Notes under the pieces: generated by a model
What the model was told of the DNA's origin: nothing
What the model saw: the letters and a program-made list of their open reading frames with translations, nothing else
Database searches by the model: none
Shown: positions 1 to 64,000 of the stretch, in pieces
Layout of the letters: every line of letters starts with the position of its first letter
Numbering within the stretch: position 1 is the first letter of the stretch
Made by a program: the position numbers and the translations under genes
Assembly: GCF_013623775.1 (NCBI RefSeq)
Contig: NZ_JABFAM010000014.1
Coordinates: 1 to 64,000 of the forward strand
DNA: 64,000 bases
Reading direction: 5' to 3'
From: Rufibacter sp. XAAS-G3-1
Lineage (GTDB): Bacteria; Bacteroidota; Bacteroidia; Cytophagales; Hymenobacteraceae

Positions 1-75
1 GGGAAGTGAGAGGTAAAGTTTGGTCGCTTTATCCTTCAACAAACCTGGATGGCTTCATAGTTTTATAATCGCAAC

Positions 76-453
76 TTGAGTTACTTAGTAGCACTTGCTT
101 TCTTCACCACCAATTGCACCTCTACGGCCCCTGCCTTCGGCAAGCGTGGCTACACCGAGAACGGCAAAGCCTCTTATTATTCTGATAAACTAAAGGGAAA
201 CAAAATGGCCAATGGCCAGCGCTACCGGCCTGGCAAGCGCACGGCAGCCCACAAGAAATTACCCTTCGGTACCAAGGTTAGGGTCACTAACCCCAGAAAC
301 GGCAGGTCTGTCAAAGTCCTCATCACCGACCGCGGCCCTTTCACCCCCGGCCGCATCATAGACCTCTCCAAATCGGCGGCCCGCAAGTTAGACATGGTGA
401 AAAGCGGGGTGGTGCCGGTGCAGATGAAGGTCTTGAAGGAAGGGAAGAGGTAA
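76..453 (+). CDS. RlpA-like double-psi beta-barrel protein
   Basis: Protein of 125 aa. After a short hydrophobic N-terminus with a possible lipoprotein cysteine (C14) comes a double-psi beta-barrel domain of the RlpA type, from about residue 30 to the end (GKASYYSDKL, LPFGTKVRVTN, ITDRGPF with D85, RIIDLSKSAA). RlpA-family proteins act in the envelope on peptidoglycan; some are lytic transglycosylases and others only bind glycan. No SPOR domain is present, so this is the minimal form. The start is a TTG: an in-frame stop lies just upstream (58-60) and there is no ATG before the domain. It stands alone, followed by a repeat-filled gap. Confidence 0.82.
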   Translation: MSYLVALAFFTTNCTSTAPAFGKRGYTENGKASYYSDKLKGNKMANGQRYRPGKRTAAHKKLPFGTKVRVTNPRNGRSVKVLITDRGPFTPGRIIDLSKSAARKLDMVKSGVVPVQMKVLKEGKR

Positions 454-464
454 GTCTGTTTATC

Positions 465-840
465 TTGATGGCTCTTTGTTTGTTCACGCCTTTTGCTGTT
501 CCCTTGGCTTGGCTGCTTAGAGCTTGGATTTTAGTTTGTGCATGCCTTCCGGTGTTCCCTTGGCTTATCAGTTCGTTGCGTGAGTGCAAGTGCTGTATTG
601 TTTCATCTTTGGCGGTAAGCGCTCACGGCCGCGGGGCCCCGTCTTCCCCTCTCGCACTGCCCTTTCGGCCTGAGAAGATATTCGCTCTTAGTTTTGCCTG
701 TCCAGGGCCAAAAGCGAGGCGCGCTCAGGGAAGACTGGAACTGGGGAAAGTAGCAAAGAGTATTGGCTTAACGTTACCTCTAGTATTTACCCCTCCATAG
801 CAGATACTCCCCCTTTGAAGGGGGCGAAGGGGGATGTTTA
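465..840 (+). repeat. Dispersed fold-back repeat, copy A, with CCCCTTTGAAGGGG tail
   Basis: The core at about 619-750 is a large imperfect inverted repeat. GTCTTCCCC near its start pairs with GGGGAAGAC-like sequence near its end, and an inner CTTTCGGCCTG pairs with CAGGGCCAAAAG. Upstream (about 490-600) is a partly duplicated module around GTTCCCTTGGCTT. Downstream (about 806-840) is a CCCCCTTTGAAGGGGG element. The other copies are at about 27652-27786 (+), 28244-28523 (-), 32468-32685 (+, deleted) and 42134-42352 (-). Open frames across it are by-products of the repeat, not genes. Confidence 0.85.
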
Positions 841-879
841 CACCTGCCGATCACACGTATTGCTGACCGCCTGCTCCCA

Positions 880-900
880 AGACCTCGTAGTGTCTACGCC
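880..900 (+). repeat. Partial GACCTCGTAGTG repeat
   Basis: This is one half of the AGACCTCGTAGTGTCT repeat that occurs as full inverted pairs at 40741-40775 and 61847-61881. It lies just downstream of the stop codon of the PfkB-family kinase gene. Confidence 0.6.
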
Positions 901-923
901 CATGGCCGATAAATCACAAAGAT

Positions 924-1856
924 CTACTGGCGGGATTTGATCCAGTCGTAAATCTCTTCCACGTCTGGTTTGCGGCAGAGTTCGGAGCCGGGGGTCATGG
1001 TGGTGGCGGTGCCGGTGGCCACGCCGTAGCGAACCACATCGGGCCAAGACCAGCCTTGGGTTAGTTTTAAGACCATGCCCCCTACCATGCTGTCGCCGGC
1101 GCCTACGGCACTCTCTGGTTTGACGGTGGGCGGCGTGACATAGTCAAAGCCGTCTTTGGTAGCCAGCATGGCACCACGGGGGCCCAGCGAGACTACCAGT
1201 ATCTGGCTTTTCTCTTCCTGTAACACCTGGGTGGCCAGCTCTTCCTGTTCTTTGGCGGTGATTCTCTCTTTCCCGGCCAGGGCAGCCAGTTCGTTCAGGT
1301 TGGGTTTGAGCAGGTAAATGCCTTTTCCGGCGGCTTTCATGAGGCCTGCGCCGGAGGTGTCCACTACTAGCTTAAAGCCTTTCCGTAGCGCTATTTCGGC
1401 AATCTGGGCGTAGAAATCATCGGGGACACCCGGGCAGAGGCTGCCGCTGGCTACCACAAACTCGGGGGTTTCTTCCAGATCTTCCAACGCCTGTAGAATC
1501 TGCCGCCACTCCGGTTCAGAGATGTGGGGGCCCGGCATCCCGAAGCGGTATTGGTCGCCGGTGGCATTCTCAAACACCATCAGGTTTTCGCGAGTCCAGT
1601 TCTGGCACCTGAATTCCCGGTAACTTACGCCTTCGGCCCGCAATAGATGCCCGAGGCGTTCGCCCGCCCCGCCCCCCGACAGGTACCACGCGCAGGACTC
1701 GCCTCCCAGTTTTTTGATGGCCCTGGAAACGTTGATGCCGCCGCCGCCCGGTTCAAAGGTGGGTGCTTCGCAGCGCAGTTTCTTTTCTGGGGCCAGTTTC
1801 TGTACCCGGGTACTTTTGTCTAAAGCAGGATTGATGGTAATGGTGATGATTTTCAT
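924..1856 (-). CDS. PfkB-family sugar kinase (1-phosphofructokinase/FruK-LacC type)
   Basis: A 310-aa ribokinase-superfamily kinase. The N-terminal substrate lid carries GGGGINVSRAIKKLGG (37-52), SGSLCPGVP (138-145) is typical of the 1-phosphofructokinase branch, and the GAGD anion hole/catalytic motif is at 252-255 with D255 as catalytic base. Family members phosphorylate fructose-1-phosphate, fructose-6-phosphate or tagatose-6-phosphate; the sequence does not settle which. It is followed on the same strand by nagA-like sequence upstream (2190-3335), so an amino-sugar/hexose-phosphate role is plausible, but a 333 bp gap separates them and no PTS genes are visible. The start is an ATG and the length is normal for the family. 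Confidence 0.88.
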   Translation of the reverse strand: MKIITITINPALDKSTRVQKLAPEKKLRCEAPTFEPGGGGINVSRAIKKLGGESCAWYLSGGGAGERLGHLLRAEGVSYREFRCQNWTRENLMVFENATGDQYRFGMPGPHISEPEWRQILQALEDLEETPEFVVASGSLCPGVPDDFYAQIAEIALRKGFKLVVDTSGAGLMKAAGKGIYLLKPNLNELAALAGKERITAKEQEELATQVLQEEKSQILVVSLGPRGAMLATKDGFDYVTPPTVKPESAVGAGDSMVGGMVLKLTQGWSWPDVVRYGVATGTATTMTPGSELCRKPDVEEIYDWIKSRQ

Positions 1857-2189
1857 AGTAGGTCAATCAAGGGTGCTATTCTGAAAGGTAGGTTTCTCAG
1901 AAGGTATAAACGGGAAAGTCTGTTTTACGGCTACTTTTAAAGAAACAGGCCTAAAACAGACCGTTATGGAAAGCCATGGCCTGTCTCTTCAAAGAAAAGC
2001 CAGAAAGTTTGCGCCGTTCAAGCGTTCCCCGGCCGGGTGAAGTTTCTACTCAAAACAGCCAATCTTCAGATTGGCGTCACAGTTCTGCCGATGTAAACGG
2101 CATGACGAAGCCTTAGAAGGCGTTGCTTTTAGGTGAGTCTTTCCTGTTTTAGGGCTGTTTTCCTAAAGATAGCCCTAAAACAGAAGGCA
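1857..2189. repeat. Intergenic gap with two GTTTTAGGC hairpins
   Basis: This holds two copies of the short hairpin family, at about 1918-1961 and 2144-2183. The second has perfect 13 bp arms, CTGTTTTAGGGCT and its complement. A small CAATCTTCAGATTGG hairpin lies between. I see no coding capacity worth calling. Confidence 0.7.
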
Positions 2190-3335
2190 TTAAGCCAGTT
2201 TCACCTCCACGCCGTCTACCCACACGTGCTGCAACTGCAATTCCTGATCCAACACCACCAGATTGGCCGCGGCCCTAGAGATCAGTTGCCCTACTTTGTG
2301 TTCCAGTTTCAGAACCTGTGCCGGATACAGAGTAGCCATCCTGATGGCTTCGTCCAACGGCAGGCCTACCATGTGCACGGTATTCTGCACGGCCTGCAAC
2401 ATGGTCAACGCTGAACCAGCCAAACGGCCATCTTCCGTTTCGCAGCGGCCGTTGCGGTAATAGGCTTTGAAATTCCCGAAGTCGGTGAACGGAATGTCTG
2501 AGCCTACGCAGGCGGCGCAGTCAGAGACAAGCAGAAGTTTCTCGCCCAGCATCTTTTTGGCCAGGCGCACGGCGTACGGGTGGCAGTGCTCGCCGTCTAC
2601 AATAATGCCCGTCCAGGCTTGGCCGTAATCCAGGGTTGCCGCCGCCAGGCCGGGCTGTTTGGTATCCAGGCCGCTCATGGCGTTGTAGAGGTGGGTGACG
2701 GCGGTTACCCCATTCTGGAAGAAGTGCAGGGCTTGGTCATACGTAGCCAAACTGTGCCCCGCCGAGAGCACGATGCCGCTCTCTACCAACCGTTGCAGCA
2801 CGCTTTCCTCCACGCATTCCGGGGCCAGGGTTAGGTACGTGATCACATCCTTTCCGGCTTCCAGCAAGACATCCAGTTCTTCGTGCGTGGCCGTCCGGAT
2901 GCAGGCGGGGTCATGGGCACCGGCTTTGCCGGGGTTGAAGTACGGCCCTTCCAGGTGCATGCCCAGAAAAACGCTGGGTTGCTGTTGCATGGCTTCCCGC
3001 ACGGCCGAGATGGTTTCCAGTATCTTTTCCTGAAACGCCGAGATAACCGTAGGCAGAAAACTGGTGGTGCCAAACTGCAGGTGCGCGTCTCTAATGGTGT
3101 TCAGGCTCTCCAGCGTAGGGTATTGGGTAAAGTACACGCCCCCGCCGCCGTTCACCTGCAAGTCCACGAAACCGGGGCAGATGATGCCGCCTTTCACATC
3201 CAGTACGGGAACATCCGCAGGAATTTCATCGGCTTGGATGATGTCCAGAATTTGATCGTCTTCGATTAGAACCGCGTAGCCTTGGGCGGTGGTATAGCCA
3301 GAGTAGATGGTGCCGTTGGTAAGAGCAAAGCGCAT
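2190..3335 (-). CDS. nagA: N-acetylglucosamine-6-phosphate deacetylase
   Basis: A 381-aa amidohydrolase-fold enzyme of normal NagA length. It deacetylates GlcNAc-6-P to glucosamine-6-P in the cytoplasm, feeding peptidoglycan recycling or chitin/amino-sugar use. The metal and catalytic positions are visible: E129 in HLEGPYF, H194 in SAGHSLATYD, H215 in THLYNAMSG, and catalytic D272 in LLVSDCAAC. They line up with E131, H195, H216 and D273 of the E. coli enzyme. The N-terminal small beta-domain (1-55) and its C-terminal completion (VVLDQELQLQ) are present. No nagB is adjacent; the next same-strand gene downstream is the PfkB-type kinase. Confidence 0.93.
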   Translation of the reverse strand: MRFALTNGTIYSGYTTAQGYAVLIEDDQILDIIQADEIPADVPVLDVKGGIICPGFVDLQVNGGGGVYFTQYPTLESLNTIRDAHLQFGTTSFLPTVISAFQEKILETISAVREAMQQQPSVFLGMHLEGPYFNPGKAGAHDPACIRTATHEELDVLLEAGKDVITYLTLAPECVEESVLQRLVESGIVLSAGHSLATYDQALHFFQNGVTAVTHLYNAMSGLDTKQPGLAAATLDYGQAWTGIIVDGEHCHPYAVRLAKKMLGEKLLLVSDCAACVGSDIPFTDFGNFKAYYRNGRCETEDGRLAGSALTMLQAVQNTVHMVGLPLDEAIRMATLYPAQVLKLEHKVGQLISRAAANLVVLDQELQLQHVWVDGVEVKLA

Positions 3336-3463
3336 GCGGGAGTTTTTTTTGTTTCGGGGCTAATTTGGGAAAAAGGGCCCAGAAACAAATGATTCACTTT
3401 TCTCTTTTCCGCCTCTTTTTCCAAAAATCGGTCTAAAACGGAGGGGTTCTTTTGCAGAATGCG

Positions 3464-3490
3464 GGGGCAACCACCAGGGGTGCCCCTACT
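3464..3490 (+). repeat. GGGCAACCAC..GTGCCCCTAC repeat, solo copy
   Basis: Short imperfect palindrome of the family also found at 9889-9915, 10005-10031, 22392-22418, 53606-53626 and 53658-53685. It lies between two hairpin repeats in the gap between nagA and the DUF4097 gene. Confidence 0.7.
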
Positions 3491-3526
3491 TGATCCAAGC
3501 GAGGAATCATAACAGGGCGACGACCT

Positions 3527-3564
3527 GGTTTTGAGCCTATTTTCCGAAAATCAGGCCTAAAACG
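3527..3564. repeat. GTTTTAGGC-family hairpin
   Basis: Arms GTTTTGAGCCT and AGGCCTAAAAC, nearly fully complementary, end just before the stop codon of the DUF4097-like gene at 3568. It could act as a transcription terminator for that operon, but there is no long T-run on the minus strand. Confidence 0.65.
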
Positions 3565-3567
3565 GGC

Positions 3568-4281
3568 TTACTTCTTTTGGCGGAAGTAGATGTTGTTGCT
3601 GATGGTTTCCAATTTGATGCTGGGGCCGCCGTTGTGCACGTTGCCTTTAAGTTGGTAACCCACTATGGGAGCTGCTTTCTGCTTTTCAGGGAGGTCAATG
3701 GCTACGTCTGAGTACACTTCGCCGGTGATGGTTTTGAGGGCCACAGTGGCGCCGTTCTGGTTTGACCAGTCCATGTCCACAAAGCCGCTGATGGATTTGG
3801 CGTTCACGGTGCCGCCGAAGCCGCGCAGTTCAATGTTTCCGTTAATGGTCTCCAGGGTAAGGTTTGCATGGCGGGGCAGGAAGATTTCATAGTTAATCTG
3901 GACGCAGGCGCCGTTGCTGGCTTTGCCTTTGGTGTAGTTCACGAAGTTCCGGCTGTAGCCCTCTGGGCAGTCTCCTGCTGTTGGAGAGCTGTTTTTGATG
4001 AGCTCTTCGTTCAGGCCGGCGGTGACGTTCAGTTGGTCTTGGCTTGCGTCAAAGGTGAGTTGAAAGGCTTCGTTCAGTTTACCGCCATTGATTTCATAGG
4101 TTACTTTCACGTAGGCTTCCTTTTTGTCCCAGGCAGTTACCTTTACATCGTTCCCGAACGTCAGTTTCAGGTTTACGTTGTTGGAGGCGGGCACGGCCAA
4201 GGTTTTCTCCACGGTTTTTCTCTGGGCGTGGAGGTTCCCTATGCCCCACAGGAGCAGGGCCATTGTCAATAGCTTTTTCAT
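3568..4281 (-). CDS. Secreted DUF4097-like beta-strand protein
   Basis: A 237-aa exported protein. It has a signal peptide (MKKLLTMALLLWGIGNLHAQ) followed by short repeating beta-strand units typical of DUF4097/adhesin-like beta-helical proteins (NLTLETINGNIELRG, VALKTITGEVYSD, SIKLETISNNIYFR). The biochemical role of the family is not established. It is the last gene of a four-gene minus-strand operon with an ECF sigma factor, a HEAT-repeat membrane protein and a second DUF4097 protein, 30 bp from its upstream neighbour. The arrangement suggests a product controlled by that sigma factor. Confidence 0.8.
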   Translation of the reverse strand: MKKLLTMALLLWGIGNLHAQRKTVEKTLAVPASNNVNLKLTFGNDVKVTAWDKKEAYVKVTYEINGGKLNEAFQLTFDASQDQLNVTAGLNEELIKNSSPTAGDCPEGYSRNFVNYTKGKASNGACVQINYEIFLPRHANLTLETINGNIELRGFGGTVNAKSISGFVDMDWSNQNGATVALKTITGEVYSDVAIDLPEKQKAAPIVGYQLKGNVHNGGPSIKLETISNNIYFRQKK

Positions 4282-4311
4282 AAGAGAGAATGTATTTAGG
4301 TGAGGGTGGGC

Positions 4312-5169
4312 TTACTTTTTCTTCCGGATAAAGATGTCACTGGTAATGGACTGCACACTTATCTCCACGCCGCCACCGTTGACTTTGCCGGCAATGTCGC
4401 CGCCGCCGCCCACCAACGCCAATCCTTCGTCGTCGTTTTTGCTGCGCTGCATCTCCAGGTCAAAATCGGTGTAGATCTCGCCTTGCAGGGACTTAAGCTT
4501 GAAATTGGCTTTGTCTTTGGCGGGTAGGGTGATGTCAATGTCACCGCTCACGGTAGAAATAGCACTGGGCTTGCTCTGGTCTAGCGATGAAAAAACCACC
4601 TTGATGGAGCCGTTGGTGTTGTTGGCCACTACCGGCCCAGACACATTGGTTAAGGTTGCCTCTGAATTGTTCAGCTTCAATTCAACCTCGCCGTCTACAT
4701 CAGAGATAGAGAGGTCGCCTCCTTCCCAGTTGGTTTCTTTGTACACCACCGCGGCATTTCTGGGGATTCTGATGAGGTACTCTCCGCTGGCCCGTGAAGC
4801 TTTGGCAATAGTGAGGGTGTTGTTGTTTTTGGTGACCGACAAGCCCAGATTGGTATTATCCTCCACCTGGTTGTAGAGTGGTTTCAGCCCTTCGGCCCGC
4901 TTGGGAGGAGCAATGTAATCCCTGGTTTCAATGATTACCTCGTCGCCGGTGTGCCCTACAATCTTCACGTTGCTGTTGAACATGGAAAGCTGCACCCGTT
5001 TGTCTTTGCCGTTGCCCAGTTTCACCTTGTAGGTGCGTGGGGCATCTTGTCGCCCGCTTTGAGAAGAGGCCGGAGCAGACGGTTTATGGGTGGCGGTTGC
5101 TTTTTCTGAGACAAGGCAGGCCATGGCAAGCATGAGAATGGCCCATGCCAGTACAAATGGTTTTTTCAT
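4312..5169 (-). CDS. Secreted DUF4097-like beta-strand protein
   Basis: About 285 aa from the ATG that begins MKKPFVLAWAILMLAMAC. A longer frame begins 13 codons upstream but overlaps the preceding gene and puts the signal sequence too far in. The signal peptide ends near a cysteine, possibly a lipobox. The rest is rich in valine, asparagine and glycine with repeated VDGEVELKLNNSEATLTNVSG-like strands, as in DUF4097 proteins. It ends with the same SDIFIRKKK / NNIYFRQKK motif as the following gene, so the two are probably ancient duplicates. Spacing is 23 bp to the HEAT gene and 30 bp to the next DUF4097 gene. Confidence 0.8.
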   Translation of the reverse strand: MKKPFVLAWAILMLAMACLVSEKATATHKPSAPASSQSGRQDAPRTYKVKLGNGKDKRVQLSMFNSNVKIVGHTGDEVIIETRDYIAPPKRAEGLKPLYNQVEDNTNLGLSVTKNNNTLTIAKASRASGEYLIRIPRNAAVVYKETNWEGGDLSISDVDGEVELKLNNSEATLTNVSGPVVANNTNGSIKVVFSSLDQSKPSAISTVSGDIDITLPAKDKANFKLKSLQGEIYTDFDLEMQRSKNDDEGLALVGGGGDIAGKVNGGGVEISVQSITSDIFIRKKK

Positions 5170-5191
5170 AAAAGTAGACGTATATGCGTGG

Positions 5192-6115
5192 TTAGATAAG
5201 GGTTCCAAGGCCCTCTTGTGCTTTGTATTTTACAATAGGTAAAAGGTCTTCTTTGTGCATCAGCATCTCTAGCTGCGGTACGGCGGTTGCCTCTTTCAGC
5301 TTGACCACCATCTCAATGAGAGTGAGTTGCATGAGCGGTTCGGTCTGGGTGCCCAAGGCATGGATGAACGCTTTCCGGACTTCTTTGTGGTCTCTGAACT
5401 GGTAGAGTGCCTCGCAGGCGGCCAGACGCACGTTCAGGTTGCCGTCCTGGTTCATGGTTTTCACCAGCAGTTTGATCACCCTCTTGCTTTCCTGCGGCGT
5501 AAGCCCCTCCGTTTTGATTCCTTGTTTCACCAACTGTAACCGGTCACTCGCCGATGAACTTCTGACAGAAGAACCAGCCACCAGTACTTGTCTTGCCGGT
5601 TGTTTTCTGGAAGGAGTAAAGGCTTCTTCTTTAGGTTCTTGGTTTACGGTTTCAGGAGTGGTATTCACCGGGCGCTCTACCGGGGCAAAGGGTTCTGGTT
5701 TGACTTCCGGGACTTTCGGTTGCAGGGTGACTACCTGAGCATTGTTGGCAGCTACGTTTGCAGTCTGCTTAAAGTAATTCCCGGCCCAGAACGCCACTAC
5801 CAGTAAACTGATGCTGGCGGCTATCTGCCACGAGTACGTCTTGAAGAAGTTGGTGTTCTTCGGCTTTGAGGCAACGCCACCGGCAGACATTGCCGGATTT
5901 TCTATCTTCTCAAACAGCCAGTCATCTGCTAAGAACTTATCTAGTTGCACGTCTTGCTCCTGGGTGTAGAACTGAAACTGTACGGCGTAGGCCTTCAGGT
6001 TTTCTGGCAACAATCTGGTCTGCCCGAAGAAGTCCTTCAGTTGGTCTTCCTCTTCTAAAGAGGTGTCGCCGCTGTAGTATTTCTCCAGTAAGGTTTCTAT
6101 CTGTTCAAAGGGCAT
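5192..6115 (-). CDS. HEAT-repeat single-pass membrane protein, probable anti-sigma factor
   Basis: A 307-aa protein. Residues 1-90 form an acidic cytoplasmic segment (EQIETLLEKYYSGDTSLEEEDQLKDFF) like the start of Bacteroidota anti-sigma factors. One membrane helix follows (about 93-113, WQIAASISLLVVAFWAGNYF), then a Pro-rich linker, then HEAT-type helical repeats (about 205-307, VRLAACEALYQF, LTLIEMVVKL). The start codon overlaps the stop of the sigma-factor gene by 11 bp, indicating translational coupling. The anti-sigma role is inferred from gene order and topology; no zinc-binding HxxxCxxC motif is visible. Confidence 0.8.
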   Translation of the reverse strand: MPFEQIETLLEKYYSGDTSLEEEDQLKDFFGQTRLLPENLKAYAVQFQFYTQEQDVQLDKFLADDWLFEKIENPAMSAGGVASKPKNTNFFKTYSWQIAASISLLVVAFWAGNYFKQTANVAANNAQVVTLQPKVPEVKPEPFAPVERPVNTTPETVNQEPKEEAFTPSRKQPARQVLVAGSSVRSSSASDRLQLVKQGIKTEGLTPQESKRVIKLLVKTMNQDGNLNVRLAACEALYQFRDHKEVRKAFIHALGTQTEPLMQLTLIEMVVKLKEATAVPQLEMLMHKEDLLPIVKYKAQEGLGTLI

Positions 6116-6614
6116 AGTTTTCCATTTTTAAAAGTCCGTCGCGCACACTTTTGCGGGCCCTGCTCAGCGCCACCCTAATGGCATTGACGTTGATTCCCGT
6201 TATTTGCTCAATCTCTTCGTAGGCGTAACCTTCCACATCGCGCAGGTGCAAAATCAGCCGCTGCTGCTCAGGTAAGAGTTTCAGGAGTTCCTGCACCTTG
6301 CTCACCTGGTCGGCGAGTTCGTAGCGCTGGTACGGGTTCGCCTCCAGCGAGTCCAGTTCCATGCCTACCACATCTACCATGTACTTGTGCTTTCGGCTTT
6401 TGAGCTTGTCCAGGCACAGGTTTTTGGTGATGCTCATGGCAAACGCCTCAATGCTGGCGTAGGCGTGGAGTTTGTGTTTATTGGCCCAGAGTTTCAGGAA
6501 AACGTCCTGCAAGATATCCTCGGCCTCCTCCTTGTTCTGCAACAGGAACAGCGCCATTCTGTACAGCTTCTGCTTGGCCGGGAGTACCCTGGTTTTAAAC
6601 TCTTGTAAGTCCAT
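6105..6614 (-). CDS. ECF-type RNA polymerase sigma factor
   Basis: A 169-aa sigma-70 family protein with the two ECF domains. Region 2 is at about 10-75 (LFLLQNKEEAEDILQDVFLKLW), and region 4 at about 105-165 (LPEQQRLILHLRDVEGYAYEEI, INVNAIRVALSRARKSVRD) with a helix-turn-helix. It is the first gene of the operon continuing into the HEAT membrane protein and two DUF4097 proteins. This is the common layout of a sigma factor with a membrane regulator and its target genes. The ATG start fits the domain boundary. Confidence 0.92.
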   Translation of the reverse strand: MDLQEFKTRVLPAKQKLYRMALFLLQNKEEAEDILQDVFLKLWANKHKLHAYASIEAFAMSITKNLCLDKLKSRKHKYMVDVVGMELDSLEANPYQRYELADQVSKVQELLKLLPEQQRLILHLRDVEGYAYEEIEQITGINVNAIRVALSRARKSVRDGLLKMENYAL

Positions 6615-6666
6615 TCAATAACAGAGACGACTGAGGGAGGAAGTCATTACAGCATTTTTTGAAAAT

Positions 6667-6818
6667 AGTCCTGAGTTCTGAGTCTTGAGTCCTGAGTTAA
6701 GCAAAGAGAGGCTGTTTTGGGGGTGATTTCTGGAAAGCAGGGCAAAAACGTTAAAAGTAACTGAGATGGAATCAATTTGGGAAAATGACTCAGGACTATA
6801 GACTCAGAACTCAGGACT
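6667..6818. repeat. Inverted pair of ACTCAGGACT repeats without a gene
   Basis: Two 32 bp arms (6667-6698 and 6787-6818) are inverted copies matching at about 28 of 32 positions, with 88 bp between them. The spacer contains a degenerate hairpin repeat. The same sequence flanks the four-helix-bundle gene at 20013-20513 and occurs alone at 14747-14778 and 43702-43734. The rest of the gap to 7042 holds degenerate hairpin copies and no gene. Confidence 0.8.
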
Positions 6819-7042
6819 TTTCGTGAGACTTTTTGCAGGACTATTCTATAGACGAAACGCCTGTTGGTTTCTGGGTAAAATAGAAATAATAGGCTTAAAA
6901 CGCAGTAATCCTGCTATAACGGAGCAGCTTGACAGGAGGGCAATTCTAAAAACTGTGGTTTTCCCATTCATAAGAACAGCCTTCTTCCGAAGTAATCTCA
7001 CCTGTTTCCCGCTGTTTTTCACCAAAACAAGCCTAAAACAGA

Positions 7043-7375
7043 TTACACCCACAGCCGCCGCACCAGGTAGCCAGACAAGGCGCTCACCCCGCCCACAACC
7101 CCACCAATGAGCACCGTGGCTGCCATCAAAATCCAGGGAGAGTTCACGGTAAACATGGCGGCTACGCGGCTACTCAGAACCCCATTGGTGACCAGGTGCC
7201 AGAAGAGTGCCGCGCCTAACCACGTGAGGCCAATGGCTAGAAAGCCCGAGAGAAACGCCTGCCCGCCGTACCGCGCTTTCCAGAAGGCCAGCCCGAAGCA
7301 GACCAAGGCAATGCTCCACCACGGCAGAAAAAACTGGGCCAGCAGGCTAACGAGAAGAATAAGGACGAAGAGCAT
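7043..7375 (-). CDS. Small multi-pass membrane protein
   Basis: A 110-aa very hydrophobic protein with about four predicted membrane helices (for example MLFVLILLVSLLAQFF, AFLSGFLAIGLTWLGAALFW, WILMAATVLIGGVVGGVSAL). I recognise no family. It starts 2 bp after the stop codon of the penicillin acylase-type gene on the same strand, so the two are very likely co-transcribed. Confidence 0.7.
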   Translation of the reverse strand: MLFVLILLVSLLAQFFLPWWSIALVCFGLAFWKARYGGQAFLSGFLAIGLTWLGAALFWHLVTNGVLSSRVAAMFTVNSPWILMAATVLIGGVVGGVSALSGYLVRRLWV

Positions 7376-7377
7376 GG

Positions 7378-9783
7378 TTAATTTTTGGTTAGAGTCCAGT
7401 GTACTGAGGTGGCCCCAGGCCGGTCTGCCCCCGAACGCAGAAACAGCAGCGGGTGCAGTTTCCCGGTTTGCCAGTCATTCAGCATATTGTCAAAGAAACG
7501 GCTGCCGGGGTTACCGCTCTGCCCACCCGGGTACACGCCCCAGGCCTGCACCTGCGGCCCCATCTGCACCACCATCCGCCACGACGGGCCATGGCTGTTA
7601 TTGAGGGCATTAATGGAATTGGCACTTCCGCCGGCATACAATTGCTGCCCGAAGCCCGGGAGTTGCGCCATGTGCCGGATGTGCGAGTCCCGGGCGTTGC
7701 CCCAGCGCCATTTTTCGCCTCCTTCGCCCAAACTGTCGGTTACTTCTTTGAAAGTGGCATTCACCAAGCCAGCCAACGTCTCTCTTTGCGGTGTGGTCAC
7801 GTTATCATACCAGCGGGCATTAGGCTCAGCCAAAAGCATCTGCACCAAGCGGTCGCGGGCGGGTGCTTTGAATCTCTCCGGCGGAAACTCATCATTCCAG
7901 ATGGCGCGGGCCAAGGTTTGCCACCATTCCTCAAAAACCGAAGGAGCCATTTTATCTGGGTCATAGCGGTAGTCCCAGGCGGCTACTAATTGATAGTGCT
8001 TTTGCTGGGCGGCGGAAAGGGAGGCCTGATCTACCAGCTTCAGCATGATAGGCAATACGTTTTTAGGGACAAAGCTGTAATTGTCCATCTGCATCCGTTG
8101 GAAGGAATCTGGGGTGGCCTGGGTCATGGCCGAGAGGCGTTGGTTGATGTGGGCACTCCGCTCATACCCGGCAAAGCTGGAACCAAGGTAATAGGGATAA
8201 TCCTTCGGGCTGGCCGGGGTTTGATTGGCCGAACTCACGTAGCCCCGTTGCGGATTGAGAACCTGCGGCACCTGATTCATGGGCACCCAGCCTTGCCAGT
8301 CATGCGCGGGATTGGAGCCGTCTAGCAGGAACTTGCCTTGTCCGGGCCACTTGAGGGGAAACTGTCCGTTGGAGACAAGGGCAATGTTCTGCGTATCGGC
8401 GTACACGAAGTTGAAGGCCGGAGCCGCCCAGGTAGTCAATGCTTGCCTGAACTCTGGGTAATTTTTGGCTCTGCTGATCTGGAGAAGGGTTTTCAGTTCA
8501 TTCTGCGGGTCATGGGCCGTCCAGCGCAAGGCATGGCCCGTAGGCGTGTTTCCGCTCCGGAAAGCCGTTTCATGGGGCAGGTACGCCACCGGGCCGTGGT
8601 GCGTGTACAACACCGTATCTAAGATGTGTGGCCCGCCTTTTACCTTGATTTCCTCCACCACGCGCCGCACCGGTTTCCACTGATTGTCATGCCAATACTG
8701 CTGCCGTTTCTGGTCTCTGAAGTTGATTTCGTACCAATCCAGCACATCGGCGCCTACGTTGGTGATGCCCCAGGAAATGTGCTCGTTGAACCCAATGCCA
8801 ACGCCCGGCGCACCCGGAATAACCACGCCGTACGTATTGATGCCCGGCGCATGCAACTGCACCGCGTGCCAGATGGAAGGCAAACTCAAGCCCAGATGCG
8901 GGTCTGAGGCCAACAGCGGATACCCACTGGCGGTACGGGCACCAATAATCGCCCAGTTGTTACTACCCAGGTTCTCGGGTTTCTGACGCTCCAAGGTATG
9001 AAAGGCCACGCCCGCCATAAACTCCGCCGGGGCGGGCGGAATAGGAAGCGGTTCAAAGTCTGCGCGCGTACCTAGCGGCACAATAGGTTCCTCACGGAAA
9101 GGGTAATCAGGGAATAGGTCTTGGGTGATGGCGGCTCCGTATTTGCGGAGGTTATTGGTCATGCGCAGATCGTCTGAGTACCCGGTCATGTCATTGGCCA
9201 ACATCTTGAGCAATAGCGCAATCTTGAGGGTGCTCCACGCCTCTGGGGCATAATGCAGCAACTTGTACTCAAACGGATAGTCCTTCGGCGAAAGCTGGGA
9301 AATGTAGGCATTCACGCCTGCGGTATAAGCCTCCATGACGGCCCGGGTCTGCGGGTCGGCCAGCATCTTCGCCAAAGACTTTTTAGCCGAGGTCACCATG
9401 CCTATCCGCCGCTGGTAGCGATCCATCTCCAGGGTACGGTCACCCAAGATTTCAGACAATCGGCCAGCGGCCGCGTGCGTCATAAACTCCATCTGCCACA
9501 ACCGGTCTTTGGCCGTGAGATAGCCCTGGGCATAATAGAGGTCATGGTCATTCTGCGCGAAGATGTGCGGCACCCGCAACGAATCGAACCTTACCTGCAC
9601 CGGTGCCTGCAACCCTTCCAGGGTGAGTTCCTCAGACACAATATTATCAGTGCCGCTTCGCCAGAACCCCTCATACGGGCTAAGAAATGGCCCCAGCGCC
9701 GGTACAATCCCGTACGTGCGGTTTAGGGCATAGATGATGGAAAGAGTCAGGAAAACAGCAACAATGGCTTTGATCCATTTCAT
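7378..9783 (-). CDS. Penicillin acylase family N-terminal-nucleophile amidase
   Basis: About 801 aa from the ATG beginning MKWIKAIVAVFLTLSIIYAL, a signal anchor. The open frame extends 78 codons upstream but that part runs through repeat DNA and is unlikely to be translated. It is an Ntn-hydrolase precursor: an alpha-chain region (about 60-250), then the autoprocessing site with nucleophile S274 in GSNNWAIIG, followed by ASDPHLGLSLPSIWH of the beta chain. Family members cleave amide bonds of penicillins, acyl-homoserine lactones or other acylated amines; the substrate here is unknown. Predicted to be periplasmic. It pairs with the small membrane protein at 7043-7375. Confidence 0.9.
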   Translation of the reverse strand: MKWIKAIVAVFLTLSIIYALNRTYGIVPALGPFLSPYEGFWRSGTDNIVSEELTLEGLQAPVQVRFDSLRVPHIFAQNDHDLYYAQGYLTAKDRLWQMEFMTHAAAGRLSEILGDRTLEMDRYQRRIGMVTSAKKSLAKMLADPQTRAVMEAYTAGVNAYISQLSPKDYPFEYKLLHYAPEAWSTLKIALLLKMLANDMTGYSDDLRMTNNLRKYGAAITQDLFPDYPFREEPIVPLGTRADFEPLPIPPAPAEFMAGVAFHTLERQKPENLGSNNWAIIGARTASGYPLLASDPHLGLSLPSIWHAVQLHAPGINTYGVVIPGAPGVGIGFNEHISWGITNVGADVLDWYEINFRDQKRQQYWHDNQWKPVRRVVEEIKVKGGPHILDTVLYTHHGPVAYLPHETAFRSGNTPTGHALRWTAHDPQNELKTLLQISRAKNYPEFRQALTTWAAPAFNFVYADTQNIALVSNGQFPLKWPGQGKFLLDGSNPAHDWQGWVPMNQVPQVLNPQRGYVSSANQTPASPKDYPYYLGSSFAGYERSAHINQRLSAMTQATPDSFQRMQMDNYSFVPKNVLPIMLKLVDQASLSAAQQKHYQLVAAWDYRYDPDKMAPSVFEEWWQTLARAIWNDEFPPERFKAPARDRLVQMLLAEPNARWYDNVTTPQRETLAGLVNATFKEVTDSLGEGGEKWRWGNARDSHIRHMAQLPGFGQQLYAGGSANSINALNNSHGPSWRMVVQMGPQVQAWGVYPGGQSGNPGSRFFDNMLNDWQTGKLHPLLFLRSGADRPGATSVHWTLTKN

Positions 9784-9888
9784 AGAGGCAGCGGTGGAAT
9801 CTTTGTGTAAGATAGGTGCTTCTCCAGGCAATGGCAAACAGCTGCATTGAATGAATGTGTGATTGAATGATGGAGTGATTTGGATGAT

Positions 9889-10031
9889 GTAGGGGCAATC
9901 CCTTGTGGTTGCCCTAAAGGTTAGCGGATTGGTGCTTTCTGCCGTTGCAGGACAGGTCGCGACCTGTCCGTACTTTTTCTGGAAAATAGCATGGGGAATG
10001 GAAGAGGGCAACCACAAGGGATTGCCCCTAC
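9889..10031. repeat. Nested palindrome: inverted GGGCAACCACAAGGG pair
   Basis: Two inverted 27 bp copies of the repeat (9889-9915 and 10005-10031) enclose a perfect 20 bp palindrome, GGACAGGTCGCGACCTGTCC, at 9950-9969. It lies in the 318 bp gap between the penicillin acylase-type gene and the Spy-like gene. Confidence 0.8.
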
Positions 10032-10052
10032 ATTTTCAAAATGAACAGACAC

Positions 10053-10083
10053 AAAAAAGCCGGAATTTTGACTCCGGCTTTCT
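10053..10083 (-). terminator. Intrinsic terminator after the Spy-like gene
   Basis: On the minus strand AAAGCCGGAGTC, a short loop, then TCCGGC followed by a run of T form a GC-rich stem with U-tail. It sits 20 bp past the stop codon of the gene at 10102-10539. Confidence 0.8.
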
Positions 10084-10101
10084 GACTTCAAAAGGAAAGG
10101 C

Positions 10102-10539
10102 TTACTGGTTGCCTTGGCTGTTCTGGCGGCGTTGACCGCCTTGGCCTTGTCCACCGCTGTTCTGTCTCTCTAATTGTTCGGCTAAAATCTTGGCAAATTT
10201 CTCTTGCTGGGCCGGGGTTAAAATGGCGTTGATTTCTGTGGCACGTTTCTGCGCTTCGGCTTGCATGGCGGCCCGGTCAGGACGTCCGCCAGCGGCACGC
10301 ATTTTTTCCATGTCCTGCACCGAGGCCATTACAATCGCTTTGATTTTGGTGCTTTGGTCTGGGGTCAAATCCAGTTGTTTCTGGTAACGCTCCAGTTGCA
10401 TGGCCGCTCTTTCTTCGGCAGAAAGTCTGGCGCGACCTTGTCCTTGACCTCCCTGGGTTTGCTGGGCAAACGCCGAGGTACCGGCCAACAGAGTAATGAA
10501 CAGGAAAGCGAGTTGGGTTAATTTTTGCAGGGTTTTCAT
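10102..10539 (-). CDS. Periplasmic Spy/CpxP-like LTxxQ protein
   Basis: A 145-aa exported protein. The signal peptide (LTQLAFLFITLLAGTSAFAQ) is followed by a helical region with two LTxxQ-type motifs (LTPDQS near 57, LTPAQQ near 107), as in Spy/CpxP periplasmic chaperone-like proteins. The C-terminus is Gln/Gly/Asn-rich and low complexity. Spy-type proteins help fold or protect envelope proteins; the function here is inferred only from motif and localisation. It is monocistronic with a clear terminator. Confidence 0.75.
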   Translation of the reverse strand: MKTLQKLTQLAFLFITLLAGTSAFAQQTQGGQGQGRARLSAEERAAMQLERYQKQLDLTPDQSTKIKAIVMASVQDMEKMRAAGGRPDRAAMQAEAQKRATEINAILTPAQQEKFAKILAEQLERQNSGGQGQGGQRRQNSQGNQ

Positions 10540-10753
10540 ACGATGGATTTGTTTAGTGGGTTTACCTATTAGAGGTGGTTTTAGGCCTTTGGTTTAACAA
10601 CCGTTTAAAAAAAGAAAAACTATCTGCTAGGCAATCAGGCAAATGGAACAGTTTTTGGGAAAAATGCCTTATTTTTAAGGATGTTTTTTGGAAACAATGC
10701 CAAAAACGCGCCATACTTTACAAACGGCCCTTTATATTTTTAATGCTTTTTGA

Positions 10754-12079
10754 ATGAAACGTAAATTTTTGAGTATCCTGTTGCTGGGTGCCAGCTTAAC
10801 GGCAGCTGCGCAGAGCAACAAAATTGAGTTCACGGAGTACGACCTGCCCAATGGCCTGCACGTGATTCTGCACCAGGACAAAACCACGCCTACGGTAGCC
10901 GTGACCATGATGTACCATGTGGGTTCCAAGAACGAGAACGCCGACCGTACCGGTTTCGCGCACTTCTTTGAACATTTGATGTTTGAAGGCTCAGAAAACG
11001 TGGAGCGCGGCAAGTACATCAACATGATCCAGAGCGCGGGCGGGGCCGTGAATGCCAACACTTCTTTTGACCGCACCTACTACTACCAGATTCTGCCGTC
11101 TAACCAACTGGCTCTAGGCCTCTGGATGGAAGCTGACCGCTTGCGGGCCGCTAAAATTGACCAGCAGGGCATAGAGACGCAGCGCCAGGTAGTGAAAGAA
11201 GAGAAGAAACAGCGCATTGACAACCAACCTTACGGTTCTTTGCTGGAGAATACCTTCGCTACGGCGTACTCGGTGCATCCGTACCGCTGGGTGCCTATTG
11301 GGTCTGCGCAGTACATAGACCGGGCATCGGCCCAGGAATTCGCGCAGTTTTACAAGACGTTCTACGTGCCTAACAATGCTACTTTGACCATTGCCGGTGA
11401 CCTAGACATCAACCAGACCAAACAGTGGGTAGAGCAGTATTTTGCGGCTATTCCTAAAGGAACAGCCGCCATTCCGCGGCCTACGGTGGTGGAACCCGCC
11501 CAGGTAGAGGAAGGCCGCAAAGTAGTTTTTGACAACATCCAGCTACCGGCCGTGGTGCAGGCGTACCACATTCCGGCGCAGGGTTCTGAGGATTCTTACG
11601 CCATCAATATGCTCACTACCTTGCTTTCTGGTGGGCAAAGTTCCCGCCTGAACAAAGCACTGGTAGACAAGCAGCAGAAAGCGGTGACTGCGGCTTCTAT
11701 CCCGGTGTCACTGGAAGATCCGGGCCTGTTTATCAACCTGGCCATTGCCAACCAGGGCGTAGACGTGCATGACCTGGAGCGCGCCATGGATGCCGAGATT
11801 GAGCGCGTGAAAAACGAGACCATCTCTGACCAGGAGTTCCAGAAACTGCGCAACAAAATGGAGACCGACTACATCAACGGCATCTCTACCCTGGAAGGCC
11901 GCACCGAAAAACTGGCCTCTTACCACGCGCTGTACGGCAACACCAACCTCATCAACACCGAGCTGGACAAAATTCTGGCCGTGACCAAAGATGACCTCAT
12001 GCGGGTAGCCAAGAAATACTTCACCAAAGAGAACCGTGCCGTGTTGCATTACCTGCCCAAGGCGGCACAAGCCAGATAA
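10754..12079 (+). CDS. M16 family zinc peptidase (catalytic subunit)
   Basis: A 441-aa exported metallopeptidase (signal peptide MKRKFLSILLLGASLTAAAQ). The inverted zinc motif HxxEH is intact as H70-F-F-E73-H74, with the distal glutamate expected in VVKEEKK near 150. Two homologous M16 halves follow. Such enzymes degrade peptides in the periplasm. The next gene encodes an M16 protein lacking the zinc motif, the usual active/inactive pair that forms a heterodimer. A TATATTTT -7-like box lies about 15 bp upstream of the ATG. Confidence 0.93.
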   Translation: MKRKFLSILLLGASLTAAAQSNKIEFTEYDLPNGLHVILHQDKTTPTVAVTMMYHVGSKNENADRTGFAHFFEHLMFEGSENVERGKYINMIQSAGGAVNANTSFDRTYYYQILPSNQLALGLWMEADRLRAAKIDQQGIETQRQVVKEEKKQRIDNQPYGSLLENTFATAYSVHPYRWVPIGSAQYIDRASAQEFAQFYKTFYVPNNATLTIAGDLDINQTKQWVEQYFAAIPKGTAAIPRPTVVEPAQVEEGRKVVFDNIQLPAVVQAYHIPAQGSEDSYAINMLTTLLSGGQSSRLNKALVDKQQKAVTAASIPVSLEDPGLFINLAIANQGVDVHDLERAMDAEIERVKNETISDQEFQKLRNKMETDYINGISTLEGRTEKLASYHALYGNTNLINTELDKILAVTKDDLMRVAKKYFTKENRAVLHYLPKAAQAR

Positions 12080-12191
12080 ATTTGGAGATTTAAAGATTTG
12101 AAAATGTGCCGCGCCTCTTTTCTCCTCCTGCCCTTCGCGGGAGCAGGGGGAATCTTCCCGAAGCGGTTTTTAGCCTTATTTTAAGAGTTAC

Positions 12192-14264
12192 ATGAAAAAA
12201 TATATTTCGATTTTCTTTTTGGCGCTGGCGGTCTCTTTGGGCACCTCGGCCCAAACCACCAAGCAAACGCCGCCGCCTGCGGGCCCGGCCCCTACCATTG
12301 AGTTGGGCAAACACGAGTTCTTCACGCTTTCCAACGGCCTGAAGGTGTACGTGGTAGAGAACCACAACTTGCCTACCGTGGCCATGAGCCTGGTGCTGGA
12401 TCGTGCCCCCGTGCTGGAAGGCGAGAAAGCTGGCCTTACCAGTGCCGCCGGGTATTTGCTGCGCACCGGAACCACCACCCGCACCAAAGACCAGTTAGAC
12501 GAGCAGATTGACTTCATTGGTGCCTCTCTGAACACTTCTTCTTCCGGTGTTTCGGCCTCTGGCCTAAAGAAACACTTCCCTAAACTGCTGGAACTTACCG
12601 CTGATGTGGTGTTGCGCCCCAAGTTCACCCAGGAAGAACTGGACAAGTTCAAGAAGCAGATGGCCTCTAACCTGGCCTCGTCTAAAGACGATCCGGCTAC
12701 CCTGGAAGGCAACGTGCAGCAGGCGCTTCTCTATGGCAAAAACCACCCGTACGGCGAAGTGCTCACGGAGAAAACCGTGAACAACATTGCGTTGGCCGAT
12801 GTGCAGACCTACTACAATGCATACTTCAGACCGAACATAGGATACCTGGCCATTGTGGGAGACATTACCCCCAAAGACGCTAAGAAGCTGGTGAAGCAGT
12901 ATTTTGGCAAGTGGAAGAAAGCCGATGTGCCGCAAAACACCTATCCGGCCCCGGCTCCGTTGGCGGCCAATCAGGTTGCCATCGTGGATCGTCCTAACTC
13001 GGTGCAGTCAAATATTTCGGTGGCTTACACGGTTGACTTGAAGCCCGGCAGCCCAGATGCCATCGCGGCCAGTTTGATGAACAGCATCTTAGGCGGATCT
13101 TTCGCCCGCTTAGATGCCAACCTGCGCGAGAAACACGCCTACACCTACGGTTCCAATTCCTCGCTCTCCAGTGACCGCCTTACCGGCCGCTTCAGTGCCT
13201 TCGCCAGCGTACGGAATACGGTAACGGATAGTGCTTTCACGCAGATCATGTTTGAGATGGATCGTCTGCGCAAAGAGCCCGTACCGGCGCAGGAACTGCA
13301 GAAAGTGAAGAACATGATCATTGGTTCTTTCGCCCGCTCTCTGGAGAACCCGCTTACCGCGGCTATGTTCGCCATCAACACCGCGCGCTACAACCTGCCC
13401 AAAGATTACTACGCCAATTACCTGAAGAACGTAGCCGCCGTGACGCCCGCCGATATCCAGCGCGTGGCCCAGCAGTACCTTCAGCCCGAGAAAGCCTATC
13501 TGGTAGCCGTAGGAAACGCCCGCGAGATCACCGATAAGCTGAAACGGTTCAATGCCAGCCAACCTATTGCCTATTTCAATGCGTTCGGGGAGAAAACCGA
13601 GGCTCCTATGATGTCCCTGCCTTCTGGCGTGAACGTGCAGACAGTACTGGCCGCGTACATCAACGCCATTGGCGGAAAGGCCAACGTGGAGAAAGTGAAA
13701 GACCTCACCATTAAGCGCACCATGAACATGCCCGGCGCGCAACTGGCGGTAACCGTACTCCAAAAAGGCGTAGACAAATCTTTGCTGACCGTGAGTTATA
13801 ATGAAAACCAGATTAACCGTGTGGCCATTAACGGCTCCAAAGGCACCATCATCACCCAAGGCCAGGTAAAGGAAATGTCTCCGCCTGAGCTGCAGGATCA
13901 GAAGCTGGACAATTGGCTGAGCTTCCTGAACTATGACCAACTGGGCGTGAAACTCGCCTTGAACCAGGTAGAAAAGGTAGACGGCCGCGACGCCTACAAA
14001 CTGGAGCTTACGTTGCCCAGCGGCAAGAGGGCGTACCACTACTTTGACAAGGAAACCGGCCTGAAAATACGCGAAGTGGCCACCGAACAGACCTCCGTAG
14101 GTACTGCCAGCCAAACCACCGACTTCAAAGACTACCGCGAGGTGAACGGCATCAGATTCCCGCACCAGATTGACCTGCACATTGGCAGCCAGGTGATTTC
14201 CTCTACCGTGCACAGCGTGGAGATCAACAAGAACCTGAAAGACGATGTCTTCAAACTGAAATAG
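12192..14264 (+). CDS. Inactive M16 peptidase partner with C-terminal lipoprotein-sorting-like domain
   Basis: A 690-aa exported protein (signal MKKYISIFFLALAVSLGTSAQ). Residues about 35-450 form two M16 domains, but where HxxEH should occur the sequence reads AAGYLL, so zinc is not bound. Residues about 475-690 resemble the outer-membrane lipoprotein-sorting (LolA-like) fold that many Bacteroidota M16 proteins carry. It lies 112 bp downstream of the active M16 gene; together they are expected to form one heterodimeric periplasmic peptidase. A strong terminator follows at 14284. Confidence 0.9.
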   Translation: MKKYISIFFLALAVSLGTSAQTTKQTPPPAGPAPTIELGKHEFFTLSNGLKVYVVENHNLPTVAMSLVLDRAPVLEGEKAGLTSAAGYLLRTGTTTRTKDQLDEQIDFIGASLNTSSSGVSASGLKKHFPKLLELTADVVLRPKFTQEELDKFKKQMASNLASSKDDPATLEGNVQQALLYGKNHPYGEVLTEKTVNNIALADVQTYYNAYFRPNIGYLAIVGDITPKDAKKLVKQYFGKWKKADVPQNTYPAPAPLAANQVAIVDRPNSVQSNISVAYTVDLKPGSPDAIAASLMNSILGGSFARLDANLREKHAYTYGSNSSLSSDRLTGRFSAFASVRNTVTDSAFTQIMFEMDRLRKEPVPAQELQKVKNMIIGSFARSLENPLTAAMFAINTARYNLPKDYYANYLKNVAAVTPADIQRVAQQYLQPEKAYLVAVGNAREITDKLKRFNASQPIAYFNAFGEKTEAPMMSLPSGVNVQTVLAAYINAIGGKANVEKVKDLTIKRTMNMPGAQLAVTVLQKGVDKSLLTVSYNENQINRVAINGSKGTIITQGQVKEMSPPELQDQKLDNWLSFLNYDQLGVKLALNQVEKVDGRDAYKLELTLPSGKRAYHYFDKETGLKIREVATEQTSVGTASQTTDFKDYREVNGIRFPHQIDLHIGSQVISSTVHSVEINKNLKDDVFKLK

Positions 14265-14283
14265 ATGTTCTTCCTTTTTTGTA

Positions 14284-14335
14284 CCGTCCCCGTTTCCGGG
14301 CTCTTTTTCAGAAAAGAGCCCGGAAACGGGGACGG
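14284..14335 (+). terminator. Perfect 24 bp stem terminator (hairpin-family member)
   Basis: Left arm 14284-14307 and right arm 14312-14335 are perfectly complementary over 24 bp with a 4-base loop, followed by a short T-run. The core CCCCGTTTCCGGGCTCTTTT is a GC-rich variant of the genome hairpin family. It ends transcription 20 bp past the M16 partner gene. Confidence 0.85.
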
Positions 14336-14370
14336 CCTTTTTAGGTCATTGCCGACGTGGAAAGTGCTTT

Positions 14371-14610
14371 TGTTTTTAGCCTGTTTTAGGAAAAACAGGC
14401 AAGAAACAGCCAATGGCACAGACACTCGCAGATTCTCCGGGTGCCCTAAGGTCTTTTAAGGGAGCGCAGGTGCGAAGCAACGAAAACGGGAAAGCAGATG
14501 AACTCTTATGCAGGAAAACGTTGGAAAGGGTTTTACTTCTGTGTCCTGAGTCTGGCTACTCGCCGCATCCCAAGTCACGAGACTAAAGCCGCGCGCCAGT
14601 AAACGCTTGA
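14371..14610. repeat. Repeat-rich gap after the M16 genes
   Basis: Contains a hairpin copy with GCCTGTTTT and AAAACAGGC arms (about 14379-14400), and a partial copy at about 14540-14610 of the element around TCCCAAGTCACGAGACT that recurs at 57529-57590 and, inverted, at 61685-61770. No gene is seen. Confidence 0.6.
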
Positions 14611-14746
14611 CTGCCCTATCACTTGCCCCACAGCCCTCGCAGCGTCTTCCATACCTGCGGGGGCTGTGCCAATACCCATTCACTCACAACCGCTGTTTTA
14701 AACCTCTTTTCTGAAAATCACGGCCTAAACGCACCACTCCACCATA

Positions 14747-14778
14747 AACTCAGAACTCTGGACTCAAGACTCAGCACT
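14747..14778 (+). repeat. ACTCAGGACT-family repeat, solo copy
   Basis: A 32 bp copy, made of ACTCAGAACTC and ACTCAAGACTCAG, of the repeat that flanks the four-helix-bundle gene. It ends 6 bp before the stop codon of the DUF58 gene on the other strand. Confidence 0.75.
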
Positions 14779-14783
14779 ACCTT

Positions 14784-15668
14784 CTATTGCCTGGCCCGGC
14801 TCATCAAGAAAGCCCGCAGTGCTTTGTCCAAAGGCTCATGCAGGTGGAACCGTTCGTAATGGATCTGCTTTTTGCGGGTGTCGGTTTCCAACGTACGGAG
14901 CCATTCCTGCAAGCGGGCAAGATACTCCGTTCGGTGGGTTTCAGAACTGACTTGAATGACCTGGCCGGTCTCCAGGTCTTGAAAGGAAACCTGGCCTTGG
15001 TAAGTGAACTCCAATTCGTTCTTCCCCATGAGGTGAAACAAGAGCGTATCTTTCTCGCGGGCGCCAATCTTGCGCAGCGCCTCGGTAATCTCTGAGGTCT
15101 GCTCGTACATATCCGTCACCAGCACCGTCACCTCTTTTTGCCGTTTTTTTGCGAAAACAGGCGCTAAACGATCAGCGGCCGGGAAATGGCCATTGGGTTT
15201 TACGTGCTCTAACTGATGGAAGAACCGCTGCAGGTGCTGGCTACCCTGCTGCGGCGCGAGCTGCACCACTTGATTCTCTTGTAGCAAGAACAGTCCCACG
15301 GCATCGCCCTGCTGCGTGGCTAAATAAGCTAAGGTCGCTACCAGATAGCGGGCATAGTCCAGCTTGGTCAGGTTCCCGTCTAGATGGCCCATGGAACCGC
15401 TGGCATCCACCACAAACCGCACGGCCACGCTGCTGTCCACCTCAGACTCCCGGATGTAGTACCGGTCTGACCGCGCGAACATCTTCCAGTCCAGTTGCCG
15501 CAAGTCATCACCGGGCTGATAACTGCGGTACTGCGCAAACTCAATCCCCGCGCCCCGCCTTATGCTTTGGTTCTGCCCCAACAGAAACCCATCCACCACC
15601 GCCTTCGCAATCAAGCGCAGGTCTTTGATAGCGGCAAACGTTTGTGGGTTTAAGAGACGGTGGGGCAT
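14784..15668 (-). CDS. DUF58 domain protein (MoxR-associated)
   Basis: About 294 aa from the ATG beginning MPHRLLNPQTFAAIKDLR. A longer frame runs 34 codons upstream through repeat DNA and is rejected. The DUF58 signature is clear (YRSYQPGDDLRQLDWKMFAR, near 45-65), and a VWA-like DASGS metal-site motif follows. DUF58 proteins work with MoxR AAA ATPases, probably in assembly or activation of envelope or metal-dependent complexes. The moxR gene lies upstream on the same strand, but a DUF559 gene and an inverted repeat pair separate the two here. Confidence 0.88.
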   Translation of the reverse strand: MPHRLLNPQTFAAIKDLRLIAKAVVDGFLLGQNQSIRRGAGIEFAQYRSYQPGDDLRQLDWKMFARSDRYYIRESEVDSSVAVRFVVDASGSMGHLDGNLTKLDYARYLVATLAYLATQQGDAVGLFLLQENQVVQLAPQQGSQHLQRFFHQLEHVKPNGHFPAADRLAPVFAKKRQKEVTVLVTDMYEQTSEITEALRKIGAREKDTLLFHLMGKNELEFTYQGQVSFQDLETGQVIQVSSETHRTEYLARLQEWLRTLETDTRKKQIHYERFHLHEPLDKALRAFLMSRARQ

Positions 15669-15708
15669 TTCTTTTGATTCTTTGTTGATAAAATAGGTAC
15701 TTCTTCGT

Positions 15709-15843
15709 CCCCCTTTGAAGGGGGTAGGGGGATGATTACTCGTGCTGATAATGGCGTTCCCGAGAATCAATTTTGCTTGCTGAATTTTGTAGCTGACCGC
15801 TCTTCAACTGCCTTGGTCATCTCCCTACCCCCTTCAAAGGGGG
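15709..15843. repeat. Inverted pair of CCCCTTTGAAGGGG repeats
   Basis: Arms at 15709-15736 and 15817-15843 are inverted copies of a repeat centred on CCCCCTTTGAAGGGGG with a GTAGGGGGATGA flank. The second arm contains the stop codon and last codons of the DUF559 gene. Other copies follow the large fold-back repeats at about 806-840 and 32638-32672. Confidence 0.85.
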
Positions 15844-16254
15844 AAAAAATGCGTGCATCAAAACTAGGTTGGGGGGTTTGGTTTCCTTTCTGCTATCCAA
15901 CTCTCCAAGGTTCGCTGCACGTTGCGATTTATTGATGATGAAGTCATGCATGACTTCATCATCAATAAATCGCAACGTGGTGAAGCCTAGTTCAGACAGT
16001 GCTTTGTCTCTTTCGGCATCTTCTTCCAATTTAAATTTATGCGAATAGCCGTCTACTTCAACAATCAACTTCAACTCCTTGCAAAGGAAATCGGCAATGC
16101 AGTTTCCAACTGGCCGCTGTCGCAGAAAGGAGACACCCAGTTTGCCTTTGCTCAACAACTCACCCCAAAGCCTGATTTCGGCTTTAGTAGAATCTGCCCG
16201 ATGCCCTTTTGCCAGCGGTTTCAGCCTTTTATTATAGTGGTGATTGTCTGGCAT
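15817..16254 (-). CDS. DUF559 (Vsr-like) endonuclease-domain protein with repeat-encoded tail
   Basis: A 145-aa protein. Residues about 10-105 are a DUF559 domain related to very-short-patch-repair endonucleases (TKAEIRLWGELLSK, FLRQRPVGNCIADFLC with D55, LIVEVDGYSH with E66 and D68, LSELGFTTLRFIDDEV), so a PD-(D/E)xK-like nuclease site is plausible. The last ~40 residues are not family-like. A perfect 62 bp palindrome (15918-15979) encodes residues about 92-112, and the terminal FFPPLKGVGR is translated from a CCCCTTTGAAGGGG repeat. It sits 19 bp after moxR, splitting a normally adjacent moxR-DUF58 pair. The cellular role is unknown. Confidence 0.82.
   Translation of the reverse strand: MPDNHHYNKRLKPLAKGHRADSTKAEIRLWGELLSKGKLGVSFLRQRPVGNCIADFLCKELKLIVEVDGYSHKFKLEEDAERDKALSELGFTTLRFIDDEVMHDFIINKSQRAANLGELDSRKETKPPNLVLMHAFFPPLKGVGR
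15918..15979. repeat. Perfect 62 bp palindrome with no spacer
   Basis: The 31 bases from 15918 (beginning CACGTTGCGATTTATTGATG) are followed directly by their exact reverse complement, centred on TGCATGCA-like sequence at 15948/15949. It lies inside the 3' part of the DUF559 gene. Confidence 0.93.
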
Positions 16255-16273
16255 GACAAGAATAGATTTCCAT

Positions 16274-17269
16274 CTACCGCCACCCTTCCCTCGGCAGTTC
16301 CACTCCTTTCAGCAGTTCCTCCACCACTTTGTCGGTGGTAATGTTATCCGCCTCGGCGGAGAAGTTCACGAGAATTCGGTGCCGAAGCACCGGATAGGCC
16401 ATGGTCTGCAAGTCTGGCAAGGTCACCGCGAAACGGCCTTGCAGCAGCGCACGGGCTTTGGCGGTGAGAATAAGTGCCTGCCCGGCCCGCGGCCCAGCTC
16501 CCCAGCGCACAAACTCCTGCACAAACGGCACCGGGCTCTCTGCCGGACGGGTGGCACGCACCACACGGGCCACGAAGGCCACCAACTCATCTGAAACAGT
16601 TACTTCGCGCACCAGACTTTGCAAGGCCAGAACCTCGGCACCGGACAATATAGGCTGCACGGTTTCACGCTTGCCGCCGGTGGTGTTTTTTAAGACGGAG
16701 ATTTCCTCCAGTTCCGTAGGGTACTTGATTTTGATGTAGAGCAGGAAACGGTCTAACTGGGCCTCTGGCAAGGGATAGGTGCCGCTCTGCTCAATGGGGT
16801 TCTGTGTAGCAAGCAAGAAGAACGGGCGCGGCAGCGGGTAGGTTTTACCGGCGTAGGTTACCTCAAATTCCTGCATGGCCTCCAGCAACGCCGCCTGCGT
16901 TTTAGGCGGTGTCCGGTTAATCTCATCCGCCAAGACAATGCTGGCGAAGATGGGGCCTTCATTGAACTGGAAAAAGCGCTTGCCCGTGGTGTGGTCTTCC
17001 TCCAGCACTTCGGTACCCAGAATATCGGTGGGCATGAGGTCTGGGGTGAACTGGATGCGGCGGAACGGCAAGTCTACCGCACTGGCCAGGGTGCGCACCA
17101 ACAGCGTTTTTGCCAGGCCTGGCACGCCTTCCAACAGTCCGTGTCCACCGGCTAGCAGCGTGATAAGCACCTCATCCAGTACTTCCTGCTGGCCTACAAT
17201 GATTTTACTTATTTCCTGCCGAAGCGCGGGCAGCTTTGCTAACAGTTGGGTTACTTCTTGTGCAGTCAC
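16274..17269 (-). CDS. MoxR family AAA+ ATPase
   Basis: A 331-aa AAA ATPase. Walker A is GVPGLAKT near 60, Walker B is IVLADEINR near 110, sensor 1 is LATQNPIEQSG, and there is a C-terminal lid domain. MoxR ATPases act as chaperone-like motors with DUF58/VWA proteins. DUF4159 lies upstream and a DUF58 gene downstream, the usual Bacteroidota set, with a DUF559 gene inserted before DUF58. The 249 bp upstream gap holds two strong hairpins (17325-17370 and 17477-17516). Confidence 0.93.
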   Translation of the reverse strand: MTAQEVTQLLAKLPALRQEISKIIVGQQEVLDEVLITLLAGGHGLLEGVPGLAKTLLVRTLASAVDLPFRRIQFTPDLMPTDILGTEVLEEDHTTGKRFFQFNEGPIFASIVLADEINRTPPKTQAALLEAMQEFEVTYAGKTYPLPRPFFLLATQNPIEQSGTYPLPEAQLDRFLLYIKIKYPTELEEISVLKNTTGGKRETVQPILSGAEVLALQSLVREVTVSDELVAFVARVVRATRPAESPVPFVQEFVRWGAGPRAGQALILTAKARALLQGRFAVTLPDLQTMAYPVLRHRILVNFSAEADNITTDKVVEELLKGVELPREGWR

Positions 17270-17324
17270 GGGGTGCGGAAGCTATGATTTTGGGTATTAA
17301 GTAAGCGATTGTTGGTGAATAATC

Positions 17325-17370
17325 TTTGCGTTTTAGGCCTGTTTCTCTAAAAACAGGCCTAAAACGCAAA
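17325..17370. repeat. GTTTTAGGC-family hairpin, perfect 20 bp arms
   Basis: TTTGCGTTTTAGGCCTGTTT and its exact complement are separated by 6 bases. This is the cleanest example of the consensus. It lies between the DUF4159 gene and moxR. Confidence 0.9.
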
Positions 17371-17476
17371 GGCGGCTAATCTCTTACCTTTTCATTATGG
17401 CACGGAAGTTACGCCGTGCCTTCGCTTACAATTAGCAGTTTGGCATGGATTAACTTTAGCGTCATGCTGGCAATTT

Positions 17477-17516
17477 CCGTTTTGAGCCTGTTTTTAGAGA
17501 AACAGGCTCAAAACGG
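17477..17516. repeat. GTTTTAGGC-family hairpin, perfect 17 bp arms
   Basis: CCGTTTTGAGCCTGTTT and its exact complement with a 6-base loop. It lies 3 bp beyond the stop codon of the DUF4159 gene, where it may attenuate or end transcription. Confidence 0.88.
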
Positions 17517-17518
17517 CA

Positions 17519-18139
17519 TCAGCTGGTGAGCGCGTACATTAGGATATTCACCCCGAATTTGGTGTTATCCTCGGCGAGCCAACGCTTGTTCCTAAAGTCA
17601 TAGTCCCACTCGCAGCCGTAGTCTTTGTTGCTGTACAAAACCGCAATGCGGCCGTTCACCTCGTAGGCTTTGAGGTAGTCATGCACCAGGTCATCGCCCC
17701 AACCATTCAACTCGAAGGAGGTGGTAGGCGGGCCTTCCTCAAACTTGAAAAAGGAACGGTACAGCGCATGGCTGTTCGGGATTTTACGCAAGGCCTTCGG
17801 GCCAAAACAGACGCGCATCTGCTCTTCAAACGACCGCGCGAAAAGCCCGTCAATGTCATGGTTGCAGTCATCCACGAACACGAAGCCGCCGTTCTGCACG
17901 TAGCGCTCAAAGTTGACCCGTTCCTTGGCATTGAATTGCACCAGTTTGTGGCCGCTCAGGTAGCAGAACGGGTGCCTGAACAACTCCGCACTTTCCAGAG
18001 AGATGACTTTCTCCTGTTCTACCACGGGCACGGTGGTGTACTCCACCAAGGAATGCAGTAGGTTAGAAGGCATCCGCTGGTCGGTGTCCCAGTTGCCGGA
18101 GCGGTATTGCAGGCGTACGAAGGTGAAAGGGGTAGGCAT
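17519..18139 (-). CDS. DUF4159 domain protein
   Basis: A 206-aa protein with the features of DUF4159: FTFVRLQYRSGNWDTDQRMPSN at the start, FVDDCNHDIDG in the middle, and DYGCEWDYDFRNKRW near the end. These fit a glutamine-amidotransferase-like or ThuA-like alpha/beta fold. The function is unknown; in Bacteroidota it commonly accompanies MoxR and DUF58 genes, as here. The upstream gene is 9 bp away. Confidence 0.82.
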   Translation of the reverse strand: MPTPFTFVRLQYRSGNWDTDQRMPSNLLHSLVEYTTVPVVEQEKVISLESAELFRHPFCYLSGHKLVQFNAKERVNFERYVQNGGFVFVDDCNHDIDGLFARSFEEQMRVCFGPKALRKIPNSHALYRSFFKFEEGPPTTSFELNGWGDDLVHDYLKAYEVNGRIAVLYSNKDYGCEWDYDFRNKRWLAEDNTKFGVNILMYALTS

Positions 18140-18147
18140 GGAAGGTA

Positions 18148-18381
18148 CTACAGAAGGCCAGCCACAGATAAGTCTTCATCCAGCTCTTCCCAATGAATAC
18201 CGATGCCGTTTCCTATCAAACGCCAGTTCATTCTCTGAGCCTCGGTGCCAGCTCTCAAGGCAGGAAACCATTCCAGCGGAACCCCTAACTCACGCCCGTC
18301 TGAGAGAAGAACATACATCTTGGCATCAGTAAACCAGACTTTCTGGGCTTGCGGAGATATATGCTTAACTAAAGTATTCAT
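18148..18381 (-). CDS. DUF2442 domain protein
   Basis: About 77 aa from MNTLVKHISPQAQKVWF; an alternative ATG lies 5 codons upstream at 18396. It matches the DUF2442 pattern (VWFTDAKMYVLLSDGRELGVPLEWFPAL, WRLIGNGIGIHWEELDEDLSVAGLL). It overlaps the end of the DUF4160 gene, so the two are translationally coupled. Such pairs are frequent in bacteria and are suspected toxin-antitoxin-like modules, but the function is unproven. Confidence 0.85.
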   Translation of the reverse strand: MNTLVKHISPQAQKVWFTDAKMYVLLSDGRELGVPLEWFPALRAGTEAQRMNWRLIGNGIGIHWEELDEDLSVAGLL

Positions 18382-18598
18382 GCCACTTTTGCTCAAACAG
18401 AGCCTTATGTTCTAAAACTAATTTACGCAGTTCATTCAATTCCTTTGCGTTGAACTGGTACGAACTCGCCAACTCTACTGGGCTAAGCCAAAATTTTGCA
18501 TGGGCTTCAGCCTTCTCTACGTGGATATGCGGTGGTTCTGATCCTTCATTGCTGAAGAAAAAGAACCTGTACCCCAGTATTCTTAAAATAGTTGGCAT
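18365..18598 (-). CDS. DUF4160 domain protein
   Basis: A 77-aa protein with the DUF4160 hallmark GYRFFFFSNEGSEPPHIHVEKAEAHAKFWL and a C-terminal helical part (LNELRKLVLEHKALFEQKWHEYF). It is the first gene of an overlapping pair with DUF2442. The function is not established; the consistent pairing suggests the two act together. Confidence 0.87.
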   Translation of the reverse strand: MPTILRILGYRFFFFSNEGSEPPHIHVEKAEAHAKFWLSPVELASSYQFNAKELNELRKLVLEHKALFEQKWHEYFS

Positions 18599-18636
18599 GC
18601 CAGATTAAAGCTGTAGAACAGTTTGAAATACAATCT

Positions 18637-18703
18637 CGTTTCTGGCCTGTTTTCCGCTAAACAGGCTCAAAACGGAAACCCCCTTTCCATAGGAAAGGGG
18701 GTT
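18637..18703. terminator. Hairpin repeat plus GGGGGTT stem after the tldE-like gene
   Basis: A hairpin-family copy (arms CGTTTCTGGCCTGTTT and AAACAGGCTCAAAACG, 18637-18674) is followed by a 12 bp stem AACCCCCTTTCC / GGAAAGGGGGTT at 18677-18703. They sit directly past the stop codon of the minus-strand TldE gene. Confidence 0.65.
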
Positions 18704-18712
18704 AAGTTGCTA

Positions 18713-20029
18713 TTACACCGCGTCTGACAAACTGGTGAACGTGAAGTCCCTGATTTTCATGGGCGGCACCAGGTTACCGCCGATGCGCTGCGGTTTGCCC
18801 ATGGCTTCCAGGTTGTTGAGCATGATCACGGGGCTTTCATTAAACCGGAAGTTTTTGACCGGGTGCTTGATCTTGCCGTTCTCAATGTAGAAGGTTCCGT
18901 CGCGGGTGAGGCCGGTGTAGAGCAGGGTCTGCGGATCTACGGCCCTGATGTACCATAAGCGGGTCACCAGAATGCCTTTCTGGGTGCCTTTGATGAGGTC
19001 TTCCAGGCTTTGGTTGCCCCCGGCCATGATGAAGCCGCCCGGCGAAGGAAGGCCTTTCACCCTTTTTTTCTCGGCCCAGAAACGGGAATAGGGAATATTC
19101 TTGATGACGCCCTTGTCAATCCAGGTCACTTTCTCGTGCGGACGGCCATCGCCAGACCAGGTAGAAGACGGAACCTCTGGGTTGGTAGGGTCTGAGGTGA
19201 TGGTCACCCGCTCGTCAAACATTTTCTCGCCCAGTTTGATCTTGCCGCCGGGCCTGCTCAGGAAAGAGCGGCCTTCCTCGGCAGAGCGGGCATCCATGCT
19301 CCGGAACATGTTCTCCAGCAAATCCACGGCGGCGGTAGGCTCCAGAATGACGGTGTACTTGCCGGGCTCCACGGCTTTCGCGTTCATGGAGCTCAAGGCT
19401 TTCTGCGCCGCAATGTTTGAGGCCGCGGCCGCATCCAGCTTGCTTACGTCGCTCACGTCGCGGGTCACGTAGCCCGAGCCGGTGCCGTCTGCGGTGCGCA
19501 TGGTCACGGAGAAGTCTACGCCTGAGCTTTGGGTATAGGCGAACAGGCCCTTGGAGTTCATCTTGGCACTGAACCCGCTGCGGTCTTCCCAGAAACCGGC
19601 GGCCGTCAGTTTCTGGCTGTCGGCGAGCTGCATGCTTTTCCCGGCGGCCTCGGCGCGGTACTCGGGGTTGATGTCATGGGTGGACTTGAACCAGGCGTTG
19701 CTGGGCAGATAGGTCTGTGGGCCGAGCAAGGGCACGTATTCCGGGCTCTCCGGGGCAATGCGGGCCACCTCTTCGGCACGGCGCACTACTTTCTCCAGCG
19801 AGGCATCGTCAAACTCATTGATGGTGGCCACCCCGCTGCGTTTCCCGAACCGGGATTCCACGGCCAGCGACATATTCTCTTCCTCGCCGCTGGTAGAAAC
19901 CGTGCTGCGGGCGTAGCGGATGTTGCCGCCCTTGTAGCCGCTGAGGTTTACCTCGCACTCATCGGCTTTTGAATAGCTCAGGGCCTTTTTGAGGAGCGCC
20001 TGCGCTTGGTCTTTACTTAGTATTGCCAT
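18713..20029 (-). CDS. TldE/PmbA family protease subunit
   Basis: A 438-aa TldD/PmbA-family protein without the HExxxH zinc motif, so it corresponds to the TldE (PmbA) partner. Recognisable parts are the N-terminal LSGYKGGNIRYARSTVSTSGEEEN, the central TVILEPTAAVDLLENMF, and the C-terminal GGNQSLEDLIKGTQKGILVTRLWY. TldD and TldE form a heterodimeric metalloprotease that trims unfolded peptides and some modified peptides. The tldD-like partner is upstream at 20523-22166, but a four-helix-bundle gene with repeats separates them and overlaps this start codon. Confidence 0.9.
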   Translation of the reverse strand: MAILSKDQAQALLKKALSYSKADECEVNLSGYKGGNIRYARSTVSTSGEEENMSLAVESRFGKRSGVATINEFDDASLEKVVRRAEEVARIAPESPEYVPLLGPQTYLPSNAWFKSTHDINPEYRAEAAGKSMQLADSQKLTAAGFWEDRSGFSAKMNSKGLFAYTQSSGVDFSVTMRTADGTGSGYVTRDVSDVSKLDAAAASNIAAQKALSSMNAKAVEPGKYTVILEPTAAVDLLENMFRSMDARSAEEGRSFLSRPGGKIKLGEKMFDERVTITSDPTNPEVPSSTWSGDGRPHEKVTWIDKGVIKNIPYSRFWAEKKRVKGLPSPGGFIMAGGNQSLEDLIKGTQKGILVTRLWYIRAVDPQTLLYTGLTRDGTFYIENGKIKHPVKNFRFNESPVIMLNNLEAMGKPQRIGGNLVPPMKIRDFTFTSLSDAV

Positions 20030-20474
20030 TTGATAGATACGTCTGATGTTGGTTGAAACTGCTTGATTGAGTTCTGAGTCTAGAGTTCTGAGTCCTGAGT
20101 GGGGGTGTTAACCCTTTCTTCTCGTTCTTTTTTGAGGTTAGGATAATGCTTTTCAGGATTTTGATGAGTTCTTGGCAATCGCTATGAATGCTGTCAAAAG
20201 AAGCGACTGAGATGATTTCTGAGTCTTTCATCAGTCTGAGCCAGTAGCTGGTTTCACGGGCTTCTTTCAGAGCTATGGTTAGCTTGTTTCTGAAATCTGC
20301 CCCAGATGGGCTGCCTAAGGCTTCCTCCACATTTGCACCAATGGAAGTTCCACTCCTCAATACCTGCTTTGTGAGAACATAAAACTCCCCCTGTTCTTTC
20401 TGCAGATGCTTGTACAACTTAATCATCCGCAGGGCGAAACTGTAAGACTTAGAAGCAATAATACTTTCAGCCAT
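20013..20474 (-). CDS. Four-helix-bundle protein (23S rRNA IVS-type) with repeat-encoded tail
   Basis: A 153-aa protein. Residues 1-115 match the four-helix-bundle family found in 23S rRNA intervening sequences and as free genes (FALRMIKLYKHLQKEQGEFYVLTKQVLRSGTSIGANVEEA, KLTIALKEARETSYWLRLM). The family is normally about 115-125 aa. The extra ~35 residues include LRTQNSRLRTQ (126-136), translated from an ACTCAGGACT-type repeat at 20070-20101, and the frame ends inside the start of the tldE gene. An inverted copy of the repeat (20496-20513) lies 22 bp upstream of the start. It interrupts the tldD-tldE pair. Function unknown. Confidence 0.88.
   Translation of the reverse strand: MAESIIASKSYSFALRMIKLYKHLQKEQGEFYVLTKQVLRSGTSIGANVEEALGSPSGADFRNKLTIALKEARETSYWLRLMKDSEIISVASFDSIHSDCQELIKILKSIILTSKKNEKKGLTPPLRTQNSRLRTQSSSFNQHQTYLSNGNTK
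20070..20101. repeat. ACTCAGGACT-family repeat, downstream arm of the four-helix-bundle cassette
   Basis: The sequence is built of GAGTTCTGAGTC and GTCCTGAGT units. It is inverted relative to 20496-20513 and matches the arms at 6667-6698 and 6787-6818. It is inside the coding frame of the four-helix-bundle gene. Confidence 0.85.
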
Positions 20475-20495
20475 GAAAAACTTTTTTACTTTTTC

Positions 20496-20513
20496 AACTC
20501 AGGACTCAAGACT
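20496..20513. repeat. ACTCAGGACT-family repeat, upstream arm of the cassette
   Basis: AACTCAGGACTCAAGACT is the exact reverse complement of the last 18 bases of the arm at 6667-6698. It lies between the tldD stop codon and the four-helix-bundle start. Confidence 0.85.
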
Positions 20514-20522
20514 AAAAAACCT

Positions 20523-22166
20523 TTAGATTTTCCGTCCCGTGTTGATCACATTCACGCCATTAAACCGCGTGTGCGAAGAGCCGTGCGAAACGGCACTGAC
20601 CTGGCTGGGCTGGCCTTTTCCGTCAAAGAACGAGCCGAACATGCGGTAGTCGCTCTCGTCGCAGACGGCGGCGCAGGAGTTCCAGAATTCCTGGGTGTTA
20701 CTCTGGTAGGCCACATCTTCCAGCGGGCCCACAATCTTGCCGTCTTTGATCTCGTAGAACAGCTGCCCGCCAAACTGGAAGTTGTAGCGCTGCTGGTCAA
20801 TGGAGTAAGAGCCGCGTCCCGCGATGTAAATGCCGCGCTTCACGTCCTTGATCATGTCGTCCACGCTCAGCTTCGTTTTGCCGGGGGCTAGCGACACGTT
20901 GGGCATGCGCTGGAACTGCACCGAGCTCCAGTTGTCGGCGTACGAGCAGCCGTGCGATTCTTTCTCCCCGATGATGTGGGCCTGGTCGCGGGTGGCCTGG
21001 TAGTTCACCAGCGTACCGTCTTTGATCAAATCCCAGCGTTTGGTTTTCACGCCTTCATCATCGTAGCCTACCGCGCCCAAGGAACCTTCCTGCACCTTGT
21101 CGGCGAAGATGTTGACCAGTTTGCTGCCGTAGGGGAAGTTCTTGGTTTTCCATTTGTCCAGCGTGGCGAAAGAGGTACCGGCGTAGTTGGCTTCGTAGCC
21201 CAGCACGCGATCCAGCTCCAGCGGGTGACCCACACTTTCATGGATAGTTAACCCCAGGTGGTTAGGATCAAGAACTAAATCGTATTTACCAGCCATTACC
21301 GATTTAGCGGTCAGTTTCTCGCGGGCTTGCTTGGCGGCCAGACCTGCATCGGCGACAATGTCAAAGTATTTGTCATAACCTACCAAACCGGTGCCGGCGG
21401 GGCCTTTCATGGTGGGGGCTTTCACGGTGAGGTACTCAAAGCCCATGCCCATGGGCGCGCTCAGCGCATCGCGGGTTTTGAACTTGCCGCTCGCTTTGTC
21501 TACGGCGGTCACCGTGAAGTTGGGCCAGATGCGGTGGATGTCCTGGTCAATGTAGGAACCGTCTGTGGAGGCGAAGTATTTCTGCTCGTTTATCTGGAAC
21601 AGCGCCGAGTTCACGAAATTGGCCCCGTTGGCCAGGGCGGCGGCGTTGGCAGCTAGCAGCAGATCGGCTTTCTCGGTCACGGGCACCTCAAAGGCGTTTT
21701 TTTGGATGGGGGTTCTCCAGCTTACTTCGCCGTAGCCGCGCTGCGGAGCCAGCTGCACTGGTTCTTTCTGGAGTCTGGAATTCGCCTTGGCGATGGCCAC
21801 GGCCTGCTCGGCGGCTTTGGCGATGCCTTTGTCGCTCACGTCTGAGGTGGCCGCGAAGCCCCAGGTGCCGTTCGCGATCACGCGCACGCCCACGCCGTAG
21901 CTCTCCGTGGTGCTGATGCCTTGTACCTGCTTTTCGCGGGTGAACATGTTCTGGGCCAGGTAACGGCCAATGCGCACATCGGTGTAGGTGGCGCCTTTGC
22001 TTTTGGCGGCGTTGAGGGCCACATCGGCCAGGCGTTTCTTCAGGGCCACGTCCACCGTCTCCAGGGCGCGGGCCGGATCAATCTCATGACCGAACGTGGG
22101 CACGTTGGAAAGCAAGAGCCCTCCTACGCCCATGGCGGTCAGTCCTATAAAATCACGTCTTTTCAA
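20523..22166 (-). CDS. TldD family metalloprotease with Tat-like signal
   Basis: A 547-aa protein. The N-terminus MKRRDFIGLTAMGVGGLLLS is a twin-arginine-type signal, so it is probably exported, unlike cytoplasmic E. coli TldD. The zinc motif HExxxH is intact as H309-E310-S-V-G-H314. The C-terminal GRGSYSIDQQRYNFQFGGQLFYEIKDGKIVG block is typical of TldD. It is expected to form the active half of a TldD/TldE protease with the protein at 18713-20029. The two genes are separated by a four-helix-bundle gene, which may be inserted. Confidence 0.92.
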   Translation of the reverse strand: MKRRDFIGLTAMGVGGLLLSNVPTFGHEIDPARALETVDVALKKRLADVALNAAKSKGATYTDVRIGRYLAQNMFTREKQVQGISTTESYGVGVRVIANGTWGFAATSDVSDKGIAKAAEQAVAIAKANSRLQKEPVQLAPQRGYGEVSWRTPIQKNAFEVPVTEKADLLLAANAAALANGANFVNSALFQINEQKYFASTDGSYIDQDIHRIWPNFTVTAVDKASGKFKTRDALSAPMGMGFEYLTVKAPTMKGPAGTGLVGYDKYFDIVADAGLAAKQAREKLTAKSVMAGKYDLVLDPNHLGLTIHESVGHPLELDRVLGYEANYAGTSFATLDKWKTKNFPYGSKLVNIFADKVQEGSLGAVGYDDEGVKTKRWDLIKDGTLVNYQATRDQAHIIGEKESHGCSYADNWSSVQFQRMPNVSLAPGKTKLSVDDMIKDVKRGIYIAGRGSYSIDQQRYNFQFGGQLFYEIKDGKIVGPLEDVAYQSNTQEFWNSCAAVCDESDYRMFGSFFDGKGQPSQVSAVSHGSSHTRFNGVNVINTGRKI

Positions 22167-22391
22167 GGGGTTTGTTTGTTAGGTAAGCGAGAGTTTAAGG
22201 GAGCAGTGACATTTGCTCCATTAAGTTTAGGGGTTGTTTGGCAGGAATGCAAGAATTTCCGCCGGGAATTCACGAAAAGAGCTTTGCAGGGAACAGCCGA
22301 AGGAGCGTTTCGGCGCTGTTTTCAGGAAATAAGGGCAGAAACCGGTTTCTGCCGTTTTGTTACTGGGAGGATAGCATCTGGAAGGCCAGCA

Positions 22392-22457
22392 AGGGCAACC
22401 ACAAGGGCTTGCCCCTACATCTGCAATCGTAGAGACCAGGTATGCCTGGTCTCTACG
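22392..22457. repeat. GGGCAACCACAAGGG repeat followed by GTAGAGACCAGG palindrome
   Basis: 22392-22418 is a solo copy of the GGGCAACC repeat. 22428-22457 is a perfect stem with 13 bp arms (CGTAGAGACCAGG and CCTGGTCTCTACG) and a 4-base loop. Related GTAGAGACCAGGCACTGCC sequences occur at about 28142-28167 and 57353-57380. The rest of the 354 bp gap above the tldD-like start shows nothing recognisable. Confidence 0.75.
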
Positions 22458-22520
22458 TGACTATAAATATGTATCTTGCGTTTTCAGCTTTGAAACAGAA
22501 CTTTGGGCTGTGCCCGTGGT

Positions 22521-23039
22521 TTAGGCGCGGTCTACGCCGTTTGCCCCAAATTGGAGACTTTCTTTTGAGCCAGTATTGCTGAAAAGACGCCAGAAACAGG
22601 CGGAGTTTTCCAGCACTCCCTGGCTGGGACTTACGCGCAGCATTCGGTTCCCTTCCAGGGCAATAGTCAGTTCACCTTCCGGCGAGGCGGTTATCTGCCA
22701 GACGCGTAATTGCTCTTTTTGCGCGCGCACCAGTTCCTGCAGTTTCCGGTCTCTGAGGTTGCTGCCGGGCACCTGCGGGTCAAAGTCAGGGTTGGCCAAG
22801 GTTTGCGTATCTCTGGGAATTTCTACCTCTTCAAACCGAATGGCTACCGCGCCCGCTTCTTCCAGTTGCCAGTGGCAGGCCACCTCCAGCGTCCAGGCAC
22901 CCACGTCCAGAATAAGCCCGGTCGCGTTCATGACATGCGCCTTCCCGAAGTGGAAGAACTGCACGTGTCCCAGCCGGGTAGTTTTGGTTAACGGCAGCCC
23001 CAGCAAATGCTGCATTTCGGGAAAGGTATTCTCGCTCAT
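22521..23039 (-). CDS. Conserved-looking protein of unknown function
   Basis: About 172 aa from MSENTFPEMQHLLGLPL; an alternative ATG lies 5 codons upstream at 23054. It is a soluble-looking mixed alpha/beta protein, rich in charged residues, with no signal peptide or membrane segment. I recognise no family. Segments such as GLILDVGAWTLEVACHW and LTIALEGNRMLRVSPSQG suggest a compact beta-rich fold. Codon usage looks like its neighbours and no overlapping gene competes, so it is probably real. Confidence 0.65.
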   Translation of the reverse strand: MSENTFPEMQHLLGLPLTKTTRLGHVQFFHFGKAHVMNATGLILDVGAWTLEVACHWQLEEAGAVAIRFEEVEIPRDTQTLANPDFDPQVPGSNLRDRKLQELVRAQKEQLRVWQITASPEGELTIALEGNRMLRVSPSQGVLENSACFWRLFSNTGSKESLQFGANGVDRA

Positions 23040-23167
23040 GGATTTACTCTTCAATACAAACGCGAAGATACCAATTTACCTGTGTTAGGAGTGATGTGTT
23101 TTAAGGCTAGTTTGGAAAAAGAAGGCTGAAAACAGGTGCACTCCGGCTGCTTTCTAGTATGGCTGCT

Positions 23168-23332
23168 AAGAGCATGTTTAAATTTCATCTTTGCGCTACA
23201 AACGACCATAAAAAGAACCTGCGTTCACCTTTTTCTCGCACCGTAGTGCTGCTACGCTGCGAGAAAAACGCTTCCGCAGAACCTTTCTCTAGTTAGTTGA
23301 GCCAGCAAACCTCAAATGTAAACAAGCTCTAA
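23168..23332. repeat. About 165 bp fold-back element (AGAGCATGTTTAAA ends)
   Basis: The ends AGAGCATGTTTAAATTT and AAATGTAAACAAGCTCT are imperfect inverted repeats. Inside, TTTTTCTCGCA pairs with TGCGAGAAAAA around a GTAGTGCTGCTAC hairpin. A related element is at about 31329-31480. It resembles a small non-autonomous element, with no gene inside. Confidence 0.75.
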
Positions 23333-23527
23333 AGTGTATCTTGGGTAGGCGAGTTCTGGTGACCTGTATATTTAATATGGATAACCGGAATGAGTTTAGG
23401 TTATCTAAATAGTGATGCTTCATTGATGAGACTCATGATGCCCACAATTGCATTCTTTGTACTCACCGTTCAACAGGTAGTTGCTTGTTCATGCCTCAAA
23501 GCACCCTCTATCAAGGATAATTCACGC

Positions 23528-23597
23528 AAAAATCCCCTGCTGATCTGTTTAGGCCATATTCTCAGAAAAACAGCCCGCAAACAGACAAGCAGGGGAT
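23528..23597 (-). terminator. Nested stem-loop after the M56 gene
   Basis: AATCCCCTGCT and AGCAGGGGATT form an outer stem. Inside it lies a hairpin-family copy (CTGTTTAGGCC to CCCGCAAACAG). It sits about 30 bp past the M56 stop codon on the minus strand and is a likely terminator. Confidence 0.7.
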
Positions 23598-23625
23598 TCT
23601 TATTTTCAGCTACAAGGCTGAACGG

Positions 23626-25710
23626 TTACTTAGCCTTCTTGGTGTTTCTGTTTGACTGGATAGTGAAATTAGCCCCATCCTTCTTTAGCATCAGCTCCAC
23701 GTCTTCGTCGGTGGTTGCCTGCACAATCCTCTTATACTTATCAAACAGGGCATCAGACTGCTTCTTACCATCCACGAACAGCCCGTTTTTGCTTAGTTTG
23801 AAGTCATAGTCGGCTTCAGCAGATTTGATGAGGCCGTCAGCGACCAGCGCAGACATCAATTCTTTCATCATGGCGTCATGTTTCTCGCGGCGCTCCTCGT
23901 GCTCTTTCATACGCACCTCATGCTCGGCCCGGCGTTTCTCCTGCTCCTGCAACCGTACGGCGTGCTCGGCTAGTCGGCGGTTGTGGTCTTCCATCCGGCG
24001 GGTGTGGTCTGCCATACGGGTTTCCTGGCTGGCCTGCAGTCTGGCTTGAAACTCCGCCTGTCTCGCGCTAAAGTCGTCTACTTTAGCCTCGTATTCCTTC
24101 ATGCGGGCTTCGTACTCTTTCATCGCCTTCTTGTAGCGCTTGTTTCCGGCCCCATCGTCTGGCAAAGGAGCTAACGGCACCCCTGGCGGTACTGGCGGAA
24201 CAGGTGCCCGCAACAGTCCTGGGGCGTGAGGCGCGCGCGGAGTTGGGGGCATAGGCGGCATGGGAGCAGGAGGAGCTGGTGGCGCGAAGCCTTCCCCGGT
24301 ATGAAGGTCTTCCAGAGAGGCTTCTACCCGGCTCATGGCTCTACTCACTTCTTCCTCGGTTCTAAGCCTTTTCCCTATCTTGGTGCTAGCCAGTTGTTGT
24401 TGAATGCGCTCCTGGTATTTACCCAATTCGCTTTTAGGAATACGCTGGCCGTTCACATACACCTCCACTACCTTGCCTTTCTTGTTCTGCACAATCACCA
24501 ACCCATCTTCCAACTGTTGCAGCGTGAGATCTTCTTCTTGTAGTTCCAGCTCTTCTTGGGGAGCAGCGGCGCTAAAAGAGGACTTGGCTGGGGCAGGTTG
24601 TTGTGCTGGTTCCTGGCTTTGGGTAGGGTTGGCAGGCACCGTGTAATTGGCCCAGGCGCTGGCAGAGAAGACCAGCACTCCGGCAATCACGGCACAGCTG
24701 GCCAAGAAGCCTTCAGAGAAAGAAGGCCGAAGGGTAGATTTCTGCACCAACCTGGTGATGCGGCCTAACAAAGACCTACTACGGTGCCCCGAAAAGGCAA
24801 CGGCCAGGCGCGGAGGGGTTACATTCGTTTTCATGAGCAGTTCTTCTAAATTGGTTAAAGCGTAAGCGTAGGTGAGCGGATCACCGCAAAGGGCCAGGGC
24901 GAGGTCATCGCAGGCGTGTTCCCGCTCGGTGCGGGCGCAGTCAGAAATCCACCACACGGCCGGGTGAAAGAAAAACAGGGTTTCCACCATGCTTTGCAGC
25001 AAGTTCAGGAGATAGTCGCGGCGGTAGATGTGCGCCAGTTCATGCGCCAGAATGGCTTCCACCTGGGCGGTAGACAAGCCCGTTAAGGCCCCCAGCGGCA
25101 ACAGGATCAACGGCTTAAAATGGCCTATCACCATGGGCACCTGCACCAAGGCAGATTCCGCTACCTGAACCAGTTGGTTCATTCCCAACGCAAGGGATAA
25201 CTCCTGGGCTTTCTGCTGCCACCCTTCGGGCACCGCCCTAGTACGGTAAGACCTTAGCCGTTGCACGTACACCCAGCCGCCCAGCACGCGCAGCCCCATC
25301 AGCAGCATGCCCATCAACCACAGAATGACCACCGCCGGAAGGTGTTGGTTCAGGTACTCCTGCCCCTTCGTAAGGGCGTTCTCCCAGAACGAAGGAGGAG
25401 CCGTTTTCAGGACGATGGTGTGCAGGGACGGTTCAGAATTCATTACTGCCACTGTGCTCACTTCGCCTGCGGCGATGTTTGAACTGTAGAGCTTGCCGTA
25501 CGTGACCACAGAGATGAGCAGCAGCGCCATAAGGCTACTCCAGGTGACCCAATAGCGGATGGTGGCGGAGTGCCGGTGCATTAACCTGAGCAAGACCCCC
25601 ACCAACAGGGCCATCAATGCTCCTTGCCAGAGCGCGTGCAGGAGCGTGTACCCCAACGCGTGGGTCACCGCGGGCGGGAGTACATCATGAATCAGCGTGT
25701 GAGGAGTCAT
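23626..25710 (-). CDS. BlaR1/MecR1-like M56 membrane metallopeptidase
   Basis: A 694-aa protein. The N-terminal part has several membrane helices (about 20-45, 55-72, 125-150) and an M56 zinc peptidase domain with HELAH (H223, E224, H227). Another membrane helix lies near 335-350. After it come a Pro-rich stretch (about 475-525) and a long charged coiled coil (about 535-640). There is no penicillin-binding sensor domain of BlaR1 type, so the signal is unknown. The gene overlaps its BlaI-type repressor gene by 26 bp. The expected logic is that signal sensing activates proteolysis and removes the repressor. No beta-lactamase gene is nearby. Confidence 0.9.
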   Translation of the reverse strand: MTPHTLIHDVLPPAVTHALGYTLLHALWQGALMALLVGVLLRLMHRHSATIRYWVTWSSLMALLLISVVTYGKLYSSNIAAGEVSTVAVMNSEPSLHTIVLKTAPPSFWENALTKGQEYLNQHLPAVVILWLMGMLLMGLRVLGGWVYVQRLRSYRTRAVPEGWQQKAQELSLALGMNQLVQVAESALVQVPMVIGHFKPLILLPLGALTGLSTAQVEAILAHELAHIYRRDYLLNLLQSMVETLFFFHPAVWWISDCARTEREHACDDLALALCGDPLTYAYALTNLEELLMKTNVTPPRLAVAFSGHRSRSLLGRITRLVQKSTLRPSFSEGFLASCAVIAGVLVFSASAWANYTVPANPTQSQEPAQQPAPAKSSFSAAAPQEELELQEEDLTLQQLEDGLVIVQNKKGKVVEVYVNGQRIPKSELGKYQERIQQQLASTKIGKRLRTEEEVSRAMSRVEASLEDLHTGEGFAPPAPPAPMPPMPPTPRAPHAPGLLRAPVPPVPPGVPLAPLPDDGAGNKRYKKAMKEYEARMKEYEAKVDDFSARQAEFQARLQASQETRMADHTRRMEDHNRRLAEHAVRLQEQEKRRAEHEVRMKEHEERREKHDAMMKELMSALVADGLIKSAEADYDFKLSKNGLFVDGKKQSDALFDKYKRIVQATTDEDVELMLKKDGANFTIQSNRNTKKAK

Positions 25711-26086
25711 CTTCCAGTTTTTTCAAAAGGTGGCGGATTTGGTTTAATTCATCTGGGGTAGTGCGATGGTTGCCCAGGGCCTGCATGACCAGTTTCATGG
25801 CCGAGCCCCGGAAAGTGGTGTCCAGGAAACGGCCCAACAGGTGCTGCTGGGTTTCTTCCTCGGTGACGGCGGCGCGGTACACGTGGGAGCGGCTTTCCTC
25901 ATCACGGGAAACCAGGTTTTTCTCGTACATGATTTGCAGCAGCTTGAGGGTGGTGGTGTAACCGGTTTCCTTTGCTTTGTTCTGTTCTTCGTTCACCAAC
26001 CGCACGGTGCTGGGGCCGTGCTGCCACAGAATCTGCAGAATCTCCAGTTCGGTTTCGGTGGGTTTGATGGGGGCTGTATTCTCCAT
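25685..26086 (-). CDS. BlaI/MecI/CopY family repressor
   Basis: About 133 aa from the ATG beginning MENTAPIKPTETELEILQIL; the frame continues 27 codons upstream across operator-like palindromes and is rejected. A winged helix-turn-helix (EILQILWQHGPSTVRLVNEEQ, YTTTLKLLQIMYEKNLVSRDEESRSHVYRA) is followed by a dimerisation tail containing LLGRFLDTTFRGSAMKLVMQAL. It is a BlaI-type repressor that is expected to be cleaved on a signal from the M56 partner. It overlaps that gene by 26 bp. Three TACGAA-N4-TTCGTA sites lie just upstream, consistent with autoregulation. Confidence 0.92.
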   Translation of the reverse strand: MENTAPIKPTETELEILQILWQHGPSTVRLVNEEQNKAKETGYTTTLKLLQIMYEKNLVSRDEESRSHVYRAAVTEEETQQHLLGRFLDTTFRGSAMKLVMQALGNHRTTPDELNQIRHLLKKLEDDSSHADS

Positions 26087-26109
26087 GCTTTCTCTTCTGG
26101 CCTCTAGTC

Positions 26110-26180
26110 TACGACTTATTTCGTAGGCAAGTATACGAAGCTTTTCGTAAAAAGAAAATAGTAACACGAAATTTTTCGTA
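26110..26180 (-). promoter_or_regulatory. Three BlaI-type operator-like palindromes
   Basis: Sites fitting TACGAA-N4-TTCGTA lie at 26110-26125 (one mismatch), 26134-26149 (perfect arms) and 26165-26180 (one mismatch). All are within 100 bp upstream of the BlaI-type start codon at 26086. Spacing of the first bases is 24 and 31 bp. Confidence 0.75.
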
Positions 26181-26326
26181 GATCAAGATAAATTTATTCT
26201 TATTAACATGTAGTAAGCTGATTTAAAGCATTATCAATGGGAAAGACTGCATAAGGAATGGTCAATGACAGATAGCCTATAAAAGAAAACCTACCTGCGG
26301 GCCGTTCTGGAGAAAAAGCAGATGTC

Positions 26327-26334
26327 TACTTTTG
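26327..26334 (+). promoter_or_regulatory. -7 box TACTTTTG
   Basis: Matches the Bacteroidota TAnnTTTG -7 element and lies about 36 bp before the start at 26371. No good -33 element is visible. Confidence 0.4.
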
Positions 26335-26370
26335 AGCAGCCGTTTGGCTTTCTCTTCCGTACTTTACCCC

Positions 26371-26916
26371 ATGAAGAAAATATTCCTGTTAGGGCTTTGC
26401 CTGAGTTTTCTGAGTTGCCTACCGGCTCTGGCCCAACGCTACAAAACCGCCGCCGGTCTGCGCATTGGCAATGATGAGTTTGGCGGCACCATCCAGCAAA
26501 AGATTTTGGAGAAAACCACCATAGAAGGAATTCTTACCGCCGCCCCCAGAGAAGTAGTGGGAACGGTTCTAGCCGAACAGCACTTCCCTATGCTGGGACA
26601 GCGCTTTAATTACTACCTGGGTGGTGGCGTACACGCCGGTCACCTGAAAGATTACGGCGCCATTTACGGCGTAGACGCCATTGTGGGCCTTGAGTACAAA
26701 GTAAACGGCCTCCCGTTCCTACTATCCGCCGACCTGAAACCAGCCATTCACCTGCGGCACGAGGAATGGTTCAACATGGGCGGCGCCTTTTCTATCCGCT
26801 ACGTGATAATCAAGGAGAAACCACCCACTCCCGGGCAGATTATCAAGGGCATCTTCAGTCCTTCAGACAAAAAGAAGAAAAAGAAAAAAGAGGGTTCGTC
26901 CATCTTCAACTTCTAG
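26371..26916 (+). CDS. Secreted protein of unknown function (outer-membrane-like)
   Basis: About 181 aa from MKKIFLLGLCLSFLSCLPALAQ, a clear signal peptide; a longer frame upstream would put 13 residues before it. The mature part has alternating beta-like segments (AAGLRIGNDEFGGTIQQKILEKTTIEGIL, RFNYYLGGGVHAGHLKDYG, FLLSADLKPAIHLRHEEWFNMGGAFSIRYV), suggesting a small outer-membrane beta-barrel. The C-terminus has a Lys-run followed by GSSIFNF. No family is recognised. A hairpin-family copy follows at 26930-26973. Confidence 0.75.
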   Translation: MKKIFLLGLCLSFLSCLPALAQRYKTAAGLRIGNDEFGGTIQQKILEKTTIEGILTAAPREVVGTVLAEQHFPMLGQRFNYYLGGGVHAGHLKDYGAIYGVDAIVGLEYKVNGLPFLLSADLKPAIHLRHEEWFNMGGAFSIRYVIIKEKPPTPGQIIKGIFSPSDKKKKKKKEGSSIFNF

Positions 26917-26929
26917 CGGAGCAAGGTAT

Positions 26930-26973
26930 TTCTGTTTTAGGCTTGTTTTCTGTAAAACAGACCTAAATCAGAA
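26930..26973. repeat. GTTTTAGGC-family hairpin
   Basis: Arms TTCTGTTTTAGGCTTGTTTT and AAAACAGACCTAAATCAGAA with a 4-base loop, 13 bp after a stop codon. It probably also ends transcription. Confidence 0.8.
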
Positions 26974-27109
26974 AACAGCTACCGTTTTTTAGGCGGTAAA
27001 GGTCACTTTACCGACCAGAGCAGAGATAGATGGCGCTGCAGTTGCGTACCTCCTGCTATCTCAGAGGGCAAAGGCATATCGCGCTTCTGCGCCCTTACGT
27101 ATTCTTGTT

Positions 27110-27514
27110 ATGCTCCCAGATTTAACCCCTGAACTAACCTTCCAGACCTCGCGCAGCAGCGGCCCCGGCGGCCAGAACGTGAACAAAGTAGCCAGCAGGG
27201 TAGAAGTGTGGTTTTCCATTGAAAACTCCGCCCTCCTGACACAGGAACAAAAAGACCTGCTCCTGGAAAAGCTCACGCCCCGTCTCAACAAAGAAGGATT
27301 TCTGCACCTGGCCAGCCAGGAAGACCGCAGCCAGTTGGCCAACAAAGAACTGGTGGTGCAGAAACTGTACGAAGTCCTGGCACAAGCTCTGCACCGCCCC
27401 AAGCCCCGCAAGAAAACCAGGCCCTCTAAAGCAGCCGTGCAAAAACGCCTGGTGGCGAAGCAAAAGCAAGGGCAGAAAAAAGCAAACCGCCGGGCGGGTG
27501 GCGGAGAGGAGTGA
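27110..27514 (+). CDS. arfB: ArfB-like peptidyl-tRNA hydrolase (YaeJ)
   Basis: A 134-aa protein with the release-factor catalytic domain. The GGQ motif (G20-G21-Q22 in RSSGPGGQNVNKVASRVEVWF) is followed by a basic, Lys/Arg-rich C-terminal tail (PRKKTRPSKAAVQKRLVAKQKQGQKKANRRAG) that in ArfB enters the empty mRNA channel. ArfB rescues ribosomes stalled on mRNAs lacking a stop codon. The length and domain order match the family (about 140 aa). The start is an ATG; it is a single-gene unit. Confidence 0.92.
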   Translation: MLPDLTPELTFQTSRSSGPGGQNVNKVASRVEVWFSIENSALLTQEQKDLLLEKLTPRLNKEGFLHLASQEDRSQLANKELVVQKLYEVLAQALHRPKPRKKTRPSKAAVQKRLVAKQKQGQKKANRRAGGGEE

Positions 27515-27651
27515 GCTGTTTGGGGGCTGTTTTTGCAAAAGTAGGCTTAAAACCGCGCTACTCTGGCAAGGGAATGCAGTTTGCTGTTGCTGGCGTAGCG
27601 GCGGGTTGATGCGGTGCCCTTATGCTGGGTTGTTGCATGGTTTCTCTCCGT

Positions 27652-27786
27652 GCGCTCACGGCCGCGGGGCCCCGTCTTCCCCTCGCGCACTGCCCTTTCG
27701 GCCTGCACAGTTTATTTCTCTTAGTTGGTGTTGGTCTATGGCCAAAAGCGAGGCGCGCTCGGGGAAGACTGGAATTGGGTAAAGTT
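27652..27786 (+). repeat. Dispersed fold-back repeat, copy B
   Basis: The core begins GCGCTCACGGCCGCGG and ends near GGGGAAGACTGGAATTGGG. It matches copies A, C and E through the two arms while the central 30 bases differ. Confidence 0.87.
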
Positions 27787-27908
27787 GTAGAAATGATATC
27801 TATTCAAGCAGCGTGTTTCTTGTCAGGCAAGAAGAGGAAGTAGCCTTTAATTCGTTTTCTATAAACGAATAAGTAGCAAGACTAAATTAGTTTAAACTAC
27901 CCCCTTTC

Positions 27909-27998
27909 TGTCCTCCTGGAAGGATCTTGGTGGCGAACGGTAATTACGCTTATTCAGAAGCTTTTCTAGTTCGCCCACAAGATCCTTTCAGGAGGACA
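27909..27998. repeat. GGATCTTGTG inverted-repeat element
   Basis: 30 bp arms (27909-27938 and 27969-27998) are complementary except for about three positions; each contains GGATCTTG and GGCGAAC. A second element of this family is at 46808-46895. Confidence 0.85.
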
Positions 27999-28243
27999 AA
28001 ATGATAAAATGTATTTGTGTTCAATTACCTATCAACCGTAATTAAGGGTGCGCATTGGAAGGAGATGGAAATGGTGCAAAACCCACCCCTGCCCCTCCTA
28101 GGAGGGGAATAGACCTTTGCAGGAGAAGGGAATGCGTGGCAGAGACAAGGCAGTGCCTGGTCTCTACAGGTACTTATTGAAACATTATCGAAAGTCACGG
28201 AAGTAAATCCGCGCCATAGTGCCATAGAGAAAGCGAGCTTACT

Positions 28244-28523
28244 TACTTTCCCAGTTCCAGTCTTCCCCGAGCGCGCCTCGCTTTTGGCCCTGGATAGACA
28301 TCAGCTAAGAGAAAATACCTTCTCAGGCCGAAAGGGCAGTGCGAGAGGGGAAGACGGGGCCCCGCGGCCGTGAGCGCATACCGCCAAAGATGAAACAATA
28401 CAGCACTTGCACCCACGTAACGAACTGATAAGCCAAGGGAACAGCATAAGGCATGCACAAACTAATATCCACGCAAAAGCGGGCAAGCCAGGGGAACAGC
28501 GTAAGGCATGCACAAACCTAATC
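28244..28523 (-). repeat. Dispersed fold-back repeat, copy C with duplicated upstream module
   Basis: The core is 28244-28377 on the minus strand. Its upstream module, containing GCATGCACAAAC, is present twice (about 28440-28470 and 28500-28523), as it partly is in copy A. Confidence 0.85.
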
Positions 28524-28626
28524 ATTCCACAAAAGCCAACACTAGGCAGAGGCTAAAGCACTAAAAGGAACCAATGGTGGCCTAAACCTTGTCCTTGGAA
28601 GGCAACTCCCAACTTGGCCTTTCCCC

Positions 28627-29433
28627 CTAAAAACTTAGTTGTATGCCGTTGGTGAGATTGTACAGGTAATTGGGAATGGGTACAATAGGCCGGTTCTCAT
28701 ACGTATGCGAGAAGTTGGTAGTAAGTTGGAAGCGGGAGTTTATCTTCATCACAATAGAGACGTCACCGCTGAACCGGTGCCGCCCCATGCCTGCCGCACG
28801 GTCATACCCCACCTGATAGTAGTGAATGGTGCTTAGTTCCAGAAACGGGTTCAGGGGTAACCGGATGCTGGCGTAATTAGAGAGCTTAGGAATATTCTTG
28901 TTGATGTACCGGTTTTCCTCCAAGTTGCGCCAACGCTCATGCTCGTACATGAGACCGGTGCCCAAGTGAAACTTAAGGTTCTCTTTGTGCACCACCGCAA
29001 ACCTAATACCAGCCCCAGCCAACACTCTCAATTCAAGACCGCGGTTATAGTCATATTGCCCCTGGGTGAAAGCCTCGTAAGATAGGCGCGCCTTCCGACG
29101 GAAAGTGACGCGGCCGTGCACATAACCGGTTTCTATCTGGGTTTCACCTTTTAAGCGCACGTAATTATAGGAAGCCAGCAATAAGTACGTGTTATGCTCA
29201 GACACATAGCCAATATTCCCATTGCCGGTAAGCCCCAGGAAATGGTCGGTTTCCCCTTCTTTACCAATAGCACTATTGAAGAGGTTCAGGTTAACGCCTA
29301 ATTTACCGGTAAAGTAATGGGAGGAATCTTTTTCTACCCTGGCTTTTTCCACATTCAGGATTTGGGCCGAGGCGGAGACAACGCAAAGAGAAAAGGAGAG
29401 GCAAAAGAGAAAAAGACGCGGAAAAGAAAGCAT
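28627..29433 (-). CDS. DUF481-like outer-membrane beta-barrel protein
   Basis: About 268 aa from the ATG at 29433 (MLSFPRLFLFCLSFSLCVVS, then a cleavage site near SASAQ). The mature part is a series of amphipathic strands with aromatic ends (YLLLASYNYVRLKGE, GYVHGRVTFRRKARLSYEAFTQGQ, LELRVLAGAGIRFAVVHKENLKFHLGTGLMYEHERW), resembling DUF481 outer-membrane proteins. It ends in a hydrophobic residue and phenylalanine (IQLSF), as BAM substrates do. No transport partner is nearby; the function is unknown. Confidence 0.8.
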   Translation of the reverse strand: MLSFPRLFLFCLSFSLCVVSASAQILNVEKARVEKDSSHYFTGKLGVNLNLFNSAIGKEGETDHFLGLTGNGNIGYVSEHNTYLLLASYNYVRLKGETQIETGYVHGRVTFRRKARLSYEAFTQGQYDYNRGLELRVLAGAGIRFAVVHKENLKFHLGTGLMYEHERWRNLEENRYINKNIPKLSNYASIRLPLNPFLELSTIHYYQVGYDRAAGMGRHRFSGDVSIVMKINSRFQLTTNFSHTYENRPIVPIPNYLYNLTNGIQLSF

Positions 29434-29836
29434 ACGCAAAAGTAGTGACCCACCAGAACTGGCCTTGTGTCATTTCGAAATAAAAGAAGCTCCTAAGATA
29501 GTTTCTGCTCAAGGCAAAATACGCCCACCAGAAAATGCTTCTTTCCCGAAGGTATAAATTTAGAGGTAAACCACCAGCCACTTTAGGCTATAAATTGGAT
29601 TTTCGGCTCAGAAACGGCCCCTACCTATTCCAGAAATTGGAAAAGCCGCCGCAAACTTTATATACAGAACAGGGGCTTTGAAAAAGAGGGCGTTTGTTTT
29701 AGGGCTGATTTTCTGAAAACAACTCTAAAACCAAACGCGCGCCCCTACTAGAATGTCTGTCACCACTGACCTTCTATGGCAGGTAGCCCTGGAAAAGTAA
29801 TGATTTCACTCGCGGGACGCGAGCGAGTGGGCTGTT
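29434..29836. repeat. Gap with one hairpin repeat
   Basis: A hairpin-family copy with long arms lies at about 29691-29737 (CGTTTGTTTTAGGGCTGA and its near complement). Nothing else was recognised in these 400 bp. Confidence 0.65.
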
Positions 29837-31180
29837 TTAGTGTACGCCAGTGAATTCTTTGATGGCATCACCTAAGTCATAGATGGGCACTTCGGTAATG
29901 GCCTGGGCCACAATGCTCACGCCTGCCGCCGACCGGTACCCGGCGGCACAGTGCACCACTATGGGCTTATCAACGGGAATCTCATCTATGCGCTCGCGAA
30001 GTTCAGGCAACGGCACGGTCACCGCATTAGCGAATATCGGTTTTTCCTTTACTTCGTTGCTGTTTCTCACGTCTACAATGGTAAAGGCCTCTGGGTTGGC
30101 CTTGAATTGCGCCAGATCCAGCAGCGGTACTTGCGCTGTACCCACCGGTGCCACGGGCAGGGCCCCGGAAATCAAGGGTTCATACCCAATGCTGGCGATT
30201 CTGCAAATCAATTCACGGATGGTTTCTTCGTCCTCGCCAATTAGGTAAAATCCTTCCTCGGGGCCTACAATAGAGCCTAGCCAGGTCTCAAATTGGGGGC
30301 CTTCCTGCAGGTTGATGGCTCCGGGCAAATGCCCTTGCTTGAACCTGTCCTGGGGGCGCGTGTCTATGATCAGGCAATCTTTATCCAGTTTATAGTTTTG
30401 CTCCAAAAAAGGCACCTGCTTCACCGATGTCTGGAATTTAGGCGCTCCTTTGCGGTTCAGGCGCACGTCATAGGCAAAATATTTAGGAACAAAGGGCAGG
30501 TCTGTGGTGAGAAAGGTCACAAAATCCTCTTCGGTCATTTCCTGCAAGGCGGGATTGGTCTGTTTCTCGTCGCCCATGGTGCTGCACTTGGCATCACTTA
30601 GGGCTTTGCCGCAGAGGCTTCCGGCCCCGTGCGCCGGGTACACCAGCACCTGGTCTGGCAGGGGCATGAGTTTCTGGCGGGTGGAGCGGTACAGTTGCCG
30701 GGCCAGTTCTTGGCGGGCAGACGCCTCGTGCCCTTCGTTTTCCCTCAAATCTGGTCGGCCTACGTCTCCTATAAACAGCGTGTCACCGGTGAAGACCGCG
30801 TGCTCTCTGCCGTTCTCATCGCGCAGCAGAAGAGAGAGGCTGTCTGGCGAGTGGCCGGGCGTGTTCAGGGCTTCTAAGGTGACATTTCCTATGCGCAGCG
30901 TATTTCCCTCGTCAAAGGGCGTATGCTTGTATTTTGCCCCGGCACGTTGGCTCACGTAAATAGGGACTTGCTTGGCCTCGGACAACTCCAGGTGCCCACT
31001 CACAAAATCGGCGTGCAGATGCGTCTCAATGATAGCGGTGATTTTGGCGTCATGAATCATGGCGTACTCTTCGTACTGCCGGGGGTCACGCGTGGGGTCA
31101 ATGACCGCTATCTCAAAATCATCCATGATGATGTAAGAGAAATGGGCGAGGTTTTTGTCTTCAAATTGCTCAATCTTCAT
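29837..31180 (-). CDS. MBL-fold hydrolase fused to two rhodanese domains
   Basis: A 447-aa protein. Residues 1-250 are a persulfide dioxygenase-like metallo-beta-lactamase domain (THLHADFVSGH with H54, H56, D58; FTGDTLFIGDVGRPDL; YPAHGAGS). Residues about 255-345 are a rhodanese-like domain without an active-site cysteine, where FYLIGEDEET replaces the loop. Residues about 355-447 are a second rhodanese with cysteine in VVHCAAGYRSA. Family members oxidise glutathione- or protein-persulfides and transfer sulfane sulfur. This three-domain form is common in Bacteroidota. The first rhodanese is probably structural. It is monocistronic. Confidence 0.92.
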   Translation of the reverse strand: MKIEQFEDKNLAHFSYIIMDDFEIAVIDPTRDPRQYEEYAMIHDAKITAIIETHLHADFVSGHLELSEAKQVPIYVSQRAGAKYKHTPFDEGNTLRIGNVTLEALNTPGHSPDSLSLLLRDENGREHAVFTGDTLFIGDVGRPDLRENEGHEASARQELARQLYRSTRQKLMPLPDQVLVYPAHGAGSLCGKALSDAKCSTMGDEKQTNPALQEMTEEDFVTFLTTDLPFVPKYFAYDVRLNRKGAPKFQTSVKQVPFLEQNYKLDKDCLIIDTRPQDRFKQGHLPGAINLQEGPQFETWLGSIVGPEEGFYLIGEDEETIRELICRIASIGYEPLISGALPVAPVGTAQVPLLDLAQFKANPEAFTIVDVRNSNEVKEKPIFANAVTVPLPELRERIDEIPVDKPIVVHCAAGYRSAAGVSIVAQAITEVPIYDLGDAIKEFTGVH

Positions 31181-31328
31181 ATCTCTAGCAGGTACGTATT
31201 CAAGACAGACATCGTTGGAGAGAAGGTAGGCGGCTTCTGCCCTCTCTGGCGGGCCCGTTTGTTTCCTTTTCTGCTTTATTTTAACCCCTTTGCGCTGGGC
31301 CCGTACGTTGATACCGTATGGTTCTGCC

Positions 31329-31480
31329 TAAGAGCATGTTTAAAATTTGTCTTTGGTGCTGCAACTGGCCATAGCAAGAACCTGAGAAAGCACTTTTATC
31401 ACCTTCGTAGCGTTGCTACGAGGCTCAAAAACTGCTTTCTCAGAACCTTACTCTTGCCAGTTGAGCTTACCAATCCAAAA
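31329..31480. repeat. Fold-back element related to 23168-23332
   Basis: It begins TAAGAGCATGTTTAAA like the other copy. Inside, CTGAGAAAGCA pairs with TGCTTTCTCAG around a CGTAGCGTTGCTACG hairpin. It lies in the 360 bp gap before the cyanophycinase gene; nothing else was seen in that gap. Confidence 0.7.
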
Positions 31481-31540
31481 TTTGATGCCGCAGCGATGGC
31501 CTGCCACCATGAGCATCCAACCCTTTAACACCCCTGACTT

Positions 31541-32368
31541 ATGCAAGTACCCAACGGAACCCTGATAGCCCTGGGCGGCGGCGATGACGATGGTTTGCTA
31601 CGCCTAATCCGGTCTGAGCTGTGCAGCAGCAATTCCCATATTGAGGTGATTACCACGGCCACCCTGGAACCCATGGAGTCTGGCCAGGCGTACAAAGAGG
31701 CGTTTGAAGAACTGGGCTGCCAAAGCGTGCGGTTCATGCACATTGACGAAGACAACGAACCCGACAAACCGGAATACCTTTCCCGCATTGCCAAGGCCGA
31801 GGTCATTTTCTTTACCGGTGGCAACCAGTTACGCCTGAAAGAGTTTCTGGCCGGTTCCCAACTGCACCAACTCATGCAGCGCCGTTACCAGGAAGAGGAA
31901 ATTACCATTGCCGGCACCAGCGCCGGGGCCGCCGCCATGTCTGACCGCATGATCTATGAAGGCCATAGCTATCACTCCCTACAGAAAGGCGAGGTAAAGA
32001 CCACGAACGGTCTTTCCTTCATCCAGAACGTTTTCATTGACACGCACTTCACCGAACGCGGCCGTTTTGGCCGTCTGGCCCACGTGGTCACCAAACGACC
32101 TGAGTTTATTGGCATTGGCTTGGGCGAGGAAACCGGCATCATTATTACCGGCGGAAACCACGTAGAAGTGTTCGGCAACGGGGTGGTCACCATCATGGAC
32201 GGTTCCCACGTGCGGTATTCCAACTTAGACGAAGTAGAGGAAGGCGAGCCTATCGCTATTGAGAACCTGGTCATGCACCTGCTGGTGGAAGGCCACGAGT
32301 ACTGCCTCTCTGACCGCCATTTCCGGAAGATTTCCCAACAGAAACGCAAAACCTCCAGCGAAACGTAA
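31541..32368 (+). CDS. Cyanophycinase (S51-family serine peptidase)
   Basis: A 275-aa protein. The peptidase S51 core is clear: GGGDDDGLL at the start, FFTGGNQLRLKEFL (90-103), and the nucleophile elbow GTSAGAAAMS with S127. QNVFIDTHFTERGRFGRL (about 164-181) is typical of cyanophycinases. The enzyme releases beta-Asp-Arg dipeptides from cyanophycin inside the cell. No cyanophycin synthetase or isoaspartyl dipeptidase is next to it in this window, so its substrate is uncertain. It has no signal peptide. Confidence 0.88.
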   Translation: MQVPNGTLIALGGGDDDGLLRLIRSELCSSNSHIEVITTATLEPMESGQAYKEAFEELGCQSVRFMHIDEDNEPDKPEYLSRIAKAEVIFFTGGNQLRLKEFLAGSQLHQLMQRRYQEEEITIAGTSAGAAAMSDRMIYEGHSYHSLQKGEVKTTNGLSFIQNVFIDTHFTERGRFGRLAHVVTKRPEFIGIGLGEETGIIITGGNHVEVFGNGVVTIMDGSHVRYSNLDEVEEGEPIAIENLVMHLLVEGHEYCLSDRHFRKISQQKRKTSSET

Positions 32369-32412
32369 GCTTAGATGCGGCTTTCAGCCGAGTGACAATG
32401 GTAAACAAGGTT

Positions 32413-32450
32413 CGTTTTCAGGCTACTTTCTGAGAAACTGCCCTAAAACG
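32413..32450. repeat. GTTTTAGGC-family hairpin
   Basis: CGTTTTCAGGC and GCCCTAAAACG arms with imperfect inner pairing, 45 bp after the cyanophycinase stop codon. Confidence 0.6.
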
Positions 32451-32467
32451 CTAATCGCGATTATTAG

Positions 32468-32685
32468 GTGCACGCCTTATGCTGTTCCCTCGGCTTGTCC
32501 GCTCTTTGCGTGGGTGCAGGTGCTGTATTGTTTCATCTTAGGCGGTATGCGCTCGGGGAAGACTGGAAAGGGAAAGTGGTAAAGAGTATTGGCTCTAGTA
32601 TTTAATTCTTCTAGTATTTACCCTTACGTTAGCAGATACTCCCCCTTTGAAGGGGGCGAAGGGGGATGTTTACACCTGCCGGTTC
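32468..32685 (+). repeat. Fold-back repeat copy D, internally deleted, with CCCCTTTGAAGGGG tail
   Basis: Upstream and downstream flanks match copy A, including the CCCCCTTTGAAGGGGG element and ATGTTTACACCTGCCG after it. About 100 bp of the core is missing exactly between the two GCGCTC motifs, leaving GCGCTCGGGGAAGACTGG. Confidence 0.85.
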
Positions 32686-32699
32686 ACGCGTTCCTATTT

Positions 32700-33007
32700 T
32701 CTTGCAAAGGCGTATTCCCCTCCTGGGAGGGGCAGGGGTGGGTTCTGCATCATTCTTAAGAATACATGGTTTAAGTTTTGAACTTGCCCTAACAATGACC
32801 GGAAGTTTGAACCTTCCGTAAGACGAAAGCCTTAAGCCTGCTTTTGCTGAGAAAGGGTCGGTTTTACACCATCTCCTATGCATAATAGCGCAAAAATCTT
32901 CTGATATACGATTTCCCTCTTCACGCAAAAAGGTGCGTTTCAAGGCTATTTTCTAAGAAGTAGACCTAAAACGCACCTTCGGTACTTTACAAGAGAGATG
33001 ACCAGGA
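32700..33007. repeat. Gap with CCCCTCCTGGGAGGGG repeat and a hairpin
   Basis: A CCCCTCCTGGGAGGGGCAGG repeat is at about 32713-32745, inverted relative to 28081-28110. A hairpin-family copy with arms GGTGCGTTTCAAGGCT / AGACCTAAAACGCACC is at 32932-32977, 30 bp past the stop codon of the oxidoreductase gene on the other strand. Confidence 0.7.
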
Positions 33008-33901
33008 TTACAGCCTGAACTCTTTCTGCAGTTCCATGTTGATGGCGACACCGGCTTTGGTGCCTTCGGCGGCGGCTACAATCACGAGTTGCATGTCACG
33101 GGCGGCGTCTCCGGCTACGTAGAGGCCGGGCACGTTGGTCTGTTGGTGCTTGTAGGTTCTGACCACGCCTTTGCTGGTGAAGTCGCACTGGAGTTGGCGG
33201 GCCAGGTCTGAGCGTTGGTCTGCACCGGTGGAGAAAAACATGACCTCGCGGTTCTCTACCTGTCCGTTCCTGAGCACAATGCGCTGCATGTGCTTGCCTT
33301 CGCCCTCTATCCGTTCAATACCGGCGGTGTTTATCTGCACTTTGTTGCGGGCCAGGAGCTCGCGGTCTTCGCGGGTGAGGCGGTTGGTGCCGTCTGTGAA
33401 CAGCATCACGTCACTGCTCCAGGTTTTGAGGGACAGCGAGAGACCAATGGCATCGCGGTTTTTGCCGTAGGCCGCCAAGGGCTTGTTTCGGGACTCAAAC
33501 CCATCACAGTACGGGCAATGGTGGATGCTGCCGCCGTAGAACGGTTCTGCCCCCGGTATTTTAGGCCAGCGGTCACTTACCCCCGTGGCCAGCAGCACCT
33601 TTCTGGAAAGATACACCTGGTCATGCTCATCGGTGGCTTTGAACAGGTCGGCCTCCTTGGTGATCTGCACAATGCGGGTATGCTTGAAGGCTACCTCGTA
33701 CTTTTCCAGGTCTTCGCGCCCCAGGCGCAGAAACTCTTGCGGCGGGGTTCCGTCGCGGCTTATGAAACCGTTCATGTTATGGGCATAGTGGTTCCGGTAT
33801 TCGCCGGAATCAAACAGGGCTACCTTTCGCATGCAACGCCCCAGCAACATGGCTGCACTTAGCCCAGCCGGGCCTCCGCCCACAATCAATACATCATACA
33901 T
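33008..33901 (-). CDS. Thioredoxin reductase-like FAD oxidoreductase
   Basis: A 297-aa flavoprotein. It has an N-terminal FAD site (GGGPAGLSAAMLLGR, 8-22), a redox CxxC as C129-P-Y-C132, and the C-terminal FAD motif VAGDAARDMQLVIVAAAEGTKAG. The usual GxGxxA/G NADPH motif is replaced by AAYGKNRDAIGL, so pyridine-nucleotide use is uncertain. Such proteins reduce thioredoxins, bacillithiol disulfides or related dithiols. It is a single-gene unit. Confidence 0.88.
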   Translation of the reverse strand: MYDVLIVGGGPAGLSAAMLLGRCMRKVALFDSGEYRNHYAHNMNGFISRDGTPPQEFLRLGREDLEKYEVAFKHTRIVQITKEADLFKATDEHDQVYLSRKVLLATGVSDRWPKIPGAEPFYGGSIHHCPYCDGFESRNKPLAAYGKNRDAIGLSLSLKTWSSDVMLFTDGTNRLTREDRELLARNKVQINTAGIERIEGEGKHMQRIVLRNGQVENREVMFFSTGADQRSDLARQLQCDFTSKGVVRTYKHQQTNVPGLYVAGDAARDMQLVIVAAAEGTKAGVAINMELQKEFRL

Positions 33902-34111
33902 AGATATCTATCGCTTAACCAGTCATGGCTAAACGCATCTGGCAAAAAAGGGATGGCTTCTTAGGTGCTTTTTTTCGTTAGCTTGCCTGGTTTCTGGCTC
34001 ATAGCAGGATTCAGACACCAAAACTTATCGCTTGTACTTGCCGGGGCATTGAGATTTATAAAAAATATAGTGCTTATGCATAACATTATCTAAATATCAA
34101 TTCAATTTTTC

Positions 34112-34119
34112 TATATTTG
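34112..34119 (+). promoter_or_regulatory. -7 box TATATTTG
   Basis: A perfect TAnnTTTG element in an AT-rich stretch 50 bp before the FadL-type start codon. No clear -33 TTTG was found at the expected distance. Confidence 0.55.
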
Positions 34120-34169
34120 GTTAGCAAATTCACACGAACCAAATACACTTATCCTTAACTAGCAAACGC

Positions 34170-35423
34170 ATGAAAAGTAGATTTTTAGCCTTACTGGGCA
34201 GTGCTGTGCTCTCAGCGGGCGTCGCCAACGCAGGGGGCTTCCAGGCCAACCTACAGGGGCAGAAGCAAATAGGCATGGGGCACGTGGGTACTGGGCTGGT
34301 CTTAGACCAGAGCAGCATTTTCTTTAACCCCGGGGCGTTGGCCCACCTGCGCCAGAATGGTATTCAGCTAGGGGTGAGTGCGTTGAATGCCAAGATTGCG
34401 TACCGAGCACCTGCCCCGGCAATCAATGAGTCTTACACAGACAATCCGCTCAGCACGCCTTTTCAGGCGTATGCTTCTTTTGGGAAAGAGGATAGCCCGC
34501 TCCGTTTCGGGATTGGGGTGTATACGCCCTATGGCTCTTCTGTGAATTGGGGCAAGTCATGGCAGGGGCGCTTTGGCCTGAATGAACTGACGCTCCAGGC
34601 CATCTTCATTCAGCCTACCATCAGTTACCGGGTGTCTGATAAGTTGGGCATTGGGGCTGGTTTTGTGTACTCTACCGGTAGCGTGAACCTGCAGAGAAGC
34701 ATTCCGCTGACCACCCAGTTGCCTTCTGGTTATTATGCCGAAGGTGGGGTAGAACTGGACGGTGCGGCCAGCGGCTTCGGGTTCAACGTGGGGGTTTTCT
34801 TCCAGCCTACCGAAAAGCTTTCCTTGGGCCTTACCTACCGGTCTAAGGTAGAAATGGAAGTAAAAGAGGGCGATGTTACCTTCGCGCTTCCGTCTTCCCC
34901 GTTGGTGACCAGCCAGTTCCAGGCCACTCAGTTTGACGCCAAACTTCCGTTGCCGGCCAACATTACCCTGGGGATTGGCTTTAAACCCACCGAGGCCCTT
35001 ACCATTGGCGTTGACGTGCAGCGCGTGGCTTGGAGTGCCTACGAATCTCTGCGCTTTGACTACAATGCCGCCGTACGCGGGGAGATGTTTTCTGAAAGTC
35101 TCCGCAACTATGAAGATTCTTACATTTACCGCTTGGGAGCCCAGTACCGGGTTTCAGACATCTTGACCGTACGGGCCGGTGCCTACTATGACAACTCGCC
35201 GGTAGAGGCGGGTTACCTTACCCCAGAAACCCCAGATGCTGATTCAAGGGGAGTTTCTGCCGGTCTAACCCTGGCCCTCAGCGAGAAAGTAGACCTTGAC
35301 GCTTCTTTTCTGTACATCAACAAGAAAGAGCGCACCGATGACGCCAGCAAGTCTGGTGGCGTGCCTGGTACTTACAAATCTGTGGCGTATATCCCTGGCG
35401 TAGGCCTCAATTACAAGTTTTAA
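34170..35423 (+). CDS. OmpP1/FadL family outer-membrane transporter
   Basis: A 417-aa protein with signal peptide (MKSRFLALLGSAVLSAGVANAG). The N-terminal hatch region has the family pattern GLVLDQSSIFFNPGALAHL. A 14-strand beta-barrel follows, with periodic strands such as YRVSDKLGIGAGFVYSTGSV and LSLGLTYRSKVEMEV, ending in tyrosine-lysine-phenylalanine (GVGLNYKF). FadL proteins take up long-chain fatty acids and other hydrophobics across the outer membrane. It lies 12 bp before an SGNH-hydrolase lipoprotein gene; the pair is common in Bacteroidota and suggests hydrolysis of a lipid or ester at the surface followed by uptake. Confidence 0.92.
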   Translation: MKSRFLALLGSAVLSAGVANAGGFQANLQGQKQIGMGHVGTGLVLDQSSIFFNPGALAHLRQNGIQLGVSALNAKIAYRAPAPAINESYTDNPLSTPFQAYASFGKEDSPLRFGIGVYTPYGSSVNWGKSWQGRFGLNELTLQAIFIQPTISYRVSDKLGIGAGFVYSTGSVNLQRSIPLTTQLPSGYYAEGGVELDGAASGFGFNVGVFFQPTEKLSLGLTYRSKVEMEVKEGDVTFALPSSPLVTSQFQATQFDAKLPLPANITLGIGFKPTEALTIGVDVQRVAWSAYESLRFDYNAAVRGEMFSESLRNYEDSYIYRLGAQYRVSDILTVRAGAYYDNSPVEAGYLTPETPDADSRGVSAGLTLALSEKVDLDASFLYINKKERTDDASKSGGVPGTYKSVAYIPGVGLNYKF

Positions 35424-35434
35424 TTTAAAGTAAC

Positions 35435-36865
35435 ATGAAGAACGTATTCTATAGATGGGGCGCGACCGCGCTTCTTTCCAGCGCTTTCCTTTTTACCGGC
35501 TGTGAACCTGAGTTTGAGGACGACATTACCGTTAGCCGCGGCGACTTAGATTTAAGCAAGTACGTAGCCGTAGGAAACTCGCTTACCGCCGGTTACCAGG
35601 ACAACGGCCTTTATTTGGAGGGACAGGCCTATTCCTACCCAAATATTTTGGCCAATCAGTTCAGTTACGCGGGCGGAGGGCCATTTGCGCAGCCTCTGTT
35701 CTCGCAGGCGCAAGGCAACGGTTCTGGTTATTTACGCTTGGCAGGCTTCACTGCTACTGGTTCTCCACTTCTGGTGCCGGTGACAGATTTCCTAGCCACT
35801 GAATCTGCGACAAGCCCCTTTTTCAAAGATGAGTTCACTACTGAGGTACAAAACTTCGGGATACCCGGCATTAGATTATCTGACATTAAAACGCCTGGTT
35901 ACGGCAGCGCACAGGGCAACCCGTATTTTGAGCGGATTACGCCAGATGCCAATCAATTCCAAACGTACCTTGCCCGTGTTTCTGCCAGTAACCCCACCTT
36001 CTTCAGCTCTTGGTTAGGCAACAATGACGTGTTAGGGTATGCTACCGCTGGTGGCTTTTCCGGGACTATTACCCCAGTGGCAACGTTTACCTCTCTCTAC
36101 ACAGAGTTAATCACGGCCATGACCGCTAATGGTGCCGAAGGCATTGTGGCTACTATTCCAGATGTACGGTCAGTTCCTTTCTTTACCACAGTTGGGCCAA
36201 CCGCAAAACCGCTGCTGACCGCCGCTGTGGCGGCGGCCCAAGCCCAGGGACTTCCCATTACGGGTGTATCGGCGCTTACCAAGAATACTCCTGCCCGCAT
36301 TACTATTACTCCGGCCTCTATCAAAGATGCGTCTGGCGGAAGTATCCTGCTCACATTAACGTCTAGCGCCTACCTTCCCTTGATTGGACAGCCAACCGGC
36401 AGATACTGGCGCGAACTGGCCGCTTCGCAAAGCCCAACCAACGCAGCGGCAACACTACGGGGCTATCTTACCACTTTCCAGATTGACACCACCAGAGCGT
36501 TTGGGCTAGACCCAAGAAACCCAGTTCCTAGTGCCTTTGTGTTAGATGACACGGAACAAGCGGAAATCAACACGGCTACTATTGCCTATAACAATGCCAT
36601 CAAGGCGCAGGCAACGGCTAAGAACCTGGCGGTATTTGACGCTTATGAGTTCTTCAACTCTATCCAAGGCGGGTTCATGCTGAATGGCGTGGCGTATTCT
36701 CCGGCTTTTATTACCGGTAATCTCTTCTCTTTAGATGGTGTACACCCTACGCAACGTGGGTATGCCATTATTGCCAATAGAATGATAGAAGCCATCAATG
36801 CGAAATACGGTGCTACCATTCCCACCATTGATGTCACTCAGTTTAGGGCGGTGCTTATCCCGTAG
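35435..36865 (+). CDS. SGNH/GDSL-type hydrolase lipoprotein
   Basis: A 476-aa lipoprotein with lipobox LFTGC (C23). The SGNH blocks are visible: YVAVGNSLTAGYQ with nucleophile S49, SWLGNNDVLGY with the block III Asn, and LDGVHPTQRGYAIIA with the catalytic Asp-x-x-His. It is an esterase or lipase anchored in the outer membrane. The FadL partner gene 12 bp upstream points to a joint role in lipid or hydrophobic substrate use. A perfect terminator hairpin follows. Confidence 0.9.
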   Translation: MKNVFYRWGATALLSSAFLFTGCEPEFEDDITVSRGDLDLSKYVAVGNSLTAGYQDNGLYLEGQAYSYPNILANQFSYAGGGPFAQPLFSQAQGNGSGYLRLAGFTATGSPLLVPVTDFLATESATSPFFKDEFTTEVQNFGIPGIRLSDIKTPGYGSAQGNPYFERITPDANQFQTYLARVSASNPTFFSSWLGNNDVLGYATAGGFSGTITPVATFTSLYTELITAMTANGAEGIVATIPDVRSVPFFTTVGPTAKPLLTAAVAAAQAQGLPITGVSALTKNTPARITITPASIKDASGGSILLTLTSSAYLPLIGQPTGRYWRELAASQSPTNAAATLRGYLTTFQIDTTRAFGLDPRNPVPSAFVLDDTEQAEINTATIAYNNAIKAQATAKNLAVFDAYEFFNSIQGGFMLNGVAYSPAFITGNLFSLDGVHPTQRGYAIIANRMIEAINAKYGATIPTIDVTQFRAVLIP

Positions 36866-36889
36866 TTTGGCTTTTACTTATGCTCTTGT

Positions 36890-36919
36890 GAAAAGACCAG
36901 CCGTAGGGCTGGTCTTTTC
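36890..36919 (+). terminator. Intrinsic terminator after the FadL/SGNH operon
   Basis: GAAAAGACCAGCC and GGCTGGTCTTTTC form a perfect 13 bp stem with a 4-base loop and an internal T-run. Confidence 0.88.
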
Positions 36920-37019
36920 TGTTGGCGGCCAAGAATGCGTCACAATCCCCTAAAAAAATCCTCGCTCTTATCTTCGCAATAGCATAACTTCGTATACCAT
37001 CTACCTTAACGCTGAAATT

Positions 37020-37475
37020 ATGAAAAACTACCCCTTACTTCTTCTCTTATTCTGCTGCGCCCTCTTCTTCAACGCCTGCAGCGACGATGACGATGCAACT
37101 CCTAACAAAGAGGATATGCTAATGAACAAGCGTTGGCAGATTACGGCTCTGGATGTAACTCTCCCATTTGTTGGCCCCCAAGATTTATATGCAGGTTTTG
37201 AGAACTGTGAGAAAGATAGCTTTGTAGAATTCAGGGGTAACGGAGTTCTAGTGGTAGACGAAGGAGCCATCAAGTGCAACAGTTCTGGCCCGCAACAGGT
37301 TACTGGTTCCTGGAAGTTGGAAGGAGATGTGTTGACCATTATGGGTGCCGGAGCCTCTTTTGGCTTACCTGTCAATGACTTGGAAGTCACCATAACAGAC
37401 CTGTCAAGCACCCGCCTTGATGGAGAATTCTCCCAAAGTATTATTGATGGTACAGTCACCCTGGAGACCATGTAA
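37020..37475 (+). CDS. Lipocalin-like lipoprotein
   Basis: A 151-aa protein. The signal peptide ends in a lipobox (FFNAC, C20) followed by an acidic spacer SDDDDATPN. The mature domain starts with a NKRWQITALDV motif and has beta strands such as CEKDSFVEFRGNGVLVVDEGAIKC and VTGSWKLEGDVLTIMG, the pattern of lipocalin-like DUF4923/DUF5004-type proteins. The ligand is unknown. A TATCTTCG -7-like box lies about 45 bp upstream. A 44 bp palindrome follows as terminator. Confidence 0.78.
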   Translation: MKNYPLLLLLFCCALFFNACSDDDDATPNKEDMLMNKRWQITALDVTLPFVGPQDLYAGFENCEKDSFVEFRGNGVLVVDEGAIKCNSSGPQQVTGSWKLEGDVLTIMGAGASFGLPVNDLEVTITDLSSTRLDGEFSQSIIDGTVTLETM

Positions 37476-37502
37476 GGCTACTTACGTTTCATCATACTTT
37501 AT

Positions 37503-37546
37503 TTTAAAACAGAAGAGGGAGCCTAGGCTCCCTCTTCTGTTTTAAA
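37503..37546. terminator. Perfect 44 bp palindromic terminator
   Basis: The 22 bases beginning TTTAAAACAGAAGAGGGAGC are followed by their exact complement without spacer, centred on CCTAGG. With A-runs and T-runs at both ends it can work in both directions. A hairpin-family half follows at about 37545-37580. Confidence 0.85.
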
Positions 37547-37661
37547 GGCGTTTTTAGAAATCTAGCCGTAAAACGTCTAAGATCCTTACCGCTGTTTTCC
37601 TTCCATCTAAATCTTGCAGGTAGCAAACTCGCTTCTTTTTAGAAAAACAGCCCCAAAACGC

Positions 37662-40532
37662 TTAGTGCGCCTGCAACCAATTTTCGCCGGTACCCAAACC
37701 CACTTCCATAGGTACAGTAAGCGGGAAGGCGTTTTTCATGAGTTCTTCAATCTTGGGCTGCACCACGGTTAGTTCGTCTTTGAGCACGTCAAATACCAGT
37801 TCATCATGCACCTGTAGAATCATGCGGCTGGCTAGTTGCTCGTCGCGCAGCCACTGGTCTATGTGGATCATGGCAATCTTGATGATATCGGCAGCGGTGC
37901 CCTGGATGGGCGCGTTGATGGCGTTTCGTTCGGCGTAGCCCCTAATGTTCTGGTTCCGCGAGTTGATGTCGCGCAGGTACCGGCGGCGGCCCAGCAAGGT
38001 CTCTACAAATTCCTGGTCGCGGGCCTGGTTGATGGCGCTGTCCATGTACTCCTTTACGGCCGGGAACTCCTGGAAATAGGCTTCTATGATCTCAGCGGCC
38101 TCGCGGCGCGGAATGGCTAGACGCTCTGCCAGCCCGAAAGCGGAGATGCCGTAGATAATCCCGAAGTTGATGGTCTTGGCCTTGCGGCGCATGTCAGAAT
38201 CTACCTGGTCAACGGGCACGTGGAACACCTTGGCCGCGGTAGAAGCGTGAATGTCCAGGCCGTTTTGGAAAGCCTCTTTCATGGTGGCGTCATTGCTGAA
38301 GTGCGCCATGATTCTTAGCTCAATCTGCGAGTAATCTGCGGAAAGCAGCACGTGGTTCTCGTCCCTCGGCACGAAGGCTTTTCTAATCTCACGGCCTTTC
38401 TCCGTCCGGATGGGAATGTTCTGCAGGTTGGGATTGGTGGAGCTCAAACGACCAGTAGCGGCCACGGCCTGGTTGTACGAGGTGTGCAGGCGGTTGTCTT
38501 CGTTGCACACCAAAGCCGGAAGCGCGTCTACGTACGTACTCTTCAATTTGGTTAACTGCCGATGATCCAGGATCAGCTGCACAATCTCGTGCTCAAAAGC
38601 CAGTTTAGATAGAATCTCTTCGCCAGTGGCGTATTGGCCGGTTTTGGTTTTCTTGATTTTGCTTCCGCCCAGGCCCATACGGTCAAACAGCACCTCGCCC
38701 AACTGCTTGGGAGACCCGATGTTGAATTCCATACCCGCCAGGTGGAAGATTTTCTGCTCAATTTCCTGGATGCTGGTTTGCAGCACAATGGAAGACTCAG
38801 CCAGCGCCTCGGCATCAATGCTCACGCCTTCGCGCTCCATGTGGCCCAGCACGCGCAGGAGCGGGTTCTCCACCTCATTGAATAGGCGTTTCAGGCCTTG
38901 TTTCTCTAAAAGAGGGTCAAAGTAGTTCTTGAGTTGCAGGGTGATGTCGGCATCCTCACAGGCGTACTCGTAAATCTGAAGGGCGGGCAATTTGTCCATG
39001 GTGAGTTGGTTCTTGCCTTTGCCCAGCAGCGTCTCAATGGCAATGGGGGTATAGTGCAGGTACGTTTCCGCGAGCAAATCCATGTTATGGCGCATGTCGG
39101 GCTCCAGAAGGTAATGGGCCAGCATGGTGTCATAAAGCGGCCCCTGCACGTCAATGCCGTAGCGTTGCAGCACCACCAGGTCATACTTGATGTTCTGCCC
39201 GATTTTGGTGATGGTGGGGCTTTCCAGTACTTCCTTGAACTCCTGCACAATGGCACGGGCCGCTTCCTCATCTTTGGGCGGAACCGGGATGTAATACGCC
39301 TCGCCGGGCAGATAACAGAACGAGATGCCTACCAAACGGGCCGTGATGGCGTCAATGCTGGTGGTCTCAGTATCAAAGGAAACCTCTTTCTGCAGTTTCA
39401 AATATTTGAGTAGCTGCGCGCGCTGTTCTGGAGTGGTGAGCAGGTGGTATTCGTGCAGGGTAGTATCAATGGTTCTGCGGGTGCCGGTCACGTATTCGCC
39501 CCCGGCGGTCTCCCCAGCCACGCCTTCTTCGGGAGCCATGGTTTCTGCTACCGGCATCTCAAACAGCGAGGTTTGCCCCATGGGTTTGTCAGACTTGAAG
39601 CCTTTGCCTACGGTAGGTTTGTTGGGCACGGGCTTGGGAACGGCGGGCGAGGCGGTGCCCAACACGCGCGTGGCCAGTTGCCGGAACTCCAACTCGTCAA
39701 ACAAGGCGGCCAGCTTGTCCATGTCGGGGCCATCATAGCGTAAGCCTTCTTCGTCGAAGTCAATGGGCACGTCCAGGTGAATGGTGGCCAGTTCTTTGGA
39801 CATGAGGCCCTGCTCCGCGAAGTTCACCACGTTCTCTTTCTGCTTGCCTTTGAGCTCGTGTGCGTTCGCGATCAGGTTCTCCACCGAGCCGTATTTCTGG
39901 ATGAGCGTTTTCGCGGTCTTTTCGCCAATACCGGGTATTCCGGGGATGTTGTCCACGGCATCGCCCTGCAGGCCCAGAATGTCAATGACCTGCTTCACGT
40001 CGCTGATTTCCCAGCGCTCCAATACCTTGGGTTTGTCAATCACCTCAATGGCGTTGCCCAGAAAAGCCGGTTTGTAGACGAACACGTGGTCGGTGACCAG
40101 TTGGTAGTAGTCCTTGTCAGGCGTCATCATGAAGACATCGTAGCCGGCTTTCTCGGCTTTGCAGGAGAGGGTGCCAATGATGTCATCGGCCTCAAAGCCG
40201 TCCAGCATCATACCGGGGATTCCGAACGCCTCCACAATCTTCTTCACGTACGGAATGGCGATGGAGATGTCCTCGGGCATGGCCTGCCGGTTGGCCTTGT
40301 ACTCCACAAAGCTATCGTGCCGGAACGTCTTGGAAGGTCCATCATAGCAGACGCCAATGTGGGTGGGCTTCTCGCGGTTGAGCAGGTCTACCAAGGTGTT
40401 GGTGAAGCCCAGGGCGGCCCCGGTGTTCATGCCTTTGGAGTTGATTCTGGGGTTCTTGCTGAAGGCGAAGTGGGCGCGGTAAATGAGCGCCATGGCGTCT
40501 AGCAGAAACAGGCGTTTGTCTGGTGTACTCAT
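37662..40532 (-). CDS. polA: DNA polymerase I
   Basis: About 956 aa from the ATG that begins MSTPDKRLFLLDAMALIYRA; the open frame runs 31 codons further upstream but those are not family-like. Domains in order: 5'-nuclease (1 to about 290, GFEADDIIGTL, DVFMMTPDKDYYQLV), 3'-5' exonuclease (about 370-550, with VSFDTETTSID intact, so proofreading is likely), and family A polymerase (about 560-956, ADYSQIELRIMAH, RRKAKTINFGIIYG, QVHDELVFDV). It fills gaps, removes RNA primers and repairs DNA. It is monocistronic. Confidence 0.97.
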   Translation of the reverse strand: MSTPDKRLFLLDAMALIYRAHFAFSKNPRINSKGMNTGAALGFTNTLVDLLNREKPTHIGVCYDGPSKTFRHDSFVEYKANRQAMPEDISIAIPYVKKIVEAFGIPGMMLDGFEADDIIGTLSCKAEKAGYDVFMMTPDKDYYQLVTDHVFVYKPAFLGNAIEVIDKPKVLERWEISDVKQVIDILGLQGDAVDNIPGIPGIGEKTAKTLIQKYGSVENLIANAHELKGKQKENVVNFAEQGLMSKELATIHLDVPIDFDEEGLRYDGPDMDKLAALFDELEFRQLATRVLGTASPAVPKPVPNKPTVGKGFKSDKPMGQTSLFEMPVAETMAPEEGVAGETAGGEYVTGTRRTIDTTLHEYHLLTTPEQRAQLLKYLKLQKEVSFDTETTSIDAITARLVGISFCYLPGEAYYIPVPPKDEEAARAIVQEFKEVLESPTITKIGQNIKYDLVVLQRYGIDVQGPLYDTMLAHYLLEPDMRHNMDLLAETYLHYTPIAIETLLGKGKNQLTMDKLPALQIYEYACEDADITLQLKNYFDPLLEKQGLKRLFNEVENPLLRVLGHMEREGVSIDAEALAESSIVLQTSIQEIEQKIFHLAGMEFNIGSPKQLGEVLFDRMGLGGSKIKKTKTGQYATGEEILSKLAFEHEIVQLILDHRQLTKLKSTYVDALPALVCNEDNRLHTSYNQAVAATGRLSSTNPNLQNIPIRTEKGREIRKAFVPRDENHVLLSADYSQIELRIMAHFSNDATMKEAFQNGLDIHASTAAKVFHVPVDQVDSDMRRKAKTINFGIIYGISAFGLAERLAIPRREAAEIIEAYFQEFPAVKEYMDSAINQARDQEFVETLLGRRRYLRDINSRNQNIRGYAERNAINAPIQGTAADIIKIAMIHIDQWLRDEQLASRMILQVHDELVFDVLKDELTVVQPKIEELMKNAFPLTVPMEVGLGTGENWLQAH

Positions 40533-40618
40533 AGGGTAGCGAAGGTACGGGCAAAGCCGCGGCTGTGCAACGGTGTCTTTTATATTACTGCCGTACCCGC
40601 AGAAAGTTTGCGAGGTTC

Positions 40619-40824
40619 GTTTCAAGCCTATTTTTGAGAAAACAGGCCCAAAACGGATGCAGTGGAAGAACCCAAGACCTCACAGGTTTTCAAAACCTGT
40701 GAGGTCTCTCCGCTTAACTGCGCAATTACGCCAGATCCAAAGACCTCGTAGTGTCTGCCAGACCTACGAGGGTCTACGCCAGTTCCGTTTCAAGCCTGTT
40801 TTCCCCAAAACACCCTTAAAACTG
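40619..40824. repeat. Array of four palindromic repeats
   Basis: A hairpin-family copy (40619-40656), an inverted AGACCTCACAGGTTTT pair (40675-40707), an inverted GACCTCGTAGTG / CTACGAGGGTC pair (40741-40775) and a second hairpin copy (about 40785-40824). The two middle elements occur in the same order at 61774-61881. Confidence 0.82.
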
Positions 40825-40897
40825 GTTCCTGCCGGAGCGCCGCAAATGCCTGACCGTTCCGGCGACAAGAATCTTTAGAACTAACCAATTTATTAGT

Positions 40898-40905
40898 TAG
40901 TTTTG
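40898..40905 (+). promoter_or_regulatory. Promoter: TTTA-N20-TAGTTTTG
   Basis: TAGTTTTG fits the TAnnTTTG -7 box, with TTTA (40874-40877) 20 bases upstream as a -33-like element. The aldolase ATG is 25 bp downstream. A small ACTAAC / GTTAGT inverted repeat overlaps the box. Confidence 0.6.
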
Positions 40906-40930
40906 CTTATAGACCAAACCTAGCGATTCC

Positions 40931-42001
40931 ATGCCTAAATTTAGATCTGGGGTTCTGTACGGAGACGAAGTGCAGGACTTATTCAAGTACGCCAACGACC
41001 ATAACTTTGCCCTGCCGGCGGTCAACGTCATCGGGACTAACTCCATCAACGCAGTGTTGGAAACAGCCAAGGCGGTAAATTCTCCGGTCATTATCCAGTT
41101 CTCCCAAGGCGGCGCGCAGTTCTACGCGGGCAAAAGCCTGAGCAACGACGGCCAAGCCGCTTCCATTGCCGGTGCCATCTCGGGCGCGCACCACGTGCAC
41201 CAACTGGCCGAAGCCTACGGCGTCACCGTAGTGCTGCACACCGACCACGCCGCCAAGAAACTGCTGCCCTGGATTGACGGCCTTTTAGATGCGGGCGAGA
41301 AATTCTACGCCCAACACGGCAAGCCTTTGTTCAGCTCCCACATGCTGGATTTGTCTGAGGAACCGATTGAAGAGAACATCGAGATTTCTGCCAGATACCT
41401 GGAGCGCATGGCCAAAATGGGCATGACCATTGAGATTGAACTGGGCGTAACCGGCGGCGAGGAAGACGGCGTAGACAACTCAGACATTGACAGCACGCAC
41501 TTATACACCCAGCCAGAGCACGTAGCGTATGCCTACGAAGAACTAAACAAAATTAGCCACAGGTTTACCGTTGCCGCTGCTTTCGGGAACGTGCACGGTG
41601 TTTATAAGCCCGGTAACGTAGAACTTCGCCCTGAAATCCTGAAGAATTCACAGGTGTACATCCAGGAGAAATTCGGGACGCAGGAAAACCCGGTGTACTT
41701 CGTGTTCCACGGGGGTTCCGGTTCTGAGAAAGAGAAAATCACCGAAGCCATTGAGTACGGTGCCATCAAGATGAACATTGACACCGACATGCAGTGGGCG
41801 TTCTGGGACGGCATCAAAAACTACTACGAAGGCAAAAGAGACTACCTCCAAGCCCAGATTGGCAACCCTACCGGCGAAGACAGCCCGAACAAAAAGTACT
41901 ATGACCCCCGCGTCTGGTTACGCGCCGGCGAAGAGACCTTTGTTACCCGCCTGAAAGAAGCCTTCCAAGACCTGAACTGCCTCAACCGCAACGCGGAATA
42001 A
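40931..42001 (+). CDS. fbaA: Class II fructose-bisphosphate aldolase
   Basis: A 356-aa zinc aldolase, close to the 359 aa of E. coli FbaA. Zinc-site motif HTDHAAKKLLPW (near 101-112), ELGVTGGEEDGVDN (about 174-187), and phosphate-binding VFHGGSGSEKEKI with NIDTDMQWAFWDG near the C-terminus. It reversibly cleaves fructose-1,6-bisphosphate in glycolysis and gluconeogenesis. Single gene with its own promoter and a perfect terminator. Confidence 0.96.
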   Translation: MPKFRSGVLYGDEVQDLFKYANDHNFALPAVNVIGTNSINAVLETAKAVNSPVIIQFSQGGAQFYAGKSLSNDGQAASIAGAISGAHHVHQLAEAYGVTVVLHTDHAAKKLLPWIDGLLDAGEKFYAQHGKPLFSSHMLDLSEEPIEENIEISARYLERMAKMGMTIEIELGVTGGEEDGVDNSDIDSTHLYTQPEHVAYAYEELNKISHRFTVAAAFGNVHGVYKPGNVELRPEILKNSQVYIQEKFGTQENPVYFVFHGGSGSEKEKITEAIEYGAIKMNIDTDMQWAFWDGIKNYYEGKRDYLQAQIGNPTGEDSPNKKYYDPRVWLRAGEETFVTRLKEAFQDLNCLNRNAE

Positions 42002-42047
42002 TGTGCTAATTTTTCAATGTGCTGATGTGCTATCACATCGTGCAAAA

Positions 42048-42091
42048 TAAAACAGAGAAGCCGATCCAGTTGGATCGGCTTCTCTGTTTTA
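42048..42091. terminator. Perfect 21 bp stem terminator after the aldolase
   Basis: TAAAACAGAGAAGCCGATCC and its complement (42048-42068 and 42071-42091) with a 2-base centre and T-run. Confidence 0.88.
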
Positions 42092-42133
42092 GGGTCGTGT
42101 TATTCACAAATATTTGGCCCGAGCAGGTTTCAC

Positions 42134-42352
42134 AACTTTCCCCAGTTCCAGTCTTTCCCGAGCGCGCCTCGCTTTCGGCCTTAGATTGGCAAAACTAAGA
42201 GCAAAGAACTGTTCAGGCCGAAAGGGCAGTGCGCGAGGGGAAGGCAGGGGCCCGCGGCCGTGAGCGCTTAGCGGAACAGGTGAAACAATACAGCACTTGT
42301 ACCCACGCAACAAACGGACAAGCCAAGGGAACAGCAAACTACATGCACCAAA
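42134..42352 (-). repeat. Dispersed fold-back repeat, copy E
   Basis: Core 42134-42268 on the minus strand. In this copy the inner arms CTTTCGGCCT and AGGCCGAAAG pair perfectly, where copies A-C have CAAAAG, so pairing is improved at that position. The upstream module with GTTCCCTTGGCTTGTC reaches to about 42352. Confidence 0.85.
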
Positions 42353-42359
42353 CCAAAAA

Positions 42360-42401
42360 AGCGTTTTAGGCTTACTTTTAGCAAAGATCGCCTAAAACGC
42401 T
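42360..42401. repeat. GTTTTAGGC-family hairpin
   Basis: Arms AGCGTTTTAGGCT and CGCCTAAAACGCT, 45 bp past the TPM-protein stop codon on the minus strand. Confidence 0.8.
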
Positions 42402-42445
42402 TTCTATATTCTTAAGAACAGAGTTTCCTTCTAATTACAGCATCT

Positions 42446-43231
42446 TTACCATTCTGAACCGGCTCCGCCGCCGCCAAAGCTACCGCCGCCAAAGCCACCG
42501 AAACCACCGCCGCCGCCTCCTCCAAAGCCACCACCACCGCCCCCAAAGATGCCGCGGCCGCCGGAGAAGTCTCCGAAGATAACCGGTGGGAAGAACGGCC
42601 CGCCTAAAGTGCGCATGCCTCTGCGGCCACCCCGTCCGCCACCGCCTTTACGGCTAATGATGAAGATGAGAATCATGATGCCAATGATAATCCAGAGCAT
42701 GGAAAAGCCGCCTTCACCCTCACCTTGCGGTTTAGGGTCTGCTTTGTATTCGCCACTGGCCACGTCAATGATGAAACTGGTGCCTTTGTCTAAGCCCGCG
42801 TAGTAGTTGCCTTGCTGGTACTCGGGTTTGATGGTGTACTCAGTGATGCGTTTGGCAATGGCGTCTGGCACCACACCTTCCATGCCGTAACCGGTGGCAA
42901 TGAACACTCTACGTTCATTTACCGCGGTAAGAATGAGAATACCGTTGTTCTTGCCTTGTTGCCCAATGCCCCACTGCTCGGCTAGCTTAAAGGCGTAATC
43001 TGAGATGTCATAGCCACCAATGGACGTGATGTTGACCACGGCAACCTGGGTGGAGGTACTGTCATTGTAGTTGACCAGTTTTTGCTCCAGGGCCTGTTCT
43101 TCTTCGGGAGAAAGGATGTTGGCCAGGTCATTGACCAGGCGCGGCGGGGAAGGACGCGGCGGAAAGTCCTGCGCCAGCGCTAGTCCTGCCCAAAGCCACA
43201 ATACCCCCAGAAGCCAGATAGATTTTCTCAT
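42446..43231 (-). CDS. TPM domain membrane protein with Gly-rich tail
   Basis: A 261-aa protein: signal peptide (LLGVLWLWAGLALAQDFPP), TPM domain (about 30-165, RLVNDLANILSPEEEQALEQKLVNYNDSTSTQVAVV, GKNNGILILTAVNERRVFIATGYGMEGVVPD), one membrane helix (about 175-192, LWIIIGIMILIFIISRK) and a very Gly-rich C-terminus ending GGAGSEW. TPM (thylakoid/YgcG-type) proteins are thought to act in membrane-protein repair, as phosphatases or in LemA-linked complexes. Its stop and start are contiguous with the second TPM gene, and LemA is upstream. Confidence 0.88.
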   Translation of the reverse strand: MRKSIWLLGVLWLWAGLALAQDFPPRPSPPRLVNDLANILSPEEEQALEQKLVNYNDSTSTQVAVVNITSIGGYDISDYAFKLAEQWGIGQQGKNNGILILTAVNERRVFIATGYGMEGVVPDAIAKRITEYTIKPEYQQGNYYAGLDKGTSFIIDVASGEYKADPKPQGEGEGGFSMLWIIIGIMILIFIISRKGGGGRGGRRGMRTLGGPFFPPVIFGDFSGGRGIFGGGGGGFGGGGGGGFGGFGGGSFGGGGAGSEW

Positions 43232-43693
43232 TTAGTTGCGGTTCTCGTCCAGGTTTCTACCAAAGGAGATATCATCAGACAGCTCATTGATATCTTTATG
43301 GTCTCCGGCATACGGGAAGTAGCTTTTCAGTTGCTCGCCCGCCATGGTGATGCCTTTTTTGAGGCCTTCGGCGTACATGCCTTCCTTGAAGTCTGCAATG
43401 ACGCTTTTGTTGATGTTTACCCAAAAATCCTTCGGCACCACGGCGTTGATACCCGCATCGCCTAACACGGCGAACTTGTGGCTCTTCATGGCTACGTAGA
43501 ACAACACCCCGTTGCGCAGTTTGGTCTGGTGCATGTGCAGGTAGGCAAACACCTGGGTGGCCCTGTCCAGCACCTCGCCTTCGCAGGTATCCTCAATGTG
43601 CACCCGCACCTCGCCCGAGGTGTTGCGCTCAGCTTCCTGAATGGCCTCTACAATAATGGCTTCGTCTGCTTCAGTGATGGTATCGCGGGGCAT
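43232..43693 (-). CDS. TPM domain protein, soluble form
   Basis: A 153-aa protein with only a TPM domain (AIIVEAIQEAERNTSGEVRVHIEDTCEG, NGVLFYVAMKSHKFAVLGDAGIN, EGMYAEGLKKGITMAGEQLKSYFP) and no signal peptide or membrane helix, so it is probably cytoplasmic. It directly abuts the membrane TPM gene and lies 128 bp after lemA, forming the lemA-TPM-TPM unit widespread in Bacteroidota. Confidence 0.87.
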   Translation of the reverse strand: MPRDTITEADEAIIVEAIQEAERNTSGEVRVHIEDTCEGEVLDRATQVFAYLHMHQTKLRNGVLFYVAMKSHKFAVLGDAGINAVVPKDFWVNINKSVIADFKEGMYAEGLKKGITMAGEQLKSYFPYAGDHKDINELSDDISFGRNLDENRN

Positions 43694-43701
43694 GGTGTGG
43701 G

Positions 43702-43790
43702 GAGTTCTGAGTCTTGAGTGATGAGTCCTGAGTCAATAGGAACTTCTGTTTAGGGGCTGTTTTTGTAAAAACAGCCCCTAAACAGAAGTT
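43702..43790. repeat. ACTCAGGACT repeat followed by a perfect hairpin repeat
   Basis: 43702-43734 is a solo ACTCAGGACT-family copy 8 bp upstream of the TPM start. 43741-43790 is a hairpin-family copy with perfect arms of about 23 bp (AACTTCTGTTTAGGGGCTGT side). Both lie between lemA and the TPM gene, so they should be in the transcript. Confidence 0.85.
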
Positions 43791-43821
43791 AATGTCTTGC
43801 TACTTGATACGTGCTACCAAT

Positions 43822-44400
43822 TTAGAACTGTACCGTAGGGGCATTTTGGGCACCGGCAGCAGCCTCAAAGTAGCCTTTTTTCTCAAACCCGAACCAACCA
43901 GCGAAGAAATTACGCGGGAATGCCCTAATGTAGGTATTGTAGTCCTGCACGGTGGCGTTGAATTTCTGCCTTTCCACCGAGATGCGGTTTTCTGTGCCCT
44001 CCAACTGCGCCTGTAGTTCCAGGAAGTTCTGGTTGGCTTTCAGGTCTGGGTAGGCTTCGGCGGTCGCCATTAAGCGCGACAGCGAACCGCTCAACTGGCC
44101 TTGCACCTCCTGGAAGCGCTGGATGTTCTCGGGCGTCAACTGGTCGGCGTTCAGTTGGATGCTGGTGGCTTTGGAGCGGGCTTCTATAACTTGGGTAAGG
44201 GTTTCCTTCTCAAAGTTGGCGGCTCCTTTTACGGTGTTTACCAGGTTAGGCACCAGATCTGCGCGGCGTTGGTAGGAGTTCTGCACCTGTGCCCACTGGC
44301 CGGAGACTTGCTCGTCTTTCTGCACCATTTCATTGTATCCGCAGGAACTCTGGGACACCAGAATCACGAAGCCCACCAGGTAAAGCAATAGTTTTTTCAT
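43822..44400 (-). CDS. lemA: LemA family protein
   Basis: A 192-aa protein: N-terminal hydrophobic segment with lipobox-like SSCG, then the helical LemA domain (QWAQVQNSYQRRADLVPNLVNTVKGAANFEKETLTQVIEARSKA, NFLELQAQLEGTENRISVERQKFNATVQDYN, FPRNFFAGWFGFEKK). The role is unknown; members sit in the envelope and occur with TPM proteins, as here. Start and length are as expected. Confidence 0.93.
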   Translation of the reverse strand: MKKLLLYLVGFVILVSQSSCGYNEMVQKDEQVSGQWAQVQNSYQRRADLVPNLVNTVKGAANFEKETLTQVIEARSKATSIQLNADQLTPENIQRFQEVQGQLSGSLSRLMATAEAYPDLKANQNFLELQAQLEGTENRISVERQKFNATVQDYNTYIRAFPRNFFAGWFGFEKKGYFEAAAGAQNAPTVQF

Positions 44401-44708
44401 AGTTCAGTTGTTTATTCAGAATGGAAGGTAATGCACATGCGTAACAGTAGCCGTAGCAACCTCTATACGTAGTAACGGCAGAAAATGTGCGTTTTTACCG
44501 CAATTTCCTGAAAACGGGCCTAAAACACAACTTCTGCCACAGCTACCCAAGTGCTTTTTTAAAGGTACGAAGGTTCTGGTTAAATATTCAAAAAAGGCTA
44601 TTAATAATTTAGGTTATATCCTTTTAAGTCGTTTTCCTGTTTCCCCAATGTGCAGGAAAACCACAGGAATTGCGTAGCTTGTGATGAAAAGCCTTCTTTT
44701 AAAGTAGT

Positions 44709-45707
44709 ATGAAAGCAGTAATTCCGGTGGCTGGCATGGGGGCTCGCTTACGGCCCCACACCCACACCCAACCCAAGGCACTGGTTCCTGTTGCCGGCAA
44801 AGCCATTCTGGGGCATATCATTGAGCATTTACAGGCCGCGGGCATCACGCACTTTGTGCTGGTAATAGGCTACTTAGGCGAGAAGATCATGCACTACGTG
44901 CAGCGCAAATACCCGCACCTTGACGTTGAGTTTGTAGTGCAGCAGCCCCGCGAGGGCCTGGGCCATGCGCTGTGGGCCGCCCGCGAGACGTTCCGGCACG
45001 AGAAAGACGTGCTCATCCAGCTGGGTGACACCATTGTAGACGTAGACATGCAGCAGCTCTTCACGCCTGGGCACACCATGCTGGCCGTAAAACCAGTGAA
45101 AACCCCTACCATGTTCGGGATTGCCGAAATGGACAACGAGGGCTTTATCACCAAAGTGATTGAGAAACCCAAGATTCCCAAATCGAACTTCGCGCTGGTG
45201 GGCCTCTACAAAATAGCGCACCCGGCCAAATTAGCCGAAGCCCTGGAATACATTGTGACCAATAACATCCGGACGCAGGACGAGCACCACCTCACCGATG
45301 CCCTCATGCACATGATTCAGCACGGCGAGAAAATGGTGTCTTTGCAAGTAGACCAGTGGTTTGACTGCGGCCGCAAAGACACGCTGCTCCAGGCCAACGC
45401 CACCCTGCTCAACCGTCCCGAGTTCCGGCGCGCCGGGTACCCCGAGTTTCCCAATACCATCATCATTCCGCCGGTGAGCATTGGCAAAGGCGTGCAGATC
45501 TCCAATTCCATTGTGGGGCCCAACGTGGCCATTGGCGAAAGCGCCATCCTCAACTACACCATTGTGCGCAACTCCATCATTGGTGGCTACGCCGAGATTG
45601 GCTACGCCGTGCTGGAGGACTCGCTGGTTGGCTCAGACTCCGCTTTGAAAGGCCTAAGCCAGCGCCTGAACATTGGCGACAGTACTGAGATTGATTTCAG
45701 CCATTGA
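44709..45707 (+). CDS. Sugar-1-phosphate nucleotidyltransferase
   Basis: A 332-aa protein. The nucleotidyltransferase domain (1 to about 235) begins MKAVIPVAGMGARLRPHTHTQPKAL with the GxGxRLRP..PK signature, and QLGDTIVDVD binds the metal. The C-terminal left-handed beta-helix (about 255-310) has hexapeptides (ISIGKGVQISNSIVGPNVAIGESAIL). It makes NDP-sugars for envelope polysaccharides; the exact sugar (glucose-1-P with dTTP or UTP, or mannose-1-P) cannot be read from sequence. The 308 bp gap upstream contains one degenerate hairpin copy (about 44487-44528). Confidence 0.9.
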   Translation: MKAVIPVAGMGARLRPHTHTQPKALVPVAGKAILGHIIEHLQAAGITHFVLVIGYLGEKIMHYVQRKYPHLDVEFVVQQPREGLGHALWAARETFRHEKDVLIQLGDTIVDVDMQQLFTPGHTMLAVKPVKTPTMFGIAEMDNEGFITKVIEKPKIPKSNFALVGLYKIAHPAKLAEALEYIVTNNIRTQDEHHLTDALMHMIQHGEKMVSLQVDQWFDCGRKDTLLQANATLLNRPEFRRAGYPEFPNTIIIPPVSIGKGVQISNSIVGPNVAIGESAILNYTIVRNSIIGGYAEIGYAVLEDSLVGSDSALKGLSQRLNIGDSTEIDFSH

Positions 45708-45828
45708 TTCTGCGTAGCACGTATCAGGTAGCAAGACTTTCGGCTAAAACAGATTTACTAACTTACAAGGGTGTTCGTATGGGAAATTCATCTTGCTACC
45801 TGATACGTGCTACCTGTGATACCAAAAA

Positions 45829-46773
45829 ATGAACAGAATCACCCAACTTTTCAACATCCAATACCCCATCATCCAGGCCGGCATGATCTGGTGCAGCGGC
45901 TGGGAACTGGCCTCGGCGGTGAGCAACGCCGGTGGGCTGGGCCTCATTGGGGCCGGTTCCATGTACCCAGATACGTTGCGTGAGCACATTCAAAAATGTA
46001 AAGCTGCCACAGACAAACCCTTCGGGGTGAACGTGCCGCTGCTGTACCCAGATTTGGACGAGCATTTCAGGATCATCATGGAAGAGAAAGTGCCGGTGGT
46101 GGTGACTTCGGCGGGAAACCCGAAGACCTGGACGAAGAAACTACAAGACAATGGCGCCAAGGTTATCCACGTGGTGAGCAACGTCAAGTTCGCGCGCAAG
46201 TGCGAAGAAGCGGGCGTAGACGCCATTGTGGCCGAAGGGTTTGAAGCCGGGGGCCATAACGGCCGCGAGGAAACCACCACGTTCTGCCTTATCCCGCTGG
46301 TGCGCCAGGCGGTGAATCTGCCGTTGATTGCCGCCGGTGGCATTGCCAACGGGGCGGGTATCTTTGGGGCCTTAGCTTTAGGGGCCGAGGGGGTACAAGT
46401 GGGCAGCCGGTTTGTAGCCAGCGTGGAGTCCAGCGCGCACCAGAGCTTTAAAGACCGCGTGGTTTCTGCCCAGGAAGGAGACACCGAACTTTCCTTGAAG
46501 CAACTCACGCCCGTGCGCCTGCTCAAAAACAAATTCTACCAAGACGTAAAAGCCGCCGAGCTGCGGGGAGCTTCTAACTTAGAGTTGGCTGAACTACTAG
46601 GTTCCCGCCGGGCCAAGCGCGGCATGTACGAAGGGGATCTGGAGGAAGGCGAACTGGAAATTGGTCAGGCGGCGGCCATAGTGAAAGACATTAAACCTGC
46701 CGGAGACATTCTGCGCGAGATGTGGGAGGAATTTGAGGCGGCGAAAGCACGGTTCTGCGGAGAGTGGCGGTAA
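45829..46773 (+). CDS. Nitronate monooxygenase-like flavoprotein
   Basis: A 314-aa TIM-barrel FMN enzyme: IIQAGMIWCSGWELASAVSNAGGLG at the start, VAEGFEAGGHNGREE (about 142-156) with the phosphate-contacting Gly and the His of the 2-nitropropane dioxygenase family, and AAGGIANGAGIFGALALGAEGVQVGSRF. Related proteins oxidise nitronates or reduce enoyl-ACP (FabK); the sequence does not distinguish these. It is a single gene. Confidence 0.88.
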   Translation: MNRITQLFNIQYPIIQAGMIWCSGWELASAVSNAGGLGLIGAGSMYPDTLREHIQKCKAATDKPFGVNVPLLYPDLDEHFRIIMEEKVPVVVTSAGNPKTWTKKLQDNGAKVIHVVSNVKFARKCEEAGVDAIVAEGFEAGGHNGREETTTFCLIPLVRQAVNLPLIAAGGIANGAGIFGALALGAEGVQVGSRFVASVESSAHQSFKDRVVSAQEGDTELSLKQLTPVRLLKNKFYQDVKAAELRGASNLELAELLGSRRAKRGMYEGDLEEGELEIGQAAAIVKDIKPAGDILREMWEEFEAAKARFCGEWR

Positions 46774-46807
46774 CACGCTCCCCTATAAAAGTAATTTTCT
46801 CCTTTTA

Positions 46808-46895
46808 TCATCCTGAAAGGATCTTGTGAGCAAACTAGGAAAGCGTTGTAGTAAACGCTATTACCGTTCGCTCACAAGATCTTTCCAAGAGGACA
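46808..46895. repeat. GGATCTTGTG inverted-repeat element
   Basis: Arms of about 28 bp containing GGATCTTGTGAGC and GCTCACAAGATC, about 30 bp spacer. Same family as 27909-27998. Confidence 0.83.
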
Positions 46896-46962
46896 AAAAA
46901 GAGTAGTATGCAATACATGTATTTTAATACCCTCCTGTTGCATCTACTCCGTATAGTTAAAC

Positions 46963-47163
46963 ATGACTAGTATCAAAGAATATATAACCATTGATAAGGA
47001 TGTGCTAGCAGGCCAAGCTGTCTTCAAAGGGACAAGGGTTACCATTGAAACATTGTTTGCCCATCTGGAAAAAGGTGTTTCTTTGGACGAGTTCCTAAAA
47101 GATTTTCCATCAGTTAAAAAGGAGCAGGCGGTCGCGGTATTAGGCATTGCGGAAAACTGGTGA
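46963..47163 (+). CDS. DUF433 protein, probable antitoxin
   Basis: A 66-aa protein with the DUF433 pattern (ITIDKDVLAGQAVFKGTRVTIETLFAHLEKGVSLDEFLKDFP), a small DNA-binding HTH domain often paired with PIN-like toxins. The DUF5615 gene starts 24 bp downstream. The pair fits a VapBC-like module, with this protein as antitoxin and autoregulator; this is by family and order. Confidence 0.88.
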   Translation: MTSIKEYITIDKDVLAGQAVFKGTRVTIETLFAHLEKGVSLDEFLKDFPSVKKEQAVAVLGIAENW

Positions 47164-47187
47164 CGTCCAAAAATATTGAGAAGCTGT

Positions 47188-47511
47188 ATGAAACTGCTGC
47201 TTGATGAGAACTTACCCAAACGCCTAAAACTCGACTTCCCGGAACACGAAATCTTTCCGGTAAGTGACAAGGGCTGGAACGGGAAAAAGAACGGAGAACC
47301 CAGGCAATTACTCCTGACGGAGCGCTTTGACGGCCTGCTTGCTTTTGACAAGAACCTACAGTTTCAGCAAAATTTCAAGAAGTATGCCGTTCCTTTTTTT
47401 GCCCTGAATGCTCCAGGCAATACGTATACTACGCTGAAGACGCTTGTACCCGCTATCAGAGAAACCCTGCGTGACCCTTTAAAAGCAGGTTCAACCATAA
47501 TCAACGCTTAA
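47188..47511 (+). CDS. DUF5615 PIN-like protein, probable toxin
   Basis: About 107 aa from MKLLLDENLPKRLKLDFPEH; a TTG start 4 codons upstream is less likely. It is a Mut7-C/DUF5615 PIN-like ribonuclease fold, with acidic residues in LLLDENLP and LLAFDKNLQFQQNF. It partners the DUF433 gene just upstream. The following Crp-type gene starts 1 bp after its stop codon, which may bring that regulator into the same transcript. Confidence 0.86.
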   Translation: MKLLLDENLPKRLKLDFPEHEIFPVSDKGWNGKKNGEPRQLLLTERFDGLLAFDKNLQFQQNFKKYAVPFFALNAPGNTYTTLKTLVPAIRETLRDPLKAGSTIINA

Positions 47512-47512
47512 A

Positions 47513-48103
47513 TTGCCCCAGAACCTCCTCACCGCCGCCCTTGCCCAACACGTCTCGCTTACGCCCGAGGAGGAATCGGCATTTCTGGCCATCTGTACCG
47601 CGCAGCAAGCCAAAAAGAAGGAATACCTGTTGCGTACCGGTGAACCCAACCACGTCCTCTACTTCGTGCAACGCGGGTGCCTTAGGTCGTTCATCATAGA
47701 CCAGGCGGGCAAAGAGGTGAACCTGGAATTTGCGGTGGAGAACTACTGGATCAGTGATGTGGCGTTCAACAAACCCGCGCTTTTGTCCATTCAGGCCCTG
47801 GAAGCTACGCAGTACGTGCAGATCAACAGCAATGCCTTTGACCAACTCACGCAGGAGCATCCTGTTTTCAACCTGTTTTACAGAAAACTGCTCCAAAACG
47901 GGTACTTCGCGTTCAAGAAACGGGTGCTCTCTGGCATGACCCAAACGGCCGCCGAGAACTACCGCGATTTCCTGCTCAAATACCCAGACCTGGGGCAGCG
48001 TATTCCGCAGTACCACATTGCCTCTTATTTGGGCATCACGCCGGAGTTCTTCAGCACCATCAAATCTGAGGGGCTGGATCTCTACCTGCAGGCCATTTCT
48101 TAA
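47513..48103 (+). CDS. Crp/Fnr family regulator
   Basis: About 196 aa with a cyclic-nucleotide-binding beta-roll (about 20-120, EYLLRTGEPNHVLYFVQRGCLRSFI, KEVNLEFAVENYWISD) and a C-terminal region (HIASYLGITPEFFSTIKSEG) that fits a winged helix. The start appears to be TTG, since no ATG precedes the domain. It begins 1 bp after the DUF5615 stop codon. Target genes are unknown; the DODA-type dioxygenase gene follows on the same strand. Confidence 0.83.
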   Translation: MPQNLLTAALAQHVSLTPEEESAFLAICTAQQAKKKEYLLRTGEPNHVLYFVQRGCLRSFIIDQAGKEVNLEFAVENYWISDVAFNKPALLSIQALEATQYVQINSNAFDQLTQEHPVFNLFYRKLLQNGYFAFKKRVLSGMTQTAAENYRDFLLKYPDLGQRIPQYHIASYLGITPEFFSTIKSEGLDLYLQAIS

Positions 48104-48234
48104 ACTACCTTATTCTTTTTGGCTGCTCCTCTCCCGACCTTTGTATGGTGAATCTGAGGCGGCGGCAGCGTTGTTTTATAGGCCCCTGCCCCCAACAGTT
48201 CACCCCCCCTTTTTCACGCCAAAAAGCAACATCC

Positions 48235-49113
48235 GTGGAGAGACGAACTTTCATAAAAACCGTTGCAGGAGGAGCAATCGCGATGACTACTTTACCCGCA
48301 TTCAGAAAATTTACCGAGGATTTGACGCCTCAGGATTATACCATGCCGGTGCTCTTCATTGGGCACGGCTCGCCCATGAACGGCATTGAAGACAACGAGT
48401 TCAGCCAGCGTTGGAAGAAGATGGCGCAGGAGATTCCCACGCCCAAGGCGGTGCTGGTGGTATCGGCGCACTGGTTTACCAAGGGCACCAGAATCACGGC
48501 CATGGACTTCCCGCAGACCATCCATGACTTCGGCGGCTTCCCGCAGGAGTTGTTCGCGGTGCAGTACCCTTCGCCCGGCGATGCCGCCCTGGCCAAAGAA
48601 ACGGCTTCCTTGATTAAAAGCGCGGAAGTGGAACTTGACCATGACTGGGGATTAGACCATGGCGCCTGGACTATCATCCGGCACATGTACCCCGAGGCCA
48701 ACATTCCGGTACTACAGCTCAGCATTGACTACACCAAAGGCCCCGCTTACCACTATGAACTGGCCCAGGAACTGACCGCGCTGCGCAAGAAGGGCGTCTT
48801 AATTGTGGGCAGCGGCAACATGGTGCACAACCTGCGCATGGTAGACTGGGAACTGATCAACGGCGGCGGCTATGACTGGACGCACACCATCAACGAGAAA
48901 TTCAAAGAGCTCATCCTCAACCGTGACCACCAGCCGCTCATCAACTACCAGACCCTGGGCAAAGAAGCCTTACTGGCGATTCCCACGGTAGAACATTACC
49001 TACCGCTTCTGTACACCTTGGGCTTACAGGGGAAAGACGAGGAGGCCTCGTTCTTCAACGACAAGATGGTGGGTGGTTCTTTGACCATGACCTCCGTAAA
49101 AATTGGTGCCTAA
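48235..49113 (+). CDS. DODA-type extradiol dioxygenase (YgiD/LigB-like)
   Basis: About 292 aa from a GTG that begins (M)ERRTFIKTVAGGAIAMTTLP, a twin-arginine-like signal; a longer ATG frame 30 codons upstream is not family-like. The LigB-type fold has metal and catalytic histidines in FIGHGSPMNG, VVSAHWF, LDHGAWT and GSGNMVHNLR. E. coli YgiD acts on 4,5-DOPA in vitro. The physiological substrate is unknown, and a Tat-like signal implies a periplasmic location here. Confidence 0.85.
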   Translation: MERRTFIKTVAGGAIAMTTLPAFRKFTEDLTPQDYTMPVLFIGHGSPMNGIEDNEFSQRWKKMAQEIPTPKAVLVVSAHWFTKGTRITAMDFPQTIHDFGGFPQELFAVQYPSPGDAALAKETASLIKSAEVELDHDWGLDHGAWTIIRHMYPEANIPVLQLSIDYTKGPAYHYELAQELTALRKKGVLIVGSGNMVHNLRMVDWELINGGGYDWTHTINEKFKELILNRDHQPLINYQTLGKEALLAIPTVEHYLPLLYTLGLQGKDEEASFFNDKMVGGSLTMTSVKIGA

Positions 49114-49271
49114 CTTTCTGGCGGAGCCTGCTCTATAGTAAGATAAGCCGATCTGTTTCAGGCCTATTCCGCTGTAAACGCCTTAAAAACGCTTGTTGCC
49201 AGAACCTTTATTCTAGGGGAGCCTAGCTGTTGGCTCATTGGTCATAAGCGATGATCATGAGCTATAAAATA

Positions 49272-49302
49272 AAAAGAGGCCGGAGCGTTTCCGGCCTCTT
49301 TT
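49272..49302. terminator. Convergent terminator
   Basis: AAAAGAGGCCGGA and TCCGGCCTCTTTT form a perfect 13 bp stem with T-runs on both strands, between the convergent dioxygenase and NamZ-like genes. A degenerate hairpin copy lies at about 49152-49191. Confidence 0.87.
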
Positions 49303-49346
49303 CATGAAAACAAGGTCAAACTAGATATGCTAACCCAGTTTCCCAC

Positions 49347-50612
49347 TCACGGATACAGCAGGTACTTCTTGCGCATCTCTTTGTACGCTTTCAGCCCCGG
49401 CTCCCACGTCTTCCGGATCTCTGCCTCGGGCATACCCGCCATGATCTGCTGCCGGAAATCGGCCACGCCGGCCAGTCGTTCAATCACACCCATTTGTTTG
49501 CTGTACGAAGAGTCAAAGAACCGCGCTTTCTCTGGATACGCTTTGTAGAGTTCTATCATCCAGCTTAAATTGATCTGGCGCTTTTTGCGCAGTTGCTCCA
49601 CGTCATAGGTACGCAAGTCCAGGCCGTAGCAGACCTCGTTCATGTGCAGCGGGGTTTCGCTCATGCCTTGGATGCTGACGGGGGTAAAGGTGAAGTCGTA
49701 TTTGCCTTTAAGGGCTGGTGCGCCTAAAACGGCAAACGGCATGTGCGTGCCGCGCCCCTGGCTGATGATGGTGCCCTCAAACAGACACAGGCTGGGGTAC
49801 AGCATCACAGATTGCGGCGTGTTCAGGTTGGGCGAGGGGTTCACCGGCAGTACGTACGGCATATCATGGTGGTAATTGGCCAGTTTGATGATGCTGAGTT
49901 TGTTTAGTTTCAGGCCTTTCTCCATCCAACCTTCGCCGTTCACCATTTGGGCAAACTCGCCTACCGTGAGTCCGTGCGCAATGGGGATAGGGAACTGCCC
50001 GATGCCCGATTTGTACTTCATATCCAAAATGGGGCCATCAATCATGTACCCGTGCGGGTTGGGCCGATCCAGCACCATCATTTCCACGTTGTGCTCGGCG
50101 GCGGCTTCCATCACATCGCGCAGCGTGTTGATGTTGGTGTAGAAGCGCACGCCTACGTCCTGAATGTCATAGATGAGCACGTCCACGCCCGCCAGGTCTT
50201 CTTTGCTGGGCTTTTTCTTTTTGCCGTACAGCGAGATGATGGGAAGGCCGGTTTTCGCGTCTACCTCGTCGCCCACGTGCGCGCCGTTGCTGGCATTTCC
50301 TCTAAAGCCATGTTCCGGCCCGAATACCTTCACAATCTGAATCCCCGCTGCCAACAAACTATCCACGCTGGGCTTCCCGCCGATGGTGGAAGATTGGTTT
50401 ACCACCATGGCTACTTTCTTGCCCTTCAGGTACGGCACGTATTTCTCGGTCTGGTCTGCCCCGGTGATAAGGCCTGGTTTGGCTTTGGCCGAGGGGGAAC
50501 TGCTTTGCGCAGGAGTAGTGGTTGTGGGCGCAGCCGATTTGGTGCAGGAGCCGTTCGCCAGGATGACTGTAAGCAGCCCGAGCGACAGGAGAGATAGCAA
50601 GGATTTATTCAT
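49347..50612 (-). CDS. DUF1343 lipoprotein, NamZ-like exo-N-acetylmuramidase
   Basis: A 421-aa lipoprotein (lipobox ANGSC, about C23). The whole mature part is a DUF1343 domain (VFGPEHGFRGNASNGAHVGDE, YDIQDVGVRFYTNINTLRDVMEAAAE, GVCYGLDLRTY-like region). Characterised members (NamZ) remove terminal N-acetylmuramic acid from peptidoglycan fragments, a cell-wall recycling step. Its anchor suggests action in the periplasm or outer membrane. nagA in the same window could use GlcNAc from the same recycling, but the genes are far apart. Confidence 0.9.
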   Translation of the reverse strand: MNKSLLSLLSLGLLTVILANGSCTKSAAPTTTTPAQSSSPSAKAKPGLITGADQTEKYVPYLKGKKVAMVVNQSSTIGGKPSVDSLLAAGIQIVKVFGPEHGFRGNASNGAHVGDEVDAKTGLPIISLYGKKKKPSKEDLAGVDVLIYDIQDVGVRFYTNINTLRDVMEAAAEHNVEMMVLDRPNPHGYMIDGPILDMKYKSGIGQFPIPIAHGLTVGEFAQMVNGEGWMEKGLKLNKLSIIKLANYHHDMPYVLPVNPSPNLNTPQSVMLYPSLCLFEGTIISQGRGTHMPFAVLGAPALKGKYDFTFTPVSIQGMSETPLHMNEVCYGLDLRTYDVEQLRKKRQINLSWMIELYKAYPEKARFFDSSYSKQMGVIERLAGVADFRQQIMAGMPEAEIRKTWEPGLKAYKEMRKKYLLYP

Positions 50613-50789
50613 GGTTGGAGAGAGGTTTAGCTTGATACGAGCAATGAACTGAAGGATAGTAGCTAAGGTAGTGAGTTATCTGCTTCTTGGGAAGGATTCT
50701 AAGAAAATTTAAAAAGTAAGTATTCTATAGTATGAAAGCTCTACCGGTATCCCGCTAGCCTTTTATAGCCTTTGCTTATTACAAATGAG

Positions 50790-50797
50790 TATCTTTG
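50790..50797 (+). promoter_or_regulatory. -7 box TATCTTTG
   Basis: A perfect TAnnTTTG element 15 bp before the zeta-toxin ATG, in AT-rich sequence. The short leader is unusual but not exceptional. Confidence 0.5.
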
Positions 50798-50811
50798 TTC
50801 TAAAAGTATAA

Positions 50812-51381
50812 ATGCCTAATCTATACATTATAGCAGGTTGTAATGGGGCCGGAAAAACGACGGCTTCCTTTACTGTGCTGCCCGAGATGTTAGATTGCCG
50901 GGAATTCGTGAATGCAGATGAAATTGCCCGGGGGCTTTCCCCGTTTCAACCGGAAAAGGTTGCTATAGATGCGGCAAGAATCATGTTGCAACGAATACAG
51001 GAACTGCTGAAGAAAGGAGAAGATTTTGCCATAGAAACAACCCTCTCTACTAGAAGCTATGCCCAAACCATCAAACACGCAAAGGAGCTAGGTTACCGCA
51101 TCACACTTATCTACTTCTGGCTCAGCACCCCTGAACTGGCCATTGAAAGGGTTAAGGCAAGAGTAGCAGAAGGAGGACACAACATTCCGGAAGAGGTAGT
51201 CCGTAGACGATACAGGAAAGGGATTTACAATTTATATGAATTGTTCATTCCATTGTGCCATTACTGGATGTTGATTGATAACTCTCAAACCCCGTATACT
51301 GTGATTGCCGAAGGCATAAAGAATGAGGAGTTTACCGTTTACGTTCCTGAAACCTGGATCATGCTTAAAGAAAAGCACTAA
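50812..51381 (+). CDS. Zeta toxin family kinase
   Basis: A 189-aa P-loop kinase. Walker A is GCNGAGKTT (9-17), followed by FVNADEIARGLSPF and AIETTLSTRSYAQ, the zeta-toxin pattern. Chromosomal zeta toxins phosphorylate UDP-GlcNAc or related substrates. A 53-codon gene overlaps its stop codon by one base and would be the natural partner; no epsilon antitoxin is seen. Base composition is slightly more AT-rich than the neighbours, consistent with transfer. Confidence 0.88.
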   Translation: MPNLYIIAGCNGAGKTTASFTVLPEMLDCREFVNADEIARGLSPFQPEKVAIDAARIMLQRIQELLKKGEDFAIETTLSTRSYAQTIKHAKELGYRITLIYFWLSTPELAIERVKARVAEGGHNIPEEVVRRRYRKGIYNLYELFIPLCHYWMLIDNSQTPYTVIAEGIKNEEFTVYVPETWIMLKEKH

Positions 51382-51542
51382 TGGAAAAAGAAAATTCAAA
51401 TACTGAAGAACTCAAAAATAAGATTCTGAAAGGCCTTGACCTGGCTTTCATAAAACTGATACAGGCTAAACAAAAGGTTGATGGAGAATTAGTGTTCTCA
51501 AAAGATGGCAAAATAATTCGAGTGAAGGCGTCTGATCTTTAA
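51381..51542 (+). CDS. 53-aa partner of the zeta toxin, probable antitoxin
   Basis: A small gene whose ATG overlaps the zeta stop codon by one base (TAATG). The product begins MEKENSNTEELKNKILKGLD, has a helical first half, and a LVFSKDGKIIRVKASDL end. It is acidic-to-neutral with no recognisable domain. Coupling to the toxin suggests it is an antitoxin or folding partner; this is inference from arrangement. Confidence 0.75.
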   Translation: MEKENSNTEELKNKILKGLDLAFIKLIQAKQKVDGELVFSKDGKIIRVKASDL

Positions 51543-51565
51543 ACGCAATTCTCTTTCTTAAAACC

Positions 51566-51601
51566 AAAAGAGGCCGAAAACATACGTTTCCAGCCTCTTT
51601 T
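51566..51601. terminator. Convergent terminator after the zeta operon
   Basis: AAAAGAGGC and GCCTCTTTT arms with a partly paired interior, between the zeta operon and the convergent htpG gene. Confidence 0.75.
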
Positions 51602-51627
51602 CTATAAAATTGCTTTAAACCAGCAGA

Positions 51628-53457
51628 CTATTCTTTGTCAATCAACTCCACGCTACGCTTCACAAACGCTGTAAGAGCAGCACCAGAAAGCATGTTCTGC
51701 GACAGCAACGCCAGGTCATAGGCCTGTTTAGCAATTTTCTCACCGCGCGCATCGTCGCCTTTCAGGATGCGGTGGTTGATGGGGTGGTTGGCGTTGATGG
51801 TCACGTTGTACATGTCGGGTAGGTTGCCCATCATCATCATGCCGCCACCGCCGCCCATGCGGTTCATGTCTTTCATGCGGCGCATGAACTCAGGCAATGT
51901 GATAATCACCGGCTGGTCATCTACGCTTAAAGCCTCCACACCCACGGTCATGCTCTGGTTGGCGATGGCTTTCTCAAACAACTCCTTTAAACGCGTGGTC
52001 TCGTCTTCCGACAAAACGCTTTCCGGCTTGGCGTCGGTCTGGATCAGTTTGTCGATCGTGTCGGCGTCTACGCGTTTTAGGGTTGTTTTCTCCAATTTCT
52101 GCTCTAACTGGCCAATGAAGTGCGGGTCAATCATGGTGTCCAGCTTCACCACGTCATAGTTGCGGTTCTGGGCGGTCTCAATGAAGGCGTGCTGCTTCTC
52201 GGGGTCAGTGGTGTACAAGATCACCAGGTTGCCGTCTTTGTCGGTTTGGTTGGCCTGTACCAGGGCGCGGTATTCCTCTAGCGTAGAATACTTGCCTTCG
52301 GTGTTCTGCAGCAGCGCGAAGTCTTTGGCTTTGTCGTAGAACTTGTCGTCTGACAGCATGCCGTACTTCACGAATACCGAGATATCGTTCCACTTCTCTT
52401 CGTAGGCGGTGCGGTCTTTTTTGTAGATCTCGTTCAATTTATCGGCCACCTTCCGGGTGATGTAGGTGTTGATTTTCTTCACGTTGGCATCGGCCTGTAA
52501 GAAGGAGCGGCTTACGTTCAACGGAATGTCCGGGGAGTCAATCACGCCGTGCAACAGCATCAGGAACTCCGGCACCACGTCTTTCACCTCGTCGGTGATG
52601 AACACCTGGCGGCTATAGAGCTGGATTTTGTTTTTCTGGAAATCGAACTCATTCTTCACCTTCGGGAAGTACAGGATACCGGTCAGGTTGAACGGATAAT
52701 CCACGTTGAGGTGAATCCAGAACAGCGGGTCTTCAGAGAACGGATACAGTTCTTTGTAGAAGTTCTTGTAATCCTCATCGGTTAAATCTGAAGGAGATTT
52801 TGTCCAGATGGGGTTCGGGTTGTTGATGGCCTCCCCGTTGAACTCCACCGGAATGGGCAGGAACTTGCAGTATTTGTTCAAAATAGTCTGCAGACGGGCC
52901 TCTTCCAAAAACTCCTCAGAATCTTCGGCGATGTTCAGGATCACATCCGTTCCGCGCTCGGTTCTGGTTCCGTTGGTGATGGTGAACTCCGTAGAACCGT
53001 CACAGATCCAGTGCGCAGGCTCCGCGCCGTCTGCGTGTGACAAGGTGTCAATCTCCACGGTGCCGGCCACCATAAACGCCGAGTAGAACCCAAGACCGAA
53101 CTGCCCGATGATTTGGCTTTTGTCGGCGTTAGAGTCTTTGTAGCGCTCCACAAACTCAGTGGCGCCCGAGAAGGCAATCTGGTTGATGTACTTCTTGATT
53201 TCTTCGGCAGTCATCCCAATCCCGTTGTCAGAGATGATGATCTGCTTTTTCTCTTTGTCTACCTTCACGGTCACCTTCAGCTCGCCCAAATCGCCTTTCA
53301 GCTCACCAATGCTGCTGAGGCTTTTGGCTTTCTGGCTCGCATCCACGGCGTTGGACACCAACTCACGCAAGAAAATCTCGTGGTCTGAGTACAAGAATTT
53401 CTTGATGATGGGGAAAATGTTCTCGGTGTGAATCGAAATCGTGCCTTTTTCTTCCAT
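51628..53457 (-). CDS. htpG: Molecular chaperone HtpG (Hsp90)
   Basis: About 609 aa from MEEKGTISIHTENIFPIIKK; an upstream extension of 45 codons is not family-like. The N-terminal GHKL ATPase has FLRELVSNAVDAS, ISDNGIGMTAEEI and IGQFGLGFYSAFMV; the middle domain and C-terminal dimerisation domain follow (GGGGGMMMMGNLPDMYNVTIN). It is an ATP-driven cytosolic chaperone for client folding under stress. Single gene. Confidence 0.96.
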   Translation of the reverse strand: MEEKGTISIHTENIFPIIKKFLYSDHEIFLRELVSNAVDASQKAKSLSSIGELKGDLGELKVTVKVDKEKKQIIISDNGIGMTAEEIKKYINQIAFSGATEFVERYKDSNADKSQIIGQFGLGFYSAFMVAGTVEIDTLSHADGAEPAHWICDGSTEFTITNGTRTERGTDVILNIAEDSEEFLEEARLQTILNKYCKFLPIPVEFNGEAINNPNPIWTKSPSDLTDEDYKNFYKELYPFSEDPLFWIHLNVDYPFNLTGILYFPKVKNEFDFQKNKIQLYSRQVFITDEVKDVVPEFLMLLHGVIDSPDIPLNVSRSFLQADANVKKINTYITRKVADKLNEIYKKDRTAYEEKWNDISVFVKYGMLSDDKFYDKAKDFALLQNTEGKYSTLEEYRALVQANQTDKDGNLVILYTTDPEKQHAFIETAQNRNYDVVKLDTMIDPHFIGQLEQKLEKTTLKRVDADTIDKLIQTDAKPESVLSEDETTRLKELFEKAIANQSMTVGVEALSVDDQPVIITLPEFMRRMKDMNRMGGGGGMMMMGNLPDMYNVTINANHPINHRILKGDDARGEKIAKQAYDLALLSQNMLSGAALTAFVKRSVELIDKE

Positions 53458-53605
53458 TTCCTTATCTATAAAATAATGATGTGTGTTGCCGTTTTGTGAA
53501 AGAGCCTTGGCAAAAGCTGTTCCAGCAAAGGCAAAAGTGACAGGATGGCAGAAATTAAGACGAATGATTGAACGCACGGCCCTCCTGAGCATTCAAGATG
53601 AATTG

Positions 53606-53685
53606 AGGGCAATCCCTGGTGGTTGTTCTTCGCGCGTTATTGCTATCGTGCCTGACAAGGGCAACCACCAGGGATTGCCCCTACA
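53606..53685. repeat. Inverted GGGCAACCACCAGGG pair
   Basis: 53606-53626 and 53658-53685 are inverted copies of the GGGCAATCCCTGGTGG type, separated by about 31 bp, in the gap between htpG and the His-rich gene. Confidence 0.8.
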
Positions 53686-53724
53686 ACTGCAGTAGATTTC
53701 CAGCCGAAATTTGGAATATTACGT

Positions 53725-53732
53725 TATATTTG
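53725..53732 (+). promoter_or_regulatory. -7 box TATATTTG
   Basis: A perfect TAnnTTTG element 18 bp before the GTG start of the His-rich gene. No convincing -33 was found, nor any Fur/Zur-like palindrome. Confidence 0.5.
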
Positions 53733-53750
53733 TGGATAACTGTTTTTCGT

Positions 53751-54083
53751 GTGCGAATTCTTCGGAACATAAGTGCCTACCTCTTGCTCCTGCTGTTTAT
53801 GCGGGTGATGGTGCCTGACAAGGTACTGGTGGCTCTGCACGCCCACACGCACACAGAGCACAAAGCCCACGACGAGAACCGGCCGCATGTAGATAACAAG
53901 CACACGCACTGTCCTACGGCGGAGTTATTTGACACACCGTTTCAGTCTTCTGAAAACGCGGTAGCCTTTACCGCACCAGTGCCCCTTGTGGATAGCTACC
54001 AGGCTGGCTCTGCTTTTGTCTGGAAGTTCAGCTATCCGCATACCGCCTCTCCGCGCGGCCCACCCGCCAAGTACCTTTCTTAG
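53751..54083 (+). CDS. Small exported His-rich protein upstream of a TonB receptor
   Basis: About 110 aa from a GTG that begins (M)RILRNISAYLLLLLFMRVMV, a signal-like hydrophobic stretch. The mature part is rich in His and Asp/Glu (ALHAHTHTEHKAHDENRPHVDNKHTHCPT), suggesting metal binding, and has no recognised domain. It lies 149 bp before a TonB receptor gene and is read in the same direction. Similar His-rich small proteins precede such receptors in other Bacteroidota, which fits a role in metal uptake or sensing. Confidence 0.72.
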   Translation: MRILRNISAYLLLLLFMRVMVPDKVLVALHAHTHTEHKAHDENRPHVDNKHTHCPTAELFDTPFQSSENAVAFTAPVPLVDSYQAGSAFVWKFSYPHTASPRGPPAKYLS

Positions 54084-54123
54084 CATTTTCCTTCGGGATG
54101 AACTGCCTGGCTTTTCCATGTTC

Positions 54124-54167
54124 GGTTGTTTTAGGGCTATTTTCCTGAAAACAGGCCAGAAATGACC
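54124..54167. repeat. GTTTTAGGC-family hairpin
   Basis: GGTTGTTTTAGGGCTATTTT and an imperfect complement, between the His-rich gene and the receptor gene; it could reduce read-through within the unit. Confidence 0.65.
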
Positions 54168-54231
54168 GTCTACCCCCGAAGAACGTTTGGAGGACGCTCC
54201 TCCTGTTTTTCCATTCTTTTTTCTTACTGAG

Positions 54232-56634
54232 TTGCGCAAATACTTAAACTATTGTGTGCTGCTACTTCTGTGCGTAAGGTTGGCTATGGCTGACACATTC
54301 GCGCAAAATGGCCCTGTGCCTGTCCTTTCAGATGCCCCGTCTAATGAAGATTGCGGCATCACCCTATCGGGCAAGGTGACAGACCATGAAGACCGCAGCC
54401 CATTGATTGGGGCCACCGTGGTACTGGAAGGCACCCCCCACACCAGCATCACTGATGCCAACGGTCACTACCATTTCCATGACCTGTGCCCCGGCACGTA
54501 CCGGCTGGTGGTGTCTTACATTGGCTACACGCCTGAACGGCTGGCGAAGCTTGTTCGGTCACCAGAGGTAATCAACTTCCGGCTGCACCCAGACGCCCTG
54601 CAACTACATTCTGTGGAGATCAAGGTAGCACGGCAGCGGGAACAGCTTACCCAGGCCACCAGTCAGCTAAGCGGACAAGACCTGAGGCAGACGCATGGAC
54701 AGTCACTGGCCCAGTCTTTGGAACGAATAACGGGGATTACCACCATCCAGACCGGGCCCAGCATTGCCAAACCCGTGATCCACGGCATGCACAGCAACCG
54801 CGTGCTAGTCATGAACAACGGCGTGCGCCACGAGGCCCAGCAATGGGGTTCTGAACACGCGCCCGAGATTGACCCGTTTGTGGCGTCTGAACTGACCGTG
54901 GTGAAAGGGGCTGCCGGCGTACGCTACGGGGCCGATGCCATTGGCGGCGTGATTCTGGTACAGCCCAAACCACTGAGAGATTCGGCCGGAACCAGTGCCG
55001 AGCTGAATTTGGTAGGGGTGAGCCACAACCGTCAAGGCGCGGTGTCTGGTATGGCAGAAAGCAACCCGGCGGGTATCCCTTCGCTGAGTTGGCGTTTGCA
55101 AGGCACGCTCAGAAAGGCAGGCAACAGCAAAACCCCAGACTACTATCTGGCCAACACCGGCTACCAGGAGCAGAACTTCTCGGCGGCCGCTGGCTGGACG
55201 CGGGAGAAGTACGGGGTAGATGCGTATTTCAGCCGTTTTGACACCAAGGTAGGCGTGTTCTCGGCCTCGCACGTGGGCAACCTCACCGATATCCGCAACG
55301 CTCTGCAACGGGAGCGCCCGGAACCAGAGGCTGACTTCACCTATGCCATTGGGGTGCCGTACCAGAACGTGACGCATGACTTGCTGCGCCTGCACGGGTT
55401 TTATCGCACCGGGCCTGCCAGTCGGTTGCTTTTCACCTACGCCCGGCAGTACAACCAGCGCGAGGAATTTGACGCCCACGGTGACCAAAGCAGACCCGGG
55501 CTTCGGTTTGAGATTACCACGCACAGCAGTGAGGCCCTCTGGGAACATCCGCTTATCTGGAACCTGAAAGGGAGCATAGGGGCCACGTACCAGTACCAGT
55601 TCAACCGGTACGAGGGAAGGTTCTTTGTGCCTTTCTTTCAGAGCCACACCGGCGGGCTGTTCTGGATTGAGCATTGGGAGAAAGGCAAGTGGCACGTAGA
55701 GGCAGGCCTTCGGTACGATTACCGGTACCTGCAGGCCAAGCTGTACCGCAAAGACACGCCGCAGAGAACCGGCCAGTCTGCGTTGGACAACGAGCTGCTC
55801 ACACCCACGCATCGGTTCCAGAACCTGTCTGGTACGCTGGGCGCCATCTACCACTTCGGGCCGCACCTGGACTTGAGCCTGAATGCTTCTACGGCTTGGC
55901 GTTCGCCTACCACCAGCGAACTGTACAGCAACGGCATTCACCACGGCACCGGTACGTACGAGTACGGTAACGCTGCTTTGGGTGTGGAGCGGGCGTACAA
56001 TTTCATGGCTACGCTGGCCTACGTGCAGAACAAGCGCCTGAACGGCGAAATAAGTGTGTACCACAACTACCTAGACAATTACATCTACCAGGAGCCCGAC
56101 ACGGTGCCTACCCTCACCATTAGGGGGGCTTTCCTGACGGCGCGGCAAAAACAAACCAATGCCACCTTCTCCGGCGTAGATGTGAGTGCGTCTTACCAGT
56201 TGGCGGATCGCCTGCTTTTCGCCACCAAAGCGTCTCTGGTGCGGGCCTATAACCGTACTGCTAATGAGTACCTCATCTGGATTCCTTCTGACCGCTACGA
56301 GAACAGCCTGCGCTATTCTGTAGACCGGCTGGGAGCCCAAGGAGTATTTGCGCAAAACTTTATTTCTGTCAGCGGCCTGGCCGTGCCCCGGCAGCGCCAC
56401 ATCCCAGACCATTACCTGGCCCGGGATTACGCCATGCCACCGGTCGGCTATTTCCTGCTGAATGCCGAGGCCGGCACCACCCTGCACTTCGGGCAACAGC
56501 AGATAGAGGTAGGCCTGATTGGCCGCAACCTCTTGAACACCGCCTACCGCGATTACCTGAACCGTTTCCGGTATTACGCCGATGAAATAGGCCGGTCTAT
56601 TACCCTACGGGTGAGTATCCCGTTGAATTTCTAA
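54232..56634 (+). CDS. TonB-dependent outer-membrane receptor
   Basis: About 800 aa from a TTG that begins (M)RKYLNYCVLLLLCVRLAMAD, the only position giving a normal signal peptide; an upstream TTG at 54187 would add 15 residues. A carboxypeptidase-regulatory-like domain (about 40-125, LSGKVTDHEDRSPLIGATVVLEGT) precedes the plug (HGQSLAQSLERITGITTIQTGPSIAKPVIHGMHSNRVLVMNNGVRHE). The 22-strand barrel ends in VSIPLNF. It takes up a ligand using TonB energy. Neighbours (His-rich protein, acidic lipoprotein) suggest a metal or metal complex, possibly zinc, but no binding site is decisive. Confidence 0.9.
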   Translation: MRKYLNYCVLLLLCVRLAMADTFAQNGPVPVLSDAPSNEDCGITLSGKVTDHEDRSPLIGATVVLEGTPHTSITDANGHYHFHDLCPGTYRLVVSYIGYTPERLAKLVRSPEVINFRLHPDALQLHSVEIKVARQREQLTQATSQLSGQDLRQTHGQSLAQSLERITGITTIQTGPSIAKPVIHGMHSNRVLVMNNGVRHEAQQWGSEHAPEIDPFVASELTVVKGAAGVRYGADAIGGVILVQPKPLRDSAGTSAELNLVGVSHNRQGAVSGMAESNPAGIPSLSWRLQGTLRKAGNSKTPDYYLANTGYQEQNFSAAAGWTREKYGVDAYFSRFDTKVGVFSASHVGNLTDIRNALQRERPEPEADFTYAIGVPYQNVTHDLLRLHGFYRTGPASRLLFTYARQYNQREEFDAHGDQSRPGLRFEITTHSSEALWEHPLIWNLKGSIGATYQYQFNRYEGRFFVPFFQSHTGGLFWIEHWEKGKWHVEAGLRYDYRYLQAKLYRKDTPQRTGQSALDNELLTPTHRFQNLSGTLGAIYHFGPHLDLSLNASTAWRSPTTSELYSNGIHHGTGTYEYGNAALGVERAYNFMATLAYVQNKRLNGEISVYHNYLDNYIYQEPDTVPTLTIRGAFLTARQKQTNATFSGVDVSASYQLADRLLFATKASLVRAYNRTANEYLIWIPSDRYENSLRYSVDRLGAQGVFAQNFISVSGLAVPRQRHIPDHYLARDYAMPPVGYFLLNAEAGTTLHFGQQQIEVGLIGRNLLNTAYRDYLNRFRYYADEIGRSITLRVSIPLNF

Positions 56635-56668
56635 CCAGACTTTTCACTTGATTAAAATTGAGATCCCT

Positions 56669-57226
56669 ATGAAATTATTTCTGAAACCTTCCCTCGCCCT
56701 TTTGTTCGCAGCTTCGGTATTCATGGCTTCTTCCTGCAGCAACGACGAAGACCCAGCGCCTACCAATGAGGAAGAACTGATCACCACCTTGCAGTTAACC
56801 ATGGTGCCACAAGGCGGCGGCACTACCGTAACCGCCACTTACCGTGACTTAGACGGTGACGGAGGCCAAGCGCCAGCCGTTACCGGAGCCCAGTTGGCCG
56901 CCAACAAGACGTATGCCGTGACCGTACAGGTACTGGATGAGTCTAAAACCCCCGCCGAAGACATTACCGAAGAGGTAGAGGAAGAAGGCGATGAGCACCA
57001 ATTCTTCTACGTGGTTTCCAGTGGCCTGAACCTATCTGTGGCGTACAATGATACTGACAGCAACAACCGACCGGTAGGCATTCACACCAGAATCACCACT
57101 ACTACTGCCTCTGCCGGTAACCTGCAAGTGGTTCTGAAACATCAGCCAAACCTGAAAAGCGCCACCAGCACCATCAATACCGGCGAGACAGACGCAGAGG
57201 TAACCTTCCCGGTCACCATCCAGTAA
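56669..57226 (+). CDS. Acidic lipoprotein linked to the TonB receptor
   Basis: About 185 aa from MKLFLKPSLALLFAASVFMA with lipobox ASSC. The mature part (EEELITTLQLTMVPQGGGTTVTATYRDLDGDGGQAP, KTPAEDITEEVEEEGDEHQFFYV) matches the small lipoprotein, often labelled type 1 periplasmic binding fold protein, that follows TonB receptors in many Bacteroidota. Acidic stretches and His residues are compatible with metal binding. It lies 34 bp after the receptor gene, so they are co-transcribed; a perfect terminator follows. Confidence 0.85.
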   Translation: MKLFLKPSLALLFAASVFMASSCSNDEDPAPTNEEELITTLQLTMVPQGGGTTVTATYRDLDGDGGQAPAVTGAQLAANKTYAVTVQVLDESKTPAEDITEEVEEEGDEHQFFYVVSSGLNLSVAYNDTDSNNRPVGIHTRITTTTASAGNLQVVLKHQPNLKSATSTINTGETDAEVTFPVTIQ

Positions 57227-57246
57227 GACGGCAAACTTCCATAGGT

Positions 57247-57280
57247 AGAAAGGGCTCCGACGCGCGTCGGAGCCCTTTCT
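57247..57280. terminator. Perfect 34 bp palindromic terminator
   Basis: AGAAAGGGCTCCGACGC and its exact complement without spacer, followed by a T-run, 20 bp after the lipoprotein stop codon. A hairpin-family copy follows directly (57279-57314). Confidence 0.87.
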
Positions 57281-57837
57281 GTTTTAGGCCTCTTTTCTGA
57301 AAAAGAGACAGAAGCCTAGGTCTTATATTCCAGCACCTAAAGTATCTAACCCGTAGAGGCCAGGCACTGCCTTGTCTCGGGCACACATTGCTTTCCAAGG
57401 TTAGTTTATTCTGCGGGTGCAAACAGCCTCCCTTCGCCCAGCGTTTTTAGGCTGTTTTAAGGAAAACGGGCTGGAAACGCTAAAACCTGTGAGGTCTCCA
57501 AGACCTCACAGGTTTAGAATGAACTGCCAGTCTCGTGACTTGGGAGGAAGCGTGTCTCCAGACTCGCCGGGAACCACCGCCGGGAGGGCGCGTAACAGCA
57601 GTGACTTAGAATTCTGTTGATTATCTATCTACCCTAACTAGTTACAACCCTCCCCAGTGGCTTTCTTTCTGTTTTAGGGCTGGTTTAGAGAAATAAGGCC
57701 AATAACAGAAAGGCACCACTCCAACACTTCCGCCTTCCCTATAAAATGCAAATGACCGATTAGTACATCTAACCGGCCTTTGCATTTGGATTAATTAGTA
57801 AAAGCTTTCTCTATAGGCTACTTTAATATATAGTTAT
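57279..57837. repeat. Repeat-rich gap of about 560 bp
   Basis: Contains hairpin copies at 57279-57314, 57441-57480 and 57665-57712, a GTAGAGGCCAGGCACTGCC unit (57353-57380), an inverted AACCTGTGAGGTCT pair (57482-57515) and a GACTCGCCGGGAACCACCG element (57529-57590). The last two families recur at 61685-61805. No gene is seen. Confidence 0.8.
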
Positions 57838-58716
57838 TTAATTTAATACCGGTTCTACTTTATACCCTTGGGCACGCAACAACTGGATCAACCCTTCCTC
57901 ACCGGCTAGGTGCGCAGCGCCAACCGCTACAAACGAGGGGTGTTTCTTCATCATGTTCACCATTGGCGTGAGCCATTTGTGGTTCCGCTCATCCAGCAGC
58001 ATATCGTTTGACTTCTCGTCTTCCTGAGAAGTGATCAGGCTGTACAAACCTGCCAGGTCTTCCTGCTGGTACAAAGACAGCATCTTCTTCATGAGCTTCC
58101 GCTGCCTGTCAAACTGCTTTACATTATTGAGCAACTGCGAGGCCTGGTCTGCCAGCGTAGATTGGTCAAAGAGGGCCACCTGCTCTTCGGGGGTTTCCAG
58201 CGCATACACAGATTTATGCCACTTTTTAGCCAGATCTAACAGTGCCAAATCATAGGATTCTGGGCTATAACCCAATAATTTGGGATATAGCAGCAATTGG
58301 CCCAGGAAACCAGGCTTTATGTACCGGAACTGCTGCATGCTGCGCTCCAGAGTGTCTTTCACAAAGCTGGCGAAGAGGTTGTATTCCTGCACGGTCATCA
58401 ACGACTCCAAGGGCTGGCTCATGCGCATAGACCTGGATAGCAGGCTGGTGAGCTTGGGGCTGTCCAAATCCACTTCAAACACCGCCACCTGTGACTTTAT
58501 CATTTTTTCTTTTACCTTATTGGGCAGAACAAACTGGTCTTTAGGCACTAAATGGAAGGTTCCGTAGAGGTAGGAGGTCTTGATCCCTTTGCCGCTAACT
58601 TTCCAAAGCAGGGAGTTTTCAGTAGAGGGCGTGGCACAAATTGCACGCTCCGGCAGCAGCATACCGCCGAAGAACAGACTTAAGAAGAATAAAAAGGAGG
58701 CTTTAAACGTGCCCAT
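57838..58716 (-). CDS. TraB/GumN family protein
   Basis: A 292-aa exported protein (signal FLFFLSLFFGGMLLPERAIC). The TraB/GumN domain spans the mature part: LLWKVSGKGIKTSYLYGTFHLVPKDQF at the start and SFVAVGAAHLAGEEGLIQLLRAQGYKVEPV at the end, with the paired GxxH motifs typical of this putative metalloprotease family. The function in bacteria is not established. It is monocistronic, with a promoter-overlapping palindrome 20 bp upstream. Confidence 0.88.
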   Translation of the reverse strand: MGTFKASFLFFLSLFFGGMLLPERAICATPSTENSLLWKVSGKGIKTSYLYGTFHLVPKDQFVLPNKVKEKMIKSQVAVFEVDLDSPKLTSLLSRSMRMSQPLESLMTVQEYNLFASFVKDTLERSMQQFRYIKPGFLGQLLLYPKLLGYSPESYDLALLDLAKKWHKSVYALETPEEQVALFDQSTLADQASQLLNNVKQFDRQRKLMKKMLSLYQQEDLAGLYSLITSQEDEKSNDMLLDERNHKWLTPMVNMMKKHPSFVAVGAAHLAGEEGLIQLLRAQGYKVEPVLN

Positions 58717-58731
58717 GAACTAAAGGTTACA

Positions 58732-58751
58732 AATACTTTTACAAAAGTATT
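58732..58751 (-). promoter_or_regulatory. Palindrome overlapping the -7 box of the TraB/GumN gene
   Basis: AATACTTTT and AAAAGTATT arms with a 2-base spacer form a 20 bp palindrome containing TACTTTTG (58742-58749 on the minus strand), a perfect TAnnTTTG -7 box. It lies 26 bp upstream of the start codon and suggests repressor control. Confidence 0.5.
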
Positions 58752-58923
58752 ACATTTTATGAGGCAACAACATGAATTTTATAAGAACCCTGTAGATTCA
58801 TATTAAATACTTCTTAAAATTTAATCTACTGGAAACAAAGCACTTACCTAACTAATAGCAAAATTTTAAAACCATAGCAGAAACTAAGAATAGTTATACT
58901 TTAAACTATATCAACCAGCCTTT

Positions 58924-60165
58924 ATGCAAATCACTACTTCCCCAGATGCCAAGAGTAAAATAGTAAACACCGCCGTGGTAGTCGCCGCGCTAGGGTACTT
59001 TGTAGACATCTATGACCTTGTGCTGTTTAGCATTGTCAGAATAGCCAGTCTGCGTGATTTGGGGGTGACCAGTCCCGCTGCTTTGCTGGACGAGGGAGTA
59101 CACCTGATTAACATGCAGATGGCCGGCATGCTGTTGGGGGGTATTTTCTGGGGCGTGCTGGGCGATAAACGGGGGCGTATCTCGGTGCTGTTTGGCTCCA
59201 TCTTCCTGTATTCGGCGGCCAATGTTGCCAACGGCTTCGTTCACAACCTGGAACTGTATGCCTGGCTGCGGTTTATAGCCGGGGTGGGTTTGGCCGGGGA
59301 GCTGGGGGCGGGGATTACGCTGGTCTCAGAAGTACTACCCAAGGAAAAGCGCGGGTACGGCACCACCATAGTGGCGTCTGTAGGGATTTCTGGGGCAATT
59401 TTGGCCGGGGTGATTGGCGAGTACTTTCATTGGCGCACCGCCTATTTTGTGGGAGGTGGTTTAGGCTTGCTCCTGTTACTGCTCCGCATTGGGGTCTATG
59501 AATCTGGCATGTTTGCGCGCACCCAGAAACAAGAGGTAGCGCGGGGCAATTTCCTGAGCCTTTTCACCAACAGGGCTCGGTTCCTGAAGTATGTGAAATG
59601 TATTCTGGTAGGGGTTCCTATCTGGTTTGTGATTGGCGTACTTATCACATTCTCTCCCGAGTTTGGCCAGGCGTTGGGCGTACCTGTTGCCATTTCAACC
59701 GCCAAGGCCATCGGCTTTTCCTATTTCGGGTTGAGTTTGGGAGACGTGGCCAGCGGCTTGCTCAGCCAAAAGCTGAAAAGCCGGAAACGCGCCGTAATAC
59801 TCTTCCTCTTTTTGCTCGCGCTCGCCATTACCCTTTACCTGGTAGCCCATGGCGCTAGTGAGACCTATTTCTATGCCCTATGCTGCGCCCTGGGGTTTGC
59901 CAGTGGCTATTGGGCCATGTTTGTGACCATAGCGGCAGAACAGTTTGGCACCAACATTAGAGCCACCGCTACCACCACCGTACCCAATTTTGTACGCGGG
60001 GCCGTCATACCATTCACCCTTACGTTTAGCGCCTACAAAGAAGAGTGGGGCTTGTTACTGACTGCCGGAGCCTTGGGGGCATTCGCCTTGCTCATTGCGC
60101 TAGTGGCTATCTTAACCTTACCGGAGAGCTATGGCAAAGACCTGGATTACCTGGAGGAATCATAA
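58924..60165 (+). CDS. MFS transporter
   Basis: A 413-aa protein with about 12 membrane helices. The loop 2-3 signature GVLGDKRGRISVLFG, the GYGTTIVASVGISGAILAGVIGEYFHWRTAYFVGG region in helices 4-5, and a second half with a weaker repeat of the loop motif place it in the major facilitator superfamily, with similarity in style to metabolite:H+ symporters. The substrate is unknown. It is a single gene ending at a bidirectional hairpin. Confidence 0.9.
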   Translation: MQITTSPDAKSKIVNTAVVVAALGYFVDIYDLVLFSIVRIASLRDLGVTSPAALLDEGVHLINMQMAGMLLGGIFWGVLGDKRGRISVLFGSIFLYSAANVANGFVHNLELYAWLRFIAGVGLAGELGAGITLVSEVLPKEKRGYGTTIVASVGISGAILAGVIGEYFHWRTAYFVGGGLGLLLLLLRIGVYESGMFARTQKQEVARGNFLSLFTNRARFLKYVKCILVGVPIWFVIGVLITFSPEFGQALGVPVAISTAKAIGFSYFGLSLGDVASGLLSQKLKSRKRAVILFLFLLALAITLYLVAHGASETYFYALCCALGFASGYWAMFVTIAAEQFGTNIRATATTTVPNFVRGAVIPFTLTFSAYKEEWGLLLTAGALGAFALLIALVAILTLPESYGKDLDYLEES

Positions 60166-60173
60166 GGTTTTAA

Positions 60174-60207
60174 TTTTCAGGCTCATTTTGGAAAATGAGC
60201 CTGAAAA
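60174..60207. terminator. Convergent hairpin-family terminator
   Basis: TTTTCAGGCTCATTTT and its exact complement with a 2-base centre, between the MFS gene and the convergent TonB-like gene. Confidence 0.85.
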
Positions 60208-60217
60208 CGGAATTAAT

Positions 60218-61024
60218 CTAGTCTACTTTTATCTTGTAAGGCACCGTATACTTCACTGGTACAGCTTCACCGTCTTGGGTTCCCGGTATCCAACGGGGCA
60301 TAGCTTCAAGCATTTGAACTGCATTTCTGGCCAGCGACTCATGGGTTGTTTTAACAACCTGAATATGCCCCACTTGTCCATCTCTCCCTACCACAAATGA
60401 TAGAATTATATGTCCGCTCTGTTTAGCTTTTTGCATGTCTTTGGGTATTCTCATGTTGTTGCCCAAAAACTGAAACATGGCTTTCTGTCCGCCGGGGAAC
60501 TCTGGCATTACCTCAAAAAGGTAATGGGGAACCGGCGCTCCATTTTCGTTGAAGCATTGCCCGTTAAGTAATTTCCCCTGCCTGTAAATGTCTTCTCGCT
60601 TTGGCTTTTGGTTGGAATGATATGACTTTGTCTCGCCGTCTAATTTACCTTTGTCGTAATTGGAAACCCATTTTTGTTGTCCACTCTCATACCAAGCCTC
60701 CTGCTTGCCATGCTGCAAGCCTTTTACAAACTCCGTTTTAGACTCTAACTGGCCATTTCTATACCATTTGGTTGAAAGGCCGTCTCTCACTGAATCTACT
60801 TTACTAAAGTGAGACTCTTGCCTCAATTCCCCCGTCATGAAAAAATCTTTTTGATATCCCCTTCCAGAAACTTGATCCGTTATCTGGGTGACACGGTAAA
60901 AGACAGCGTACCCCCTAGAAGTTTCATTAAAGTCCTTGTCTAAATAAGTGACCGAATCTGTTTGGCTGTAACCAACTGTCATAGCACATGCCCACATTAG
61001 CATGGAGAGTAAAACTTTGTTCAT
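60218..61024 (-). CDS. Energy transducer TonB-like protein with toxin-antitoxin YwqK-type repeats
   Basis: About 268 aa from MNKVLLSMLMWACAMTVGYSQ, a signal peptide; an 80-codon upstream extension overlaps the divergent DUF4286 gene and is rejected. Residues about 60-180 carry MORN-like/YwqK repeats (KWYRNGQLESKTEFVKGLQHGKQEAWYESGQQKW). Residues about 190-268 are a TonB C-terminal domain (ILSFVVGRDGQVGHIQVVKTTHESLARNAVQML, YTVPYKIKVD). With a cleavable signal rather than an anchor, it may be a secreted TonB-C protein rather than a true energy transducer. Confidence 0.85.
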   Translation of the reverse strand: MNKVLLSMLMWACAMTVGYSQTDSVTYLDKDFNETSRGYAVFYRVTQITDQVSGRGYQKDFFMTGELRQESHFSKVDSVRDGLSTKWYRNGQLESKTEFVKGLQHGKQEAWYESGQQKWVSNYDKGKLDGETKSYHSNQKPKREDIYRQGKLLNGQCFNENGAPVPHYLFEVMPEFPGGQKAMFQFLGNNMRIPKDMQKAKQSGHIILSFVVGRDGQVGHIQVVKTTHESLARNAVQMLEAMPRWIPGTQDGEAVPVKYTVPYKIKVD

Positions 61025-61115
61025 TGGGTATTTAATGAATGGGACGTGCGCCATCTGGGAAGGCACCTTTTTCGGGTTCTTATTTGTTATAGCAAGATAA
61101 GCAGTAATTTTGAGA

Positions 61116-61421
61116 ATGATTCTTTTCAACGAAACCGTAAACATAGACAACGCCGTGGCGGCTAATTGGCTGCAGTGGATGCAGGAAACCCATATTCCGG
61201 AGGTGATGGCAACCACCTTCTTCATTAAATTCCAAATCGCCAAAGTGATGGAGGAAGAAGACAACGGCGGCTCTACCTACGCCATCCAGTACTACGCCCG
61301 CCACATGGATGACCTGCTGGAGTATCACCGCGAGCATGACCAAGCCATGCAGGCCAAAATGCAGGCCAAATACCCCGGTCAGTTTGTGGCCTTCAGAACC
61401 GTGCTGGAAGTAGTAGGCTAG
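61116..61421 (+). CDS. DUF4286 family protein
   Basis: About 101 aa from MILFNETVNIDNAVAANWL; a TTG two codons upstream is less likely. It shows the DUF4286 pattern (FNETVNIDNAVAANWLQWMQETHIPEVMATTFFIKFQIAKV, YYARHMDDLLEYHREHDQAMQAKMQAKYPGQFVAFRTVLEVV), a small cytoplasmic protein of unknown function found across Bacteroidota. It is divergent from the TonB-like gene (91 bp between starts). Confidence 0.9.
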   Translation: MILFNETVNIDNAVAANWLQWMQETHIPEVMATTFFIKFQIAKVMEEEDNGGSTYAIQYYARHMDDLLEYHREHDQAMQAKMQAKYPGQFVAFRTVLEVVG

Positions 61422-61509
61422 TTTAGTTTTCAGTTGCTGGTTGTCAGTTATCAGTTGAGGAATCGCTGCTTTCTTGACGACAGCTCTGTTTTTAGCCCAT
61501 ATTTATGAA

Positions 61510-61546
61510 AACGCCCTGAAACCAGAATTCGGTTTCAGGGCGTTTT
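61510..61546 (+). terminator. Intrinsic terminator after the DUF4286 gene
   Basis: AACGCCCTGAAACC and GGTTTCAGGGCGTT form a perfect stem with a 7-base loop and a T-run. It overlaps the right half of a degenerate hairpin-family copy starting near 61485. Confidence 0.85.
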
Positions 61547-61607
61547 TTGTTTGAAGTGCCCCAATAGGCAACCAGGTATTCTGTTTTCAACCATCACCCG
61601 TTAAGCT

Positions 61608-61930
61608 GGTTTGAGGCTGTTTACGCAAAAACAGCCTCAAAACGCCATGTGGTGGTTTCTGGTTGAAAGGGAGTTAAACCTGACCTTACGCCCTCCTGCC
61701 AGTGGTTCCCGGCGAGTCTGGAGACTCGCTTCATCCCCAGTCACAAGGCTGAAGTCCCGCGCCAGTTGGCTCTAAACCTGTGAGGTCTTCAAGACCTCAC
61801 AGGTTTTCGCGTTTTGTGTCTGCTTCCGCAACTCCGCTTGCTCCAAAGACCTCGTAGTGCGCGCAGCTCCTACGAGGGTCTCCGCCAAGGCCGTTTATAG
61901 CCCGTTTTCCGTAAACAGCCCCGGAACGCA
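61608..61930. repeat. Repeat array in the DUF4286-GNAT gap
   Basis: Hairpin copy (61610-61641, arms TTTGAGGCTGTTT), the GGTTCCCGGCGAGTCTGGAG element (about 61685-61770), an inverted AACCTGTGAGGTCT pair (61774-61805), an inverted GACCTCGTAGTG pair (61847-61881) and another hairpin copy (about 61891-61928). No gene is seen. Confidence 0.82.
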
Positions 61931-61972
61931 ACAAGACGTTTTTAGGCGGCTTTGTTTTTACAGCCGATAAAC

Positions 61973-62449
61973 TTAGAAGCGTTGTAATTCTTCCTGACTA
62001 AGATTGCAGTTGATCCACTCGGCATCCAGGTGGGCGCCAATGCTGCGGTAGAAGTTAATGGCGGGCTCGTTCCAGTCCAGCACCTGCCACTTCATGCGCT
62101 TGTAATTCTCTTCTTTGGCGGCCTTCGCTACGGCGTGGAACAGCAAACGGCCAATGCCTTGCCTACGGAGGCGCTCGGTGACCACAATATCCTCCAGAAA
62201 CAGCATCTTTCCTTTCCAGGTAGAATAGGCGGTATAGTACAGCGCGATGCCCACAATTCCCTCCTCCGCAGAATCGGCGACGAAGAACTCAAAGATGGGC
62301 TGTCCCCCGAACCCATCGTGGCGCATGTCTTCCAGGGTGTTGGTGACTTCATCGGGGGCTTTCTCGTACACGGCCAGTTCCACAATCAAGGCATGTACGC
62401 CCGGTAAATCGGCCTCGGTTCCTTTTCTAATTTTTATGGTTTGGCTCAT
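61973..62449 (-). CDS. GNAT family N-acetyltransferase (diamine-acetyltransferase-like)
   Basis: A 158-aa GNAT enzyme: IRKGTEADLPGVHALIVELAVYEKAPDEV at the start resembles SSAT/diamine acetyltransferases, VTERLRRQGIGRLLFHAVAKAA carries the acetyl-CoA Q/RxxGxG/A motif, and QVLDWNEPAINFYRSIGA ends the fold. It is likely to acetylate a polyamine or other amine in the cytoplasm; the substrate is not proven. Confidence 0.9.
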   Translation of the reverse strand: MSQTIKIRKGTEADLPGVHALIVELAVYEKAPDEVTNTLEDMRHDGFGGQPIFEFFVADSAEEGIVGIALYYTAYSTWKGKMLFLEDIVVTERLRRQGIGRLLFHAVAKAAKEENYKRMKWQVLDWNEPAINFYRSIGAHLDAEWINCNLSQEELQRF

Positions 62450-62683
62450 AGTAGGGGTTTAGCTTGGAGAGGAGAAGACAGATTGCCTTTGTTTGCTCGC
62501 GCTATTTCCTGCAAGTTATCCAACCGGAGCCGTGAATGAAAATCTTACTCTTTACTTCTCTGCACGGGCTATTTTCAGGGCTTTCTCCAGCAGTTCATTG
62601 CGCTGCCCTTTCTGCACGATATCTTCAAGCGTCGGGCATATTGCGATTCAGTTTAACGCCTCAGGTAGGCAGCAGGCACTGCG

Positions 62684-63235
62684 TTAGAAGCGTTTCCCTA
62701 TGCCAATGCCCACAGAGAACGTGTCATAGGCATGGAGGCGGTTGTCATAAAATACCGCAGGGGCAACATCCCAGTGGTCTTTCAACTCTACCTCGTATTC
62801 CAGGCCGCCTCGCAGCACAAATAGCCTTTCCCGTTCCTCTATCTCCGTGCCCAGGCCTGCCAACAGCACCAGCCCCTTCCAAGGCTTACAAAGGCCATCT
62901 ACGGTCAACAACACGGGCCGCTCCCGCTCCACAGAATGGTGTTCGCCTTGCTTCACCTCAAAATTTATAAGTTCCAGGTCATTATGCGAGCCAATGCCCC
63001 AGGTGGGGTTAAACCAATATTCCACATCAAATCCTATGGAGGGTATGCTGATGAACTCTTTCCCATTCTGGGTATGGGTGCCTATATGGGTGTGGTACAG
63101 AACAACGCTTACCCGGGCATGTTTGAATTGGTGCTCCTCAACTTTTCCCTCAGAGGCAGTGGTATGGGAAACCGTCTGGCTGTAAACCGGGCAGGCGAAG
63201 GCAAATAACAGAATAAAAACCTTTATCAATTTCAT
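62684..63235 (-). CDS. Secreted outer-membrane-like protein of unknown function
   Basis: A 183-aa exported protein (signal FILLFAFACPVYSQ). The mature part has beta-strand periodicity (VSVVLYHTHIGTHTQNGKEFISIPSIGFDVEYWFNPTWGIGSHNDL, ERLFVLRGGLEYEVELKDHWDVAPAVFYDN) and ends SVGIGIGKRF, a BAM-like C-terminus, so a small beta-barrel is likely. No family is recognised. The 234 bp beyond its stop codon contain no convincing gene. Confidence 0.75.
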   Translation of the reverse strand: MKLIKVFILLFAFACPVYSQTVSHTTASEGKVEEHQFKHARVSVVLYHTHIGTHTQNGKEFISIPSIGFDVEYWFNPTWGIGSHNDLELINFEVKQGEHHSVERERPVLLTVDGLCKPWKGLVLLAGLGTEIEERERLFVLRGGLEYEVELKDHWDVAPAVFYDNRLHAYDTFSVGIGIGKRF

Positions 63236-63301
63236 AATAAAAACAAGTATATCTTAAATGGAAACAGGAACTGGTGCAACGATTGATTTAAGCGGCACGC
63301 T

Positions 63302-64000
63302 TTAACTGGTGATGGCCTGGAACGCGACCGCGCTTCTCCATTTCTTCCGGATGTTCACCATGGCCCGCCGGTTTACCATGCCAAAGCGGAACAGCAGCAC
63401 GAACAGCACGATACCGCCACCGGCCAGTACCACCCAGCCCAGCATCTCCTGCGCCGTGAGCAGAATGGCCTGGGCCGTGGCCGACCCGTAGAGGCCTAAC
63501 ACCCCGGAGCCTAGAAACCTGGCCACCACGTTCGGGTTCAGGGCATCCATGTTCTGGGCCAATTGTTGCAGGTTGTCTATCTGGCCGTGGTACATGCCAC
63601 AGGACATCACCGCTGAGAAAAAAGCCGGGCCTATGAACGAGCGGACGATAATTAGGAACGTGGAGGCCGCAAACATCTCCAGCATCTGCAGTTTATCTGA
63701 GGCATAGAGGCCCAGGGAGGCAAAGAGGATCACCATGCCCACCCCCTTCAGCGCCGAGGCCAGGTAGAAGTCCTGCACGCCCGCGCCCGGGTGTACGTTC
63801 ATATACATAACCATGTGCGCCAGAATGTAGGCGAAGAAACCCACCAGCACCATCTGCTTAAAGCTCCACTCGTATTTGTTAGCAAAAAACATAAAAACGC
63901 CTCCTACGATTATCCCCGGAATCATCCATAGGTTTATCTGCGCGTTGGTCATGGGGTTGAATTTAAGGATGCCTACCGTGAGGGCGCTCTGGATGGAACC
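63302..64000 (-). CDS. MFS transporter (EmrB/DHA2-like), truncated by the window edge
   Basis: A C-terminal part of at least 233 aa. The frame stays open from the ATG at 63952 through the last base, so the real start lies outside. Six to seven membrane helices are visible (for example LWMIPGIIVGGVFMFFA, MVLVGFFAYILAHMVMYM, MLGWVVLAGGGIVLFVLLFRFGM), in the style of 14-helix DHA2 family exporters. The substrate cannot be inferred from this part. Confidence 0.75.
   Translation of the reverse strand, partial: GSIQSALTVGILKFNPMTNAQINLWMIPGIIVGGVFMFFANKYEWSFKQMVLVGFFAYILAHMVMYMNVHPGAGVQDFYLASALKGVGMVILFASLGLYASDKLQMLEMFAASTFLIIVRSFIGPAFFSAVMSCGMYHGQIDNLQQLAQNMDALNPNVVARFLGSGVLGLYGSATAQAILLTAQEMLGWVVLAGGGIVLFVLLFRFGMVNRRAMVNIRKKWRSAVAFQAITS

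Follow-up and report, generated by a model that had tools for sequence, protein, structure and literature searches.

A probable template-switch palindrome in a DUF559 nuclease gene of Rufibacter, and the hairpin repeats that accompany genes of this kind

The 64,000-nucleotide stretch of Rufibacter sp. XAAS-G3-1 analysed here (hereafter the window) carries a perfect 62 bp palindrome within a DUF559 gene. Taken together, our results make it probable that this palindrome arose by template switching and has no role of its own, and that it lies in a gene for a Vsr/EDxHD-like nuclease, one of a class found beside or between inverted, pyrimidine-armed hairpin repeats which the nuclease may itself spread along with its own cassette. 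The palindrome is confirmed, its mechanism is ordinary and its detail neat, and the setting, i.e. a DUF559 gene accompanied by hairpins, outweighs it in importance. Indeed, DUF559 genes beside hairpins form a widespread and little-noticed class, placed the way mobile elements are.

The palindrome extends from 15918 to 15979, with arms at 15918–15948 and 15949–15979 and no strand assigned. A palindrome scan bore out, to the base, the first-pass annotation of this locus, which had described 31 bp followed by their exact reverse complement with zero spacer. At the composition of the 64 kb window, the expected number of perfect arms of at least 31 bp is approximately 1.5e-14, so that this palindrome stands far above chance. 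It is the largest of three perfect spacerless palindromes with arms of at least 12 bp in the window, the second measuring 44 bp (37503–37546) and the third 34 bp (57247–57280), and a perfect spacerless palindrome of 52 bp is present in a genome of the same order (locus L167). These three shorter examples weaken the argument, also made at first reading, that perfect palindromes of such a size are unstable in most bacteria; strong instability is a matter of much longer palindromes.

Searches of the 5.3 Mb draft genome (73 contigs) returned no second copy of the palindrome. We also looked for it among homologues, as had been suggested at the outset: in a DNA-level alignment of the window gene with 11 orthologues (67–77% identity over the first 275 bases), all 11 orthologous genes lack it, so that the finding named beforehand as refuting the idea did not turn up. 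The same alignment places 13 extra bases in the window gene only, with a gap at that place in 11 of 11 orthologues. They correspond to a templated insert of 16 nt (15925–15940, minus strand) where the orthologues have about 3 nt, i.e. a net gain of 13 bp, and the exact reverse complement of this insert is found at 15957–15972 (minus strand), in the upstream arm, so that all 16 of its nucleotides copy the opposite arm. In the window, CATCATCAATAAATCG (15925–15940) fills the gap between CATGACTT and CAACGTG. Sequence, alignment and exact templating constitute the observed part of the event. Its anchors are likely to be the inner AAGTCATGCATGACTT and the outer CACGTTG/CAACGTG, parts of both being kept in the aligned orthologues.

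A quasipalindrome template-switch mutation accounts best for the palindrome. During copying of the DUF559 gene, the nascent strand would have folded back at the inner 16 bp palindrome AAGTCATG/CATGACTT and used its own upstream arm as template for 16 nt, before the outer microhomology CACGTTG/CAACGTG brought it back to the normal template. This excursion would have turned a quasipalindrome into a perfect 62 bp palindrome and moved the frame by +13. The direct ancestor, the strand and the timing of the switch are what we infer from sequence, the ancestor being deduced from orthologues of the identity given above. Quasipalindrome mutations in which template switching makes a quasipalindrome perfect are described in Escherichia coli in the sections of PMC7202029 considered here, and the Rufibacter event would resemble them in that an imperfect inverted repeat was probably made perfect by nascent-strand copying, with a frameshift. 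Unlike the cases in those sections, it is a natural variant recognised by cross-species comparison, without reporter selection. The palindrome would thus be a clean natural case in which a single local template switch produced both a frameshift and a long perfect palindrome at once.

The first-pass annotation had offered two origins, a fold-back or template switch replacing the end of the gene, or an assembly artefact. The former is well supported as regards the switch, in the form of a short there-and-back event with a net gain of 13 bp and a shifted frame. Replacement of the gene end did not occur, as native 3' sequence is found downstream of the palindrome. As to the latter, a palindrome created by a fold-back or chimeric read might be feared in a draft of 73 contigs, but native sequence comes back at the microhomology after the palindrome with the old frame intact, whereas a simple assembly fold-back would continue as reverse complement with no such return, and we therefore hold an artefact to be very unlikely.

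The DUF559 open reading frame (ORF) as now read spans 15817–16254 on the minus strand and encodes 145 aa with a shifted C-terminus, ending within a repeat. PF04480 (DUF559) is recognised on aa 10–104 (E 3.1e-25; 88.6 bits versus a curated cut-off of 20.6), and the shifted ORF remains open across the region that holds the invariant residues. That the family-like sequence stops at the palindrome, as had been stated, is true of the present frame but not of the DNA: its last part, NVQRTLESWIAERKPNPPT and a stop codon (15864–15923, minus strand; stop at 15864–15866), is intact out of frame, and this old end resembles the NVQRTLETWIAEK ends of the orthologues. It is this persistence of the native end in another frame which shows that the gene end was not replaced. 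An intact orthologue was modelled at a mean pLDDT of 84.6, with residues 105–114 as its last helix, and residues 105–145 of the window protein are predicted with a pLDDT below 50; on these models, the nuclease core would remain open with the last helix lost, and the function of the window protein is likely to be lost or changed. One could suppose, from the 41 open codons past the break and the end of the ORF in the repeat, that a fold-back swapped the gene end for a new functional C-terminus. Both the old end lying out of frame and the low pLDDT of residues 105–145 argue against such a gain, which we consider highly improbable.

On the same minus strand, the gene is bordered upstream by a MoxR-type AAA ATPase gene (16274–17269) and downstream by a DUF58 gene (14784–15668, the start at 15668 being our choice). 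A REP-like inverted repeat pair with no strand assigned (15704–15855; arms 15708–15735 and 15817–15844) overlaps the end of the shifted ORF. This pair is dispersed, with 96 matches in the genome, of which 18 are other copies aligned over 138–160 bp. The hairpin flanks of the host gene's relatives could suggest that the 62 bp palindrome is a repeat element in its own right, or else a site that the DUF559 nuclease recognises and has made or preserved; nevertheless, it is AT-rich, unlike the hairpin repeats beside DUF559 genes, it is single among the copies returned, and local templating explains its every letter, which leaves this idea scarcely credible. Most probably, then, the palindrome is just a mutation that serves no purpose in itself.

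The window belongs with Rufibacter-like genomes, all five of its nearest named loci being Rufibacter. Among the matches listed, the MoxR–DUF58 junction contains DUF559 and the repeat pair in nine of 16 same-genus genomes, the window's own included; DUF559 is missing from the junction in the other seven, four of which have a different inverted-repeat element. Allowing up to three mismatches, the 28 bp Rufibacter unit occurs in 12 to 87 copies per genome throughout the 16 same-genus genomes. Elsewhere in the family it was found in 12 of 21 genomes, and outside the family in none of 22; its reversed pattern gave no match in any genome scanned. Comparison by eye of a first orthologous intergenic site showed the repeat pair in G000 and G003 and not in G004, G009 or G010, four other genomes having related but different C/G-rich repeats there. 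At a second site, also compared by eye, G000, G005, G006 and G010 have the pair, G003 and G008 have a reduced form of it, and G002, G004 and G009 do not have it. Other inverted repeats occur elsewhere in the window (9878–10042, 53607–53680 and 46803–46898), of the GGGCAACCACAAGGGATTGCCC and TCATCCTGAAAGGATCTTGTG types, the latter type occupying the MoxR–DUF58 junction in four relatives; the interval 27651–28378 contains an inverted repeat of 132 nt, 88% complementary, with arms 464 nt apart.

DUF559 searches yielded 116 loci, of which 110 had near-full domains and 98 were distinct, spread over several phyla (L001, L005, L035 and L036 were excluded, as the window gene or as duplicates of loci in the set). 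A GC-rich pyrimidine-armed hairpin lies within 210 nt on either side of 87 of these 98 domains, versus 55 of 1960 control windows; the proportion is 47/51, 15/18 and 25/29 in the three sets, and by side it is 76/98 downstream, 63/98 upstream and 52/98 on both, the remaining 11 domains having no such hairpin within 210 nt. Perfect stems of at least 7, searched over the same distance, gave a similar picture: 81 of 98 downstream, 63 upstream, 91 on either side and 53 on both, versus 269 of 1960 control windows. We relied on control windows and gene ends from the same loci, as the stem shuffles keep single letters only. Where both hairpins are present, the upstream and downstream hairpins of one locus are alike (at least 8 nt in common) in 39 of 53 cases, versus 15% of mismatched pairs. 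Named loci behave likewise, with a perfect pyrimidine-armed stem of at least 7 on at least one side in nine of 11 (N. gonorrhoeae, A. lipoferum, S. meliloti, Sinorhizobium, Sphingomonas, Deinococcus, Pseudanabaena, Shinella and Photobacterium); the A. brasilense and E. coli loci have only imperfect pyrimidine-armed stems, or other hairpins.

The association also holds between genomes. A set of 115 genomes from a single class, built around a Maricaulis metagenome-assembled genome, showed a hairpin pattern in 18 of the 30 that have a strong DUF559 match and in four of the 85 others (P 8e-10), and, among genomes of at least 2.5 Mb, in 15 of 24 versus one of 32, ‘strong’ meaning E below 1e-25, a cut-off fixed after the table was read.

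These hairpins might be ordinary terminators or generic intergenic repeats, with DUF559 a passenger in repeat-rich spots. Stems of at least 7 do occur at other gene ends of the same loci, at 31 of 125 (versus the 81 of 98 downstream of DUF559), and the repeats also exist without a cognate DUF559 gene. However, 63 of 98 domains also have a hairpin upstream, often one of two that are alike; repeat variants differ by DUF559 lineage, and cassettes are found inside ORFs, which offer no place for terminators. We therefore judge the passenger explanation unlikely, and retain a specific tie between DUF559 and its hairpins.

The lineage effect is seen with a second repeat variant, taken from the flanks of DUF559 genes in two further genera of the same family. 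Among the matches listed, this variant is present in eight of nine genomes of those genera (4–48 copies) and in four of 16 Rufibacter-group genomes (1–6 copies); the Rufibacter unit is found in none of the nine. In 10 counted genomes, and again among the matches listed, 10 of 28 DUF559 genes have the variant within 400 bp, where 0.075 would be expected. Three genomes (G018, G023 and G035) had at first been omitted by eye and contribute eight further listed DUF559 genes, all of them more than 400 bp from any listed copy; adding them back makes 10/36 the fairer count. Repeat variants thus appear, from these sequence comparisons, to track DUF559 lineages broadly. A one-to-one rule is opposed by the persistence of the Rufibacter unit in genomes without a close DUF559 orthologue, and strict co-presence of repeat and cognate gene within Rufibacter was rejected: among the matches listed, G003, G004 and G006 are devoid of such an orthologue, yet possess 35, 48 and 43 units.

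As a comparison, we considered 20 Y1_Tnp (RAYT-type) loci of the genus. The DUF559-type repeat was found within 1.2 kb of none of the 20 genes, and at 1.2–1.5 kb in two of the loci. Other palindromes, with stems of at least 8, lie within 600 bp in 14 of the 20; the palindromes of L176, L187, L188 and other RAYT-type loci are unlike the DUF559-type repeat.

Cassettes are found not only between genes but also within them. In the window's own genome (L003, G000:C58:6465-6752) and in R. ruber (L091), a DUF559 cassette sits in frame inside methionine synthase (MetH), with MetH domains recognised by Pfam on either side, the flanks of the insert reading as linkers (e.g. PHPQPLSHGEGG and TPSPRERGQGGE); two proteobacterial MetH proteins are without it. 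We then considered 20 DUF559 loci chosen for their long open frames, a choice that makes them uninformative on frequency, and scanned 18 of them with Pfam (all but L243 and L245). The hosts, in related genomes, were MetH (four), leucyl-tRNA synthetase (LeuRS; four), UvrD-like helicases (three: L237, L242 and L247), GATase_5 proteins (three), RecQ (two) and restriction–modification methylases (two, L246 and L248, to which L028 can be added). Host domains lie on both sides of DUF559 in 12 of the 18. DUF559 is at the C-terminal end in the three GATase_5 hosts, which we take to be of the PurL type, and on the N-terminal side in the two RecQ hosts; it occupies two different places in the LeuRS hosts (L235, L238, L239 and L241), and one MetH frame (L233) stops shortly past it. 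No splicing (Hint) domain, as would mark an intein, appears in the Pfam families listed for the 21 scanned ORFs. Stems of at least 7, not all pyrimidine-rich, are present on both sides in 11 of the 20 long-frame loci; at others, one flank carries a weak hairpin or lacks one altogether. Rickettsia palindromic elements also sit inside genes and are read in frame within proteins; unlike them, the DUF559 insert also carries a nuclease domain.

In Foldseek comparisons, the orthologue model matched 3hrl (NGO0050; E 7e-7), a protein related in sequence as well, and the EDxHD homing endonuclease I-Bth0305I (3r3p; E 1.6e-4), its match to Vsr being weak (E 0.07). In the portions of the literature considered, a DUF559 gene had already been assigned to the EDxHD family in 2022 (PMC9403480), and a Caulobacter DUF559 protein was treated as Vsr-like in 2026 (PMC12907096). 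The likeness to I-Bth0305I thus resides in the predicted fold of the catalytic domain; unlike that enzyme, DUF559 comes as a solitary short gene or an in-frame insert with hairpin flanks, and we found no intron or intein here. A PADLOC search with three DUF559 proteins returned nothing.

Other parallels come from repeats. As described in the part of PMC3733652 considered here, RAYT/REP and REPIN systems share with our cassettes dispersed palindromes, inverted pairs, an adjoining solitary gene of nuclease type, and variants per enzyme lineage. They differ in the enzyme, which is here DUF559, with a Vsr/EDxHD-like fold, and not an HUH tyrosine transposase (Y1_Tnp type), and the RAYT-type genes of the genus are without the DUF559-type repeat within 1.2 kb. 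The same part of that work (Di Nocera et al. 2013, PMC3733652), which also names the Rickettsia palindromic elements RPE-4 and RPE-6, presents CGTC-REPs as hairpin repeats in inverted pairs for which no dedicated transposase was found, leaving their mover open. Inverted hairpin pairs are common to both, and the TTCGTC at one end of the Rufibacter unit made identity with CGTC-REPs tempting, but the unit has neither the AT at the stem start nor the CCA tail described there. Identity was rejected, the CGTC/TGTC tag occurring in 12 of 175 DUF559-side hairpins versus 11.2 in shuffles, with AT start and CCA tail absent. A common [CT][AG]GGG tail is modestly enriched (52 of 175 DUF559-side hairpins versus 31.9 in shuffles), and a dRS3-like motif was found beside none of 113 DUF559 ORFs.

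We read DUF559 and its hairpins as a REP-like nuclease cassette, working like RAYT/REPIN without being one, and distinct from the published CGTC class. The DUF559 nuclease would spread the hairpin repeats and its own cassette, both between genes and in frame within them, in parallel to the role ascribed to RAYTs in the spread of REPs. Judging from sequence data, we give about an even chance to the nuclease being what moves the repeats. To a broader proposal we give neither more nor less credence than to its contrary: a large class of pyrimidine-armed hairpins across bacterial phyla may have DUF559 nucleases as its dedicated partners, in a second REP-and-enzyme system with a Vsr/EDxHD-type nuclease replacing the HUH transposase, and with cassettes placed at intergenic sites or set in frame, with no splicing involved, into housekeeping genes (e.g. 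those of methionine synthase and leucyl-tRNA synthetase). Searches of an open-licence library turned up no published tie between DUF559 and hairpin repeats. Many bacterial hairpin repeats are without a known enzyme, and a DUF559 partner, if true, would provide one that can be tested and would account for many C/G-rich palindromes; Vsr-like DUF559 proteins, such as E. coli YcjD and Caulobacter VsrA, would then be recast as possible mobile-element nucleases.

At the E. coli ycjD site, a sapF–ycjD–fabI query was covered over at least 80% of its length in 3333 of 5426 E. coli genomes. The four ycjD-less E. coli loci considered (L190, L191, L192 and L195) offered no clean empty site for a free-standing cassette: each has an efflux cluster beside sapF or fabI. 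In E. coli strain 167, the ycjD region is approximately 106 bp shorter than in K-12 (L193 versus L194), and the ycjD of this strain is annotated without its C-terminus.
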